Below are positions 1 through 47,054 of a stretch of 47,054 nt of DNA, one piece after another. Source of the DNA: Paracoccaceae bacterium (GTDB lineage Bacteria; Pseudomonadota; Alphaproteobacteria; Rhodobacterales; Rhodobacteraceae); NCBI GenBank assembly GCA_018223125.1, contig JAAEZA010000011.1, forward strand, positions 41,449-88,502, written 5' to 3'. The position numbers were made by a program, and so were the translations under genes. Numbering within the stretch: the stretch's first letter is position 1; the number at the start of each line of letters is the position of its first letter. A model generated the notes under the pieces. The model was given only the letters and a program-made list of their open reading frames with translations, searched no databases and had not been told where the DNA came from.

Positions 1-425
1 GCCTTATCCACATCGGTGACATGGGGCAGGACTTCGTATTCCACTTCAACCAGTTTGGCCGCATCCCGTGCGATCAACTGCGATGTTGCCGCAACAGCTG
101 CAACCGCGTGGCCGTCATAAAGCGCCTTTTCGCCCGCCATAACGTTTTCAAGGACGTCGAGATCGCCACCGGTCAGTCCGGTTGCGAAATCCGCGCGGGT
201 GACGATGCCTTTGACTCCGCCCAACGCTTCGGCTTTGGACGTGTCGATCTTTACGATCCGCGCATGGGCATGGGGAGAGCGGACAACCGCTGCAAACAAC
301 ATACCCGGAGCCACGGCATCCGCGCCGAACTTGGCCTTGCCAGTCACTTTGTCCACGCCGTCAGGGCGTTTTACCCTTTGGCCGACAACTTTGAAGTCTT
401 CTGTTTTTGTATCATCGAACGCCAT
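1..425 (-). CDS. Molybdopterin-binding large subunit, CoxL/xanthine dehydrogenase family (3' part outside window)
   Basis: Large catalytic subunit of a molybdenum hydroxylase, in which a Mo-cytosine dinucleotide cofactor would hydroxylate or oxidise a substrate. Only the first 141 codons are inside the window; the gene runs off the left edge. The N-terminus reads VVGQRVKRPDGVDKVTGKAK, followed by a segment around RSPHAHARI, both typical of the a/b hammerhead domain that opens this family. The Mo active-site loop, which would separate carbon monoxide dehydrogenase from other hydroxylases, is not in the window, so the substrate is unknown. The ATG starts one base after the TGA of the 2Fe-2S subunit gene, so the two are probably translationally coupled. 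It is the third gene of a FAD - 2Fe-2S - Mo operon divergent from a beta-oxidation operon. The family is certain; a CO dehydrogenase role is unproven. Confidence 0.88.
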   Translation of the reverse strand, partial: MAFDDTKTEDFKVVGQRVKRPDGVDKVTGKAKFGADAVAPGMLFAAVVRSPHAHARIVKIDTSKAEALGGVKGIVTRADFATGLTGGDLDVLENVMAGEKALYDGHAVAAVAATSQLIARDAAKLVEVEYEVLPHVTDVDK

Positions 426-426
426 A

Positions 427-900
427 TCAGGAAGCCTTTCTCAGATCAGCAGCGGTTTCCATTACCGCGCGAATGATTTTGTCATAGCCTGTGCAGCGGC
501 ACAGGTTGCCTGCAAGCCAGTAGCGCACTTGCGTCTCGGTCGGCTCGGGGTGTTTTTCCAGCAGGTTTTTGGTTGCAACCAGAATACCGGGGGTACAGAT
601 CCCGCATTGCAGCGCAGCATGTTCAATAAACTTTTCTTGCAGGATGTGCAGGTTTTCCCCTTCTGCCATGCCCTCAACAGTGGCGATTTCCTTGCCGTCC
701 GCTTCGGCGCCAAGTACCAGACAGGAACAGACCAGCCGCCCGTCCATGGTCACGGAACAGGCACCGCAATCGCCGGTGCCGCAGCCTTCCTTGGCGCCGG
801 TCAGGCCGAGCTTGTCGCGCAGCGCGTCCAGCAGGGTTTCCCGCGGATCGCAGAGAAATTCAACATCGTCGCCGTTAACTTTGGTATTTACGTGGATCAT
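427..900 (-). CDS. [2Fe-2S] small subunit of molybdenum hydroxylase (CoxS family)
   Basis: Electron-transfer subunit of 157 residues, the usual size for CoxS/XdhC-type iron-sulfur subunits. The N-terminal plant-ferredoxin-type cluster is formed by cysteines in EGCGTGDCGACS and the following VCSC. The C-terminal helical cluster domain has CGICTPG and NLCRCTGY. Electrons would pass from the Mo centre through the two clusters to the FAD subunit. The start overlaps the end of the FAD subunit gene by four bases (ATGA), and the Mo subunit follows at once, giving the canonical three-subunit set in one operon. All cluster cysteines are present, so it should be functional. Confidence 0.95.
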   Translation of the reverse strand: MIHVNTKVNGDDVEFLCDPRETLLDALRDKLGLTGAKEGCGTGDCGACSVTMDGRLVCSCLVLGAEADGKEIATVEGMAEGENLHILQEKFIEHAALQCGICTPGILVATKNLLEKHPEPTETQVRYWLAGNLCRCTGYDKIIRAVMETAADLRKAS

Positions 901-1757
901 GATGCGGCCTCCGCCCGTTCGTATGCAATTTTTGCGGCGCGTTTTGCCAACACGCCGGCAACATGGGTGCGGAACTTTACGGTTCCGCGTTTATCGTCGA
1001 TGGGATTACAGGCCGCACTTGCCGCCTCTGCCAGCGCATCGAGTGCTGCATCGTCGAGTTCGGTGCCGATAATGGCATTTGCGGCCTCTTCCACTAGAAG
1101 AACCGTAGGCGCCACCGCGCCAAGGGAAACGCGTGCTTCGACGATTTTTTTGCCGTCCAGCCGCAGGTTGATGCCACAGCCCACAACAGCGATGTCCATT
1201 TCAGTGCGCGGAATAAAGCGCAGGTAGGCATCCCCACCGGATTTGCCCCGTGCCGGAATGTGAACCGCAGTAACCAGTTCCCCTGCTTCCAGACTGGTTT
1301 TACCCGGAGCGGTCGGAATATCCTCGACCGCGACCCGACGTTCGCCGTTCGGCCCTGTGACTGTCACGGTTACACCGGCCGCGACCATTGCCGGTACACT
1401 GTCCGCGGCCGGAGAGCCGTTGCACAGGTTGCCCGTCAGTGTGGCACGGCCCTGCACCTGTGTAGAGCCGATCAGATCCATCGCTTCCACCAGCCCCGGC
1501 CATTCCTTGCCCAATGTGTCGTGTTCGCTCATCTCGGCACCGGTGACCGCGACGCCGATGCGCCAGCCGTCGCCTTCGCGGGTAATATCCGAAACCCCTG
1601 CGATTTTCTTGATGTCGATCAATACATCTGGCGTAACAATGTCTGCGCGCAACTGCACCAGCACATCTGTCCCACCCGCAAGGAAGCGGGTGACGCCCTG
1701 TGCGTCTTTGGCAAGTGCCACTGCATCATCAAAACTGCTTGGCGTATGATACTGCAT
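897..1757 (-). CDS. FAD-binding subunit of molybdenum hydroxylase (CoxM family)
   Basis: Flavoprotein subunit (286 residues) that takes electrons from the 2Fe-2S subunit and passes them to the acceptor. FAD-binding motifs are visible as LAGGTDVLVQ near residue 29 and TLTGNLCNGSPAADS near residue 107; the C-terminal CO_deh_flav_C part follows. I chose the ATG at 1757 because GGAGAG lies 5-6 bases upstream and the protein then begins MQYHTPSSF, as the family does; an in-frame start ten codons earlier lacks a ribosome site. First gene of the operon. The 373-base gap upstream separates it from the divergent CoA-ligase operon and must hold its promoter. Confidence 0.92.
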   Translation of the reverse strand: MQYHTPSSFDDAVALAKDAQGVTRFLAGGTDVLVQLRADIVTPDVLIDIKKIAGVSDITREGDGWRIGVAVTGAEMSEHDTLGKEWPGLVEAMDLIGSTQVQGRATLTGNLCNGSPAADSVPAMVAAGVTVTVTGPNGERRVAVEDIPTAPGKTSLEAGELVTAVHIPARGKSGGDAYLRFIPRTEMDIAVVGCGINLRLDGKKIVEARVSLGAVAPTVLLVEEAANAIIGTELDDAALDALAEAASAACNPIDDKRGTVKFRTHVAGVLAKRAAKIAYERAEAAS

Positions 1758-2130
1758 GTTCTCTCCTGGTATATAGGTGGAAGCCACCCGTTTTATCGTC
1801 TTTTGTTCCGTCCGGACAGCGCGTCACAAACGCCCCTCTCCCGATTTGCCTACAGGGTAGCGCCTTTGGACCGGCGGCACACCCAGAATCGACATATGGG
1901 CAGACCGTGCCTGTGCCACGCCACGGGCGCAAGTAAGAAAAAGCTAACCTGCGGCTTAGGGCATTGAAAATCTTCAGGACGCGGCCTCAAACGACCTAGG
2001 GTCAAATTTCCGTTACGCTAGGGAATTTTCGCAAGCCACTTGCCAAGTCAGGGCCGATGTTATGACCTGTGACTGTGCTGGTGAGTGGCCCGTCAACGGG
2101 CTTACCACCCGTTTGGGAGGACGGATCAAC
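1758..2130. other. Divergent intergenic region between molybdenum hydroxylase and beta-oxidation operons
   Basis: This 373-base stretch has no convincing gene apart from the leader ORF that begins at 2131. It must carry the promoters of both flanking operons. Leftward, a TATATA-like stretch lies just upstream of the coxM-type start, next to a short GGTGG/CCACC stem. Rightward, TTGCCA (2040) and TATGAC (2061) resemble promoter hexamers, but their 15-base spacing is short, so I do not call a promoter. A small stem at 2088-2101 precedes the leader ORF. Base composition is less G+C-rich than the genes around it. Confidence 0.5.
2088..2101 (+). promoter_or_regulatory. Short stem-loop before the leader ORF
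   Basis: GCCCGT (2088-2093) and ACGGGC (2096-2101) form an inverted repeat with two bases between them; a real RNA would open the loop to four bases and pair five. It lies 30 bases upstream of the leader ORF and would sit in the 5' untranslated RNA of the CoA-ligase operon. Its role (attenuation, stability or none) is unknown. Confidence 0.3.
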
Positions 2131-2193
2131 ATGAACTTACACGCGATGCTGGCCTTTGGCCGATGCGCGCCTGACAACAGGCCAATCTCATGA
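2131..2193 (+). CDS. 20-codon leader ORF translationally coupled to the CoA ligase
   Basis: An ATG at 2131 lies 10 bases after a good ribosome-binding site (GGGAGGA, 2115-2121) and opens a 20-codon frame, MNLHAMLAFGRCAPDNRPIS. Its TGA overlaps the ATG of the CoA ligase as ATGA at 2190-2193. The ligase start itself has no clear Shine-Dalgarno sequence, so ribosomes probably reach it by terminating on this short frame. I know no family for the peptide. It could be a regulatory leader or only a ribosome-loading device. Evidence is the ribosome site and the exact overlap; no homology is claimed. Confidence 0.45.
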   Translation: MNLHAMLAFGRCAPDNRPIS

Positions 2194-3881
2194 GCGGAAT
2201 GACATTGGAACAGGCAGCCGCCCATGTCACTTCAACCGACCCGCGATTTGCGATTGAACAGGCCAAAATCCGCGGCGTGGATTACCGCGTTTTCAAAAAC
2301 GCCCCGCCCCATCTGCGGGCCCTGTTGCAGGCCAGCGCTGCGGCCCACGGCAATGGTGCTGACGAGTATCTGGTCTACCGCGACGAACGGTGGAGCTATG
2401 ACGCCTTTTGCACGGATGTTTGCAGAATGGCAAAGGTGCTCAGAAACGATCTTGGCATTAAACAGGGCGACCGCGTTGCGCTGGCAATGCGGAACTATCC
2501 CGAACTTCCGATCCTGATGATGGCGATCACCAGCATCGGAGCGGTGGTGGTCTTTATGAACGCCTGGTGGACAACAGACGAACTGGAATATGCGCTGAAA
2601 GACAGCGGTGCCATTCTGGTCTTTGCTGACGGACCACGGTTCGAACGCATAGCCGCGCTTGGAGATGCCGCACCGGACATGATTGCCCTGCGGGATGCCC
2701 CGAAAGACGCACGGCGCTACGAAGACCTGCTGGAGAGCGCCGGACCTGCGGACTGGCCCGATGTGGAAATCGCCACAGATGACGATATGGCTGTGATGTA
2801 TTCTTCCGGCACAACAGGCCGCCCGAAAGGCGTGGTACAAACCCATCGCGGCGCGATGTCTGCTGTGTTCACCTGGCTGATGTCTCTGGTATTGCCGCCC
2901 CTGATGGCGCCTGCCGATGCGCCCCCGGCCCCGGATCCCGGACCGCAGGCGATCCTGATCGTGACGCCCCTGTTTCACGTCACTGCCACCCATCCGATGT
3001 TCCTGCTTTCCCTGCCAATGGGCGCTAAACTGGTGCTACTGCACAAATGGGACGCGGAAGAGGCCGTGCGCGTCATCGAGGCGGAAAAGATTACCCGCTT
3101 TCTTGGCGTGCCCACCCAGTCCGCCGATCTGATGGCCGCGGCCAAACGCATGGGCACCAGCCTGCCCAGCCTGCAATACGTGGGCGCAGGCGGCGCCAAA
3201 CGCCCTGCCGCGCAAGTTGCACAACTGGGCGAGACCTTTCCGCAGGCCAATGTGGCCTCGGGCTGGGGGATGACAGAAACCAATGCGGTCGGACTGGGCA
3301 TCACCGGACCGGATTACGCCGAAAAGCCCGGCTCTGCGGGGCGGTTGCTGCCCCCTGTTCAGGATCTTGTGATCCTTGGCGATGACGGCCAGCCGGTGCC
3401 CCTTGGCGAAGTGGGCGAACTGACGGTGAAAAGCCCTGCAAACATGCGCTGCTACCTGAACAAACCCGAAGCCACTACCGAAGTGTTTCAGGACGGCTGG
3501 CTGCGCACGGGTGATATGGCGACACTGGACGCCGACGGCTATGTCACGATTGTAGATCGCAAAAAGGACATCATCATCCGCGGCGGCGAAAACATCGCCT
3601 GTCTGGATGTAGAAGGCGCGTTGCACAAACATCCCGCCGTGCGGGAGGCCTGTGCCTTTTCGGTGCCCGACGAAAGACTGGGAGAAATCGTCGGCGCGGG
3701 GATCACGCTGCAACAGGGGCAAACCGTCACGGCAGAGGATTTGCGCAGTTTCCTTTCTGCTCACATAGCCCATTTCAAGATACCGGACCGCTTCTGGTTC
3801 CAAACCACCCCGCTGCCACGCGGCGCGACCGACAAGCTCGACCGTCGCGCCCTGCGCAGCGCCTGTTTATCAAAGGAGTAG
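2190..3881 (+). CDS. Acyl-CoA synthetase (class I adenylate-forming enzyme)
   Basis: ATP-dependent carboxylate-CoA ligase (563 residues) that makes an acyl-adenylate and then an acyl-CoA. The adenylation-domain P-loop is MYSSGTTGRPKGVV (residues 203-216), the A5 motif is GWGMTETN, and the hinge region is GWLRTGDMATLDADGYVTIV followed by DRKKDIIIRGGENI. The C-terminal domain ends RGATDKLDRRALR in place of the usual GK, but a lysine is present. First full gene of a six-gene operon with all downstream beta-oxidation steps, so it probably activates the substrate of that pathway. The start at 2190 is coupled to the leader ORF by ATGA; an alternative ATG lies three codons further on. Substrate unknown. 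Confidence 0.93.
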   Translation: MSGMTLEQAAAHVTSTDPRFAIEQAKIRGVDYRVFKNAPPHLRALLQASAAAHGNGADEYLVYRDERWSYDAFCTDVCRMAKVLRNDLGIKQGDRVALAMRNYPELPILMMAITSIGAVVVFMNAWWTTDELEYALKDSGAILVFADGPRFERIAALGDAAPDMIALRDAPKDARRYEDLLESAGPADWPDVEIATDDDMAVMYSSGTTGRPKGVVQTHRGAMSAVFTWLMSLVLPPLMAPADAPPAPDPGPQAILIVTPLFHVTATHPMFLLSLPMGAKLVLLHKWDAEEAVRVIEAEKITRFLGVPTQSADLMAAAKRMGTSLPSLQYVGAGGAKRPAAQVAQLGETFPQANVASGWGMTETNAVGLGITGPDYAEKPGSAGRLLPPVQDLVILGDDGQPVPLGEVGELTVKSPANMRCYLNKPEATTEVFQDGWLRTGDMATLDADGYVTIVDRKKDIIIRGGENIACLDVEGALHKHPAVREACAFSVPDERLGEIVGAGITLQQGQTVTAEDLRSFLSAHIAHFKIPDRFWFQTTPLPRGATDKLDRRALRSACLSKE

Positions 3882-3886
3882 ATATC

Positions 3887-5185
3887 ATGGACACGCACAC
3901 GGACGTCGCCGACTATCTCGAAACCGCCGGAACGCTGGCTTGGGAAGTGCCGGACCTGCCGGAACTGACACCCTTGCGCCCGATCAAAACGGTTGGGGTT
4001 ATCGGTGCCGGCACAATGGGCGGCGGCATTTCGATGAATTTCGTCAACGCCGGACTGAACGTGAAAATCGTAGAAACCAAGCAGGAGGCGCTCGATCGCG
4101 GCCTTGGCGTGGTACGCGCGAACTACGAACGTTCTGCCAAACGCGGCCGCTTCCCGATGGAAGAAGTGGACGAACGCATGTCCCGCTTTGAGGGCTGCCT
4201 GTCGATAGACGATCTTGCCGACTGCGATCTGGTGATCGAAGCGGTGTTTGAGGATATGGACCTCAAGCGCGAGATATTCTCCAAACTTGACAGCGTGATG
4301 AAACAGGGCGCGATCCTTGCCACCAACACTTCGGCGCTGGATATTGACGAAATCGCAGCCGTGACCAAACGGCCCGAGGACGTGATCGGCCTGCATTTCT
4401 TTTCCCCCGCCAACGTCATGAAACTGCTGGAAATCGTGCGTGCGGACCATACCGCTAATGATGTGGTCGCCACATGCATGGATCTGGCCAAGAAAATCGG
4501 AAAAGTGGCCACGCTGGTTGGCGTTTGCCCCGGTTTCGTTGGCAACCGCATCCTGTTTGCCCGTCAGGACCAAGCCAACCGTCTGGTGGCCAAGGGGGTG
4601 CTGCCCTGGGACGTGGACGCGGCGCTGAACGCATTCGGCTTTCGCATGGGGCCATTCCAGATGTCCGATCTCGCCGGTCTGGATATCGGCTGGTCCAAAG
4701 GCGCCAAGACGGACAACCCGATCCGCGATGCCCTATGTGAAATGGACCGTCGCGGCCAAAAGACACAAGCCGGGTTTTACGACTACGACGAAAACCGCAA
4801 TCCCACGCCTTCTGATGTGACGGCGAAAGTCATCAGGGACATCACCAAGGCGGAACCGATCACCCTGCCCAAGAGCGAGATCATAGAGGCCTGTATCTAC
4901 CCAATGATCAACGAAGCCGTTAAAATCCTTGAAGAAAATAAGGCACAGCGGCCCTCTGACATCGATGTGGTCTGGATCAACGGCTATGGCTGGCCTGCCG
5001 ACAAGGGCGGCCCGATGTTTTATGGCGACATGGTCGGTGCAAAGGCGGTACTGGCCAAGATGGAAGAGCTCGCCAAGGAAGATCCATCCTGCGAACCTGC
5101 CGCCCTGCTGCGCGAATTGGCCGCCGAGGATGGCAAATTCACCGAAATCAACACCGGCGGACTGAAAACAAAGGGAGGCGCCTGA
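3887..5185 (+). CDS. 3-hydroxyacyl-CoA dehydrogenase
   Basis: NAD-dependent oxidation of 3-hydroxyacyl-CoA to 3-ketoacyl-CoA. The Rossmann motif [11 protein letters not shown] is at residues 37-47, and the catalytic His is H170 in HFFSP with the partner Glu at E182 in the following NVMKLLEIV. Two C-terminal helical domains follow, the second with [14 protein letters not shown]. At 432 residues it matches FadB/FadJ without the N-terminal hydratase domain; the hydratase is the next gene, two bases away. An AAAGGAG ribosome site precedes the ATG. Part of the 2190-8841 operon. Function is clear from motifs; chain-length or ring preference is not. Confidence 0.93.
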
Positions 5186-5186
5186 T

Positions 5187-5963
5187 ATGGCTTACGAGTT
5201 TATAACCACCGAAAAACGCGGCAACGTGCTGCTGGTCACGATGAACCGGCCCGAAGTCTACAACGCCGTTCACGGGCCGATGCATGATGAAATGTCCCGA
5301 TGCTGGGACGATTTCGCCGCCGATCCCGATCTCTGGGTCGCTGTCCTGACAGGGGCTGGCGACAAGGCGTTTACCGCAGGCAATGACCTGAAACATACTG
5401 CGCAGGGCGGCGCAGGCCCGACAACGACCAACGGCTTTGCTGGTCTTTCCTCACGCTATGATCTGGAAAAGCCGATCATCGCTGCGGTCAACGGCTTTGC
5501 CATGGGCGGCGGTTTTGAAACAGCCCTGTCCTGCGACATCATCATCGCCTCCGATCAGGCCACATTCGCCCTGCCCGAAGTCAAGGTCGGCTTCTTTGCC
5601 GCCGCCTCTGGTGTGCAGCGCCTGTCCCGCTACATCGGGCGGCTGGCCGCGCAGGAACTGATGTTCACAGGCCGCAAGATTGACGCCGCCGAAGCCCTCG
5701 CACTCGGTTGTGTCAATGCTGTCGTGCCCCACGGCGAACTGCTGGATGCTGCAATGGAAAAGGCACAGGAAATCGCCTCTGTGTCGCCTTCCTCCGTCAA
5801 GGCCACAAAACGTGTGCTGAACTCCATGAATGTTGCCGAAGGCCTGCCCGAAAGCAACGACTACAGCCGCGAGGTCATTCAGGATCTCATGAAAACCGAA
5901 GACTTCAAGGAAGGCGTCAACGCCTTTGTGGAAAAACGAAAACCGAATTGGGTAAACCGCTAA
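5187..5963 (+). CDS. Enoyl-CoA hydratase/isomerase (crotonase family)
   Basis: Crotonase-fold protein of 258 residues, likely hydrating enoyl-CoA to 3-hydroxyacyl-CoA. The oxyanion-hole segments are AGNDLKH and NGFAMGGGF. Both catalytic glutamates of crotonase are placed: one in GGGFETALSCD and one in LPEVKVGF. The loop after the second Glu reads FFAAASGVQRL, where many family members have IPGAGGTQRL, so the pocket wall differs. It starts two bases after the dehydrogenase stop, so the pair behaves like a FadB multifunctional protein split into two genes. An isomerase role is possible. Confidence 0.9.
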   Translation: MAYEFITTEKRGNVLLVTMNRPEVYNAVHGPMHDEMSRCWDDFAADPDLWVAVLTGAGDKAFTAGNDLKHTAQGGAGPTTTNGFAGLSSRYDLEKPIIAAVNGFAMGGGFETALSCDIIIASDQATFALPEVKVGFFAAASGVQRLSRYIGRLAAQELMFTGRKIDAAEALALGCVNAVVPHGELLDAAMEKAQEIASVSPSSVKATKRVLNSMNVAEGLPESNDYSREVIQDLMKTEDFKEGVNAFVEKRKPNWVNR

Positions 5964-5983
5964 GCGGAAAGGAACAGAGAACC

Positions 5984-7285
5984 ATGTCACTTGGAATACA
6001 CAACGCAGAGCTGAACCAGCTTGCCATGTCTGAAAAGGCACAACCGCTGCTGGACGCTGTGATCGCGCATATTCGCGACAATGTTGATCCGATCACCGAG
6101 GAATTTTACAAACTGGGCGAAGGCCGCGCCGATCGCTGGTCTTATGCGCCGGGTCAGTTGGAACTGCTGGAAACCGCCAAGGTAAAGGCGCGGGAAAACG
6201 GGTTGTGGAACTTCTTCCTGCCCAATGCGGAAACCGGCGAAGGCCTGTCCAACCTCGATTATGCCTATATCGCGGCGGAACTGGGCAAGAACCCTCTGGC
6301 TTCGGAAACCCTGAACTGTTCCGCACCTGATACCGGCAACATGGAAGTGCTGGAGCGGATCGGCACGCCTGCGCAAAAGGAAAAATGGCTCAAGCCGCTG
6401 CTGGCCGGTGAAATCCGTTCCGCCTTTGCCATGACCGAGCCGGATGTGGCCTCTTCGGATGCCAAGAACATCTCCACTTCTGCGGTTCTGGAAAACGGTG
6501 AATGGGTTATCAACGGCGAGAAGTTCTATATCTCCGGCGCAGGCGATCCGCGCTGTAAGATCATGATTACGATGGTGAAAACCTCCCCCGATGCGGAACC
6601 GTTCAAGCAACAAAGCCAGATCCTTGTGCCGATCGACACTCCGGGTGTAGAGATCCTCGGCCCGATGCACGTATTCGGCCATGACGATGCGCCCCACGGC
6701 CATATGCACATCCGCTTTACCGATGTGCGCGTCCCCGAAGAAAACATGCTGCTGGGCGAAGGCCGTGGCTTTGAAATCAGCCAGCTGCGGCTCGGGCCGG
6801 GACGTATCCACCACTGCATGCGCTCTATCGGTCAGGGCGAACGCGCACTGGAAATGATGATGGAACGCGCGCTCAGCCGTGAAGCCTTTGGCAAGAAGAT
6901 CATTGATCTGGGCAAGAACATGGAAACCATTTCCCGCGCACGGATCGAACTGGAAGCCATGCGCCTGATGGTGCTGAAAGCGGCCCGCGCGATGGATGTG
7001 CTTGGCAACAAAGAGGCGCGCATCTGGGTGTCTGCGGTCAAGGCGATGGTGCCGGAAAAAGTCTGTGACATCATCGACCAGTCCATGCAGGTCCACGGTG
7101 CAGCCGGTCTGTCCCAGTGGTTCCCGCTGTCGGATATGTACGCCGGCCAGCGCACCCTGCGCTTTGCCGACGGTCCGGACGAGGTACACCACCACGTTGT
7201 GGCCCGCGCCGAAGTGCAAACCTTCAAAGCGTCCAACGACCGCGCCCCGATCATTGCTGCGGGTCGCAAGTTTGAAGGACCGTAA
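5984..7285 (+). CDS. Acyl-CoA dehydrogenase, ACAD10/11-like
   Basis: FAD-dependent acyl-CoA dehydrogenase of 433 residues. The middle domain has FAMTEPDVASSDAKN; the C-terminal helical domain has GPGRIHHCMRSIGQGERALE, then AFGKKI, QVHGAAGLSQ and the end motif LRFADGPDEVH. The last two segments are typical of the ACAD10/ACAD11 subfamily rather than classical FadE. In mammals that subfamily, joined to a phosphotransferase domain, handles 4-hydroxyacyl-CoAs through a 4-phospho intermediate; in Pseudomonas LvaC does so with the kinase LvaA. A matching kinase-type gene lies at 23703-24731. The start at 5984 follows a GGAACAGAG-type ribosome site 21 bases after the hydratase stop; a longer upstream frame overlaps that gene and is rejected. 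Confidence 0.9.
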   Translation: MSLGIHNAELNQLAMSEKAQPLLDAVIAHIRDNVDPITEEFYKLGEGRADRWSYAPGQLELLETAKVKARENGLWNFFLPNAETGEGLSNLDYAYIAAELGKNPLASETLNCSAPDTGNMEVLERIGTPAQKEKWLKPLLAGEIRSAFAMTEPDVASSDAKNISTSAVLENGEWVINGEKFYISGAGDPRCKIMITMVKTSPDAEPFKQQSQILVPIDTPGVEILGPMHVFGHDDAPHGHMHIRFTDVRVPEENMLLGEGRGFEISQLRLGPGRIHHCMRSIGQGERALEMMMERALSREAFGKKIIDLGKNMETISRARIELEAMRLMVLKAARAMDVLGNKEARIWVSAVKAMVPEKVCDIIDQSMQVHGAAGLSQWFPLSDMYAGQRTLRFADGPDEVHHHVVARAEVQTFKASNDRAPIIAAGRKFEGP

Positions 7286-7287
7286 CC

Positions 7288-8061
7288 ATGACACAACTGT
7301 TTGATATGACAGGAAAGGTCGCGCTGCTCACCGGCGCGTCCAAAGGCATGGGGTTCGAGATGGCCAAAGCCATGGCGCTGCACGGCGCCAAGGTGGTCAT
7401 TTCCGCCCGCACACAGGAAGATCTGGATAAGGCCGCTGCCGAAATCAACAAAGAGTGCGGGGAAACCCGCGCCTTTGGCGTGGCCTGTAACGCAGGCTAC
7501 AAGGACCAGCTTCAGGCGCTGGTAGATAAAACCCGCGAACTGGCCGGCACGATCGACATCCTGTTCGGCAACGCAGGGGTGAACCCCTACTACGGCCCGA
7601 CCTCGGAAATTTCCGACAAGGCCTATGAAAAAACCATGCAGGTCAATGTGCAATCCAACCTCTGGCTGGCGCAGCTTGTGGCACCGGATATGGAAAAGAA
7701 CGGTGGCGGCTCCATGGTCTTCACCTCTTCGATCGGGGCGTTCAAACCTTCGGTCACACTGGGCACCTATGCCATGTCAAAACTGGCGGTGATCGGCCTT
7801 GTACGCAACCTTGCAGCGGAATTCGGTGCCAAAGGCATCCGCGTCAATGCGCTGTGTCCCGGCGTGGTGCGCACGGAATTCGCCCGCGAACTGTGGGATA
7901 ACCCCAAGGCCGCAGAACGCGCGACCAAGGAAATTCCTTTGGGCCGTTTCGGCGAGCCGGAAGACTTCGCCGGAATCGCGGTTTTCCTCGGCTCGAAAGC
8001 CAGCCAGTATATCACCGGACAGGCCTTTACCGTCGATGGCGGCTCGGTCATGTGGACATAA
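7288..8061 (+). CDS. SDR family oxidoreductase
   Basis: Classical short-chain dehydrogenase/reductase (257 residues). The cofactor motif is LTGASKGMG near the N-terminus, then NAG, the catalytic Ser in TSSIGAF and the YxxxK pair in TYAMSKLAV. The end PLGRFGEPEDFAG and the last segment GQAFTVDGG are typical of FabG-like members. ATG begins two bases after the acyl-CoA dehydrogenase stop, so it is co-transcribed. It may oxidise or reduce a hydroxyl or keto group of the substrate outside the beta position, since a 3-hydroxyacyl-CoA dehydrogenase is already in the operon. Substrate is not deducible. Confidence 0.88.
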   Translation: MTQLFDMTGKVALLTGASKGMGFEMAKAMALHGAKVVISARTQEDLDKAAAEINKECGETRAFGVACNAGYKDQLQALVDKTRELAGTIDILFGNAGVNPYYGPTSEISDKAYEKTMQVNVQSNLWLAQLVAPDMEKNGGGSMVFTSSIGAFKPSVTLGTYAMSKLAVIGLVRNLAAEFGAKGIRVNALCPGVVRTEFARELWDNPKAAERATKEIPLGRFGEPEDFAGIAVFLGSKASQYITGQAFTVDGGSVMWT

Positions 8062-8070
8062 GGGAAGACT

Positions 8071-8841
8071 ATGGAACTTAAAGATAAAATCATTGTCGTC
8101 ACAGGTGCGGCCGGCGGCATCGGCAAGGCGCTAGCGATCCGCTTTGCCGCAGAAGGCGCGAAATGCGTGGTCTGTGCCGATCTGGACGGCAAAGGCGCCG
8201 AGGCCACCGCCAAAGAAATCGGCGGCGTGTCCTTTCAGGTGAATGTGGGCAATGAAGACGAAATCAAAGCCCTCATCGACACCACCGAAGCCGAACAAGG
8301 CCCGATTGACCTGTTCTGCTCCAATGCCGGTATCCTTGTGGGTGGCGGCGTCGAAGTCGCGAATGACGACTGGCAGAAAATCTGGGATATCAACGTCATG
8401 TCCCACGTCTGGGCCGCGCGCCATCTTGTCCCCCTGATGAGCAAACGGGGCGGCGGTTATCTTTTGAACACAGCCTCGGCAGCCGGCCTGCTGAACCAGG
8501 TAGGCGCGGCCCCTTACGGTGTGACCAAACACGCCGCGGTCGGGCTCGCGGAATGGCTGGCGCTGACCTATAACGATCAAGGCATCAAAGTGTCGGTTCT
8601 CTGCCCGCAGGCGGTCCGTTCCGCCATGACCAAAGGACACGAGGATGGCGTTGCCTCGCTCAACGGGATGCTCGAACCCGAAGCAGTGGCCGAGGCCTGC
8701 GTGAAGACCATCAACGATGAAACCTTCCTCGTGCTGCCCCACCCCGAAGTGCTGGAATACATGCGTAACAAGACCGACAATTACGACAAGTGGATTGGCG
8801 GCATGCGCAAGTTGAACCGCATCTACGGCGGCGCAATCTGA
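8071..8841 (+). CDS. SDR family oxidoreductase
   Basis: Second SDR of the operon (256 residues). The cofactor motif is VTGAAGGIG, an acidic Asp follows the second strand (CADLDG), suggesting NAD preference, and the active site is NTASAAG with YGVTKHA. The C-terminal part (VLPHPEVLEYMRNK, then GGMRKLNRIYGG) differs from FabG and is typical of SDRs next to acyl-CoA dehydrogenases in alphaproteobacteria. Last gene of the operon, followed 44 bases later by a strong terminator. Likely acts on a hydroxy- or ketoacyl-CoA; role inferred from context only. Confidence 0.86.
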   Translation: MELKDKIIVVTGAAGGIGKALAIRFAAEGAKCVVCADLDGKGAEATAKEIGGVSFQVNVGNEDEIKALIDTTEAEQGPIDLFCSNAGILVGGGVEVANDDWQKIWDINVMSHVWAARHLVPLMSKRGGGYLLNTASAAGLLNQVGAAPYGVTKHAAVGLAEWLALTYNDQGIKVSVLCPQAVRSAMTKGHEDGVASLNGMLEPEAVAEACVKTINDETFLVLPHPEVLEYMRNKTDNYDKWIGGMRKLNRIYGGAI

Positions 8842-8885
8842 ACAGCAAACAGCTCTTTTTGGGGACAATATCCCCGCCGGAGGCC

Positions 8886-8915
8886 ATGCGGGACAGGCAA
8901 CTGTCCCGCATTTTC
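8886..8915 (+). terminator. Intrinsic terminator of the beta-oxidation operon
   Basis: A perfect 11-bp stem, ATGCGGGACAG (8886-8896) and CTGTCCCGCAT (8901-8911), closes a GCAA tetraloop of the stable GNRA type. TTTTC follows on the + strand. It separates the rightward operon from the convergent tesB-type gene. There is no U-run in the other direction. Confidence 0.85.
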
Positions 8916-8926
8916 ATAGGAAGGGT

Positions 8927-9799
8927 CTATTCCGGCTTCTTCTTGATCTGCCGCATCAGACCTTCCTGCGCCACACTGGCCACCAGTTGACCGTCATGGG
9001 TATAAATCGTGCCACGGTTAAATCCGCGCGCCCCGCCGGTAAACGGGCTATCCATCGTATAGAGATGCCAGTCGGCAAAATTCACCGGCGCGTGAAACCA
9101 CATGGCATGGTCCAGACTGGCGGTCATCACCTGCCCCGTGAACCACGTCTGCCCATGGGGGCGCAGGCTGGATCCCAGCAGGTTCATATCAGAGGCATAG
9201 GCCATCAGACAGTGCTGCATCTGCGGGTTTGCGTCCCGTGCACCGGGCATACGAAACCACAGGTGGTTGCGGTCCTCTACGACCTTGGGATTAAACCAGT
9301 CCTGCGGCGCCACTTCGCGGATTTCGATGGGGCGCGCCCGCAGAAATTCCTTGCGATGCTTTTCGGGCACCTTGTCCTTGTTCTCCTCGCGCCATTTTGC
9401 ACGGGACACAAGGGTATCAGGTTCCGGCACCTCTGGCATATCGTGCTGGTGGTGCAGCCCGTCCTCTTCCACGTGGAAAGAGGCTGACATGTTCAGGATC
9501 TGCTTGCCATGCTGGATCGCAATCACCCGCCGCGTGGTGAAACTGCCCCCGTCCCGCGCACGATCCACGGAATAGATCACCGGAATAGACGGATCCCCCG
9601 GACGGATGAAATAGGCGTGGAGCGAGTGGCACAAACGCCCCTCGACCGTGTTATAGGCCGCCGCCAGTGCCTGTGCGATCACCTGACCGCCGAAAATGCG
9701 CATTGTCGTCTCGCCGCCCGAACCGATGCCGCGGAACAGGTCCACTTCCAACTGCTCGATGTCCAGCAGGTTCAGCAATTCCGCAACAATGTCGGTCAT
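8927..9799 (-). CDS. tesB: Acyl-CoA thioesterase II
   Basis: Double-hotdog thioesterase (290 residues, close to the E. coli TesB length of 286) that hydrolyses acyl-CoA to acid plus CoA. The N-terminal half has FGGQVIAQAL and SLHAYFIRPGD, the hallmark of the family; the C-terminal half has SLDHAMWFHAPV and ends with the catalytic Gln in SVAQEGLMR. Third gene of a leftward operon; its ATG overlaps the acetoacetyl-CoA synthetase stop as ATGA. It may release CoA from dead-end acyl-CoAs during growth on the substrates of the neighbouring pathways. Confidence 0.95.
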   Translation of the reverse strand: MTDIVAELLNLLDIEQLEVDLFRGIGSGGETTMRIFGGQVIAQALAAAYNTVEGRLCHSLHAYFIRPGDPSIPVIYSVDRARDGGSFTTRRVIAIQHGKQILNMSASFHVEEDGLHHQHDMPEVPEPDTLVSRAKWREENKDKVPEKHRKEFLRARPIEIREVAPQDWFNPKVVEDRNHLWFRMPGARDANPQMQHCLMAYASDMNLLGSSLRPHGQTWFTGQVMTASLDHAMWFHAPVNFADWHLYTMDSPFTGGARGFNRGTIYTHDGQLVASVAQEGLMRQIKKKPE

Positions 9800-11766
9800 C
9801 CGGTCTCTCTTTCTGCCGCATAGGCAATAAATCGGTCAAAGCTCTCCGGATTGGCCATGCTGTCGCGATTCACCACGGTTTCCGGATTTCCGCCTAAAAG
9901 CAGCTTTTTGACAGGAACTTCCAGCTTTTTCCCCGAAATAGTTCGCGGAACTTCGGCAATCTGCAAGATTTCGTTAGGTTGAAAGCGGGCCGAAACCCCA
10001 TTCTTGATGGCCGTGTTGATCTTTGCCTTAAGATCATCGTCCAGCACCAGCCCGTCCCGCAACACCACGAACAGGGGCATGAAACTCTCGCGACCCAAAA
10101 ACTCCAGATCGACCACAAGGCTGTCCATTACCTCGTCCAGCCCTTCCACAGCCTGATAGATCTCGGACGATCCCATCCGCAACCCTTTCCGGTTGATTGT
10201 GGCATCCGAACGCCCGTAGATCACCGAGCCACCCTGCGGCGTGATCTCGATCCAGTCGCCGTGACGCCAGACACCGGGATAGGTGTCAAAATAACTCTCA
10301 TGCAGGCGCGATCCGTCCTCGTCCCCCCAGAAATACAGCGGCATGGAGGGCAGCGGCTCGGTGCAAACCAGCTCTCCCACCTCACCGATCACCTCGTTTC
10401 CGGCCCCGTCAAAGGCACGCACCGCATTGCCAAGGGCGCGGGCCTGCATTTCACCGGCGCGCACCACATCCATCGGATTGCCACAGACAAAAGCGCCCAT
10501 CAGATCGGTGCCGCCGGAAATCGGCGCCAGCCAGATGTCTTCTTTAACTTCCCTGTAAATCCACGCATAGGCGTCCTCGGACAAGGGGGATCCGGTAGAG
10601 CCGAGCGAATGCAGGTTCGACAGGTCAAAATCCCTGGCTGGTGTGACACCTGCCTTGGCACAAGTGCCGAAATAGGCGGCACCCGCACCGAAATAGTTCA
10701 GCTTTTCGTCTGCCACGAACTGCCACAGCACATTCAGGTCCGGGTGGTTGACCGCCCCGTCAAAGATGGACAGTGTCATCCCCTGTGAAAGTGACAGCAG
10801 TTGCGAGTTCCACATGATCCAGCCCGAGGAGGTCAACCAGCAGAACCGCTCACCGGCTTTAAGATCCTGATGCAACGACTGTTTCGCCCCTTCAACCAGC
10901 GCCCCGCCGTGACCGTGTACGATGGGTTTCGGATTACCTGTGGTGCCAGAGGAATAAACCACCCAGAGCGGATGATCGAAAGGCACTTGTTCCGGCGCAA
11001 AACCCGCTTCGCGGTCCAGCAGGTTCGCCCAGTTGTGCGCACCCTCCGGCAGTTCCCCTGCAAAGGGCAGCACGATACGATGCTCCAGCGTGGGCAGGCT
11101 TTCGGTCACGGTTGCAAGGATACCGCGGCGGTCCACGGTTTTACCCGCATGCACATAACCGTCCTGCGCAATCAGCACCTTGGGTTTGATCTGGGCGAAA
11201 CGGTCCACAATGGCCACATCGCCCATATCAGGCGAACACAGCGACCAGATTGCACCAAGACTGGCTGTTGCCAGAAACGCCACGATAGAGGCCGGTCCGT
11301 TGGGCAGGATGGCAACCACACGGTCACCTTTTTCAACGCCCATATCCTGCAGATGCGCCGCAAGGCTTGCCACCTGTTTGTGCAGTTCCGTCCATGTCAG
11401 CTGTTCTTTACCGAAGGTTTCGGATCGGGCGGAAATCGCCAGCGCGTCGCCGCGCTGTGGCACATGGCGCAGGATCTGTTCCACAAAGTTCAGCCGCGCG
11501 CCTTCAAACCATTTCGCCCCCGGCATCACCCGTTTATCCAGAACGCTGGTATAAGGGGCCGAAGATTGCAGATCAAAGAACTGCCAGATGGTTTCCCAGA
11601 AATCCTCCAGCTCTGTCACGCTCCAGTCCCACAGGGCAGGATAATCCGCAAATGTCAGCCCGCGGTTCTGTTCCAGCCAGCGGATATATTCCGCCAGACG
11701 GGAATTTTCTGCCCGTTCTTTTGAGGGGGTCCACAGGATCGGACGTTCTTTCACTTGGGTATTCAT
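9796..11766 (-). CDS. Acetoacetyl-CoA synthetase (acetoacetate-CoA ligase)
   Basis: ATP-dependent activation of acetoacetate to acetoacetyl-CoA. Length (656 residues) fits the acetoacetate-CoA ligase family. Visible features are the N-terminal ACS-type cap segment with FFDLQSSAPY, the P-loop [19 protein letters not shown], the motif SSGWIMWN, the hinge region YGRSDATINRKGLRMGSSEI and the C-terminal catalytic lysine in TISGKKLEVPVKKLL. It is coupled by ATGA overlaps to the serine hydrolase before it and tesB after it. It would return acetoacetate to acetyl-CoA or polyhydroxybutyrate metabolism. Confidence 0.95.
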   Translation of the reverse strand: MNTQVKERPILWTPSKERAENSRLAEYIRWLEQNRGLTFADYPALWDWSVTELEDFWETIWQFFDLQSSAPYTSVLDKRVMPGAKWFEGARLNFVEQILRHVPQRGDALAISARSETFGKEQLTWTELHKQVASLAAHLQDMGVEKGDRVVAILPNGPASIVAFLATASLGAIWSLCSPDMGDVAIVDRFAQIKPKVLIAQDGYVHAGKTVDRRGILATVTESLPTLEHRIVLPFAGELPEGAHNWANLLDREAGFAPEQVPFDHPLWVVYSSGTTGNPKPIVHGHGGALVEGAKQSLHQDLKAGERFCWLTSSGWIMWNSQLLSLSQGMTLSIFDGAVNHPDLNVLWQFVADEKLNYFGAGAAYFGTCAKAGVTPARDFDLSNLHSLGSTGSPLSEDAYAWIYREVKEDIWLAPISGGTDLMGAFVCGNPMDVVRAGEMQARALGNAVRAFDGAGNEVIGEVGELVCTEPLPSMPLYFWGDEDGSRLHESYFDTYPGVWRHGDWIEITPQGGSVIYGRSDATINRKGLRMGSSEIYQAVEGLDEVMDSLVVDLEFLGRESFMPLFVVLRDGLVLDDDLKAKINTAIKNGVSARFQPNEILQIAEVPRTISGKKLEVPVKKLLLGGNPETVVNRDSMANPESFDRFIAYAAERETG

Positions 11767-13004
11767 TGCATCAAGGCTCCATGCACCAGAGATTTGAGTT
11801 GCGGGCGCGCCGGATAGGAACTGCTCGGGGAAAGCTGGGTGAAAAACACCACTGACAGGTCCAGCACCGGATCGACCCAGAAAAAGGTAGAGGCCATGCC
11901 GCCCCAGCTGAAATCCCCCACACTGCCGGGCGCACGGGCGCGGGCCGGATCAAGCACGACAGCACCGCCCAGACCAAAGCCCATGCCCTCCATCGGTTGC
12001 TCGGCAAAGCTGCTTGGCCCCATAGAGGCGATATCACCGGACAGGTGGTTGCGGGTCATGAAATCAACGGTTTTGGGCGATAACAAGCGGTTCCCGTTGC
12101 CCGAACCCTTGCAGCGGATCATCTCGCAGAATTTCATGTAATCGTCGATCGTCCCCACCAGACCGCCGCCACCGGAAAAGGTTTCGGCCTTGCGATAGGC
12201 GCTGGTATCGGCGTGGTCGATCAAGCGCAGGGTCTCGCCGCCCTCCCGTGCTGCATTGAGCGCCATCGCATCCCCTGCCAACGGTGTGTAGAGCGAAGCA
12301 AAGCGGGATTGCGTACCTTCCGGAACGCTGAATGCAGTTTCCGTCATACCAAGGGGCGAAAAAATCTGTTCGGCGAAAAACGCGCTAAGGCTCTGCCCCG
12401 AGACCACTTCAACCACACGGCCCAGCACGTCTATGGACACAGAGTATTCCCAGCGGTGGCCTGGCTGGAAGGCCAGCGGCAGTTCGGCAAGCTGGTCCAC
12501 AACTCCTTCCAGCGGGCCTTGATCGGCGCGGAAAATCAGCCCTTTATCTTCCATCGCGGCAGGCAGCACCCCCGGATTGAACGGATAGCTTAACCCGCTG
12601 GTATGGGTTAGCAACTGATGCAACGTGGGTGTCTGACAGGGTGTGACCTGATCAAGGCTGGTCGCCCCGTCAACCAGCGCGGTACAATCCGAAAAGGCCG
12701 GAATGAAATCGGACAAAGGCGCGTCCAGATGAAACAGCCCCTGTTCGGCCAGCATCATAATCGCGACGGATGTAACGGGCTTGGTCATCGAATAAATCCG
12801 CGCCAGCGTGTCCCGCTCGAACGGCAGGCCTGCCTCCAGATCCCGTGCTCCGGCTGCGTTGAAATAAACCTCTTTGCCGCCCCGTGCGATCAGAAGGGAA
12901 GACCCTGCATATTTACGCTCTGACACGTAGCGGTCCATCCATGTGCCGATGCGGCCCATACGGTCCGGATCAAATCCTGCGGACTGGGGTGACACGGTTT
13001 GCAT
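11763..13004 (-). CDS. Serine hydrolase of the beta-lactamase (class C) / esterase EstB family
   Basis: Penicillin-binding-protein fold esterase (413 residues). Nucleophile motif SxxK is S72-M-T-K75 (IYSMTKPVTS), the second motif is the Tyr of WEYSVSIDV near residue 187, and the third is WGG in FSWGGMASTFFW instead of KTG. WGG replaces KTG in EstB-type esterases that do not act on beta-lactams. No signal peptide is seen, so it is probably cytoplasmic. I start at ATG 13004, six bases after GGAAGGA; the ATG at 13010 touches the ribosome site. It leads an operon with acetoacetyl-CoA synthetase and tesB, so it may hydrolyse an ester or lactone intermediate. Confidence 0.87.
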   Translation of the reverse strand: MQTVSPQSAGFDPDRMGRIGTWMDRYVSERKYAGSSLLIARGGKEVYFNAAGARDLEAGLPFERDTLARIYSMTKPVTSVAIMMLAEQGLFHLDAPLSDFIPAFSDCTALVDGATSLDQVTPCQTPTLHQLLTHTSGLSYPFNPGVLPAAMEDKGLIFRADQGPLEGVVDQLAELPLAFQPGHRWEYSVSIDVLGRVVEVVSGQSLSAFFAEQIFSPLGMTETAFSVPEGTQSRFASLYTPLAGDAMALNAAREGGETLRLIDHADTSAYRKAETFSGGGGLVGTIDDYMKFCEMIRCKGSGNGNRLLSPKTVDFMTRNHLSGDIASMGPSSFAEQPMEGMGFGLGGAVVLDPARARAPGSVGDFSWGGMASTFFWVDPVLDLSVVFFTQLSPSSSYPARPQLKSLVHGALMQ

Positions 13005-13167
13005 GGGCATTCCTTCCAACTGCTTTGCATTCGATTGTACAAAGCTTGCAACGGCGGAACATGCAGTTCAATGGCTATGTAAAGGGACTGCGGGAAAGAC
13101 GTGACGTGACGGCAGATTTTGCCGCGCGCCACCGGATTTTCAGGGGTGAAACAGCCCTGTCAGGATA

Positions 13168-13194
13168 CCGGGGCGTAGCAGATGCACGCCCCGG
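13168..13194 (-). terminator. Stem-loop after the AlkK-type ligase gene
   Basis: CCGGGGCGT (13168-13176) and ACGCCCCGG (13186-13194) form a perfect 9-bp G+C-rich stem with a 9-base loop, 26 bases downstream of the ligase stop. There is no strong U-run, so it may act as a weak or Rho-assisted terminator. The rest of 13005-13219 holds the promoter region of the serine hydrolase operon, with GCTTTG (13022-13027) and CAAAGC (13040-13045) as an inverted repeat. Confidence 0.55.
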
Positions 13195-13219
13195 CTTAAA
13201 GGGTGTAAAGCGGGCCGGA

Positions 13220-14848
13220 TTACCCCGCCAGCGTACCGTCCGCGTAGCGCTGGCGCAGGGTCAGTTTGGACACTTTGCCTGTGGCGGTCATCGGCAGGTC
13301 TTCCACGAAGACCACCTCGTCCGGCACCTGCCATTTGGCGAGGTTTTCGGACAGGTGGTTTTGAAGCGCCGCCACATCTTTTGACGACTCCGGCGTTGGC
13401 ACAACCACCAGAAGCGGGCGCTCGTCCCATTTCGGGTGGGGCACGGCGATCACGGCACAATTGGCCACTTCCGGGTGGGACATCGCCATGTTTTCCACGT
13501 CGATGGAGCTGATCCACTCACCGCCCGATTTGATCAGGTCTTTGGCGCGGTCGGTGATCGTCAGCATCCCATCGCTGTCGATTTTGGCCACATCGCCCGT
13601 GCCAAACCAGCCTTCTGCGTCCAGCGCGCCTTTGGTCGCTTCCTCGTTGTTGTAATAGCCGGAAACAATCGCATTGCCGCGGACAAAAAGTTCGCCCTGT
13701 GCTTCGCCGTCATGGGGCAGACGGTTGCCGTCTTCATCCACGATCTTAAGGTCCACACCAAAGACACGGCGGCCCTGTTTCGCTTTGAGGTCAAGGCGTT
13801 CGTCCTGTGGTAGCTTGTCTTGGGTTTTGTTCAGCAGACCAACGGTGCCGATCGGGCTCATCTCTGTCATGCCCCAGGCGTGGCAGACAGAAACATCCAT
13901 GCCTTCAAAGGCTTCGATCATGGAACGTGGCGCAGCAGAGCCCCCAATGATCACTTCGCCAAAGGCAGACGGCTTGCCGCCCTGCGCCTTGATCTCGGCC
14001 AGCAGACCCAGCCATACGGTAGGAACCCCCCAAGCGGAAAAGACTTCTTCGTCCTGCATCAGTTTGTAAACACTTGGTCCGTCCAGCGCGGCGCCCGGGA
14101 ACACCAGCGATGCCCCTGTCAGCGGTGCAGCATAGGGCAGACCCCATGCGTTGACGTGGAACAGAGGAACCACCGGCAGGATGCGCTGGCCCGGGCTGAG
14201 ACTGGTTTGCAGGGATACACCCGCCATAAGCGCGTGCAATACGGTGGAACGGTGGCTGTAAAGCGCCCCCTTCGGGTTGCCCGTGGTCCCTGATGTGTAA
14301 CACAGCGCACAGGCGGTATCTTCGGGGAAGTCGGGCCAGTCGTAATCCGCGTCTTCTGCCTCGATCAGTTCTTCATAGCACAAGAGGTTTGGCAGGTCGG
14401 TTTCCGGCATATGGGCACGATCTGTCATGGCCACATAGATCAGGTCGGCGGGCAGATGTTCCTTCAGGGCGTTCAGGATCGGGATAAATGTCAGATCGAC
14501 AAAAATCGCTTTATCCTCGGCGTGATTGACGATGTAGATCATCTGTTCCGCAGACAGGCGCGGGTTGATGGTGTGACAGACCGCACCGATTCCTGCGATA
14601 CCGTAATACAGTTCGAAATGGCGGTAGCCGTTCCAGGCCAGAGTCGCCACGCGGTCCCCCTCTTTCACGCCCAGTTTCAACAACGCTTTGGCCAGCTGGC
14701 GGGTGCGCCCGTCAATCGCGCGGTAGTTGGTCCGGTGGATGCCTCCCTCTACGGTAACAGAGACAACCTCACTGTCGCCGTGGACCTCTGCCGCGAATGT
14801 CAGAATATCGTTTACCCGCATGGGGCGGTTCATCATCAAACCTTGCAT
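13220..14848 (-). CDS. Medium-chain-type acyl-CoA synthetase (AlkK/DmdB-like)
   Basis: Class I adenylate-forming CoA ligase, 542 residues. P-loop [18 protein letters not shown]5 motif [10 protein letters not shown], hinge [20 protein letters not shown], and the catalytic lysine in [10 protein letters not shown]. The N-terminus MQGLMMNRP and the length match the AlkK-like group, which in Roseobacters includes methylmercaptopropionate-CoA ligase DmdB as well as medium-chain fatty acid ligases; the two cannot be told apart by eye. The ATG at 14848 follows GAGGAGAGGACGACC; the longer frame would start inside the upstream region. Monocistronic, divergent from an isomerase gene, with an inverted repeat in between. 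Confidence 0.92.
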
Positions 14849-14920
14849 GGTCGTCCTCTCCTCAGTTTCGGCCACTTTACAAATTCTGACGGGATTGTCC
14901 GATTTTTTTTAACAATATTT

Positions 14921-14943
14921 CGTCACGAAACGGGTGACGTTGC
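14921..14943. promoter_or_regulatory. Candidate operator between divergent ligase and isomerase genes
   Basis: CGTCAC (14921-14926) and GTGACG (14934-14939) form a perfect inverted repeat with a 7-base spacer. The right arm continues as GTGACGTTGC, whose reverse complement GCAACGTCAC shares the 9-mer GCAACGTCA with the palindrome at 20905-20919. An A+T-rich stretch (TTTTTTTTAACAATATTT) adjoins it. The site is central in the 200-base divergent gap, as expected for a repressor site controlling both genes. Confidence 0.45.
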
Positions 14944-15048
14944 GACCGTTTTTACCCTGAAATCGCTGCTGCCGGTGACGTGGTGAACAACTTGTGTGCA
15001 AAACCGTGCGCTGCCACTATTCAAGGCAGTGCAATGTGGAGGAACACA

Positions 15049-15651
15049 ATGAAACAATTCGACTTTCTGTATGATTTCGCCAGTCCGAATGTCTACCTTG
15101 TCCACAAGATTATGGACCGGATCGAAGGGCGCACAGGGGCAAGGGCGAATTACATTCCGATCCTGTTGGGCGGGCTGTTCAAACTGACCAAAAACACGCC
15201 GCCGATACAGGCCTTTGGCGGGGTCACAAACAAGCTGGAATATGAACGCCGCGAGATGCACCGCTTCATAGAACGGCATGACATTCCGTTCCAGTTCAAC
15301 CCCCATTTTCCGATCATGACCACTGCCGTGATGCGCGGTGCAATTTACGCGCAGTCACAGGATTACGGCCCCCGATACATTGACGTTGTATTTGATGCGG
15401 TCTGGAAGGACGGTTTGAAAATGGATGATCCTGCGGTGATAGCAGAAACACTGACAGCGAACGGGCTGCCCGCAGAGGAAATACTTAACGGGGCGCAAAG
15501 CCAGCCGGTCAAGGACCGGCTGTTCGAACTAACGGATCAGGCCGTGGAGCGTGGAGCCTTCGGGGCGCCCACAATGTTTGTCGGGGATGAACCATTTTTT
15601 GGCAAGGACAGCCTGCCCGATCTGGAATACTGGCTGGGCAAACAGGATTGA
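15049..15651 (+). CDS. 2-hydroxychromene-2-carboxylate isomerase family protein (DsbA fold, kappa-GST-like)
   Basis: A 200-residue protein of the HCCA isomerase/kappa glutathione transferase family. The start MKQFDFLYDFASPNVYL holds the family motif with the active-site Ser in SPxxY. The C-terminal part has GAFGAPTMFVGDEPFFGKD, the cis-Pro region and end typical of the family. Characterised members isomerise 2-hydroxychromene-2-carboxylate in naphthalene degradation with glutathione, but many relatives in non-aromatic degraders have unknown substrates. The ATG at 15049 follows TGGAGGAACACA; a longer in-frame start has no ribosome site. Single gene closed by the terminator at 15667. Confidence 0.88.
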   Translation: MKQFDFLYDFASPNVYLVHKIMDRIEGRTGARANYIPILLGGLFKLTKNTPPIQAFGGVTNKLEYERREMHRFIERHDIPFQFNPHFPIMTTAVMRGAIYAQSQDYGPRYIDVVFDAVWKDGLKMDDPAVIAETLTANGLPAEEILNGAQSQPVKDRLFELTDQAVERGAFGAPTMFVGDEPFFGKDSLPDLEYWLGKQD

Positions 15652-15666
15652 CAGGCCTGAACGGAA

Positions 15667-15704
15667 AGGACCGGCGGAAGGCGATCCGCCGGTCCTGTTA
15701 TTTT
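15667..15704 (+). terminator. Intrinsic terminator after the isomerase gene
   Basis: A perfect 12-bp stem, AGGACCGGCGGA (15667-15678) and TCCGCCGGTCCT (15685-15696), with loop AGGCGA, is followed by GTTATTTT on the + strand. It lies between convergent genes, so it may also stop leftward transcripts that have passed livF. Confidence 0.85.
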
Positions 15705-15724
15705 GGGGCAATAGCCTTCGGTTG

Positions 15725-16426
15725 TTAGACCTCCAGCCATTCCTTGCGCACATCATCCCGTGATTTCAGCTCTGCCGGCGTGCCCTCAAACACCACCTGA
15801 CCGTGGCCCATCACATAGACGCGGTGGGCAATATCCATCGCGATAGACAGCTTTTGTTCCACCAGCAATGTCGCCACGCCGCGTGCGGCGATCTGGTTCA
15901 GCAGTTCGGCCACCCGCTGTGTCATCTGGGGGGACAGGCCCTCGGTCGGTTCGTCAATCATCACAAAGTCGGGATCACCCATCAATGTGCGGCACATGGT
16001 CAGCATTTGCTGTTCCCCGCCTGACATGACCGATGCCTCCACATCGGCCCGTTCCCGCAGGTTTGAGAACATTTCGAACATGTTCTCCATGGACCATCGC
16101 CCCTCTTCGTCCTTTTGCCCCGGCTTCAGGCCGAGGATCAGGTTCTGGCGGGTGGTCAGACCGGGAAAGATATCACGGTTTTCGGGCACGTAACCGATGC
16201 CGAGGTTGGCGATTTCAAAGGCTTTCTTACCGGCGATTTCCTGCCCCTTGAAGGTGACGGACCCCTGGGGTTCCACCTCTCCCATGATGGCTTTGCAGGT
16301 GGTCGAGCGCCCGACCCCGTTACGGCCCAGAAGGGCGACGATCTCGCCTTCCTGAACATTCAGGTTGACCCCTTGCAGGATGTGGGATTTGCCGTAATAG
16401 GCGTGTAGGTCTCTTACGTCCAACAT
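15725..16426 (-). CDS. livF: ABC transporter ATP-binding protein, LivF type, with Walker A Lys replaced by Arg
   Basis: Second ATPase of a hydrophobic amino acid-type (HAAT) ABC importer, 233 residues. Walker A reads GRNGVGRSTT (residues 34-43), with Arg40 in place of the nucleotide-binding Lys; the codon is CGC. The signature MSGGEQQML and Walker B FVMIDEPTEGL are normal, and the H-loop position is Gln in LLVEQKL, usual for LivF. The start at 16426 gives the family N-terminus MLDVRDLHAYYG and lies one base after the livG TGA; a longer frame is inside livG. Last gene of livKHMGF. Paired with LivG it would form one consensus and one degenerate ATP site. Confidence 0.93.
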   Translation of the reverse strand: MLDVRDLHAYYGKSHILQGVNLNVQEGEIVALLGRNGVGRSTTCKAIMGEVEPQGSVTFKGQEIAGKKAFEIANLGIGYVPENRDIFPGLTTRQNLILGLKPGQKDEEGRWSMENMFEMFSNLRERADVEASVMSGGEQQMLTMCRTLMGDPDFVMIDEPTEGLSPQMTQRVAELLNQIAARGVATLLVEQKLSIAMDIAHRVYVMGHGQVVFEGTPAELKSRDDVRKEWLEV

Positions 16427-16427
16427 A

Positions 16428-17186
16428 TCAGTGCTCTGCCTCCAATGCTGCGCCAAGATAGGCTTCCTGCACCGCTTGATCCGCACGCACCGCTTCGGGT
16501 TCGCCGGTTGCTACGATTTCCCCGTAAACCAGCACGCTGATCCGGTCACACAGGCCAAAGACAACGCCCATGTCATGTTCCACCATGATCAGGGTTTTAC
16601 CTTCGGTGACTTTTTCGATCAGCCCGACGATATAGTCGGTTTCCGTGTTGGACATCCCCGCTGTCGGTTCGTCCAGCATGATCACATCCGCCCCGCCCGC
16701 AATGGTGATGCCGATCTCAAGCGCGCGCTGTTCTGCATAGCTGAGAACGCCAGCAGGCAGGTCACGCCGGTTCGAAAGGTTGATCTGTTCAAGGATCTCT
16801 TCCGCCCCTTCGTTAAGGGCACGGGATTTGCTGACCATATTCCAGAAGCTGTATTTATAGCCCATCGACCACAGCAAGGAGCATCTGACATTTTCAAATA
16901 CCGTCATGCGCGGAAAGATGTTGGTGATCTGGAAACTGCGGGACAACCCCATCCGGTTGATTTCAAACGGGGCCTTGCCTGCCAGATCATGCCCGTGCAA
17001 ACGCACATGTCCGGCGGTCTGGGGAAAGCGTCCGGTGATCAGGTTGAACAGGGTGGACTTCCCCGCCCCGTTCGGCCCGATAATGGCATGGCGTTCGCCC
17101 TTGCCGATGGACAGGTCCACGCCGCGGATGATCTCGGTCTTGCCAAAGGATTTGCGCAAGCCTTCAAGTTCAAGTGCAGCCGTCAT
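16428..17186 (-). CDS. livG: ABC transporter ATP-binding protein, LivG type
   Basis: First ATPase of the HAAT-type importer, 252 residues. Walker A GPNGAGKST and Walker B VIMLDEPTAGMS are normal and the H-loop has His in VEHDMGVVF. The signature reads LSYAEQRALEIG, with Ala (codon GCA) where most LivG proteins have Gly (LSYGEQ). The ATG at 17186 overlaps the livM stop as ATGA and is preceded by the perfect ribosome site GAAGGAGG. Acts at the inner face of the membrane with LivF, driving the LivHM permease. Confidence 0.95.
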   Translation of the reverse strand: MTAALELEGLRKSFGKTEIIRGVDLSIGKGERHAIIGPNGAGKSTLFNLITGRFPQTAGHVRLHGHDLAGKAPFEINRMGLSRSFQITNIFPRMTVFENVRCSLLWSMGYKYSFWNMVSKSRALNEGAEEILEQINLSNRRDLPAGVLSYAEQRALEIGITIAGGADVIMLDEPTAGMSNTETDYIVGLIEKVTEGKTLIMVEHDMGVVFGLCDRISVLVYGEIVATGEPEAVRADQAVQEAYLGAALEAEH

Positions 17187-18487
17187 TGCGCGCCTCCTTC
17201 TTTGGACGGGGTCATTACATTTGCGTTGCCCCATGTTTCACGCAGTTCAACGGAGTTGCGTTTGGCGAGCCAGAACCCGATGACTGTCACAGCGACAATC
17301 ACAACCCAGGGGATCGGACTGTGGGTCGAAAACGCGATCCCGAACAGGCTCATGTCATGCTCTCCGACTGCGGCATGTTTGAAGTGGAACATAAGTTCAC
17401 AGAAACTTGCCAGCCCAAGAATGCCGATGGCCGCAGGGATCAGCGTCTTGATGTAAGGCACAACCAGCGTGCCCAGCTTCCCGAGCTTGTAAGGAACAAC
17501 ATGCATCATAAGAACGCCTGCCAATCCGCCGGGGAAATACATCACCGTCAGCACGAACAAGGCCCCTACATAAAGCTGCCAGAGTTCGGTTTGCAGCGAC
17601 AGCACCGATTGCAACAGCGTAAATACGATGGCACCTATTATTGGACCGAAGAAGAAACCGACGCCGCCCAGAAAGGTGATCAACAGGATCGAACCGGAGG
17701 TGACGAGGTTGAGGTTCTCTTCCGTCAGGATTTCAAAGTTGATCGCGAAAAGACCACCTGCAACACCGGCAAAGAAGCCCGAGGCGCAGAAGGAGTAGAA
17801 CCGCACCCAACGGGCCGAATAGCCAAGAAACTGCGCCCGTTCGGGGTTGTCGCGCACCGCATTCGCCATCCGCCCCACGGGGGTTCTGGAAAACAGGTAC
17901 ATCAGCAGTGCCGACAGCACCAGCCAACCGGCGGTGAGGTAGTAAACCTCGATCTTGGTCAGGAACTCGTAGCCGAACACCGGCAGGCCATAGGTCCGGT
18001 CACCGCTGACCCCTTCCTCGCCGCCAAAAAAGGCAACAACGATGACGGAACTTGCTGCGATCAGTTCACCAATCCCCAAAGAGATCATGGCAAAGACCGT
18101 ACCGGCGGTTCGGGTTGAAAACGATCCGATGATCGTCGCCATGCCCATACCGAACAACCCGCCTATCACTGGCAACAGTGGCAGGGGCAGCGGAATGTTT
18201 TCATATTCCACCCAGTTCATCACGTGCATACACATGAAACCGCCCATACCCATGTATACCGCATGGCCGAAGGACAGCATGCCCCCCTGCCCGAGCAGCA
18301 TGTTATAGGCCAGTGCGAAAACGATTGTGATCGCCATCTGGTTCATGATGGTCAGCGCGGAGTTCGACTGGAACACATAAGGCAGCACCAGCAGGATCAC
18401 CGTACAGATTACCCAAGGTGCAACTGTTGCGGTGGTCAGTCCTCCGTAAGAGCGTTTCTTGGTCATAATAGAGCTTGTATCTGTCAT
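17183..18487 (-). CDS. livM: Branched-chain-type ABC transporter permease, LivM type
   Basis: Inner membrane permease subunit, 434 residues. Many hydrophobic segments are visible and the family motif GQGGMLSFGHAVYMGMGG is near residue 68, with EGVSGDRTYGLP in the periplasmic loop and the inner-face segment TPVGRMANAVRDNPERAQFL that contacts the ATPase. Longer than E. coli LivM at the C-terminus, where an extra hydrophobic hairpin ends in a cytoplasmic tail. The ATG overlaps the livH stop (ATGA). Transported substrate unknown; the neighbouring CoA ligases suggest an organic acid rather than an amino acid. Confidence 0.93.
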   Translation of the reverse strand: MTDTSSIMTKKRSYGGLTTATVAPWVICTVILLVLPYVFQSNSALTIMNQMAITIVFALAYNMLLGQGGMLSFGHAVYMGMGGFMCMHVMNWVEYENIPLPLPLLPVIGGLFGMGMATIIGSFSTRTAGTVFAMISLGIGELIAASSVIVVAFFGGEEGVSGDRTYGLPVFGYEFLTKIEVYYLTAGWLVLSALLMYLFSRTPVGRMANAVRDNPERAQFLGYSARWVRFYSFCASGFFAGVAGGLFAINFEILTEENLNLVTSGSILLITFLGGVGFFFGPIIGAIVFTLLQSVLSLQTELWQLYVGALFVLTVMYFPGGLAGVLMMHVVPYKLGKLGTLVVPYIKTLIPAAIGILGLASFCELMFHFKHAAVGEHDMSLFGIAFSTHSPIPWVVIVAVTVIGFWLAKRNSVELRETWGNANVMTPSKEGGAQ

Positions 18488-19440
18488 GCGTCACGCTTTC
18501 CGAACAGGCCATAAGGGCGGAAGACAAGGATCACGACCATCAACAGATAGGGCAGGATCGGACCGATTTGCGGCAGGGTCAGTGTCCAGATATCCCGCAA
18601 GGCGTGTTCCGACATCTCTTCGGGCATCTCAAAGCCGACAGCCATCAGGATATCCGCCATCGCGACGTTGTAAGAGGCAGCAAATGTGGTCATCCATCCG
18701 ATCAGCAAGGAGGCAACAAGCGCACCCCAGAGCGATCCGAGACCGCCAATAACAATGGTCACAAACACGATAGAGCCGAGCAGGAAGGCCATCCCGGGGA
18801 ATGTCCCGAGTTGCGGACCTGCGATCACGCCGGCCAGACCGGCCAGTGCAGTTCCCACTCCGAACACCCCCATAAAGATGAACGGAACATTGTGGCCAAG
18901 CGCCTCAACCGTGCGCGGATAGCTAAGGGCGGCCTGAATAATCATACCAACCCGTGTTTTCGTCAGCACGTAGAGCAGGCACAGGAAGATCAGCACGGAA
19001 ATGGCGATCATAAAGACCTTATAGGCCTGAATTTCGTTTGTCCCGATGGAGAACAGCGCGAATTGCAGAACTTCGGGTGCATCATAGGGAACCTGGTTCT
19101 TACCCCAGAAGAACTGGACGATTTCCTCGATCAACAGGGCGAGACCGAATGTAAAGATCAGTTCCGGCACATGGCCGTACTGGTGCACCTTGCGCAGGCC
19201 GAACCGCTCGATCGCGGCCCCCGCGATACCGACAATGATCGGCGCAAGGATCAACCCCGGCCAGAAGCCCATATACCGGCTGATCTGATAAGCGAAGTAA
19301 GCGCCCAGCATGTAAAAACTGGCATGGGCGAAGTTCAGCACACCCATCATAGAAAAGATCAACGTCAACCCGCTGGACAGCATAAACAGAAGCAATCCAT
19401 ACACGAGACCGTCAATCAGGATAACGAGAACAAGTTCCAT
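18484..19440 (-). CDS. livH: Branched-chain-type ABC transporter permease, LivH type
   Basis: Inner membrane permease subunit, 318 residues with about eight hydrophobic segments. Family motifs include DGLVYGLLLFMLSSGLTLIF near the N-terminus, then MMGVLNFAHASFYMLGAYFA, and the inner-face helix TKTRVGMIIQAAL with a following EALG that couples to the ATPase. Pairs with LivM. It follows livK after an 83-base gap that contains a strong terminator hairpin, so livHMGF transcripts probably arise by partial read-through. Confidence 0.94.
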   Translation of the reverse strand: MELVLVILIDGLVYGLLLFMLSSGLTLIFSMMGVLNFAHASFYMLGAYFAYQISRYMGFWPGLILAPIIVGIAGAAIERFGLRKVHQYGHVPELIFTFGLALLIEEIVQFFWGKNQVPYDAPEVLQFALFSIGTNEIQAYKVFMIAISVLIFLCLLYVLTKTRVGMIIQAALSYPRTVEALGHNVPFIFMGVFGVGTALAGLAGVIAGPQLGTFPGMAFLLGSIVFVTIVIGGLGSLWGALVASLLIGWMTTFAASYNVAMADILMAVGFEMPEEMSEHALRDIWTLTLPQIGPILPYLLMVVILVFRPYGLFGKRDA

Positions 19441-19475
19441 CGTGTCCCAACCCTAACGATTTTTGAATTTTTGAC

Positions 19476-19509
19476 AAAAAAGGCCCGCTTCAGGAAACCG
19501 AAGCGGGCC
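19476..19509 (-). terminator. Attenuating terminator between livK and livH
   Basis: On the minus strand a perfect 10-bp stem, GGCCCGCTTC and GAAGCGGGCC (19500-19509 with 19482-19491, 8-base loop), is followed by TTTTTT (complement of 19476-19481). It lies 15 bases after the livK stop and upstream of livH. Such an element would make binding protein in excess over the membrane parts, a common arrangement in ABC importers. Confidence 0.88.
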
Positions 19510-19523
19510 GCAAAGCACAGCCT

Positions 19524-20768
19524 TTACGGGCGCTTCATTTTGCAGGTCGTCGGGCTGTCCATGCCAGCCATCTCGACTTCGCTTACCAGTTTCATACCCC
19601 AGTCGGAGGCGTCCATGAAGAATTGGATACCTTCGCTGGTATGCTCTTGGATGTCGACGTTCTGAATGATCTGGTGGTCCTCGGGACGCATGTAGAGTTT
19701 GCCACCCCAGATGCTGTCATGTTCCATACCTTCAAGGGCTTGGGCCACTTTGACAACATCTGTCGCGGTGCCAGCTTCATTGATGGCTTTTGCAAGCATC
19801 TCAATCGTATTCGCGATACGGGGCTGTGTGATGTCGTGGTCAGGGTATTTGGCTTCAAACCCTTCCACATAGGCCGCAGTCCGGTCCGAAGCAGGCGGGT
19901 TCACAGCGCCCTCACTCACCAGATAGATGTGACCTGTACCCTGTTCGCCAAAGGTGCGGGTAATGCCGTTGGAGGCCGCATAGTAAGTGTAGATCGGGCC
20001 ATCGAAACCGGCGTCGATGATTGCCTTACCCAGACCAACCATATCCGCACCCCAGTTGCCTGTGATCACGGCATCCGCGCCGGAAGAGACAATTTTACGG
20101 GCATATGGTGTAAAGTCTTTCACCTTGCCAATTGGGTGCAGCTCGTTCCCGACAATTTCAACATCGGGGCGTTTTTTCTCAAGGTTTCCGACAGCAGCCG
20201 CAGCCACGGATTTACCAAAGGAATAGTCTTGTCCGATCACGTAAACCTTCTTGAGGTTTTCGTCCTCGGACATAACATCTGTGAGCGCATCCATCTTGAT
20301 GTCTGCGTTGGCATCAAACCGGAAGTGCCAGAAGTTACAGGCATCGTTGGTCAGCGCCGGATCCACAGCGGCATAGTTCAGAAACAGCACACGGTCATCG
20401 GGATTACGGCGGTTGTGCTTGTTCACAGCGTCAGTGATCGCGTGCGCAATCCCCGAGGAGTTCCCTTGCGCAATATAACGGATGCCCTGGTCGATCGCGA
20501 CCTGAACCTGAATAAGAGATTCTTTCGGGCTCATCTTATTGTCGAAGCCGACAATCTCGAACATGTCTCCGCCCAGAACTCCGCCCTGTTCATTTACCAG
20601 CTTTTCAGCAGCATATTGAAATTCGGCATACCCGTTGGTCCCTGTTGGCGAGAACGGTCCGGACAGCGGGTCAACGAAAGCAATCTTTACGGTATCCGCA
20701 AAAGCTACAGACGCGCCCAAGCTGAAGGCCAGTGCCGTGGCCATGCCTAATTTGGTTTTCTTGATCAT
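19524..20768 (-). CDS. ABC transporter substrate-binding protein, LivK/HAAT type
   Basis: Periplasmic binding protein of 414 residues (peripheral binding protein family 6). The signal peptide is residues 1-24, with cleavage after AFA before DTVKIAFVDPLSGPFSPTG, the usual opening of mature LivK-like proteins. Downstream segments GQDYSFGKSVAAAAVG and GADAVITGNWGADM match the two lobes. It shares a divergent regulatory region with the CoA ligase at 20997, so the ligand is probably the acid activated by that ligase. Not a close match to the leucine-binding protein; aromatic or cyclic acid binding is plausible but not shown. Confidence 0.93.
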   Translation of the reverse strand: MIKKTKLGMATALAFSLGASVAFADTVKIAFVDPLSGPFSPTGTNGYAEFQYAAEKLVNEQGGVLGGDMFEIVGFDNKMSPKESLIQVQVAIDQGIRYIAQGNSSGIAHAITDAVNKHNRRNPDDRVLFLNYAAVDPALTNDACNFWHFRFDANADIKMDALTDVMSEDENLKKVYVIGQDYSFGKSVAAAAVGNLEKKRPDVEIVGNELHPIGKVKDFTPYARKIVSSGADAVITGNWGADMVGLGKAIIDAGFDGPIYTYYAASNGITRTFGEQGTGHIYLVSEGAVNPPASDRTAAYVEGFEAKYPDHDITQPRIANTIEMLAKAINEAGTATDVVKVAQALEGMEHDSIWGGKLYMRPEDHQIIQNVDIQEHTSEGIQFFMDASDWGMKLVSEVEMAGMDSPTTCKMKRP

Positions 20769-20855
20769 TATTATTCCTCCCAGAATGAATATCGTCCTGC
20801 GCTCATGGCGCGGCTGATATACCTGAAAGACTTACACACTCTGGTGATAAGTCAA

Positions 20856-20872
20856 GCATTTCACCTGCTCGT
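20856..20872. promoter_or_regulatory. Motif A copy 1 (shared regulatory sequence)
   Basis: GCATTTCACCTGCTCGT is identical at 15 of 17 positions to 30978-30994 in the other divergent promoter region. Both changes are C-to-T. A weaker copy, TTTCACTCTTTCG, is at 20950-20962. It lies in the livK/ligase divergent gap, next to TTGACT (minus strand), a possible -35 of livK. Confidence 0.55.
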
Positions 20873-20904
20873 AACGTTGGGTCACATTGGGTCTTTCGGC
20901 GAAC

Positions 20905-20919
20905 TGCAACGTCATTGCA
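20905..20919. promoter_or_regulatory. Palindrome and motif B copy 1 in the livK/ligase divergent region
   Basis: TGCAACGTCATTGCA has perfect 5-base arms (TGCAA/TTGCA) around CGTCA. Its left part, TGCAACGTCATT, matches TGTAACGTCATT at 31031-31042 at 11 of 12 positions, and its core GCAACGTCA recurs in reverse at 14934-14942. TTTAATAC just downstream resembles a -10 element for the rightward ligase gene, so a protein bound here would block it. Likely a transcription factor site; IclR is the only regulator gene in the window. Confidence 0.55.
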
Positions 20920-20996
20920 TTTAATACTTTTTCGACGGACGTGTTTCTGTTTCACTCTTTCGAGCGTGTGGGAGCGCGGCATCTGGGAGGAATGCA

Positions 20997-22496
20997 ATGG
21001 ATCGGTTACATCAGATTCTGGAGGGGAAACCCGCCAGTGCAAAAGCGCTTGTGGATTTTGACGGCACCGCGTTTTCCTATGGCGAATTGCAGATGGAAGC
21101 GGCTGCGCTAACACAGATTTTGCAAAATCACGGCGTGCGTGGCGGAGACCGCGTGGTGCTGGTGGCAGAGAACTGCGTTCTTTACGCGGCTATGGTGTTT
21201 GCGGCCAGCCGGTTGAATGCGTGGCTGGTGTTGGTCAACGCCAGACAATCCGCCGAAGAAATTGCCGCGATTGAAGCCCATGCCTCCCCGCGTTGTGTGG
21301 TTTTTACCCACAGTGCCTCTGAACCGGCCTGCGCCCATGCAAAGCGGATGGAGGCGGAGAAGATCGGTGCGCTGGCCTGCGGTCCGGTTTATGCAACAAA
21401 GGTAAAAGAAACCGGAACCGAGCCGGTCAGTGCACGAAGCGATCAGGTTGCGGTTCTCTTGTACACTACCGGCACGACCAGTGCGCCCAAGGGTGTGATG
21501 CTGACCCACAACAACCTGCTGTTCAGCGCAGGGAACTCTGCCCGCTTCCACGGTCTGACACCACAAGACCGCGTGGTAGGTGTCCTTCCCGGAACCCATA
21601 TTTATGCGCTGGCTTCGGTCTTTCTGCCCGCCATGATTGCCGGAGCGACCCTGCATCTGTTCGCGCGGTTTGACACGCTGGCGGTGCTTGCGCTGCTCCG
21701 GGACGGGGCAACCCGTTTCCCGGCCGTCCCCCAGATGATGGCCGCGATTATGCAGCACCTGCATGAAGCCGGAGAAGACCTCAACGCCCCTGCCCTGATC
21801 AGTATGATGACAGGCGGCGCGCCCCTTGATCCGGGATTGAAGGCGCGGGCGGAAAAGGTTTTCGGAATTCCGCTGAACAACGGCTACGGCATGACAGAAA
21901 CCTCTCCTTCCATTGCGGCCACCCATAACGACAACCCGCGCGACGATGTTGGGGTCGGAAAGCCTTACGACTGGATTGACGTGCGACTTTGGGACACGAA
22001 CGAAGACGGTATCGGTGAAATTCAGGTGCGGGGCGAAAACGTCATGAAAGGCTACTACCGCGATCCTGAACGCACCGCCGAAGCCATGACCGAGGACGGA
22101 TTTTTTCGCACCGGTGATCTGGGCCGGTTTGACAAAGGTGGCGGGCTGCATATCGTAGGACGCCTGAAAGAGCTGATCATCCGCTCCGGCTTTAACGTCC
22201 ACCCGCCCGAGATCGAGGCGATGCTGTCAAAGCACCCCGATGTGTTTCAGGTGGCTGTAGTAGGGCGTATGGTGACGGGCGACGAGGAAATTCTTGCCTT
22301 TGTGAAAGGTACCGATGCGCTGGAGGAAGCGGCGTTAAAGCTGTGGCTGCGGGAACGGCTGGTGGCTTACAAGGTTCCGAGCCACATTTTCATTGTCGAT
22401 GAATATCCTGCTGCTGCGACCGGAAAGATATTCAAACACAAATTGTTAACGCATTTCGCAGACAGGATTGCAGAGGAGGACGCTGCAAACCCGTAG
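20997..22496 (+). CDS. Acyl-CoA synthetase (class I adenylate-forming enzyme)
   Basis: CoA ligase of 499 residues, shorter than the other ligases here because the N-terminal domain is compact. P-loop LLYTTGTTSAPKGVMLTHNN, A5 motif NGYGMTETSPS, hinge region FFRTGDLGRFDKGGGLHIVG and GRLKELIIRSGFNV, catalytic lysine in AATGKIFKHKLL. The ATG at 20997 lies 7 bases after GGGAGG; an ATG at 20992 is out of frame. It is divergent from livK and its 5' leader resembles that of the quinone oxidoreductase at 31062. Probably activates the acid taken up by the LivKHMGF system. Confidence 0.92.
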   Translation: MDRLHQILEGKPASAKALVDFDGTAFSYGELQMEAAALTQILQNHGVRGGDRVVLVAENCVLYAAMVFAASRLNAWLVLVNARQSAEEIAAIEAHASPRCVVFTHSASEPACAHAKRMEAEKIGALACGPVYATKVKETGTEPVSARSDQVAVLLYTTGTTSAPKGVMLTHNNLLFSAGNSARFHGLTPQDRVVGVLPGTHIYALASVFLPAMIAGATLHLFARFDTLAVLALLRDGATRFPAVPQMMAAIMQHLHEAGEDLNAPALISMMTGGAPLDPGLKARAEKVFGIPLNNGYGMTETSPSIAATHNDNPRDDVGVGKPYDWIDVRLWDTNEDGIGEIQVRGENVMKGYYRDPERTAEAMTEDGFFRTGDLGRFDKGGGLHIVGRLKELIIRSGFNVHPPEIEAMLSKHPDVFQVAVVGRMVTGDEEILAFVKGTDALEEAALKLWLRERLVAYKVPSHIFIVDEYPAAATGKIFKHKLLTHFADRIAEEDAANP

Positions 22497-22498
22497 CC

Positions 22499-22903
22499 CT
22501 ATCGGCTGCGATAGCGAAATGTGCCTGTGGCCTTGGCGATCAACTCTCCGGTTTCGTCGCTGAGTTCGGCATCCGCGAAATAGGTCTTGCGCCCGCCCCC
22601 TGTGCGCCAGCCCTTGGCGATCAGCAGTTGGCCTTTGGGGCGGGACAGATATTGCACTGTCATTGACAGGGTCATCACCAGTTGGGGCGCGTCAGGATCA
22701 CCGGTGTAGCTGCCCGCAAACCCCATCGCCGTGTCGAGCAGACTGGCATGAACCCCGCCGTGGGGCAGCCCGTAGCGATTGCCATGCTTGGCCTCCAGCG
22801 GCATTTCAAGCGTGGCCTCACCCTCTGCCCAAGCGGTTACGCTATAGCCCAGAAGTTTTTGATATTCATAAGGTTCTTCAAAAACATCGGATCCGTCACT
22901 CAT
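22499..22903 (-). CDS. PaaI-family hotdog thioesterase
   Basis: Single hotdog-fold thioesterase of 134 residues. The catalytic segment is HGNRYGLPHGGVHASLLDTA, with the HGG motif and the Asp/Asn of PaaI-like enzymes. Cytoplasmic, probably tetrameric as in the family, hydrolysing acyl- or hydroxyphenylacetyl-CoA-like thioesters to recover CoA. Last gene of the nine-gene leftward operon; its ATG overlaps the IclR stop (ATGA). It ends three bases from the convergent ligase stop, leaving no room for a terminator. Confidence 0.9.
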   Translation of the reverse strand: MSDGSDVFEEPYEYQKLLGYSVTAWAEGEATLEMPLEAKHGNRYGLPHGGVHASLLDTAMGFAGSYTGDPDAPQLVMTLSMTVQYLSRPKGQLLIAKGWRTGGGRKTYFADAELSDETGELIAKATGTFRYRSR

Positions 22904-23697
22904 CGCGGGTTCATCCCCAACAGTTCTGCCGATTTGACCAGCATCGGCCCGTAGACCGTCTCCAGTTCATCGGGTTTGACATGAAAGGACGGACCGCCCA
23001 CGTTCAATCCGAACACACGTCCGTCCAGCCCGCGCACCGGAACCGCCACGCCGTTCACATCAGGCCGCCAGTCACCGAAACCGGAACAGAAACCGACTTT
23101 TTCATACTGGTGTTTCGCCTCGGCGTAGCTCTCTTTTTGCTCTGCCACCAGATCGGGCAGGAATTCGGCACCGCAGGCAAAGGCCGCCTCAAGCGCCGCT
23201 TCGTCCAGCCCGACAAGGATCGCCCGTCCGATGGCCGAAAAGAACAGCGGCAGGCGCGATCCGATCGAAAGACGCAAGGACACATCCTCGCAAGAGCGCT
23301 CCACCGCGATATAGATCGCATCCGTCAAATGGCGCTCGGCCAGCGCACAGGTGATATAGCTGTTCGGCCCGTCCCGCAGGCGCAGCATCTCTTCCTTGGC
23401 GCGTTCGGCAATTTCCATGCCCGACAGCACCCCGAAGCCAAGCGACAACACCCCCGCCCCCAGTCGGTAGCCCCCCGATTTTTCGTCCAGCGACAGATAA
23501 TCAAGGCGGCACAGCGTATAGATCAGGCGGGACACGGTGGGTTTGGGCAACCCTGTCCGTTTGGCGATGTCTGTATTGGTCAGCACGGATTCATTTGGCC
23601 GGAAACAGCGCAGCACATCCAGCCCACGCGCCAGCGCGGTGATGAAATTGCGGTCCTTATCCTCGTCGAGGTCCGGAATGACATGAATCTCGGCCAT
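22900..23697 (-). CDS. IclR family transcriptional regulator
   Basis: Regulator of 265 residues. The N-terminal winged helix-turn-helix has LARGLDVLRCF, TDIAKRTGLPKPTVSRLIYT and the wing YLSLDEKSGGYRLG; the GAF-like effector domain follows, with LPLFFSAIGRAIL and the end segment VNGVAVPVRGLDGRVFGLNV. IclR proteins bind DNA as dimers or tetramers and respond to small organic acids. It lies inside the operon, after the phosphotransferase gene and before PaaI, and is the only DNA-binding regulator in the window. It is therefore the leading candidate to bind the motifs shared by 20.9 kb and 31.0 kb. Confidence 0.95.
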   Translation of the reverse strand: MAEIHVIPDLDEDKDRNFITALARGLDVLRCFRPNESVLTNTDIAKRTGLPKPTVSRLIYTLCRLDYLSLDEKSGGYRLGAGVLSLGFGVLSGMEIAERAKEEMLRLRDGPNSYITCALAERHLTDAIYIAVERSCEDVSLRLSIGSRLPLFFSAIGRAILVGLDEAALEAAFACGAEFLPDLVAEQKESYAEAKHQYEKVGFCSGFGDWRPDVNGVAVPVRGLDGRVFGLNVGGPSFHVKPDELETVYGPMLVKSAELLGMNPR

Positions 23698-23702
23698 TTA
23701 CT

Positions 23703-24731
23703 TTATCCCTGCTCAAGCGCCTTCAGACCGGCGTTGGCAAAGACCGGCACATATTGCCCCATCTGTTTGCCGCGCTCCGGATTGGACGCATTCCCGTCTA
23801 GCGCACGTTTCAGAACACCCTGAATAATTGCCGCCATCCGAAAGAAATTGAATGCCAGATAAAAGCCGAAATTGTCAATCGGACCGATGCTGCGACGTTC
23901 GCAGTAACGGGCGATAAATTCGGCGTCTGTCGGCAGGCCAAGGGCGGCGCGATCTACACCGGCAAGGCCGCGGCCTTCCGTTGTCGCAGGCATCTGCCAC
24001 TGCATGATCACCGCCGCCAGATCCGCATAAGGATGACCGATGGTGGACAGTTCCCAGTCAAGCACGGCCAGACACAACGGTCCGTCTTTCTGGAACATCA
24101 TATTGTCGATCCGGTAATCCCCGTGCACCAAAGTGCGCTGCCCGTCATCCGCCGGTGTCTGCTCAACCAGCAGATCCATCAGACGATCCATATCGGCAAC
24201 CGTTTCGGTTTCCGATGCGCGGTATTGTTTGGACCAGCGGCCAATCTGGCGTTCGTAATAATTACCGGGCGGGCCGAAATCCGACAGGCCCACCGCATCA
24301 ATATCCACATCGTGCAGGGCGGCAAGAACGCGGTTCATATCGTCAATCACGCCGCTGCGCATGGCATTATCCTGATCCGGCATGGTCGGCAGCGTGTGAT
24401 TGCGCCCGTTCACATGGTCCATCACGTAGAACATAGACCCGATCACACTGTCGTCTTCACAAAGGTGGTGCATTCTGGCCACCGGCACGTCCGTATTCGC
24501 CAGCGCGGACTGCACGCGGAATTCCCGATCCACCGCATGGGCCGATTTCAACAAAACGCCGGGCGGTTTGCGCCGCAGCACGAAATTACGGCCGGACGTT
24601 TTCAGCAGAAATGTCGGGTTGGACTGGCCGACTTGAAACTTTTCCACCTCCAGCGGGCCTTCAAACCCGTCAATCTTGTCGGACAGATAGTCCGCGACAA
24701 CGGCGGCATCCAGTGTTTGCGTATCACTCAT
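23703..24731 (-). CDS. APH-type phosphotransferase, ACAD10/11 kinase-domain-like
   Basis: Protein kinase-like/aminoglycoside phosphotransferase fold, 342 residues. The N-lobe has VGQSNPTFLL and VLRRKPPGVLLKSAHAVDRE, the C-lobe catalytic loop is LVHGDYRIDN (D205 the catalytic base) and the metal-binding DWELST is at 225-230. KWSKQY-like GRWSKQYRASETE is also present. These segments match the kinase half of mammalian ACAD10/11 and the levulinate kinase LvaA much better than antibiotic kinases. The expected reaction is phosphorylation of a 4-hydroxyacyl-CoA. In the operon with a histidine phosphatase just before it and IclR after it; the matching dehydrogenase is at 5984-7285. Confidence 0.88.
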   Translation of the reverse strand: MSDTQTLDAAVVADYLSDKIDGFEGPLEVEKFQVGQSNPTFLLKTSGRNFVLRRKPPGVLLKSAHAVDREFRVQSALANTDVPVARMHHLCEDDSVIGSMFYVMDHVNGRNHTLPTMPDQDNAMRSGVIDDMNRVLAALHDVDIDAVGLSDFGPPGNYYERQIGRWSKQYRASETETVADMDRLMDLLVEQTPADDGQRTLVHGDYRIDNMMFQKDGPLCLAVLDWELSTIGHPYADLAAVIMQWQMPATTEGRGLAGVDRAALGLPTDAEFIARYCERRSIGPIDNFGFYLAFNFFRMAAIIQGVLKRALDGNASNPERGKQMGQYVPVFANAGLKALEQG

Positions 24732-24739
24732 GGCGTCCC

Positions 24740-25387
24740 CTAGCTGTAGGTCAGCATCTCTGCGAATTCCGGAGAATCCAGATGCGGTGTGGCGTTGAAT
24801 TCATGCAAGAACCGTTTCTTGCCTGAAAAGATAATTTTCGTCATCGAGGTGTTTTTGACCTGCAGGTTCAGGGTCATCATCATTTTGGGCGCTGCCCCCA
24901 CAACAGACGCGACTGTCTGCCCGATGACTCCGCCGGAACTGACCACCAGCACCCGCTCTGCGCCTTCACGGGTTGCAGTAGCCAGCGCATCTTCGGTCCG
25001 TGTGGTGAAATCGACCCAGCTTTCGGACGCGCCCGCAAGGCCGCCGTCCTGCCATTCAAAAATGGTCTCGCGCAGGGTGCGGAAATGGGTCTTGCGATCC
25101 CCCATAACCAGATCAGGCACTTCCCCGTTGTAGCGCGTATGTAGCAAGTTGTGGAAGTCGTATTCGTTAAAGCCTGCGTGTATCTCGGGGTTGTCGTAAC
25201 CCATCGAATTCAGGGTTTCCATCTGGCGCACCAGAGAGCCGACCACAATGCGGTCCGGCACCCATCCCCTTGCGCGCAGCAGCGCGCCCGCAAGGCGGGA
25301 CTGTTCGTGGCCTGCGGGGGACAGACGATCGTAGTTGTCTGCCCCGAAAGACGCCTGCCCGTGCCGGATGACAATCAGTTCTGCCAT
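24740..25387 (-). CDS. Histidine phosphatase family protein
   Basis: Phosphoglycerate mutase-like phosphatase of 215 residues. The catalytic motif is IRHGQASFGADNYDRLSPAG at the N-terminus with the nucleophilic His of RHG; the second His normally found in the C-terminal half is not in the usual GHG form (VVSSGGVIG instead), so activity needs testing. Lies between the nitronate monooxygenase-like gene and the ACAD10/11-type kinase gene, nine bases from the latter. Could remove a phosphate added by the kinase, or act on an unrelated phosphoester. Confidence 0.85.
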   Translation of the reverse strand: MAELIVIRHGQASFGADNYDRLSPAGHEQSRLAGALLRARGWVPDRIVVGSLVRQMETLNSMGYDNPEIHAGFNEYDFHNLLHTRYNGEVPDLVMGDRKTHFRTLRETIFEWQDGGLAGASESWVDFTTRTEDALATATREGAERVLVVSSGGVIGQTVASVVGAAPKMMMTLNLQVKNTSMTKIIFSGKKRFLHEFNATPHLDSPEFAEMLTYS

Positions 25388-25392
25388 TCCGG

Positions 25393-26403
25393 TTAACCGG
25401 CTTCGCCGGAAAGACGCGCCATAGTTGCATGGTATTCGCTGGCAATCCGGTCCACCAGTTGCGCTGCAGGCTGCACGGCATCAATCGCACCGATCCCCTG
25501 CCCTGCGCCCCAGATTTCCTTCCACGCCTTGGGCTTGGAAGATCCGGACCCGAAGTTCATTGACGAAGCATCGGCTGATGGCAGGTTGTCGGGGTCCATG
25601 CCTGCTGCTTCAATCGACGGACGCAGGTAGTTGCCGGACACGCCGGTAAACAGGCTGGAGGTCACAATATCCGCAGCAGAACCGTTGACGATAGCATCCT
25701 TGTAGCCCTGCACAGCGTTGGCTTCTTCGGTTGCGATAAACGGCGAGCCGATATAACCAAGATCCGCCCCCATCGCCCGCGCAGCCGCGATCGCACTGCC
25801 TGTTGAAATGGAACCGGACAGCAGCAGCGGACCGTCAAACCAGCTGCGAATTTCCTGGATAAGCGCGAAAGGGGATTGCGGACCGGCATGGCCACCCGCA
25901 CCGGCAGCAACCGCGATCAGACCGTCAGCGCCTTTTTCAATGGCCTTTTTGGCGAATTTATTGTTGATGATGTCATGCAGCGTGATGCCCCCGCAGGAAT
26001 GGGCGGCCTCGTTCACTTCGACCCGTGCGCCAAGGGAGGTGATCCAGACCGGAACTTCGTGTCTGACGCAAATTTCGATGTCCCGATCCAGACGACCATT
26101 GGAACGGTGCACGATCTGGTTCACCGCATAAGGCGCGGCAGGTGTGTCAGGGTTGGCCTGATTGTGCCGGTCCAGTTCTTCCTTGATCTGGGTCAGCCAT
26201 GTGTCAAGCAGCGGATGCTCTCCATCTGCTTCACGGGCGTTCAGGGCCGGAAAGGAACCGATAATCCCAGCCTTGCACTGGGCAATCACCAAGGCAGGCA
26301 CGGAGATGATAAACATCGGGGAGGCAACGGCGGGGATGCGCAGCCCCTGCAGGGCTTTTGGCAGGTGGGACTCGGCGTGGGTTGCGTTCCAGGGTCGGGA
26401 CAT
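25393..26403 (-). CDS. Nitronate monooxygenase-like flavoprotein
   Basis: FMN-dependent TIM-barrel protein of 336 residues. The N-terminal IPAVASPMFIISVP, the glycine-rich GAGGHAGPQSPFALI with the conserved His, and the FMN-phosphate segment GSISTGSAIAAARAMGAD place it in the NMO/2-nitropropane dioxygenase family. True nitronate oxidation is only one activity in the family; the actinobacterial relative IpdC works on a CoA-thioester intermediate of steroid rings C/D. Its place in an acyl-CoA operon suggests such a reductase or dehydrogenase role here. Separated from the thiolase gene by an 88-base gap with a strong hairpin. Confidence 0.88.
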   Translation of the reverse strand: MSRPWNATHAESHLPKALQGLRIPAVASPMFIISVPALVIAQCKAGIIGSFPALNAREADGEHPLLDTWLTQIKEELDRHNQANPDTPAAPYAVNQIVHRSNGRLDRDIEICVRHEVPVWITSLGARVEVNEAAHSCGGITLHDIINNKFAKKAIEKGADGLIAVAAGAGGHAGPQSPFALIQEIRSWFDGPLLLSGSISTGSAIAAARAMGADLGYIGSPFIATEEANAVQGYKDAIVNGSAADIVTSSLFTGVSGNYLRPSIEAAGMDPDNLPSADASSMNFGSGSSKPKAWKEIWGAGQGIGAIDAVQPAAQLVDRIASEYHATMARLSGEAG

Positions 26404-26437
26404 GAAGGCGATCCTTAACAGGTTATACAGTTGACCG

Positions 26438-26466
26438 GAAACACGCCGGAACCTCCGGCGTGTTTC
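26438..26466 (-). terminator. Strong stem-loop between thiolase and NMO-like genes
   Basis: GAAACACGCCGGA (26438-26450) and TCCGGCGTGTTTC (26454-26466) form a perfect 13-bp stem with a 3-base loop. On the leftward transcript it is not followed by a U-run, so it is more likely a processing or stability element, or a weak terminator, that divides the long operon into two expression segments. Confidence 0.6.
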
Positions 26467-26491
26467 ATTATTTCTGATGGGTTACGGTGTT

Positions 26492-27688
26492 TTAGAGAAC
26501 TTCGAACAGACCCGCAGCGCCCATACCGCCGCCAACACACATGGTGCAGACAACGTATTTCGCGCCCCGGCGCTTGCCTTCGATCAGCGCATGGCCAACC
26601 ATCCGCGCGCCCGACATACCGTAAGGGTGGCCGATAGAAATCGCGCCGCCGTTGACGTTCAGCAACTCGTCCGGAATACCCAGAACATCGCGGGAATGGA
26701 TCACCTGAACGGCGAAAGCCTCGTTCAGTTCCCACAGGCCGATATCGTCCATCTTCAGACCATGCGCTTTCAGCAGTTTTGGAACCGCATAGATCGGACC
26801 GATGCCCATCTCGTCCGGTGCCAGACCGGCCGCCATCACACCGATATAACGACCAAGCGGTTGCAGACCCTTTTGTTCGGCAAGTTTGGCTTCCATCACA
26901 ACCGCCGCAGACGCGCCATCAGACAGTTGCGAAGCGTTACCCGCAGTGATGAACTTGCCTTCCTTGATCACCAGACCGTCCTTGAACACAGGCTGCAAAC
27001 CGGCCAGCGACTCTTCAGTCGTGCCCGGGCGGTTGCCTTCGTCCTTGTCCAGCGTCACTTCGTGTTCGGTGACTTCCTTCGTTTCCTTGTTCATCACCTT
27101 CATAACAGAGGTAAGCGGCACGATTTCATCGTCGAACTTGCCCGCCTGCTGGGCGGCATGGGTGCGGGCCTGCGATTGTGCAGCATAGGCATCTTGCGCC
27201 TCGCGCGAAACATTGTAGCGGGCTGCAACGGTCTCGGCGGTTTCCAGCATGGACATATACATATCGGGCTGGTGCTCCTTGAACCACGGGTCAGGTGTCA
27301 GGAACATATTGGGGGTTTGCACGGTGGACACAGATTCAACCCCGCCCCCCACAACAACGTCCATACCATCAGTGATGACCTGCTTTGCCGCTGTCGCAAT
27401 CGCCATCATGCCGGAAGCACACTGGCGGTCCAGCGACATACCGGGCGCTGTGATGCCGAGCCCTGCGCGAATGGCCGCCTGACGGGCGATGTTGGTGCTG
27501 GTGGAGCCTTGTTGCAGGGCAGCACCCATCACAACATCATCCACTTCAACGCCTTCGACACCGGCGCGCTGCACTGCGTGTTTGATCGCGTGGCCGGCCA
27601 GTTCCTGACCAAGCGTTGCGTTGAAAGCACCGCGATAGGCTTTGCCGATCGGGGTACGGGCGGTAGATACAATAACTGCGTCACGCAT
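26492..27688 (-). CDS. Acetyl-CoA C-acyltransferase (thiolase)
   Basis: Thiolase of 398 residues that cleaves 3-ketoacyl-CoA with CoA at the end of a beta-oxidation round. The active-site nucleophile is C90 in DRQCASGM, with H354 in GHPYGMSG and C384 in CVGGGMG. The N-terminus [18 protein letters not shown] is typical of degradative FadA/FadI-like members. It follows the SDR gene by 12 bases and completes the set of ACADs, SDR and thiolase in this operon. No separate enoyl-CoA hydratase is in this operon; the one at 5187 or one elsewhere must serve. Confidence 0.95.
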
Positions 27689-27700
27689 AATGAGAGTTCC

Positions 27701-28624
27701 TTATTTTTCCAGTTTGATGCCTGCCAGATCGGCGGCGTTCTTGGCGTATTTTCCGGTTTGTTCAAAAGCTTGGGTCAGGATTTCCTGATCCGTCGGGTCT
27801 GTGACCTTATCCCATTGGGCGGCCACGTTTTCCGGCGTGATGTCATCACCCCCAAGGGTAATGCCCTTTGTTTCATAGACACGGGTTTGCGCAAAAGAGC
27901 CGCCACCGGCGCCCATGATCACGCGGGAAGGTGCGTCTTCGGACACAAGGTAAAGCACGCCCGGCGTAATGGTTTCGGGGCGCAGCAACTCACCGACTTC
28001 CGGCGTGAAGAGCTCTTCCGTCATACGGGTTGTCGCGGTTGGTGCCAGCGTGTTCACGCGGATATCATCCCGCGCGCCTTCCATGTGCAACACATTCATC
28101 AGACCCATCATCGCTGCCTTGGCCGCGCCATAGTTGGACTGTCCGAAGTTGCCGTAAAGCCCCGAAGAAGACGCGGTCAGAACGATCCGCCCGTAGCCCT
28201 GCTCGCGCATGATCGGCCAGACGGTGTGGGTGACGGTCGCGGTGCCGATCAGATGCACGTCCACAACTTTTTTAAAGTCGTCCAGCGTCATCTTGGCGAA
28301 AGTCTTGTCCCGCAGGATACCGGCGTTGTTGATCAGGATGTCGATACGGCCCCATTTGTCCATGGCCTGTTGCACCATGTCCTTGACCTCGGCCTCGTTC
28401 GAGACATCCGCACCGTGGGCCATGGCTTCGCCGCCAGCGGCGATGATCTCATCCACAACCGCTTGCGCCTCGGCCGAAGACCTCCCCTGCCCGTCCGCTG
28501 CAACCCCGAGATCGTTCACAACGACTTTGGCGCCCCGCGCGGCCAGCCCCAGCGCATGGCTGCGCCCGAGTCCGATGCCTGCTCCTGTTACGATGGCAAC
28601 TTTTCCATCAAAACGGATTGTCAT
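27701..28624 (-). CDS. SDR family dehydrogenase, MFE-2 (17beta-HSD4)-like
   Basis: SDR of 307 residues, longer than classical ones and similar to the (3R)-hydroxyacyl-CoA dehydrogenase domain of peroxisomal multifunctional enzyme 2. Cofactor motif VTGAGIGLGRSHALGLA, then VVVNDLG, active site TASSSGLYGNFGQSNYGAAK, and the C-terminal extension after residue 240 (GGDDITPENVAAQWDKVTD) that MFE-2-type SDRs carry. Probably oxidises a (3R)-hydroxyacyl-CoA. I start at ATG 28624 after AAAAGGAT; the longer frame begins inside the preceding ACAD gene. Confidence 0.9.
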   Translation of the reverse strand: MTIRFDGKVAIVTGAGIGLGRSHALGLAARGAKVVVNDLGVAADGQGRSSAEAQAVVDEIIAAGGEAMAHGADVSNEAEVKDMVQQAMDKWGRIDILINNAGILRDKTFAKMTLDDFKKVVDVHLIGTATVTHTVWPIMREQGYGRIVLTASSSGLYGNFGQSNYGAAKAAMMGLMNVLHMEGARDDIRVNTLAPTATTRMTEELFTPEVGELLRPETITPGVLYLVSEDAPSRVIMGAGGGSFAQTRVYETKGITLGGDDITPENVAAQWDKVTDPTDQEILTQAFEQTGKYAKNAADLAGIKLEK

Positions 28625-28626
28625 AC

Positions 28627-29754
28627 TTAATATCCTTTTATTTTCGCGATCTGTTCGGCGTGATAACCGTAGTCGCCCAACCATTCCTGCGCCACGCGGG
28701 CGCGTTTCATGAAGAAGCCCATGTCAAAGGCATCGGTCATACCGATCCCGCCGTGCATCTGCACCCCTTCCATCACCGCCAGCTTGGCCGTCTGGCAGGC
28801 TTTCGCTTTGGCCAGCGACACCGCCAGCGCGGCGTTATCCGGATCTTCGTCCATCATCCGCCCCGCGTTCGCGATGGTGGATGTGGTCACTTCGATGTCG
28901 GACCACAGGTGCGCCGCACGGTGTTGCAGCGCCTGAAACTGTCCGATCAGCACGCCGAACTGTTTGCGTTCCTGCAAATAGCTGACGGTCATCCCGAATG
29001 CTCCGGAACTCAGGCCGGTCATTTCTGCCGCCAGTGCCGCCTGACCGGCCCGCAGCGCAGGGTTGAGAACGCTCATCGCCTGATCAACGGAGCCAACCAC
29101 GTCTTCGCCTGTGGCTTCCACACCGTCAAAGCTGATCTGCGCACTGTCACGGGCATCAATCATATTCTGCGCGGTGCGGGTGATGCCATCGCGATCTGCC
29201 GGAATGTCAAACAGTGTCAATGCCCCGTCATCGTCGCCTGTGCGGGCCAGAACCAGCAGACGATCAGCCGAACCGCCATCCACCACAAAGGTCTTTTCCC
29301 CGCTGAGTGAGAAACCGTTGCCGACCCGCTCTGCCTGCATCTGCGTGTTGTGGGGGGCGTGTTTTACGCCTTCATCCAGCGCCAGCGCATAGGTCAGATC
29401 ACCGCTTGCGATCTTGCCCAGTGCTTCGGCAGCGCGCGGATTATCTGCCACCTGCCGCAGCGCGGTCGCCGCCATAACAGCCGTGGAAATAAACGGCGAT
29501 GACACCAGCGTCTTGCCCATTTCCTGCGCCAGCAGGTTCGCTGCCGAATGCCCCATATCAATGCCGCCCTGATCTTCCGGCACCAGAACACCGGTCCAGC
29601 CGAGATCGGCCATCTGCTTCCACAACGCGGGGTTATAGGCTTTGCCGGCATCGCGCAATTCGCGGAACTTCCCTACCGGAGAGGCTTCGTCCAAAAAGCC
29701 GCGGGCGCTGTCCACCAGCATTGTTTCATCTTCGGTCAATGTCAGATTTGTCAT
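28627..29754 (-). CDS. Acyl-CoA dehydrogenase, subunit-like, without the canonical Glu
   Basis: Acyl-CoA dehydrogenase fold, 375 residues. FAD/partner contacts are visible as LQERKQFGVLIGQFQALQH and VQMHGGIGMTDAFDMG. At the C-terminal place where family members have Tyr/Ile-Glu-Gly it reads LGDYGYHAEQ (359-368), so the canonical catalytic Glu is absent. Its partner, encoded six bases upstream in the operon, has that Glu. This pattern is known from heteromeric alpha2beta2 ACADs of steroid side-chain degradation (for example ChsE4-ChsE5), in which only one subunit carries the base. Probably works as a heteromer with the product of 29761-30933. Confidence 0.88.
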   Translation of the reverse strand: MTNLTLTEDETMLVDSARGFLDEASPVGKFRELRDAGKAYNPALWKQMADLGWTGVLVPEDQGGIDMGHSAANLLAQEMGKTLVSSPFISTAVMAATALRQVADNPRAAEALGKIASGDLTYALALDEGVKHAPHNTQMQAERVGNGFSLSGEKTFVVDGGSADRLLVLARTGDDDGALTLFDIPADRDGITRTAQNMIDARDSAQISFDGVEATGEDVVGSVDQAMSVLNPALRAGQAALAAEMTGLSSGAFGMTVSYLQERKQFGVLIGQFQALQHRAAHLWSDIEVTTSTIANAGRMMDEDPDNAALAVSLAKAKACQTAKLAVMEGVQMHGGIGMTDAFDMGFFMKRARVAQEWLGDYGYHAEQIAKIKGY

Positions 29755-29760
29755 AGTAAA

Positions 29761-30933
29761 TTACCCCGGAAGTCCCAAAACGCGCTTTGAAATGATGGAA
29801 AGCATCACTTCTGATGTCCCCCCTTCGATGGAATTCGCCTTGGTCCGCAGCCAGTCCGCAGGCAGGCTGCCGGTTGCGCCGTCCCATTGCAATGCTTCGG
29901 AACCGCCCGCCGACATGAACAATTCATGCTTGCGTTTATTCAACTCGGTCCCGGCATATTTCAGCATGGCAGAAGCATCGCCCACACCCTTACCGCCAGC
30001 AGCCTGGTCCTTGTAACGCTCGATCGTCAGCGCCACAGACATTTCTTCGATGTCACAGGCAATTGCCTCGGTGCGCAGGGACGCCTCGGACAGATCATGC
30101 CCTGCATCGGCCAGCACCTTGGCCAGCGAACGCCCGGCGCCACGCCCCGAGCCGCCACCGGAAATCATCTCGCGTTCGTGGGTAAGCAGATATTTCGCCA
30201 CATCCCAGCCGCGGTTTTCCGTGCCAACGATCTGGTCTTTGGGAACCTTCACATCGTCAAAGAATGTTTCACAAAACGGGGAAGCACCGGAGATCAGCTT
30301 GATCGGGCGGGTCGAAACCCCTTCCGACTGCATGTCAAACAACAGGAAGGAAATGCCTTTGTGTTTCGGTGCATCCTTATCGGTGCGGATCAGGGCAAAA
30401 ATCCAGTCCGCCTTATCCGCATAAGAGGTCCAGACCTTCTGGCCGTTTACCAGCCAGTGATCGCCCTTGTCCTCTCCTTTGGATTGAACGCTTGCCAGAT
30501 CGGAACCCGCGCCCGGTTCCGAATAGCCCTGACACCAGCGGATTTCGCCGCGGGTGATGGGCGGAAGGTAATGCAGTTTCTGTTCGTGACTCCCGAAGTG
30601 CAGCAGCGCGGGGCCAAGCATCCAGATACCAAAAGACTGCAGCGGCAGACGCGCGTTGATGCGGTCGAGTTCGGAAAGCCAGACCTTTTCCTGATCACGG
30701 TCAAACCCTGCCCCGCCGTATTCTTGCGGCCATGTCGGGCAGGTCAGGCCGTTTTCGGCACAGACGTCCAACCACTGTTTTTGCGCATCGGACTGGAAGG
30801 TCCAGTTGCGGCCCCCCCAGCAGATCGAATCTGCTGTGGTATCCCCGTCCTGCATCTCGGCAGGGCAGTTTTCTGCCAGCCAGGCGCGTATTTCCGCGCG
30901 GAGTTTCTCTGGATTTGTGGTGTCAAACGGCAC
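29761..30933 (-). CDS. Acyl-CoA dehydrogenase, catalytic subunit of a heteromeric pair
   Basis: Acyl-CoA dehydrogenase of 390 residues. Motifs: WPQEYGGAG near the N-terminus, WCQGYSEPGAGSDLASVQ in the middle domain, VNGQKVWTSYA, and the C-terminal SIEGGTSEVMLSIISKR with Glu370 at the catalytic-base position. Most like the ChsE4/FadE26 type. I start at the GTG at 30933, six bases after GGGAGGAAAG, giving VPFDTTNPEKLRAEIRAW; the longer in-frame ATG would overlap the divergent gene. First gene of the nine-gene operon, reading from the divergent region that shares motifs with 20.9 kb. Confidence 0.9.
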   Translation of the reverse strand: MPFDTTNPEKLRAEIRAWLAENCPAEMQDGDTTADSICWGGRNWTFQSDAQKQWLDVCAENGLTCPTWPQEYGGAGFDRDQEKVWLSELDRINARLPLQSFGIWMLGPALLHFGSHEQKLHYLPPITRGEIRWCQGYSEPGAGSDLASVQSKGEDKGDHWLVNGQKVWTSYADKADWIFALIRTDKDAPKHKGISFLLFDMQSEGVSTRPIKLISGASPFCETFFDDVKVPKDQIVGTENRGWDVAKYLLTHEREMISGGGSGRGAGRSLAKVLADAGHDLSEASLRTEAIACDIEEMSVALTIERYKDQAAGGKGVGDASAMLKYAGTELNKRKHELFMSAGGSEALQWDGATGSLPADWLRTKANSIEGGTSEVMLSIISKRVLGLPG

Positions 30934-30977
30934 GGCTTTCCTCCCAAACGCTGCGTCATGTTCCGCTAGGCAGAATT

Positions 30978-30994
30978 GCATTTCACTTGTTCGT
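30978..30994. promoter_or_regulatory. Motif A copy 2 (shared regulatory sequence)
   Basis: GCATTTCACTTGTTCGT, 15 of 17 identical to 20856-20872. It overlaps an inverted repeat CTTGT (30986-30990)/ACAAG (30997-31001), and its end runs into TTGACA, a possible -35 of the quinone oxidoreductase gene. Confidence 0.55.
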
Positions 30995-31022
30995 TGACAA
31001 GATTGTTCCAGCCCCTGAACCT
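30994..31022 (+). promoter_or_regulatory. Candidate promoter of the quinone oxidoreductase gene
   Basis: TTGACA (30994-30999) is a consensus -35. With a 17-base spacer the -10 would be GAACCT (31017-31022), which is weak. The start codon lies 40 bases further. A weak -10 with regulator sites on both sides would suit an activated or tightly controlled promoter. Confidence 0.35.
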
Positions 31023-31027
31023 GTGCG

Positions 31028-31042
31028 TGATGTAACGTCATT
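31028..31042. promoter_or_regulatory. Imperfect palindrome and motif B copy 2
   Basis: TGATGTAACGTCA (31028-31040) is a 13-base palindrome with one mismatched pair, and TGTAACGTCATT (31031-31042) matches motif B at 20905-20916. It would lie near the transcription start of the rightward gene. The order A then B and the spacing (53 bases here, 49 at the other locus, start to start) are conserved. Confidence 0.55.
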
Positions 31043-31061
31043 TTGATCTGGGAGACACGCA

Positions 31062-32057
31062 ATGCGCGCGATGATGAGTAAAGAAGCCGGTGGTCCGGAG
31101 ACACTGGAACTGACCGAAACAGAAACCCCCAAACCGGGCAAGGGAGAGGTCGTAATCCGTGTACGGGCGGCTGGTGTGAACTTCCCCGATACTTTGATTA
31201 TCAAAGACTTGTACCAGATAAAACCCCAGCGCCCTTTTGCGCCGGGCGGTGAGATTTCCGGCGAGATCGAGAGCCTAGGCGAAGGCGTGGACACTGTCTC
31301 TGTCGGGGATCGCGTGCTGGCTGTGCCCGGATATAACGGGTTTTCCACCCATGTCGTCGCCCATAAATCCACACTGGTGCCGATCCCCGATGACATGCCG
31401 TTTGATCAGGCGGCCTGCTTTATCCTGACCTACGGCACGTCTCATTATGCGCTGAAACAGCGGGCCAATCTGAAGGAAGGCGAGACCCTCCTGATCCTTG
31501 GGGCTGCGGGCGGAGTCGGGGCTGCTGCCATCGAACTTGGCAAGGCTATGGGCGCGCGCGTGATTGCCGCTGTGTCCTCCGAAGAAAAAGCAGCCTTCTG
31601 CAAGGAACTTGGCGCGGATGAAACGCTGATCTACCCCCGCGACATGGACCGCGATGCACAAAAGGCATTTTCCGGCGCGATCAAGGAACTGGCCGGACCA
31701 AAAGGCGTGCAGGTGGTGTATGATGCCGTGGGGGGCAATTATGCCGAACCGGCTGTGCGCTCTCTTGGCTGGGAAGGCCGCTTTCTGGTGGTGGGCTTCC
31801 CTGCCGGCATCCCGAAACTGCCGCTGAACCTGACCTTGCTGAAGAACTGTCAGGTGGTTGGCGTGTTCTGGGGCGCCTTCACGCAAATGGAACCCGATGT
31901 ACATCAGGCCAACCTGAAAGAGCTGTTCGGTATGTGGTCGAAAGGCCAGATCAAACCGCGGATTTCAGCGTCTTTCCCGCTCGAAAAAGCGGCTGACGCA
32001 CTGCGCTTGCTGGCAAACCGCAAGGTGCTGGGGAAGGTCGTCCTGAACGTGGATTAA
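31062..32057 (+). CDS. NADPH:quinone oxidoreductase family protein
   Basis: Zinc-free medium-chain dehydrogenase/reductase of 331 residues. N-terminal GroES-like domain with GVNFPDTLIIKDLYQ, nucleotide-binding motif LILGAAGGVGAAAIELGKA, then VVYDAVGG. No structural-zinc cysteine cluster is seen. QOR-like enzymes reduce quinones or enoyl groups, including enoyl-CoA, with NADPH. The 5' leader ATCTGGGAGACACGCAATG resembles that of the CoA ligase at 20997. Divergent from the nine-gene operon and closed by its own terminator, so probably a member of the same regulon. Confidence 0.92.
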   Translation: MRAMMSKEAGGPETLELTETETPKPGKGEVVIRVRAAGVNFPDTLIIKDLYQIKPQRPFAPGGEISGEIESLGEGVDTVSVGDRVLAVPGYNGFSTHVVAHKSTLVPIPDDMPFDQAACFILTYGTSHYALKQRANLKEGETLLILGAAGGVGAAAIELGKAMGARVIAAVSSEEKAAFCKELGADETLIYPRDMDRDAQKAFSGAIKELAGPKGVQVVYDAVGGNYAEPAVRSLGWEGRFLVVGFPAGIPKLPLNLTLLKNCQVVGVFWGAFTQMEPDVHQANLKELFGMWSKGQIKPRISASFPLEKAADALRLLANRKVLGKVVLNVD

Positions 32058-32079
32058 GACCGCGCACTATCAAAGTGAG

Positions 32080-32110
32080 AAGGGCAAAGCTGCGGCTTTG
32101 CCCTTTTTCT
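32080..32110 (+). terminator. Intrinsic terminator of the quinone oxidoreductase gene
   Basis: AAGGGCAAAGC (32080-32090) and GCTTTGCCCTT (32095-32105) form a perfect 11-bp stem with loop TGCG, followed by TTTCTTTG. It lies 22 bases after the stop codon. Confidence 0.92.
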
Positions 32111-32152
32111 TTGCCTGTAAACAGTGCAACGACAATCGGGCGGCCGCACCGC

Positions 32153-32217
32153 TCACCCTGCATTTTATCACCCTGCATTTTCGACGCGTCTTATATGACG
32201 CTTCATATTTGCAGGGT
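32153..32217. repeat. Tandem 14-base repeat with an inverted partial copy
   Basis: TCACCCTGCATTTT occurs twice in direct order (32153-32166 and 32168-32181), 15 bases apart. TGCAGGGT (32210-32217) is an inverted copy of its core. The element is in the A+T-rich 155-base gap between two convergent genes, where there is no promoter to control, so its role is unclear. Confidence 0.6.
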
Positions 32218-32260
32218 CATCCTTTTTCCTACAAATCAATCAACGCCTTACCAAATCACC

Positions 32261-32920
32261 CTATTCCCCGAGGTGGTTGCAGTCATTGAAACTGCGCACG
32301 AAGAAACGGTCTTTTGTCAGCACCACACGGCTGATGGATCCGTTCGCCGACCCGATCATTGCAAAGGGTTTGCACCCAGTCGCAATCGACATGATCGCAC
32401 CGATGACGCCACCATGCACACAAAAGGCAATCCGCTCTCCGGGGTGATTATCAAGCAGGCGCCACAGCCCCCGCTCTACCCGTTCATGCAGTTCTGCGGT
32501 GGTTTCCGCGCCCGGAATATGCCCCCATTCATGTTCGGCCTTGGCGCGCATGAATTCAGGCGCCCCTTCGGCTGATTTGATCCGGTACAAGCCGCCGTCC
32601 CAGTCCCCCAGACGGATTTCCCGCAGGTCCGGTTCCTCTATCGGCGTCATCCCCAAATGCTCAGCAAGCGGCGCCATGGTCTGATGGGTCCGCTGGAGAG
32701 AAGTCACATAAAGCGCATCAAAGTGTTCGTTCCGCAGGCGTTCGCCCACGGCTTGGGCCTGTGCTTCCCCGCGCGGATGCAGCGGCGGATTTCCGTGACC
32801 GTCTTTCATCGGGAAAGACACACCAGGGCGCGCCGGAATGGTTTCTCCATGGCGGATAAACAGCACATCCACCGCATTTTCGGGCACGACAAACCGGTGT
32901 TGGGGGTATTCTTTCGTCAT
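32261..32920 (-). CDS. Histidine phosphatase family protein
   Basis: Phosphoglycerate mutase-like phosphatase of 219 residues. Catalytic motif LFIRHGETIPARPG near residue 25, then LHPRGEAQAQAVGERL, the Glu-containing LREIRLGDWDG, and the second His in AFCVHGGVIGAIM. All catalytic residues are present, unlike the copy at 24740. The start at 32920 gives MTKEYPQHRF; the longer frame would need a TTG start. Divergent from the dehalogenase gene. Substrate unknown; related proteins act on sugar phosphates, cofactors or phosphoproteins. Confidence 0.88.
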   Translation of the reverse strand: MTKEYPQHRFVVPENAVDVLFIRHGETIPARPGVSFPMKDGHGNPPLHPRGEAQAQAVGERLRNEHFDALYVTSLQRTHQTMAPLAEHLGMTPIEEPDLREIRLGDWDGGLYRIKSAEGAPEFMRAKAEHEWGHIPGAETTAELHERVERGLWRLLDNHPGERIAFCVHGGVIGAIMSIATGCKPFAMIGSANGSISRVVLTKDRFFVRSFNDCNHLGE

Positions 32921-32980
32921 TGGCGTCTTTCTTCTATTCAAGGTATTTCAGGTATGCCGCCACGTCGCAGCGCCCATTGA

Positions 32981-33010
32981 TTGACAGGTTTTGAAACTTG
33001 ACCATAGGCT
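32981..33010 (+). promoter_or_regulatory. Candidate promoter of the haloalkane dehalogenase gene
   Basis: TTGACA (32981-32986) and TAGGCT (33005-33010) with an 18-base spacer, 38 bases before the TTG start. The -35 is perfect and the -10 weak. It lies in the 128-base divergent gap with the histidine phosphatase gene. Confidence 0.4.
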
Positions 33011-33048
33011 TTTCACAAACCGCATCCCCCGTCAAACAGGAGCTTGCC

Positions 33049-33945
33049 TTGGACAGCAAACGTACACCGGACTCCCGCTTTTCCGATTTACCGGACTGGG
33101 CCTATGCCCCGCATTACATCGACACTCTGGAAGGCTACAAAGGTCTGCGGGTGCATTACGTGGATGAGGGACCAAAGGATGCTGACAGGGTCTTTCTCTG
33201 CCTGCACGGGCAGCCCACCTGGTCCTATCTCTACCGCAAGATGATCCCTGTTTTTGCAGACAGCGGCGCGCGGGTCATTGCGCCGGACTGGCTCGGCTTC
33301 GGGCGCTCTGACAAACCCGTGGAGGACTCCGCCTACAGCTTTAACTTCCACCGCAATATGATCATAGCCTTCATAAAGACATTGGATCTGCGCAACATCA
33401 CGCTGGTGGTGCAGGATTGGGGCGGGCTGCTGGGACTGACCCTGCCGCATGCCATGCCGGAGCGGATCTCACGCCTTCTGGTGATGAACACCTCCATAGC
33501 GGTGGGCCAGTCGCCCGGCAAAGGGTTTGAGGACTGGCGCGCCTATAACGCTGCCAATCCGGATCTCGACATTGCCGCCCTGATGAAACGGGCCACCCCG
33601 ATCCTCAGTGATGCAGAGGCACAGGCCTATGCCGCCCCCTATCCTGACGTGAGCTACAAAGCCGGTGTACGCCGCTTTCCCGATATGGTGATGACCAGCC
33701 CTGATATGGAAGGGGTCGATCACGCGCGGGCGGCACTGGATTTTCTGACACACAATTGGGAAGGCCAAAGCTTCATGGCCATAGGGCATCAGGATCCGGT
33801 GCTCGGCCCGCCCGCAATGAAATGGTTGCATAGCGTCATCCGGAATTGCCCGCCTGCCATGGATGTGCCGGAGGGCGGCCACTTCCTGCAGGAATGGGGT
33901 GCGCCAATCGCCCGGGCCGCCTTAGCCCATTGGGGCGACAACTGA
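33049..33945 (+). CDS. Haloalkane dehalogenase, HLD-I (DhlA) type
   Basis: Alpha/beta hydrolase of 298 residues that would replace halogen by hydroxyl in haloalkanes. Compared with Xanthobacter DhlA from memory, the nucleophile is D123 in VVQDWGG, the acid D249 in GHQDP and the base H278 in GGHFLQEWG; halide-binding tryptophans are W124 and W163 (GFEDWRAY). The water-binding Glu56 of DhlA is Gln55 here (HGQPTWSY). The loop from N147 to W163 is about 11 residues shorter than in DhlA. I choose the TTG at 33049 because AGGAG lies six bases before it and the N-terminus then aligns with DhlA (RTPDSRFSDL). Substrate unproven, family clear. Confidence 0.9.
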   Translation: MDSKRTPDSRFSDLPDWAYAPHYIDTLEGYKGLRVHYVDEGPKDADRVFLCLHGQPTWSYLYRKMIPVFADSGARVIAPDWLGFGRSDKPVEDSAYSFNFHRNMIIAFIKTLDLRNITLVVQDWGGLLGLTLPHAMPERISRLLVMNTSIAVGQSPGKGFEDWRAYNAANPDLDIAALMKRATPILSDAEAQAYAAPYPDVSYKAGVRRFPDMVMTSPDMEGVDHARAALDFLTHNWEGQSFMAIGHQDPVLGPPAMKWLHSVIRNCPPAMDVPEGGHFLQEWGAPIARAALAHWGDN

Positions 33946-33986
33946 AACGACGCCCGAACTGATATTTCAAACGCAAGGAACACTCT

Positions 33987-34988
33987 ATGAAAACCCGTCA
34001 GGTTATCGTCAAGGAACTGCCCAAAGGCGCTTTGACGCAAGATCATTTTGAACTGCAAGAAACCGAACTTCCCGCGCCGCAGGATGGTGAGCTACAGGTG
34101 CGTATAGTCCTGATGTCAATTGACGCCGCCAACCGCGCATGGATGCAGGGCGCCACCTACCGCGAACCGATTCTTGCGGGGGATGCGATGCACACCTACG
34201 CGCTGGCAGAAGTCACCGAAAGCAGATCGGACAAGTTCAGCGCAGGCGACATCGTCGCGGTCGAAACGGTCTGGGCCGATCACGCTGTGGTTCCGGCCCG
34301 CGGCGCGCTGAAGCTGCCAAAAGTCGGGAAACTGTCGCATCTGATGTCCGTCTTCGGCATCGCTGGCAAAACTGCCTTTCACGGGCTGATGTCCGTTGGC
34401 CGCCCCCTGCCCGGTGAAACCGTTGTGGTGTCCGCTGCCGCAGGTTCGGTCGGCGTTTATGTGGGACAAATCGCCAAAGCCATCGGCTGCCGCGTGGTCG
34501 GCATTGCCGGTGGTGCGGAGAAGGGCAAATGGGTGGTCGACGAACTCGGCTTTGATGCCTGCGTCGATTACCGCGATCCGGCTTGGTCAAAGGCGCTCAA
34601 GGCTGCATGCCCCGATGGCATCGACATCTATTTTGACAATGTGGGCGGTTCAACGCTTGAAACCGTCCTGTTTCGCATGAACGAACGGGGGCGCGTGGTC
34701 TGTTGCGGTGCGGTCAGCCAATATGACGCCACCAGCCCCAGCGGCCCGCGCAACCTGCCCGGCATGGTTGTGGTGAAACGCCTCCGTATGGAAGGCTTTA
34801 TCGTGATGGATTACGCCCATGAGGACGCAACCGCCCTGCGCGCCTTGCAAAACTGGGTTGAATCCGGCGCGATCAAAGTCCCCGAAGACATCGTGGACGG
34901 GCTTGAAAACGCGCCCGCCGCCCTGATTGGTCTGCTCGCCGGTGAAAACCGCGGCAAACGCATGGTCCGGGTGGGCCCTGACAGCTGA
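33987..34988 (+). CDS. NADP-dependent medium-chain oxidoreductase (CurA/PTGR-like)
   Basis: Zinc-free MDR of 333 residues. The N-terminal TRQVIVKELPKGALTQDHFE and the middle IAGKTAFHGLMSVGRPLPGE, the nucleotide loop SAAAGSVGVYVGQIAKA and the following GIAGGAEKGKWVVDELGFDA identify the prostaglandin/curcumin reductase-like group that reduces alkenal or alkenone double bonds with NADPH. It lies 41 bases after the dehalogenase gene on the same strand and shares with the convergent gene at 35067 a terminator that works both ways. It may reduce an unsaturated aldehyde or ketone formed after dehalogenation; this link is only positional. Confidence 0.9.
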   Translation: MKTRQVIVKELPKGALTQDHFELQETELPAPQDGELQVRIVLMSIDAANRAWMQGATYREPILAGDAMHTYALAEVTESRSDKFSAGDIVAVETVWADHAVVPARGALKLPKVGKLSHLMSVFGIAGKTAFHGLMSVGRPLPGETVVVSAAAGSVGVYVGQIAKAIGCRVVGIAGGAEKGKWVVDELGFDACVDYRDPAWSKALKAACPDGIDIYFDNVGGSTLETVLFRMNERGRVVCCGAVSQYDATSPSGPRNLPGMVVVKRLRMEGFIVMDYAHEDATALRALQNWVESGAIKVPEDIVDGLENAPAALIGLLAGENRGKRMVRVGPDS

Positions 34989-35013
34989 CGCCTTCAATGT
35001 TCCGGAAATACTC

Positions 35014-35044
35014 ATAAAAAAAGGGGGGCGCCATGCCCCCCTTT
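35014..35044. terminator. Bidirectional terminator between two convergent oxidoreductase genes
   Basis: AAAGGGGGGC (35020-35029) and GCCCCCCTTT (35035-35044) form a perfect 10-bp stem with a 5-base loop. Leftward it is followed by a long U-run (complement of the A tract before 35020), rightward by UUU within the stem end. Strong for the gene at 35067, moderate for that at 33987. Confidence 0.88.
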
Positions 35045-35066
35045 CCAAAAATGCTCTTCCAGCCTT

Positions 35067-36104
35067 TTACCCTTTGGGGTCTTCACCAACCCGCACAAGC
35101 TGCTTGCCGAAATTGTCGCCTTTCAGCAGTTCCAGAAAGGCTGACGGCGCATTTTCCAGCCCCTCGGCCACGCTTTCGCGGAATTTGATCTTACCTGCCG
35201 CCATCATCGGCGCGACTTCCTTGAAGAAAGCGCCCGCGCTGTCTTGGTGATCGGGGAAAAGGAATCCCTGCACTGTCAGGCGGTTGGTCAGGATCGTAGA
35301 CCAGACCGCTGGCAGAGGCGCTGCATCGGCTATGTTATCCCCGTTGTACCACGCGATCATGCCACAGATTGCGATACGGCCGAACATGTTCATATTCGGC
35401 AGAACCGCTTCCAGCGTCTTGCCGCCCACGTTCTCAAAGTAAACATCCACCCCTTGTGGCGCGGCTTCTTTAATCTGTGCCGCCAGTTCCCGCCCGTCTT
35501 TGGCGGCTTTATGGTCAAGACATGCGTCAAAGCCCAGTTCTTCTACTGCGAAAGCACATTTCTCTGCGCCACCGGCAACGCCAATTACCTTACAGCCTTT
35601 GGCTTTGGCCAGTTGACCGGCTAGCCCGCCAACGGCCCCTGTTGCAGCGGAAATCAGGACGGTTTCGCCCTCTTTCATCTTGCCGATTTCGTTCAGCCCG
35701 ATCCAGGCTGTCATACCCGGCATCCCCAGCACGCCAAGATAGGCCGAAAGCGGGGCAGCGGTCGGATCGACCTTGCGGATGTCACTGCCATCGGAAATCC
35801 CGTGGGTGGCCCAGCCGGTGCGGCCGACGACAATGTCTCCGACTGCGAATTTATCGTTGTTGGAGGCGATAACTTCACAAATCGCACCACCCTCCATCGT
35901 GCCACCGATTGGCACCGGATCGGCATAGGATTTCGCGTCATTCATCCGGCCGCGCATGTAGGGATCAAGAGACAGCCATATCGTGCGCAGGGTCACCTCT
36001 CCTGCGCCCATTTCCGGCAGTTCCTTGTCCTCAAAACGGAAGTTTTCAAGCGTCGGCCAGCCCTTTGGACGGGATGCCAGAGCGACGTGTTGGTAGGTTG
36101 TCAT
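35067..36104 (-). CDS. NADP-dependent medium-chain oxidoreductase (CurA/PTGR-like)
   Basis: Zinc-free MDR of 345 residues, paralogous in type to the convergent gene at 33987. LSLDPYMRGRMNDAKSY, then GMPGMTAWIGLNEIGKMKEG, the nucleotide loop SAATGAVGGLAGQLAKAKGC and VAGGAEKCAFAVEELGFDAC are characteristic of the YncB/CurA group. Expected to reduce alpha,beta-unsaturated ketones or aldehydes. The ATG at 36104 follows AGGAG by seven bases. Probably transcribed alone, since a hairpin at 36129-36150 separates it from the amidase gene upstream. Confidence 0.92.
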   Translation of the reverse strand: MTTYQHVALASRPKGWPTLENFRFEDKELPEMGAGEVTLRTIWLSLDPYMRGRMNDAKSYADPVPIGGTMEGGAICEVIASNNDKFAVGDIVVGRTGWATHGISDGSDIRKVDPTAAPLSAYLGVLGMPGMTAWIGLNEIGKMKEGETVLISAATGAVGGLAGQLAKAKGCKVIGVAGGAEKCAFAVEELGFDACLDHKAAKDGRELAAQIKEAAPQGVDVYFENVGGKTLEAVLPNMNMFGRIAICGMIAWYNGDNIADAAPLPAVWSTILTNRLTVQGFLFPDHQDSAGAFFKEVAPMMAAGKIKFRESVAEGLENAPSAFLELLKGDNFGKQLVRVGEDPKG

Positions 36105-36128
36105 GGTTTGCTCCTGAATTCAGATTTG

Positions 36129-36150
36129 GGGAGAAGAGTAATCTTCTCCC
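36129..36150 (-). terminator. Stem-loop between amidase and oxidoreductase genes
   Basis: GGGAGAAGA (36129-36137) and TCTTCTCCC (36142-36150) form a perfect 9-bp stem with loop GTAA. No U-run follows on the minus strand. It may end or attenuate the amidase transcript, or shape the 5' leader of the oxidoreductase gene. Confidence 0.45.
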
Positions 36151-36199
36151 GACACAACCGCCAAGGGCATGAAACAATGCCGTTACGTCGTATCACAAT

Positions 36200-37594
36200 T
36201 TATTGGGGATCAACGGGGCGGATTGCAGGGTGTGCGGCCTCAATATCCCGACCTGCTGCAATCAGGATATCCTCGCGATAGCGCCGTGCCAGTAGCTGCA
36301 CGCCCATCGGCTTCCCCGCAGCCGGTTCAGTCGCAACCGCCAACCCCGGCAGTCCGAGGGCCGGAACCGCAAGCTGGGTCAGTTGCGCCCGCATGATCGC
36401 CTTGAACCCCTCTTCGGACTGAACATCCGCCTGCTGGTCAAAGGGCAACATCCCCGAGACGGGGCAGATCAACACGGAATATTGCGCCAGAAACAACTGC
36501 CACGCGCGCAGGTGGGTGACACGATCCCGCAGCGCATCAAGCAATCCCCCCGCATCCACCGGCGCAGAGAGGGACTGCATCACGCCAAAGACATGCTGGC
36601 TGTCCGGCTCCCCTTCCTGTTCGACCATCCGGTCCACGCCGTGGCGCATCTCTGCCAGCCAGAGTTTGGCATTGATGTCGGCGGCGGGTTGCATTGGCGG
36701 GCAGTCGACCTCCTCCACCTCCCAGCCAGCATCCGCCAGATCTTTTGCCGCGCCACGCAGGGCCGCCTCGATTTCCGGTGTGATCTCCATCCCGTCAGGG
36801 CGCAGGCACAGGGCAGCGCGGCGCGGGAAAGCGCCCTGATCAATGGGCGCAGGCACATACCACGGATCGCGCAGATCCTCTGCCGCCATCGCCCGCAGGC
36901 TAAGGTCAATGTCATCCATACTGCGTGCCAGCGGCCCGCCCACCGCCATCAGCTGCCCTCCGATATGCCGGTCCGCCCCCGAAGGATTATAGGCCGGCAA
37001 CCGCCCGAGCGTGGGCCGCAGCCCGTGGATCCCGCAGGCATAGGCAGGGTAGCGGATCGAGCCGCCAATATCCGTGCCGTGCCCGACCGCAGCCATCCCG
37101 CTGGCCACCGAAGACCCCGCCCCGCCGGAAGACCCGCCCGGCGTAATATTCTTCCCATGGGGATTGAGCGTCTGGCCATGCAGATTGTTCTTGGTAAACC
37201 AGCGCAGGGAAAACGCAGGAGTGTTTGTGCGCCCGACGATCACCGCCCCGGCCTTACGCATATTCGCCACCACGGGGCTGTCCTGTTCGGCGACAAGGTT
37301 TTCAAGCATTTTCAGACCATTAGTGGTCGCATGACCAACCTGATCCACATTGACCTTGATCGTCACCGGCACGCCGGCCATCGGTCCGACATCCCGTCCT
37401 GCCGCAATATCCGCATCAACCGCCGCCGCCGCTGACAGCGCCTCTTCGGGCATGTGCTGTACCACGGCGTTCAGCGCGGGATTGACCGCATCAATCCGGT
37501 CCAGATGGGCCTTTGCGACTTCGGTCGCGGAAAGGTCTTTGTTGCGGATTTTCGCTGCGATTTCGGTGGCGCTGAGGGTCCAGATATCGGACAT
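36200..37594 (-). CDS. Amidase signature family protein
   Basis: Amidase of 464 residues with a Ser-cisSer-Lys triad: K80 in VTIKVNV, cis-Ser S155 in TPGGSSGGAG and nucleophile S179 in TDIGGSIR. The spacing of 75 and 24 residues equals that of fatty acid amide hydrolase. Hydrolyses an amide to acid and ammonia or amine; no tRNA amidotransferase partners (GatB/C) adjoin, so it is catabolic rather than GatA. ATG at 37594 follows AGGAG. No signal peptide. Divergent from the small membrane protein gene; an inverted repeat ACGGA-N6-TCCGT at 37653-37668 lies between them. Confidence 0.92.
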   Translation of the reverse strand: MSDIWTLSATEIAAKIRNKDLSATEVAKAHLDRIDAVNPALNAVVQHMPEEALSAAAAVDADIAAGRDVGPMAGVPVTIKVNVDQVGHATTNGLKMLENLVAEQDSPVVANMRKAGAVIVGRTNTPAFSLRWFTKNNLHGQTLNPHGKNITPGGSSGGAGSSVASGMAAVGHGTDIGGSIRYPAYACGIHGLRPTLGRLPAYNPSGADRHIGGQLMAVGGPLARSMDDIDLSLRAMAAEDLRDPWYVPAPIDQGAFPRRAALCLRPDGMEITPEIEAALRGAAKDLADAGWEVEEVDCPPMQPAADINAKLWLAEMRHGVDRMVEQEGEPDSQHVFGVMQSLSAPVDAGGLLDALRDRVTHLRAWQLFLAQYSVLICPVSGMLPFDQQADVQSEEGFKAIMRAQLTQLAVPALGLPGLAVATEPAAGKPMGVQLLARRYREDILIAAGRDIEAAHPAIRPVDPQ

Positions 37595-37753
37595 TTTTGG
37601 TAACTCCTAATCTATTCGTTTGCATCGTGGCACCACCCGCGCCCGAAGCGCAACGGATTTCTTTCCGTCAGGGCAGGCAAATTCTTTGGAACCTTTCGCG
37701 CGCGTGGGTGTTGGTTTGCTGAAACATCTATTCCAAACGGAAAGGTCGAACGT

Positions 37754-37942
37754 ATGTCCGCCCCAGAAACAAACGTTGAAAAACAGAAAAAACGTCACTT
37801 CGGTCCGCTGCTTGGCATGGTTGCAATCGGTGCCGCTGCGGTTCTTGTGATGCTTACACTTACCTATTTGTCAGACGATCTGGACTCAGACGACGCAACA
37901 CCGTCTGTACCACAAGCTTCCACTCCGGAAACCGGCAGCTAG
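37754..37942 (+). CDS. Small single-pass membrane protein, unknown function
   Basis: A 62-residue protein with a basic, charged N-terminal part (KQKKRH), one hydrophobic segment (about residues 17-39, GPLLGMVAIGAAAVLVMLTL) and a short acidic, Ser/Thr/Pro-rich tail (DDLDSDD, then PSVPQAST). By the positive-inside rule the N-terminus is cytoplasmic and the acidic tail periplasmic. GGAAAGG lies eight bases before the ATG and a good stem-loop follows at 37971, so it appears to be a real monocistronic gene. I recognise no family. Confidence 0.6.
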   Translation: MSAPETNVEKQKKRHFGPLLGMVAIGAAAVLVMLTLTYLSDDLDSDDATPSVPQASTPETGS

Positions 37943-37970
37943 GATCTCTCCCGTTCCCAGCCGCCCTATG

Positions 37971-38005
37971 GCCCGCCAGTATTCTCCTCCCTGATACAGG
38001 CGGGC
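37971..38005 (+). terminator. Stem-loop after the small membrane protein gene
   Basis: GCCCGCC (37971-37977) pairs with GGCGGGC (37999-38005). After one A-A mismatch, GTAT pairs with ATAC, leaving an 11-base loop. TCTGTTGTTG follows, a weak U-rich tail. It also separates the gene from the convergent aminotransferase. Confidence 0.55.
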
Positions 38006-38038
38006 TCTGTTGTTGTGCCTGACAGCTTCAGAGTAACG

Positions 38039-39361
38039 TCAGGCCAGACCGGCAGCCACTGCTCTTGAAAGCTTGCCGACAAGTTCGTCGATCTGGGTAT
38101 CGGTGATGATGAACGGCGGCGCCAGCAGGACATGATCGCCGCTTTGCCCGTCGATCGTGCCGCCCATCGGATAACAGATCATACCCGCCTCGAACGCCGC
38201 TGCCTTGATCCGTGCCGCTGTTTTACGCTCCGGATCGAGCGGCGTTTTGCTGAGCCGGTCAGCCACCAGTTCCACCCCCACGAACAGCCCGCGCCCGCGG
38301 ATGTCCCCTACATGGGGATGGGCGTCAAACTCGGACGAGAGGGCAGCTCTCAGCCTCTGGCCCTGACGCTCTGCCGCAGTGACCAGATCCCGTTCCCGCA
38401 GGGATTTCAGCACGGCCACACCGGCTGCTGCGGCACAAGGGTGGCCGATATACGTATGTCCGTGCTGGAAAAAGCCGCTCCCCTGTTCGATAGTGCGGTA
38501 AATTTCCTGACTGCACAGCATGGCACCTACCGGCTGATAGCCCGCGCCCAAGCCTTTGGCGATACACAGAATATCAGGTGCCACCCCGTCCTGTTCACAG
38601 GCAAACAGGCTGCCGGTGCGCCCCATGCCACACATGACTTCGTCCAGTATCAGCAGGATACCGTATTGATCGCAAATCTCGCGGATACGCTTGAAATAAC
38701 CCTTCACGGCAGGCACGGCCCCGGCAGTGGCCCCCACGACCGGCTCTGCAATAAAAGCCATGACGGTTTCCGGCCCGACCCGCAGCAGTTCTTCTTCCAG
38801 CAGGTTGGCGGCGCGGATGCCATAGGCTTCCTCGCTCTCGCCGTCCTGTTGCAGACGATAGGCGTAACAGGGGTCGATATGGCTCATGTCGATCAGCAGC
38901 GGCCCAAACTGGGCCCGCCGCCACGCATTGCCCCCTGCCGAAAGCGCCCCCATCGTGTTGCCGTGATAGCTTTGCTTGCGGGCGATCAACCGGCCCCTCC
39001 GGGGCTCTCCTTTTTCGACAAAATACTGCCGCGCCAGTTTCAGCGCCGCCTCGACCGCTTCGGAGCCGCCGGAGACAAGGTAAACACGGTCCAGATCACC
39101 GGGCGCCTGTTCGATCAGCATATCAGCGAGTGTTTCAGCCGGTTCGGAGGTCAAAAACCCCGTATGGGCATAGGCAAGGCTGTCCAGTTGCGCCTTAACA
39201 GCCTCGATAACCGTGCGGTCATTGTGCCCTAGACAGGACACAGCCGCCCCGCCGGAGGCATCAAGATACTGCTTGCCAGCCGCATCATAGAGATAGCAGC
39301 CCTCACCGCGCACCGCGACGGGTGGGGTCTGTTTCGTATGGCGGGGAAAAATATGGGACAT
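38039..39361 (-). CDS. Class III (omega) aminotransferase
   Basis: PLP enzyme of fold type I, 440 residues. The PLP lysine is K269 in CIAKGLGAGYQPVGA and the ring-nitrogen Asp is D240 in LILDEVMCGMGRTG; phosphate contacts are in VSGGSEAVEAA (97-107). The family acts on terminal amines, such as diamines, beta-alanine or 4-aminobutyrate, with pyruvate or 2-oxoglutarate. Last gene of the leftward operon, nine bases after the C45-type hydrolase gene. A terminal amine made by the decarboxylase of the same operon would be a natural substrate; this is inference. Confidence 0.93.
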   Translation of the reverse strand: MSHIFPRHTKQTPPVAVRGEGCYLYDAAGKQYLDASGGAAVSCLGHNDRTVIEAVKAQLDSLAYAHTGFLTSEPAETLADMLIEQAPGDLDRVYLVSGGSEAVEAALKLARQYFVEKGEPRRGRLIARKQSYHGNTMGALSAGGNAWRRAQFGPLLIDMSHIDPCYAYRLQQDGESEEAYGIRAANLLEEELLRVGPETVMAFIAEPVVGATAGAVPAVKGYFKRIREICDQYGILLILDEVMCGMGRTGSLFACEQDGVAPDILCIAKGLGAGYQPVGAMLCSQEIYRTIEQGSGFFQHGHTYIGHPCAAAAGVAVLKSLRERDLVTAAERQGQRLRAALSSEFDAHPHVGDIRGRGLFVGVELVADRLSKTPLDPERKTAARIKAAAFEAGMICYPMGGTIDGQSGDHVLLAPPFIITDTQIDELVGKLSRAVAAGLA

Positions 39362-39370
39362 TACAGGCTC

Positions 39371-40342
39371 CTAAGCAGCGCCGGGGATTCTGACCCTCCG
39401 GCTCCCTTCGTTGAAGTTATCCATGGAAAAGGACCAGATTGTGCCCGGCCAGCGCACTTCCATTTCTTGCAGTCTCGGGCGGTAAACGGCGGTGTAAAGC
39501 GTACCGAATCCCGCGTCGAAAGCTGTGGAATACAGCGGCGGTTTGAGAAACGCACCTATAAATTTGTCCTCCGGATCACGATGCAGCGCCATACGTTGCA
39601 AAAGGAACCGTTCCCGTTCGACCGTGGCCGTAAACCGCGCGTGACTGACCCATTCCACGCTCTCCTGATGGTTGGTCGCAACCGCTGCGCGGGTGATCAC
39701 AGCCGGTCGGTCCGGTGCCATCATAGCCGTCAGATACTGGCGTTTTGCATCCAGCACCGTGACGTTATAGCTCATATGCGTGGGGACACGGGCCAGCACC
39801 TTGCCCGCCTGTTCCGCGGTTTCGCAGGTCTGCAAGACATAGCGCAGGATCAGGGGCACACCGAAACCCGTCCCGACAATGCGCCGCCCTCCGAACGTCA
39901 GCGATATGGAAAGCCCCGCATCATTGCAGCCATCCACCATCCCCCACAAGCCGTCCGAAAGGCCCATAACCCGACGTCCCTGCCAGCCGGTGTGAAGTAT
40001 CAGACTGTCAAATGCATTGGGATTGTAATCGTAATTGCGCACAAGAACCGGCTCCTTGCCGGTCCAGATTGCCTGAGAACACCCTGCCAGATAAGGCGGC
40101 GGACAATAAAAGCTGAGGAACCGGGCCGCCTGATCGCCGCCGCCCGCCAGTTCACAGAGCGTGTCATACAGCGGCACAATCTCGGGCATGTGGGTTGCCA
40201 GCGCACGTCGGCTTTCCAGATAGCTCGGTCGGGCACTGTCCCCTTCCCGTATCCACCAGCGCCTGTAAAGGGGCCAGTATTCACCAAACAGCCCGGACCA
40301 TTTCGCCCCGGGCTGTTTTTCGCTGATTGCACGCCAGTACAT
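39371..40342 (-). CDS. C45-type Ntn hydrolase / acyltransferase-like protein
   Basis: A 323-residue protein resembling the C45 peptidase/isopenicillin N acyltransferase family. The likely autocatalytic site is Gly87-Cys88 in YLAGCSQAIW, followed by LVRNYDYNPNAFDS, where family members have R-N-x-D-(Y/F). Further on, GLSDGLWGMVDGCNDAGLSI and the NVTVLDA / AVATNHQ segments match the fold. Family members mature by self-cleavage before Cys and then hydrolyse or transfer acyl groups on amide bonds. The start ATG at 40342 follows AAGGAG, which itself overlaps the TAA of the ATP-grasp gene. No signal peptide, so the reaction is probably cytoplasmic. Substrate unknown. Confidence 0.8.
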   Translation of the reverse strand: MYWRAISEKQPGAKWSGLFGEYWPLYRRWWIREGDSARPSYLESRRALATHMPEIVPLYDTLCELAGGGDQAARFLSFYCPPPYLAGCSQAIWTGKEPVLVRNYDYNPNAFDSLILHTGWQGRRVMGLSDGLWGMVDGCNDAGLSISLTFGGRRIVGTGFGVPLILRYVLQTCETAEQAGKVLARVPTHMSYNVTVLDAKRQYLTAMMAPDRPAVITRAAVATNHQESVEWVSHARFTATVERERFLLQRMALHRDPEDKFIGAFLKPPLYSTAFDAGFGTLYTAVYRPRLQEMEVRWPGTIWSFSMDNFNEGSRRVRIPGAA

Positions 40343-40350
40343 GGTTCTCC

Positions 40351-41808
40351 TTACAAGATCTTGAAGGCGGGATCGGCCACTGCAGGACCGGCATCAGCCA
40401 CAGGCAGCGCCTTGCCGTTCACGGATTGCTTGATGCCGTGAATCCACTTTTTCGCACGCTCGTTCAACTGGAATCCTTTGGTCATGGAGCGGCCCCGCGT
40501 TACCAGAATACCAATGTCCGCACCTTCATAGCGATAGTCGCCCGGTTGCAGGATACGCAGGAAAAACGCCTCGTTCTCGCTCTCGACCGCGCGGCGGTGA
40601 TAGTCGAACCGGTCGAACACCACGCGACCGTCCTCCAGCATTTTATAAATGCCGGTTTCCGGCGCTTCGGTACAAATGTCCACGGAATCCTCGGTGTGTT
40701 TGATCACCATCTGCGACCAGCTGTCGATCATGTCGGGATCGGCCCAACGGTTGTTCAGCTCTTCCGTGTCGAGATCGAATTTCTTGCGGGAAAACTCCAG
40801 CAGGTGGAACAGGAACAGCGGCGCATCCGCATGGGCAAAGGCCGCGTGATTGGTCATCGACGATGCCCCCGTGATCCGCGGGTTCAGTTCGCCAAGCCAC
40901 AGGTCGCCGGTCTTTTTGTCGATCAGGAAGTCGAGTTCGAAATACCCGCGATAGCCTTCCTTGCGCAATTGTTCCCCGAACTTGAAGGTCAGTTCCCGCG
41001 CCTTTTCCCGCACTTTCGGAGGAAAGGCGGTGGACAGGATTTCATTGCCGCACCAGCCGCCGCGATAGGGTGTCAATTCGTCAAAGCCGACAAGTTCCGT
41101 CATCAGCGGGCCAACGATCGTGCCTTCTTTGGTGGCACAGCCTTCAATCGCAGAGCCACGGCAGTCAATCCGCTTCATGATCTTGATCTCGCCCTCTCCG
41201 ACGATTTCATGTTCGTGACGGCGGAAGTCGGCCTCGTTCTTGATAAAGAACGTGGTGTGGCCGCTGTCGCCAAAGGCGGATTGCAGCACCAGATCGTGGC
41301 CAAGCTTGGCTTTTTCGCAAGTCTTGCGCAGGTCGTCGTAATCCTTCACCTCGGCCAGCACATTTGGCACAGACGGCACACCCGCCTTGTTGCCGATCCG
41401 CACGGTTTCGATCTTGTTATCCATTTTGGTGCGCAGCTTGGCTTTGGGGAACCAGACATCCGCGCCCAATTCTTTGGACAGGCGTTCTGTTTCTTCATCA
41501 AACATCAGGAAAACGAATTTCGGCTTGCCGCCGCGCCGCTTGATAAAGTCGATAACCTCTTTGTGTTGCAGCAGGTAGTTGTTGATGTCCTCGATGCTTT
41601 GAAATTCCGCATGGGGCTGTTCGGACGGGCAGAACACGTTGGGATGTTTGCCACCATAACAGTCTATGTAGCAGATATATTTGAAGTTTTTGACCCATTC
41701 GTCGAGACCGAGCAGGTTGAAATTGGTTGCCGAAATGAAATAGATCGGATCTTCGTTGCGGTGGAAGAAGCGCCGGATTTCAGAGATGTTTTTAAGCACT
41801 GTCGCCAT
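40351..41808 (-). CDS. ATP-grasp ligase of unknown specificity
   Basis: A 485-residue ATP-grasp protein. The glycine-rich loop is VLQSAFGDSGHTTFF (174-188) and the metal-binding residues are in FELDFLID (290-297) and LGELNPRITGAS (305-316). No biotin-carboxylase partner domain or biotin carrier is present. Such stand-alone enzymes usually join a carboxylate to an amine with ATP, by way of an acyl-phosphate. The N-terminal 100 residues form a pre-ATP-grasp domain with no motif I can name. It sits between a PLP decarboxylase, which would make an amine, and a C45-type amide hydrolase/acyltransferase, so amide-bond chemistry on an amine is the simplest reading. Start ATG follows AAGGA. Confidence 0.85.
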   Translation of the reverse strand: MATVLKNISEIRRFFHRNEDPIYFISATNFNLLGLDEWVKNFKYICYIDCYGGKHPNVFCPSEQPHAEFQSIEDINNYLLQHKEVIDFIKRRGGKPKFVFLMFDEETERLSKELGADVWFPKAKLRTKMDNKIETVRIGNKAGVPSVPNVLAEVKDYDDLRKTCEKAKLGHDLVLQSAFGDSGHTTFFIKNEADFRRHEHEIVGEGEIKIMKRIDCRGSAIEGCATKEGTIVGPLMTELVGFDELTPYRGGWCGNEILSTAFPPKVREKARELTFKFGEQLRKEGYRGYFELDFLIDKKTGDLWLGELNPRITGASSMTNHAAFAHADAPLFLFHLLEFSRKKFDLDTEELNNRWADPDMIDSWSQMVIKHTEDSVDICTEAPETGIYKMLEDGRVVFDRFDYHRRAVESENEAFFLRILQPGDYRYEGADIGILVTRGRSMTKGFQLNERAKKWIHGIKQSVNGKALPVADAGPAVADPAFKIL

Positions 41809-41822
41809 AATAGTGTCCTTTA

Positions 41823-44564
41823 TTATTCGGCTGCGGTTTGAATGGTTTTTTCTTCGGTCAGGGCATGAAGCGCGTCTTGGGTAAAGACACGCAGCCCCAG
41901 ATCCGCGCGGTAGCCGTGGATTTCGTTCACATCCAGCGCGCGCATGAAATCAAGGATTTCACGGCTGATAACCTGCCCCGGAACAAGGATCGGAAAACCG
42001 GGCGGATAGGGAATGATAAAGCTGGCGGAAACCAGTTCCTTGCCCTCTTCCATCGCCGCCTTCAGCGATCCGTTCAGTTCGAGATAATCGCAATTTTTCT
42101 CATTATAGCTAAGGTAGTAGGCTTTGCGGATATCCCCTTCAGGGGTCAGGTTATCGGGTCGGAACCCGTCATGGAAACGGCTGAAATCCGGCAGAGGCGG
42201 ATAGTTTTCCATCAGGTTTGCCACCCGCCGGTCAAAGGCCAGACGCTCCATGTTGGACGCATCATCCAGTAGATCATCAAGTTCCTTGGCAATTTCCACC
42301 AGCACTTCGATCAGATAGGCCACCGACGAGCGCGTGGTGCCGATATTGGTCATGAACAGCACGGTATTGCGCGAGGTTTTGTTGATCTGGATGCCGTATT
42401 TGTCCATCAGCACCTGATTTTTGAACGTATCACCATCCCATCCGGTGCCCCCCACAGCCAAGGTAACGCGGGTGGCGTCCAGAACGAAGTCGTCCTGTTC
42501 CCAACATTCCCACAGGTCGGTCCAGCCTTGTTCCGTATCAAAATAACTGGTGACCCCGCTTTGGCGATAGCTGTCGGGGATCATGTCCCCAGCCGTCAAC
42601 ACTTTGAAATATTTCTGCAAAAGTGGATGGCTGCTGATCGCGCGGCGCAGGGCCATTGCGGCCTCTATCTGGCGCTGGACGAACTCGAAACCTTCCAGCT
42701 CCACCTGCCGCCGTCCCACATCAAGCGAGGCAATAATCTGGTAGTTGGGCGAGGTTGAGGTATGGGTCATATAAGCTTCATGGAAGTTCTGCTCCACCTC
42801 GCCCTTGAAATCCTGATCGTTGACGTGGATCATTGATCCCTGCCGCAGGGAGGTCAGGGTTTTATGGGTGGATTGCGTCGCATAGGCCCTGACCCGCGCT
42901 GTGGGCGGCGGGATCAACCGCGTGTTCAAAAGGTCTTCGTCACTGGCCCCTTCCAGCTGTTTTTGCTGCGCCTCGTAGGCGGCAACGTGCTGGTCCGAGC
43001 GCAACCGCTTGCGCAGGTTGTTGGCCGAGCGCATCGCAGTGCGTTGTCTGTAAGTGGGGCTAAAGCGGGCAAATGCAAACCAAGCTTCGTCCCACAGGAA
43101 AACAAGGTCCGGCTTGATCGCCAGACATTCCTCCATTACCCGCTGCACGTTGTAGACCACCCCGTCAAAGGTGCAGTTGGTCAGCAACAGCATACGCACA
43201 CGATCCAGCTTACCTGCCGCCTTGAGCGCCAGAAGCTGGTGCTTGATCTCGCGCAGGGGCACCGCGCCATACATGGAATATTCATTGAGCGGATAGCTGT
43301 CGAGATAGAGCACCTCGGCCCCTGCCAGCACCATTCCGTAGTGATGGGATTTATGGCAGTCCCGATCCACCAGCACGATGTCGCCGGGACGCACCAGCGC
43401 CTGCACCACGATCTTGTTACAGGTCGAGGTGCCGTTCGTCGCAAAAAAGGTCTGTTTGGACCCGAATGCGCGACTGGCCAGTTCCTGTGCCTTCTTGATC
43501 GGCCCGCTTGGTTCCAGCAGGCTGTCCAGCCCGCCGGATGTGGCAGAGGTTTCCGCCAGAAAGATGTTCGGCCCGTAAAACGCCCCCATATCCTGAATCC
43601 AGTGGGACCGGCTGATGGATTTTCCACGACTTATCGGCATGGCGTGGAAAACACCGGTGGGCTGTTTTGAATATTCGACCAGCGCCGTGAAAAACGGCGA
43701 TTTATTCCGTGCCTCAACCCCGCGCAGGATGTTGAGGTGCAATTCCATGAAATCTTCCTGATTGTAGAAAACCCGCCGGCAGATCCCCAAATCCAGACCT
43801 GCGATTTCTTCAACCGAGCGTTCGGTGACAAGATAGGCATCCAGTTCGGGTCGGACCTGCTGTATCAGGCGGCACAATTCAGCGCCGTAGTTTTCCGGCA
43901 GCAGATTGTCCAGATCCTCGCCACTGCCCAGATGGGACAGGTATTTCTTCAGAATTTCGTTTTCGTTTCTGGATTTCAGTGTCAGACCCGGACGGGCGAC
44001 GATGGCCTGAATATTGTGGTTGAACAGCACCGCAATCAGCGCGTCTTCCAGACTGGGAACCACCACGGCTTCATAGTGGAACGGGTCTTCAACCCGGCGC
44101 ATCCGCTCCATATTGTTCTTAATCCAGCGTTCCTGCTGGTCGTTCACATTATCGACGATAAGCACTTCGAAATAGGGCCGCGTCATGGCCCGTGCCTCGG
44201 GCGAGAGCAGCGCCTCGTCGTTGTTTTCCTCTTCATCCATACTGTCCCGTTCCAGCGGGATGGACCGGCGCCGGTAAGATCCGGTGGTCAGGGCACGGGT
44301 GACGCGGGTGACGGAAAAAGCCACATCTTCATAATTCCCGTTCTCAAACTGGCGGCGCATGTGAACAAAGGCCGGCATACCCGGAAAGGCCCAGTAGGGT
44401 TCGATACGCGACAGCGCTTTGAACAGTTCCTGAACCTCGTCCGAATAGCTCTTGATTTTGGCTTGGGAGGTTTCCCTGCAAATCGCGGAAACTGCGGCGC
44501 GCAATGCGGCCCACCTGTCAGACCGCAATTGCGTTGCCGAATAATACTCGCTGACAGAATCCAT
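41823..44564 (-). CDS. Orn/Lys/Arg decarboxylase-type PLP enzyme with N-terminal extension
   Basis: Fold-type I PLP decarboxylase of 913 residues; E. coli AdiA, LdcI and SpeF have 711-755. Residues about 130-250 look like the response-regulator-like wing domain (FEVLIVDNVNDQQERW). The PLP core has FFATNGTSTCNKIV, the ring-stacking His in DRDCHKSHHYG, the Asp in LWDEAWFAFARF (D492) and the lysine K568 in TQSTHKTLT. The C-terminal domain has FIIPYPPGFPILVPG. The first ~128 residues are extra and match nothing I know. Substrate could be arginine, lysine, ornithine or a derivative. The ATG lies in an RNA hairpin (44563-44597). Context is an ATP-grasp and nitrilase operon. Confidence 0.9.
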   Translation of the reverse strand: MDSVSEYYSATQLRSDRWAALRAAVSAICRETSQAKIKSYSDEVQELFKALSRIEPYWAFPGMPAFVHMRRQFENGNYEDVAFSVTRVTRALTTGSYRRRSIPLERDSMDEEENNDEALLSPEARAMTRPYFEVLIVDNVNDQQERWIKNNMERMRRVEDPFHYEAVVVPSLEDALIAVLFNHNIQAIVARPGLTLKSRNENEILKKYLSHLGSGEDLDNLLPENYGAELCRLIQQVRPELDAYLVTERSVEEIAGLDLGICRRVFYNQEDFMELHLNILRGVEARNKSPFFTALVEYSKQPTGVFHAMPISRGKSISRSHWIQDMGAFYGPNIFLAETSATSGGLDSLLEPSGPIKKAQELASRAFGSKQTFFATNGTSTCNKIVVQALVRPGDIVLVDRDCHKSHHYGMVLAGAEVLYLDSYPLNEYSMYGAVPLREIKHQLLALKAAGKLDRVRMLLLTNCTFDGVVYNVQRVMEECLAIKPDLVFLWDEAWFAFARFSPTYRQRTAMRSANNLRKRLRSDQHVAAYEAQQKQLEGASDEDLLNTRLIPPPTARVRAYATQSTHKTLTSLRQGSMIHVNDQDFKGEVEQNFHEAYMTHTSTSPNYQIIASLDVGRRQVELEGFEFVQRQIEAAMALRRAISSHPLLQKYFKVLTAGDMIPDSYRQSGVTSYFDTEQGWTDLWECWEQDDFVLDATRVTLAVGGTGWDGDTFKNQVLMDKYGIQINKTSRNTVLFMTNIGTTRSSVAYLIEVLVEIAKELDDLLDDASNMERLAFDRRVANLMENYPPLPDFSRFHDGFRPDNLTPEGDIRKAYYLSYNEKNCDYLELNGSLKAAMEEGKELVSASFIIPYPPGFPILVPGQVISREILDFMRALDVNEIHGYRADLGLRVFTQDALHALTEEKTIQTAAE

Positions 44565-44597
44565 CGGTTGCTCTCCTTCTTGAAGGCTTCAACCGAT
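44563..44597 (-). promoter_or_regulatory. RNA hairpin enclosing the decarboxylase ribosome-binding site
   Basis: On the minus strand ATCGGTTG (44597-44590) and CAACCGAT (44570-44563) form a perfect 8-bp stem. The second arm includes the A and T of the start codon at 44564. The 19-base loop holds the ribosome site AAGGAG and an internal short hairpin CCTT-CAAG-AAGG that would pair part of it. Translation should be blocked until the stem opens. A temperature, ligand or coupling control is possible; none is proven. Confidence 0.6.
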
Positions 44598-44624
44598 AGC
44601 ACTTGTAGCGATGCTAGGCCGGTA

Positions 44625-45599
44625 TCAGCCGCTTGGTTTGCCACCCACAAAGGGCACATGCCCTACATCGGTAGCGATTTTCTGGCCTTGTATTTCTGCT
44701 TCGGCATCTGCCGGAACATCCACATGGAGACCCGCACGAGAGCCTTGCTGGGGCACCTCCAGCGGACCAAGTGTATTCAGAAATGCGTCTGTCCCGCTGG
44801 TGCGGTCATAGACGGAAAAATCAACAGAGCGGTCACGGAAGCTTTTCAGCACCTGACCAAGCCCCTTCATACCTGTTTCGCGCTGACGGCGGACCATCGA
44901 CAGGTCCACTTCAATGGGGAACATGTCTTCCTGCCCTGCGGACTGGTGCAATACCAGCGAGGTCGGATCGACCACACAGGACTTGCCAACGCCCCCTGCC
45001 CCAAGACCGTTTACATCAAAGACGTAGCATTGGAATTGCGCAGCAGTCGCCCGTGCAATGGCCAGCTCGGCGTCGCGGTCGGTCGTGCCGGTCAGGACCG
45101 GATGCAGCAGCACCTCAACCCCCTGACTGGTCAGCTGGCGCGTGGTTTCGGGGAACCACATATCATAGCAGATCGACAGGCCGAAACGGCCCACATCCGG
45201 CACATCGAATACACAGAATTCGGTTCCCGCAGCAATCCCCGCTTCATAGGGCAGGAAGGGAAACATCTTGGCATAGCGGCGCACGATATTGCCGTCGGGA
45301 TCAATCACCAGTGACGTATTATAGACCTGCCCGTCGTGAGGGGACGTCAGGAACATCGAGCCCGGAATAAGCCAGACTTTGTGACGCCGTGCAGCATCGC
45401 AAAAGCGGTCGATGGTTTCATTTTCGGGGGGCAGCTTGTAGCGTTCCAACGGGCCGAATGGCGACAGTTCACTGAACAGGACCATCTGGGTCCAGGGGAA
45501 CCGCGCCATAAGGATGTCGAGCCGTTGCAGCATACCTTCGACATTGGACTGAAGGGCATTAACGTGCATCTGCACGCCGGCAATTGCGAATGGGGTCAT
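44625..45599 (-). CDS. Carbon-nitrogen hydrolase (nitrilase superfamily)
   Basis: Amidase of the nitrilase fold, 324 residues, with the triad E44 (FSELSPFGP), K111 (RRYAKMFPF) and C144 (SICYDMWFPE). Family members hydrolyse amides, carbamoyl-amines or nitriles in the cytoplasm; N-carbamoylputrescine amidase is a polyamine-pathway member. Its place two genes after the transporter and just before the decarboxylase suggests that it trims the imported compound or a decarboxylation product. The ATG at 45599 gives MTPFAIAGVQMHVN, the usual opening; the longer frame overlaps the gap with uspA. 60 bases separate it from the decarboxylase gene. Confidence 0.9.
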   Translation of the reverse strand: MTPFAIAGVQMHVNALQSNVEGMLQRLDILMARFPWTQMVLFSELSPFGPLERYKLPPENETIDRFCDAARRHKVWLIPGSMFLTSPHDGQVYNTSLVIDPDGNIVRRYAKMFPFLPYEAGIAAGTEFCVFDVPDVGRFGLSICYDMWFPETTRQLTSQGVEVLLHPVLTGTTDRDAELAIARATAAQFQCYVFDVNGLGAGGVGKSCVVDPTSLVLHQSAGQEDMFPIEVDLSMVRRQRETGMKGLGQVLKSFRDRSVDFSVYDRTSGTDAFLNTLGPLEVPQQGSRAGLHVDVPADAEAEIQGQKIATDVGHVPFVGGKPSG

Positions 45600-45667
45600 T
45601 GAGGATACTCTCCGTGCTTGCGCTGCCGGCTCTGTTGGTAGGAGTCGATCACCGCTTTGCACTCCTC

Positions 45668-46099
45668 TTAAGCCCTCACCACCAGAACGGAAACAGGAGA
45701 TCTGCTGACGATCCTGTCCGCATTGGAGCCTACCAGAAACTCCCGAAGGCGATCCGGTTTATGGGAAGCCATAACCACCAGATCGCATTTGATTTTTTCG
45801 ATGGTCTTAAGAACCTTACGATGAATCTTACCAAAAGCAAGGTGCTGCTTCACCTTTATGTCATTTGGTATTTCCGTGCGCACCAGCCGGTCAAGCGCGT
45901 TGCTTGCCGCCGCCACGGCCTTCTCTTCAAAGTTTTCCGGAAAGAATCCTTCCACCAGCGGGCTTCCCATATCCGGCACAACGGAAATGATATGCAACAC
46001 ACCGCCAGAGGCCCGCACCAGTTCGATAGACTGGGGCAGCGCCTTGCTCCAGGATTCCCTGTCTGTCAAATCTATCGTCAAAAGAACCGTATTAAACAT
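45668..46099 (-). CDS. Universal stress protein (UspA family)
   Basis: UspA-domain protein of 143 residues, FNTVLLTIDLTD at the N-terminus and the ATP-loop segment VMASHKPDRLREFLVGSNAD, then SPVSVLVVRA at the end. It has the form of nucleotide-binding UspA. It begins ten bases after the TRAP permease stop, with GAGGAGA before ATG. In Halomonas the UspA protein TeaD is encoded with, and regulates, the ectoine TRAP transporter TeaABC; a similar role for this protein is likely by position. Confidence 0.92.
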   Translation of the reverse strand: MFNTVLLTIDLTDRESWSKALPQSIELVRASGGVLHIISVVPDMGSPLVEGFFPENFEEKAVAAASNALDRLVRTEIPNDIKVKQHLAFGKIHRKVLKTIEKIKCDLVVMASHKPDRLREFLVGSNADRIVSRSPVSVLVVRA

Positions 46100-46109
46100 C
46101 TCTTTCTCC

Positions 46110-47054
46110 TCAGGCTGTGGCCGGTTGGCGCAAGGCGCGGCTGTGACGGCCCCGCTGCAGGAAGACGATCAGCGCCAGCAGCAACAGCGCCGGAATGAAC
46201 ATCAGGTATTTGCTCGGCTGCTCCACAGGGCGCAGAACCCGCAAAACCGTCTGGTCCCAATCAAGCCCCGCCTTGGCGGCGGCACTGTCGTAAAGCACGT
46301 CATCCACCATCATCTTGCCATCGGCTTCGCGCAGGATCAGACCGGAACTTTCCAGACGTTCCTCCCCTGTTGCGCCCTCACCGATAGGCAGGATGGCGAC
46401 GAATTCGATCGGATCGCCCAGATCGTTGACACCGGCCACCCGCAGGCGCAGGTCCTCGTTTGTCGGGGTGGCCAATGCGGCAGCGGCCAGTTCGGTCGGC
46501 GCTTCCTCTGTATAGGGCGGTGCAACCATGTCCATCCAGAAGCCCGGGCGGAACAGGGTAAAGGCCACCAGCAACAGAGCGATGGTTTCATAGAACCGGT
46601 TGCGCGCAAGGAACCAGCCTTGTGTGGCCGCTGCAAACAGCAACATCGCAATGGTCGCCACCACAAAGACGAATATACCCTGCACCCATGTGACCTCGAT
46701 CAACAGCAGTTCGGTGTTGAAGATAAACAGGAACGGCAAGGCTGCTGTGCGCAGGGAATAGAAGAAGGCGACAAGGCCGGTGCGGATCGGATCACCGCCC
46801 GACACTGCTGCTGCGGCAAAGCTGGCAAGGCCCACAGGCGGGGTCACATCGGCCATGATACCGAAGTAGAACACGAACAGATGCACCGCGATCAGCGGCA
46901 CGATCAACCCGTTTTGCTGGCCAAGTGTCACGATAACCGGCGCCAGCAGCGCGGAGACAACGATATAGTTCGCAGTGGTCGGCAGGCCCATGCCAAGGAT
47001 CAGTGACAGGATCGCGGTCAGGAACAGGATGGCAAGGATGTTGCCGCCGGAAAG
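46110..47054 (-). CDS. TRAP transporter fused permease (DctQM type) with C-terminal DUF3394-like domain, 5' part outside window
   Basis: C-terminal 314 codons of a fused TRAP permease; the start lies beyond the right edge. The large-subunit motif GMGLPTTANY is followed by GIMADVTPPVGLASFAAAA, the hallmark of fused 4TM/12TM permeases that pair with TAXI-type binding proteins. After the last membrane segments, from about PGFWMDMVAPPYTE, comes a soluble stretch (with GAGVNDLGD-like segments and AKAGLDWDQTVLRV) like the DUF3394 tail, and a final hydrophobic segment LMFIPALLLLALIVF. Imports an organic or amino acid with sodium or proton flow. It heads the visible part of the decarboxylase operon and probably supplies its substrate. 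Confidence 0.92.
   Translation of the reverse strand, partial: LSGGNILAILFLTAILSLILGMGLPTTANYIVVSALLAPVIVTLGQQNGLIVPLIAVHLFVFYFGIMADVTPPVGLASFAAAAVSGGDPIRTGLVAFFYSLRTAALPFLFIFNTELLLIEVTWVQGIFVFVVATIAMLLFAAATQGWFLARNRFYETIALLLVAFTLFRPGFWMDMVAPPYTEEAPTELAAAALATPTNEDLRLRVAGVNDLGDPIEFVAILPIGEGATGEERLESSGLILREADGKMMVDDVLYDSAAAKAGLDWDQTVLRVLRPVEQPSKYLMFIPALLLLALIVFLQRGRHSRALRQPATA

What the first reader, a model, noticed from the sequence alone, without database searches (positions are those of the whole stretch)
38039..47054. Operon joining TRAP uptake, UspA, nitrilase, long PLP decarboxylase, ATP-grasp ligase, C45-type Ntn hydrolase and aminotransferase: candidate undescribed pathway
Seen: seven consecutive minus-strand genes with gaps of 8-68 bases and a ribosome site before each start. 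Known: each family separately makes, breaks or moves amine and amide groups. Inference: an imported amino acid derivative is hydrolysed (nitrilase) and decarboxylated to an amine, the amine is conjugated to a carboxylate by the ATP-grasp enzyme, the amide is cleaved or transacylated by the C45-type protein, and the amine end is removed by the aminotransferase. I know no described pathway with this enzyme set; it could make or salvage a polyamine amide, an osmolyte or a small signalling molecule.
Basis: partly seen in the sequence, partly recalled or inferred. Interest (0 to 1): 0.8.

Follow-up and report, generated by a model that had tools for sequence, protein, structure and literature searches.

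The report
Conserved four-gene amine or ω-amino-acid module
Four neighbouring enzyme genes in this bacterium form a unit that recurs in many marine and soil bacteria, often with genes that use up GABA-like compounds; together they look like an undescribed route for breaking down a nitrogen-rich nutrient.

Summary
The seven-gene minus-strand run at 38039-47054 is real. Its heart is a four-gene module: nitrilase (NIT), long PLP decarboxylase (DC), ATP-grasp enzyme (GRASP) and C45-type Ntn hydrolase (C45). TRAP, UspA and aminotransferase are variable partners. In 390 sampled genomes of the order, close relatives of GRASP and DC occur in exactly the same 79, on one contig in 78 and within 200 bases in 75. 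Of 90 non-redundant loci, 85 hold all four genes. The module reaches other classes. GabT-type aminotransferase lies near 40 of 90 loci against 0 of 20 control windows. DC belongs with M. tuberculosis Rv2531c, whose activity is unknown (passages of PMC12910592). DC has Asn in 116 of 116 readable rows where Lys and Arg decarboxylases have Glu in 'VEKTG', so Arg/Lys/Orn are doubtful substrates. Best reading: an amide-protected catabolic route to GABA-type ω-amino acids, working like Puu but with unrelated ligase and hydrolase. Module and catabolic company are shown; substrate and order of steps are inferred. Six paper searches found no description of this enzyme set.

The parts
39371..40342 (-). 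C45-type Ntn hydrolase/acyltransferase (core)
   Evidence: NCBIfam C45_proenzyme 176.6 bits over cut-off 85; Pfam AAT; Cys88 invariant in the 11-row and 30-row alignments, preceded by Gly, Ala, Ser or Asn; predicted fold (pLDDT 83.9) best matches isopenicillin N acyltransferase 2x1c/2x1d, E 6e-13; in 88 of 90 loci
40351..41808 (-). ATP-grasp enzyme GRASP (core), named 'biotin carboxylase' in databases
   Evidence: PRK06524 752.5 bits over cut-off 684; ELNPR invariant in 14 rows, but where the aligned biotin carboxylase domains read NPRIQVE or NTRIQVE this family reads NPR(I/V)(T/S)G(A/C), and Gln176 stands at an aligned Lys
41823..44564 (-). Long OKR-fold PLP decarboxylase, Rv2531c type (core)
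   Evidence: Full-length match to 9n0n/9n0o, E 1e-288; PLP motif STHK with Lys568 in 116 of 116 readable rows; Asn728 in 116 of 116; in 89 of 90 loci
44625..45599 (-). Nitrilase-superfamily amidase NIT (core)
   Evidence: CN_hydrolase 104.3 bits over cut-off 23.2; Glu44, Lys111, Cys144 invariant in the 10-row alignment; closest solved chains are Nit2, other CN hydrolases and amidases; in 87 of 90 loci
38039..39361 (-). Class III aminotransferase PRK07483 (recurrent partner)
   Evidence: 768.5 bits over cut-off 485; relatives of at least 50% identity in 19 of 90 loci, 0 of 20 controls; solved relatives are class III aminotransferases, among them omega-transaminases and a putrescine aminotransferase
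45668..46099 (-). Universal stress protein (recurrent partner, next to TRAP)
   Evidence: Pfam Usp 79.8 bits; 28 of 90 loci
46110..47054 (-). C-terminal part of a fused TRAP permease with DUF3394 (recurrent partner; gene cut by contig end)
   Evidence: DUF3394 227.4 bits, DctM 45.1 bits; matches residues 609-922 of the 922-aa relative in L085, while contig C65 holds 19-626; 41 of 90 loci

Best explanation
A conserved catabolic module works by amide protection. GRASP spends ATP to put an acyl group (glutamate or a similar carboxylate is my guess) on the ω-amino group of an imported diamino acid or diamine. DC removes the α-carboxyl while the side chain is masked as a neutral amide. An aminotransferase and an aldehyde dehydrogenase then oxidise the freed amine end to an acid. 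C45 (perhaps with NIT for the acyl part or a terminal amide) hydrolyses the amide and releases a GABA-type ω-amino acid, which GabT and succinate-semialdehyde dehydrogenase take to succinate. It works like the Puu pathway with unrelated ligase and hydrolase. Shown: the module, its occurrence as a unit, kept catalytic motifs, neighbours of GABA, arginine and ectoine breakdown. Inferred: substrate, acyl group, order of steps, role of NIT.
For: The same 79 of 390 genomes hold GRASP and DC, 75 within 200 bases; 85 of 90 loci hold all four; gene order shuffles but membership stays (NIT-DC-GRASP-C45; NIT-GRASP-C45-DC). GabT 40 of 90 vs 0 of 20 controls, XRE-cupin regulator 33 of 90 vs 1 of 20; four of four such regulators scanned hit the PuuR model at 115-144 bits, all below its cut-off 211. 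L128 holds a peptide-type importer, an M20 peptidase, NIT, DC, GRASP, C45, then GabT and SSADH, both over a model cut-off, in one run. Two of six DC-less clade II loci sit with a GabT-model aminotransferase over its cut-off, an aldehyde dehydrogenase, and glutaryl-CoA-dehydrogenase-like and glutarate-CoA-transferase-like genes below cut-offs; Shinella-type loci sit with arginine-to-GABA genes. Neutral Asn728 in DC in place of Glu. The S. meliloti locus has a 6-aminohexanoate-dimer-hydrolase homologue, i.e. ω-aminoacyl amide chemistry. The C45 fold is that of an amide acyltransferase.
Against: No enzyme was assayed. DC relatives in loci without GRASP carry the same Asn (six of six aligned) and sit beside Asp/Ala-antiporter-type genes, so the neutral pocket need not mean an acylated substrate. 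SSADH is within the locus in only 7 of 90, GabT is absent from 50 of 90, and 46 of 90 held none of the four importer references at the thresholds used; the own genome has gabT-gabD on another contig. Shinella-type loci already have a full arginine-to-GABA set, so GRASP-C45 must do something else there or act earlier. The module lies among ectoine degradation genes in two genomes of another class, which the scheme does not predict. The GRASP fold prediction failed (pLDDT 55.7). That the VEKTG Glu binds the distal amine is recalled, not read in a paper here.
Confidence: 0.38

Rival explanations
1. Glutamyl-to-GABA route: GRASP makes or recharges a γ-glutamyl amide, DC decarboxylates its glutamyl α-carbon to a GABA amide, C45 (or NIT) frees GABA, GabT/SSADH burn it. 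This resembles the ATP-grasp plus PLP-decarboxylase logic of butirosin side-chain making (recalled), run for catabolism.
For: The neutral DC pocket fits a γ-amide or acid side chain. DC relatives without GRASP sit next to Asp/Ala-antiporter-type genes: of five scanned, three pass the model's cut-off (L211, L213, L214) and two do not (L209, L210), which suggests an acidic amino acid substrate there. GabT near 40 of 90 loci and an FMN glutamate-synthase-type gene near 17 of 90 vs 0 of 20 controls. A DctA/GltP-type symporter gene (below those models' cut-offs) follows C45 in Cupriavidus oxalaticus.
Against: The DC label needs at least three gains or losses on the GRASP tree, so GRASP-C45 must be useful without DC; the Shinella arginine cluster and the ectoine clusters are not explained.
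Confidence: 0.27
2. Biosynthetic operon: GRASP and C45 make and remodel an amide osmolyte, signal or siderophore-like compound from a decarboxylated amino acid; importers and UspA serve stress.
For: The enzyme kinds suit amide synthesis; the module sits among ectoine genes in two genomes and near nif/fix genes on one Rhizobium plasmid.
Against: Repeated company of importers, GabT, PuuR-like and (in some loci) Lrp-type regulators; in both ectoine loci the scanned neighbours are degradation genes; among the recurrent neighbour clusters that I identified there is no exporter or synthase, though most of the rarer neighbours were not annotated.
Confidence: 0.15
3. GRASP is a carboxylase-like enzyme (as its database name says) acting on an amine or guanidine with bicarbonate, and NIT/C45 hydrolyse the carboxylated product.
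For: The nearest solved sequences are biotin carboxylase domains and carbamoyl-phosphate synthetase, at weak scores (best E 5e-6); one module lies among arginine/guanidino genes.
Against: The stretch after NPR that the aligned biotin carboxylases share (IQVE) is replaced; in the own genome none of 13 Biotin_lipoyl matches lies on contig C25 or C65. This speaks against biotin dependence more than against bicarbonate use.
Confidence: 0.1
4. Unrelated catabolic genes brought together by chance or horizontal transfer.
For: The module occurs on plasmids in some strains.
Against: 79 of 79 co-occurrence, 85 of 90 complete cores, shuffled order with kept membership in other classes.
Confidence: 0.03

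Closest known systems
Puu pathway of E. coli (γ-glutamyl-putrescine route; description recalled)
   Same: Logic of ATP-driven amide protection, oxidation, amide hydrolysis, GABA to succinate; PuuR-like regulators and GabT recur near the module
   Different: Ligase is ATP-grasp, not glutamine-synthetase type; hydrolase is C45, not the C26/GATase type; a transaminase may stand for the oxidase; a decarboxylase and a nitrilase are added
Rv2531c-type amino acid decarboxylases (9n0n, 9n0o)
   Same: Full-length homology including the N-terminal extension; same Asn in the VEKTG position
   Different: Rv2531c has Ile where 115 of 116 readable rows here have Arg732; its activity is unknown (passages of PMC12910592)
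Basic amino acid decarboxylases LdcI, LdcA, AdiA
   Same: OKR fold core, PLP lysine motif
   Different: Glu of VEKTG replaced by Asn; E387, one of three acidic residues tested in Vibrio CadA (passages of PMC6297170), aligns with Gln592 of the window protein, while E391 is kept as Glu596
Isopenicillin N acyltransferase (C45/AAT)
   Same: Family model and predicted fold, invariant Cys88
   Different: 13-15% identity in the fold alignments; substrate unknown; no β-lactam genes were recognised among the neighbours that were annotated
Ectoine degradation clusters (doe)
   Same: Two relatives (L186, L188) lie inside such clusters; DoeA and DoeB models pass their cut-offs in both
   Different: None of the window proteins scanned is a Doe protein; doe genes were recognised only in these two loci

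Membership tests
Puu pathway | PuuA: glutamine-synthetase-type ligase | tested here: not met
   The ligase of the module is PRK06524 ATP-grasp type
Puu pathway | PuuD: C26/GATase-type hydrolase | tested here: not met
   The hydrolase is C45 with IAT fold; GATase-type genes were seen on contig C28 of the own genome and before GRASP in L083, not in the window module
Puu pathway | PuuE/GabT, PuuC-type dehydrogenase and PuuR-type regulator linked | tested here: inconclusive
   GabT 40/90, SSADH 7/90, XRE-cupin 33/90 loci; four of four scanned XRE-cupin proteins hit PuuR at 115-144 bits, below its cut-off 211
Basic (Orn/Lys/Arg) amino acid decarboxylase | OKR_DC_1 core with PLP lysine | tested here: met
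   255.6 bits vs 27; STHK motif, Lys568
Basic (Orn/Lys/Arg) amino acid decarboxylase | Acidic residue of VEKTG for the cationic side chain (role recalled) | tested here: not met
   Asn728 in 116 of 116 readable rows; Glu in the AdiA, LdcA and LdcI alignments
Rv2531c-type decarboxylase | Full-length similarity including the long N-terminal region | tested here: met
   Profile positions 22-915 of 917, E 1.3e-288
Biotin carboxylase | IQVE after NPR/NTR (role in bicarbonate binding recalled) | tested here: not met
   Replaced by (I/V)(T/S)G(A/C)
Biotin carboxylase | Biotin carrier partner gene nearby | tested here: not met
   13 Biotin_lipoyl matches in the own genome, none on C25 or C65; carriers can be unlinked, so this is weak; not searched in other loci
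C45/AAT autoproteolytic Ntn hydrolase | Family score, nucleophile Cys, Ntn fold | tested here: met
   176.6 vs 85 bits, Cys88 invariant, best fold matches 2x1c/2x1d
C45/AAT autoproteolytic Ntn hydrolase | Autoproteolysis before the Cys | not testable with these tools
   Needs purified protein
Nitrilase superfamily | Glu-Lys-Cys triad | tested here: met
   E44, K111, C144 invariant; that these are the triad is recalled
Ectoine degradation (doe/eut) | DoeA/EutD and DoeB/EutE present | tested here: not met
   No such match among the nine window proteins scanned; met in L186 and L188

The most novel reading that the evidence does not exclude
An undescribed, plasmid-borne as well as chromosomal protecting-group pathway: an ATP-grasp ligase and a C45 Ntn hydrolase put on and take off an acyl group on ω-amino groups, so that Rv2531c-type decarboxylases act on masked diamino acids or γ-glutamyl amides; it would give the first pathway context for a decarboxylase subfamily whose substrate is unknown even where its structure is solved.
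Probability: 0.4. Interest if true: 0.72.

Novelty: new variant of a known kind. Interest (0 to 1): 0.56.

Why it matters
The module is present in about one fifth of the sampled genomes of this order (79 of 390) and occurs in soil and plant-associated bacteria, so it may process a common nitrogen-rich nutrient that current annotation misses. GRASP is named 'biotin carboxylase' in 16 of the 32 matching plasmid records (in seven more, all fragments, 'hypothetical protein'; nine have nothing annotated there), and the decarboxylase is listed as an aminotransferase in the three annotated regions that hold it. It also offers a non-pathogen setting in which the open question of what Rv2531c-type decarboxylases do can be tested.

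Tried and rejected
Biotin carboxylase as the function of GRASP: rejected on the motif and on the lack of a linked biotin domain. A fixed seven-gene operon: rejected, partners vary. The amidase at 36200-37594 as a member: 444 bases away and no relative of at least 45% identity in 90 loci; an amidase of 31% identity sits in the S. meliloti locus, left open. Arg/Lys/Orn as DC substrate: weakened, not excluded. AlphaFold model of GRASP: pLDDT 55.7, not used for fold searching. PHROGs scan of DC, GRASP and C45: no hits. Six paper searches for the enzyme set: 0, 0, 3, 0, 0 and 2 papers listed; from titles and abstract starts none concerns it. Four other searches: Rv2531c (which led to passages of PMC12910592), decarboxylase active sites (passages of PMC7866039 and PMC6297170 gave nothing on the VEKTG residue).

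The 94 clade I loci are those 80 plus 14 that I chose for spread of identity, merged to 90 at 95% DNA identity of GRASP; closer species kin remain. The own locus L002 and the six clade II loci L078-L083 were left out of the 90. 69 of the 90 hold at least 19 kb, so partner rates are lower bounds. Of the five incomplete cores, L089 and L127 are cut beside the missing genes and L142 is a 5-kb contig; L069 (C45) and L123 (NIT) are absences at the thresholds used. Each partner was sought with one reference protein and its own threshold (script), so for example peptide ABC transporters, seen in several loci, counted in only 1 of 90. The 20 control windows come from the module-bearing contigs of fourteen genomes. 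The 118 rows include near relatives and some fragments. Near kin make the Fisher p-values optimistic.

Full report
WHAT IS THERE. The window is the end of contig C25 (41449-88502) of a 3.9-Mb genome. Seven minus-strand genes run from the contig end inwards: fused TRAP permease (cut), Usp, NIT, DC, GRASP, C45, class III aminotransferase AT, with gaps of 10, 68, 60, 14, 8 and 9 bases and a ribosome site before each of the six readable starts. The rest of TRAP and a TAXI binding protein are at the end of contig C65, which shares an exact 55-base end with C25. Next to them on C65, divergently, lie a polyamine-type ABC transporter set, another class III aminotransferase, an acetyltransferase and an FAD oxidoreductase; the ABC and binding-protein models are below their cut-offs. 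A speB-GATase-gabT-gabD run sits on contig C28, where the agmatinase, GabT and SSADH models pass their cut-offs.

CONSERVED CORE. GRASP was found in 83 of 390 genomes of the order, in 42 of 139 genera; four of the 83 hold only a 46-47% relative (clade II). Close GRASP and close DC occur in the same 79 of 390 genomes; 78 on one contig and one strand, 75 within 200 bases, three at about 3.5 kb. In 90 non-redundant clade I loci NIT is present in 87, DC in 89, C45 in 88, all four in 85, and none of them in any of 20 control windows. In 398 genomes drawn from the phylum GRASP is in 11 and DC in 17; the 11 are among the 17. The seven GRASP genomes outside the family all have DC and C45 in the fetched stretch, and five of seven have NIT. 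Gene order differs (NIT-DC-GRASP-C45, NIT-GRASP-C45-DC, DC-GRASP with NIT and C45 divergent) while membership holds. On plasmids GRASP matches 32 records, 24 with most of the query; I looked at ten of the 32 and all ten carry C45 next to GRASP, in one case (L175) only as a fragment beside a DC in two pieces.

WITHOUT DC. Clade II loci (6 of 6 fetched: L078-L083; L078 is a contig of only 8 kb) hold GRASP, C45 and NIT but no DC; four of these six genomes have no DC anywhere at E 1e-80. In L079 and L080 the neighbours are DctPQM-type TRAP genes, a class III aminotransferase, an aldehyde dehydrogenase, an acyl-CoA dehydrogenase, a CoA-transferase and a PuuR-like regulator. Of the L080 proteins scanned, the aminotransferase passes the general GABA-transaminase model and the binding protein its TRAP model; the models pointing to glutarate (succinate-glutarate CoA-transferase, glutaryl-CoA dehydrogenase) stay below their cut-offs, so a 5-aminovalerate/glutarate route is a suggestion only. 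On Shinella-type plasmids GRASP-C45 lies between an aldehyde dehydrogenase and a D-amino acid dehydrogenase, within genes annotated as agmatinase, 5-guanidino-2-oxopentanoate decarboxylase, alanine racemase and RidA, with a nitrilase-type gene and an Lrp regulator nearby; the agmatinase and decarboxylase models pass in L176. This is an arginine-to-4-guanidinobutyrate-to-GABA set (pathway recalled). A tree of 28 GRASP rows needs four changes of the DC label, at least three forced by well-supported branches. So GRASP-C45 is the most constant pair, and DC looks like an exchangeable feeder.

OTHER COMPANY. Of the 90 loci, TRAP and TAXI are near 41, a GabT-type enzyme near 40, an XRE-cupin regulator near 33, Usp near 28, the PRK07483 aminotransferase near 19, an FMN glutamate-synthase-type gene near 17, SSADH near 7; in the 20 controls only the XRE-cupin regulator (1) and PotA (1) appear. 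Fisher tests: GabT p 5e-5, TRAP p 5e-5, XRE p 0.006; near relatives make these optimistic. Four of four XRE-cupin regulators scanned hit the PuuR model below its cut-off. In L128 importer, M20 peptidase, NIT, DC, GRASP, C45, GabT and SSADH stand in one run, the last two over a model cut-off. Two genomes of another class (L186, L188) hold the module among ectoine degradation genes; DoeA and DoeB models pass in both. The S. meliloti plasmid locus adds a peptide-type ABC transporter, an amidase and a homologue of 6-aminohexanoate-dimer hydrolase (E 8e-62).

THE ENZYMES. DC aligns over nearly its whole length with Rv2531c, a structure without a known activity (passages of PMC12910592; the structure paper itself was not held). 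In 118 aligned rows the PLP lysine is kept in all 116 readable ones, and the residue aligned with Glu of VEKTG in AdiA, LdcA and LdcI is Asn in all 116; that this Glu holds the distal amine is recalled. Six DC relatives of about 50% identity from loci without GRASP have the same Asn. Beside them lie AspT-type transporter genes: of five scanned, L211, L213 and L214 pass the aspartate-alanine antiporter cut-off and L209 and L210 do not; aspartate 4-decarboxylase genes lie near L211's and L214's DC. C45 has an invariant Cys88 and a predicted fold closest to isopenicillin N acyltransferase. NIT has invariant Glu44, Lys111, Cys144. GRASP keeps ELNPR but not the biotin-carboxylase residues behind it, and no biotin/lipoyl domain lies on C25 or C65, so its database name is probably wrong.

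MECHANISM. What most contexts share is the 4-amino (or 4-guanidino) butyrate type of compound or a near homologue: GABA, 4-guanidinobutyrate, 2,4-diaminobutyrate from ectoine, perhaps 5-aminovalerate, and ω-aminoacyl amides. A ligase that would make an amide and an Ntn enzyme that would break one, kept together when the feeder changes, suggests that an acyl group is put on and taken off an ω-amino group. With the neutral DC pocket this gives the scheme stated under best explanation (0.38). The glutamyl-to-GABA route is the closest rival (0.27). Both end in GABA and differ in what GRASP joins. All of this paragraph is inference.

NOVELTY. It would work like Puu but fails two defining features (ligase and hydrolase types), so it is not filed as a Puu pathway. 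No paper describing this enzyme set was found in the held library (listings only), which lacks most subscription journals and all bioRxiv preprints.

Searches were added on re-reading; they confirmed DoeA/DoeB in L188, GabT and SSADH in L128, PuuR-like hits in three further regulators, antiporter matches in L211 and L213 (L210 below cut-off), and the absence of a biotin/lipoyl domain on the two contigs.

Noticed in passing
L209-L211, L213-L215: Rv2531c-type decarboxylases without GRASP nearby sit beside AspT-type antiporter genes (three of five scanned over the cut-off), and in L211 and L214 near aspartate 4-decarboxylase, suggesting a decarboxylase-antiporter pair for an acidic amino acid.
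   Followed up: partly
L175:11141-15682: On a Rhizobium leguminosarum plasmid the DC-GRASP-C45 copy stands close to fixABCX-type genes, nifA and nifB and looks decayed: DC in two pieces, C45 a fragment beside an IS30-type transposase.
   Followed up: partly
L183:24013-25200: Sinorhizobium meliloti homologue of nylon-oligomer hydrolase NylB next to a peptide-type ABC transporter and the DC-GRASP-C45 genes.
   Followed up: partly
L156:5186-6112 and L079, L080: A VOC-type protein and a 120-residue protein without a Pfam or NCBIfam match recur with the module in both clade I and clade II loci.
   Followed up: partly
L148: A record titled Oceanobacillus sp. HTM 045 carries a typical clade I module; its contig has the same length (528389) and neighbours as G036:C727 (L077), which the genome set places in the window's own family, so the title is probably wrong.
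   Followed up: partly
window 47054 and contig C65 end (L247): The window ends inside the TRAP gene because of an assembly break; C65 and C25 share a 55-base end.
   Followed up: yes
L085:2-1573: An FMN-binding glutamate-synthase-type gene lies divergent to the TAXI-TRAP genes; relatives in 17 of 90 loci, 0 of 20 controls.
   Followed up: no
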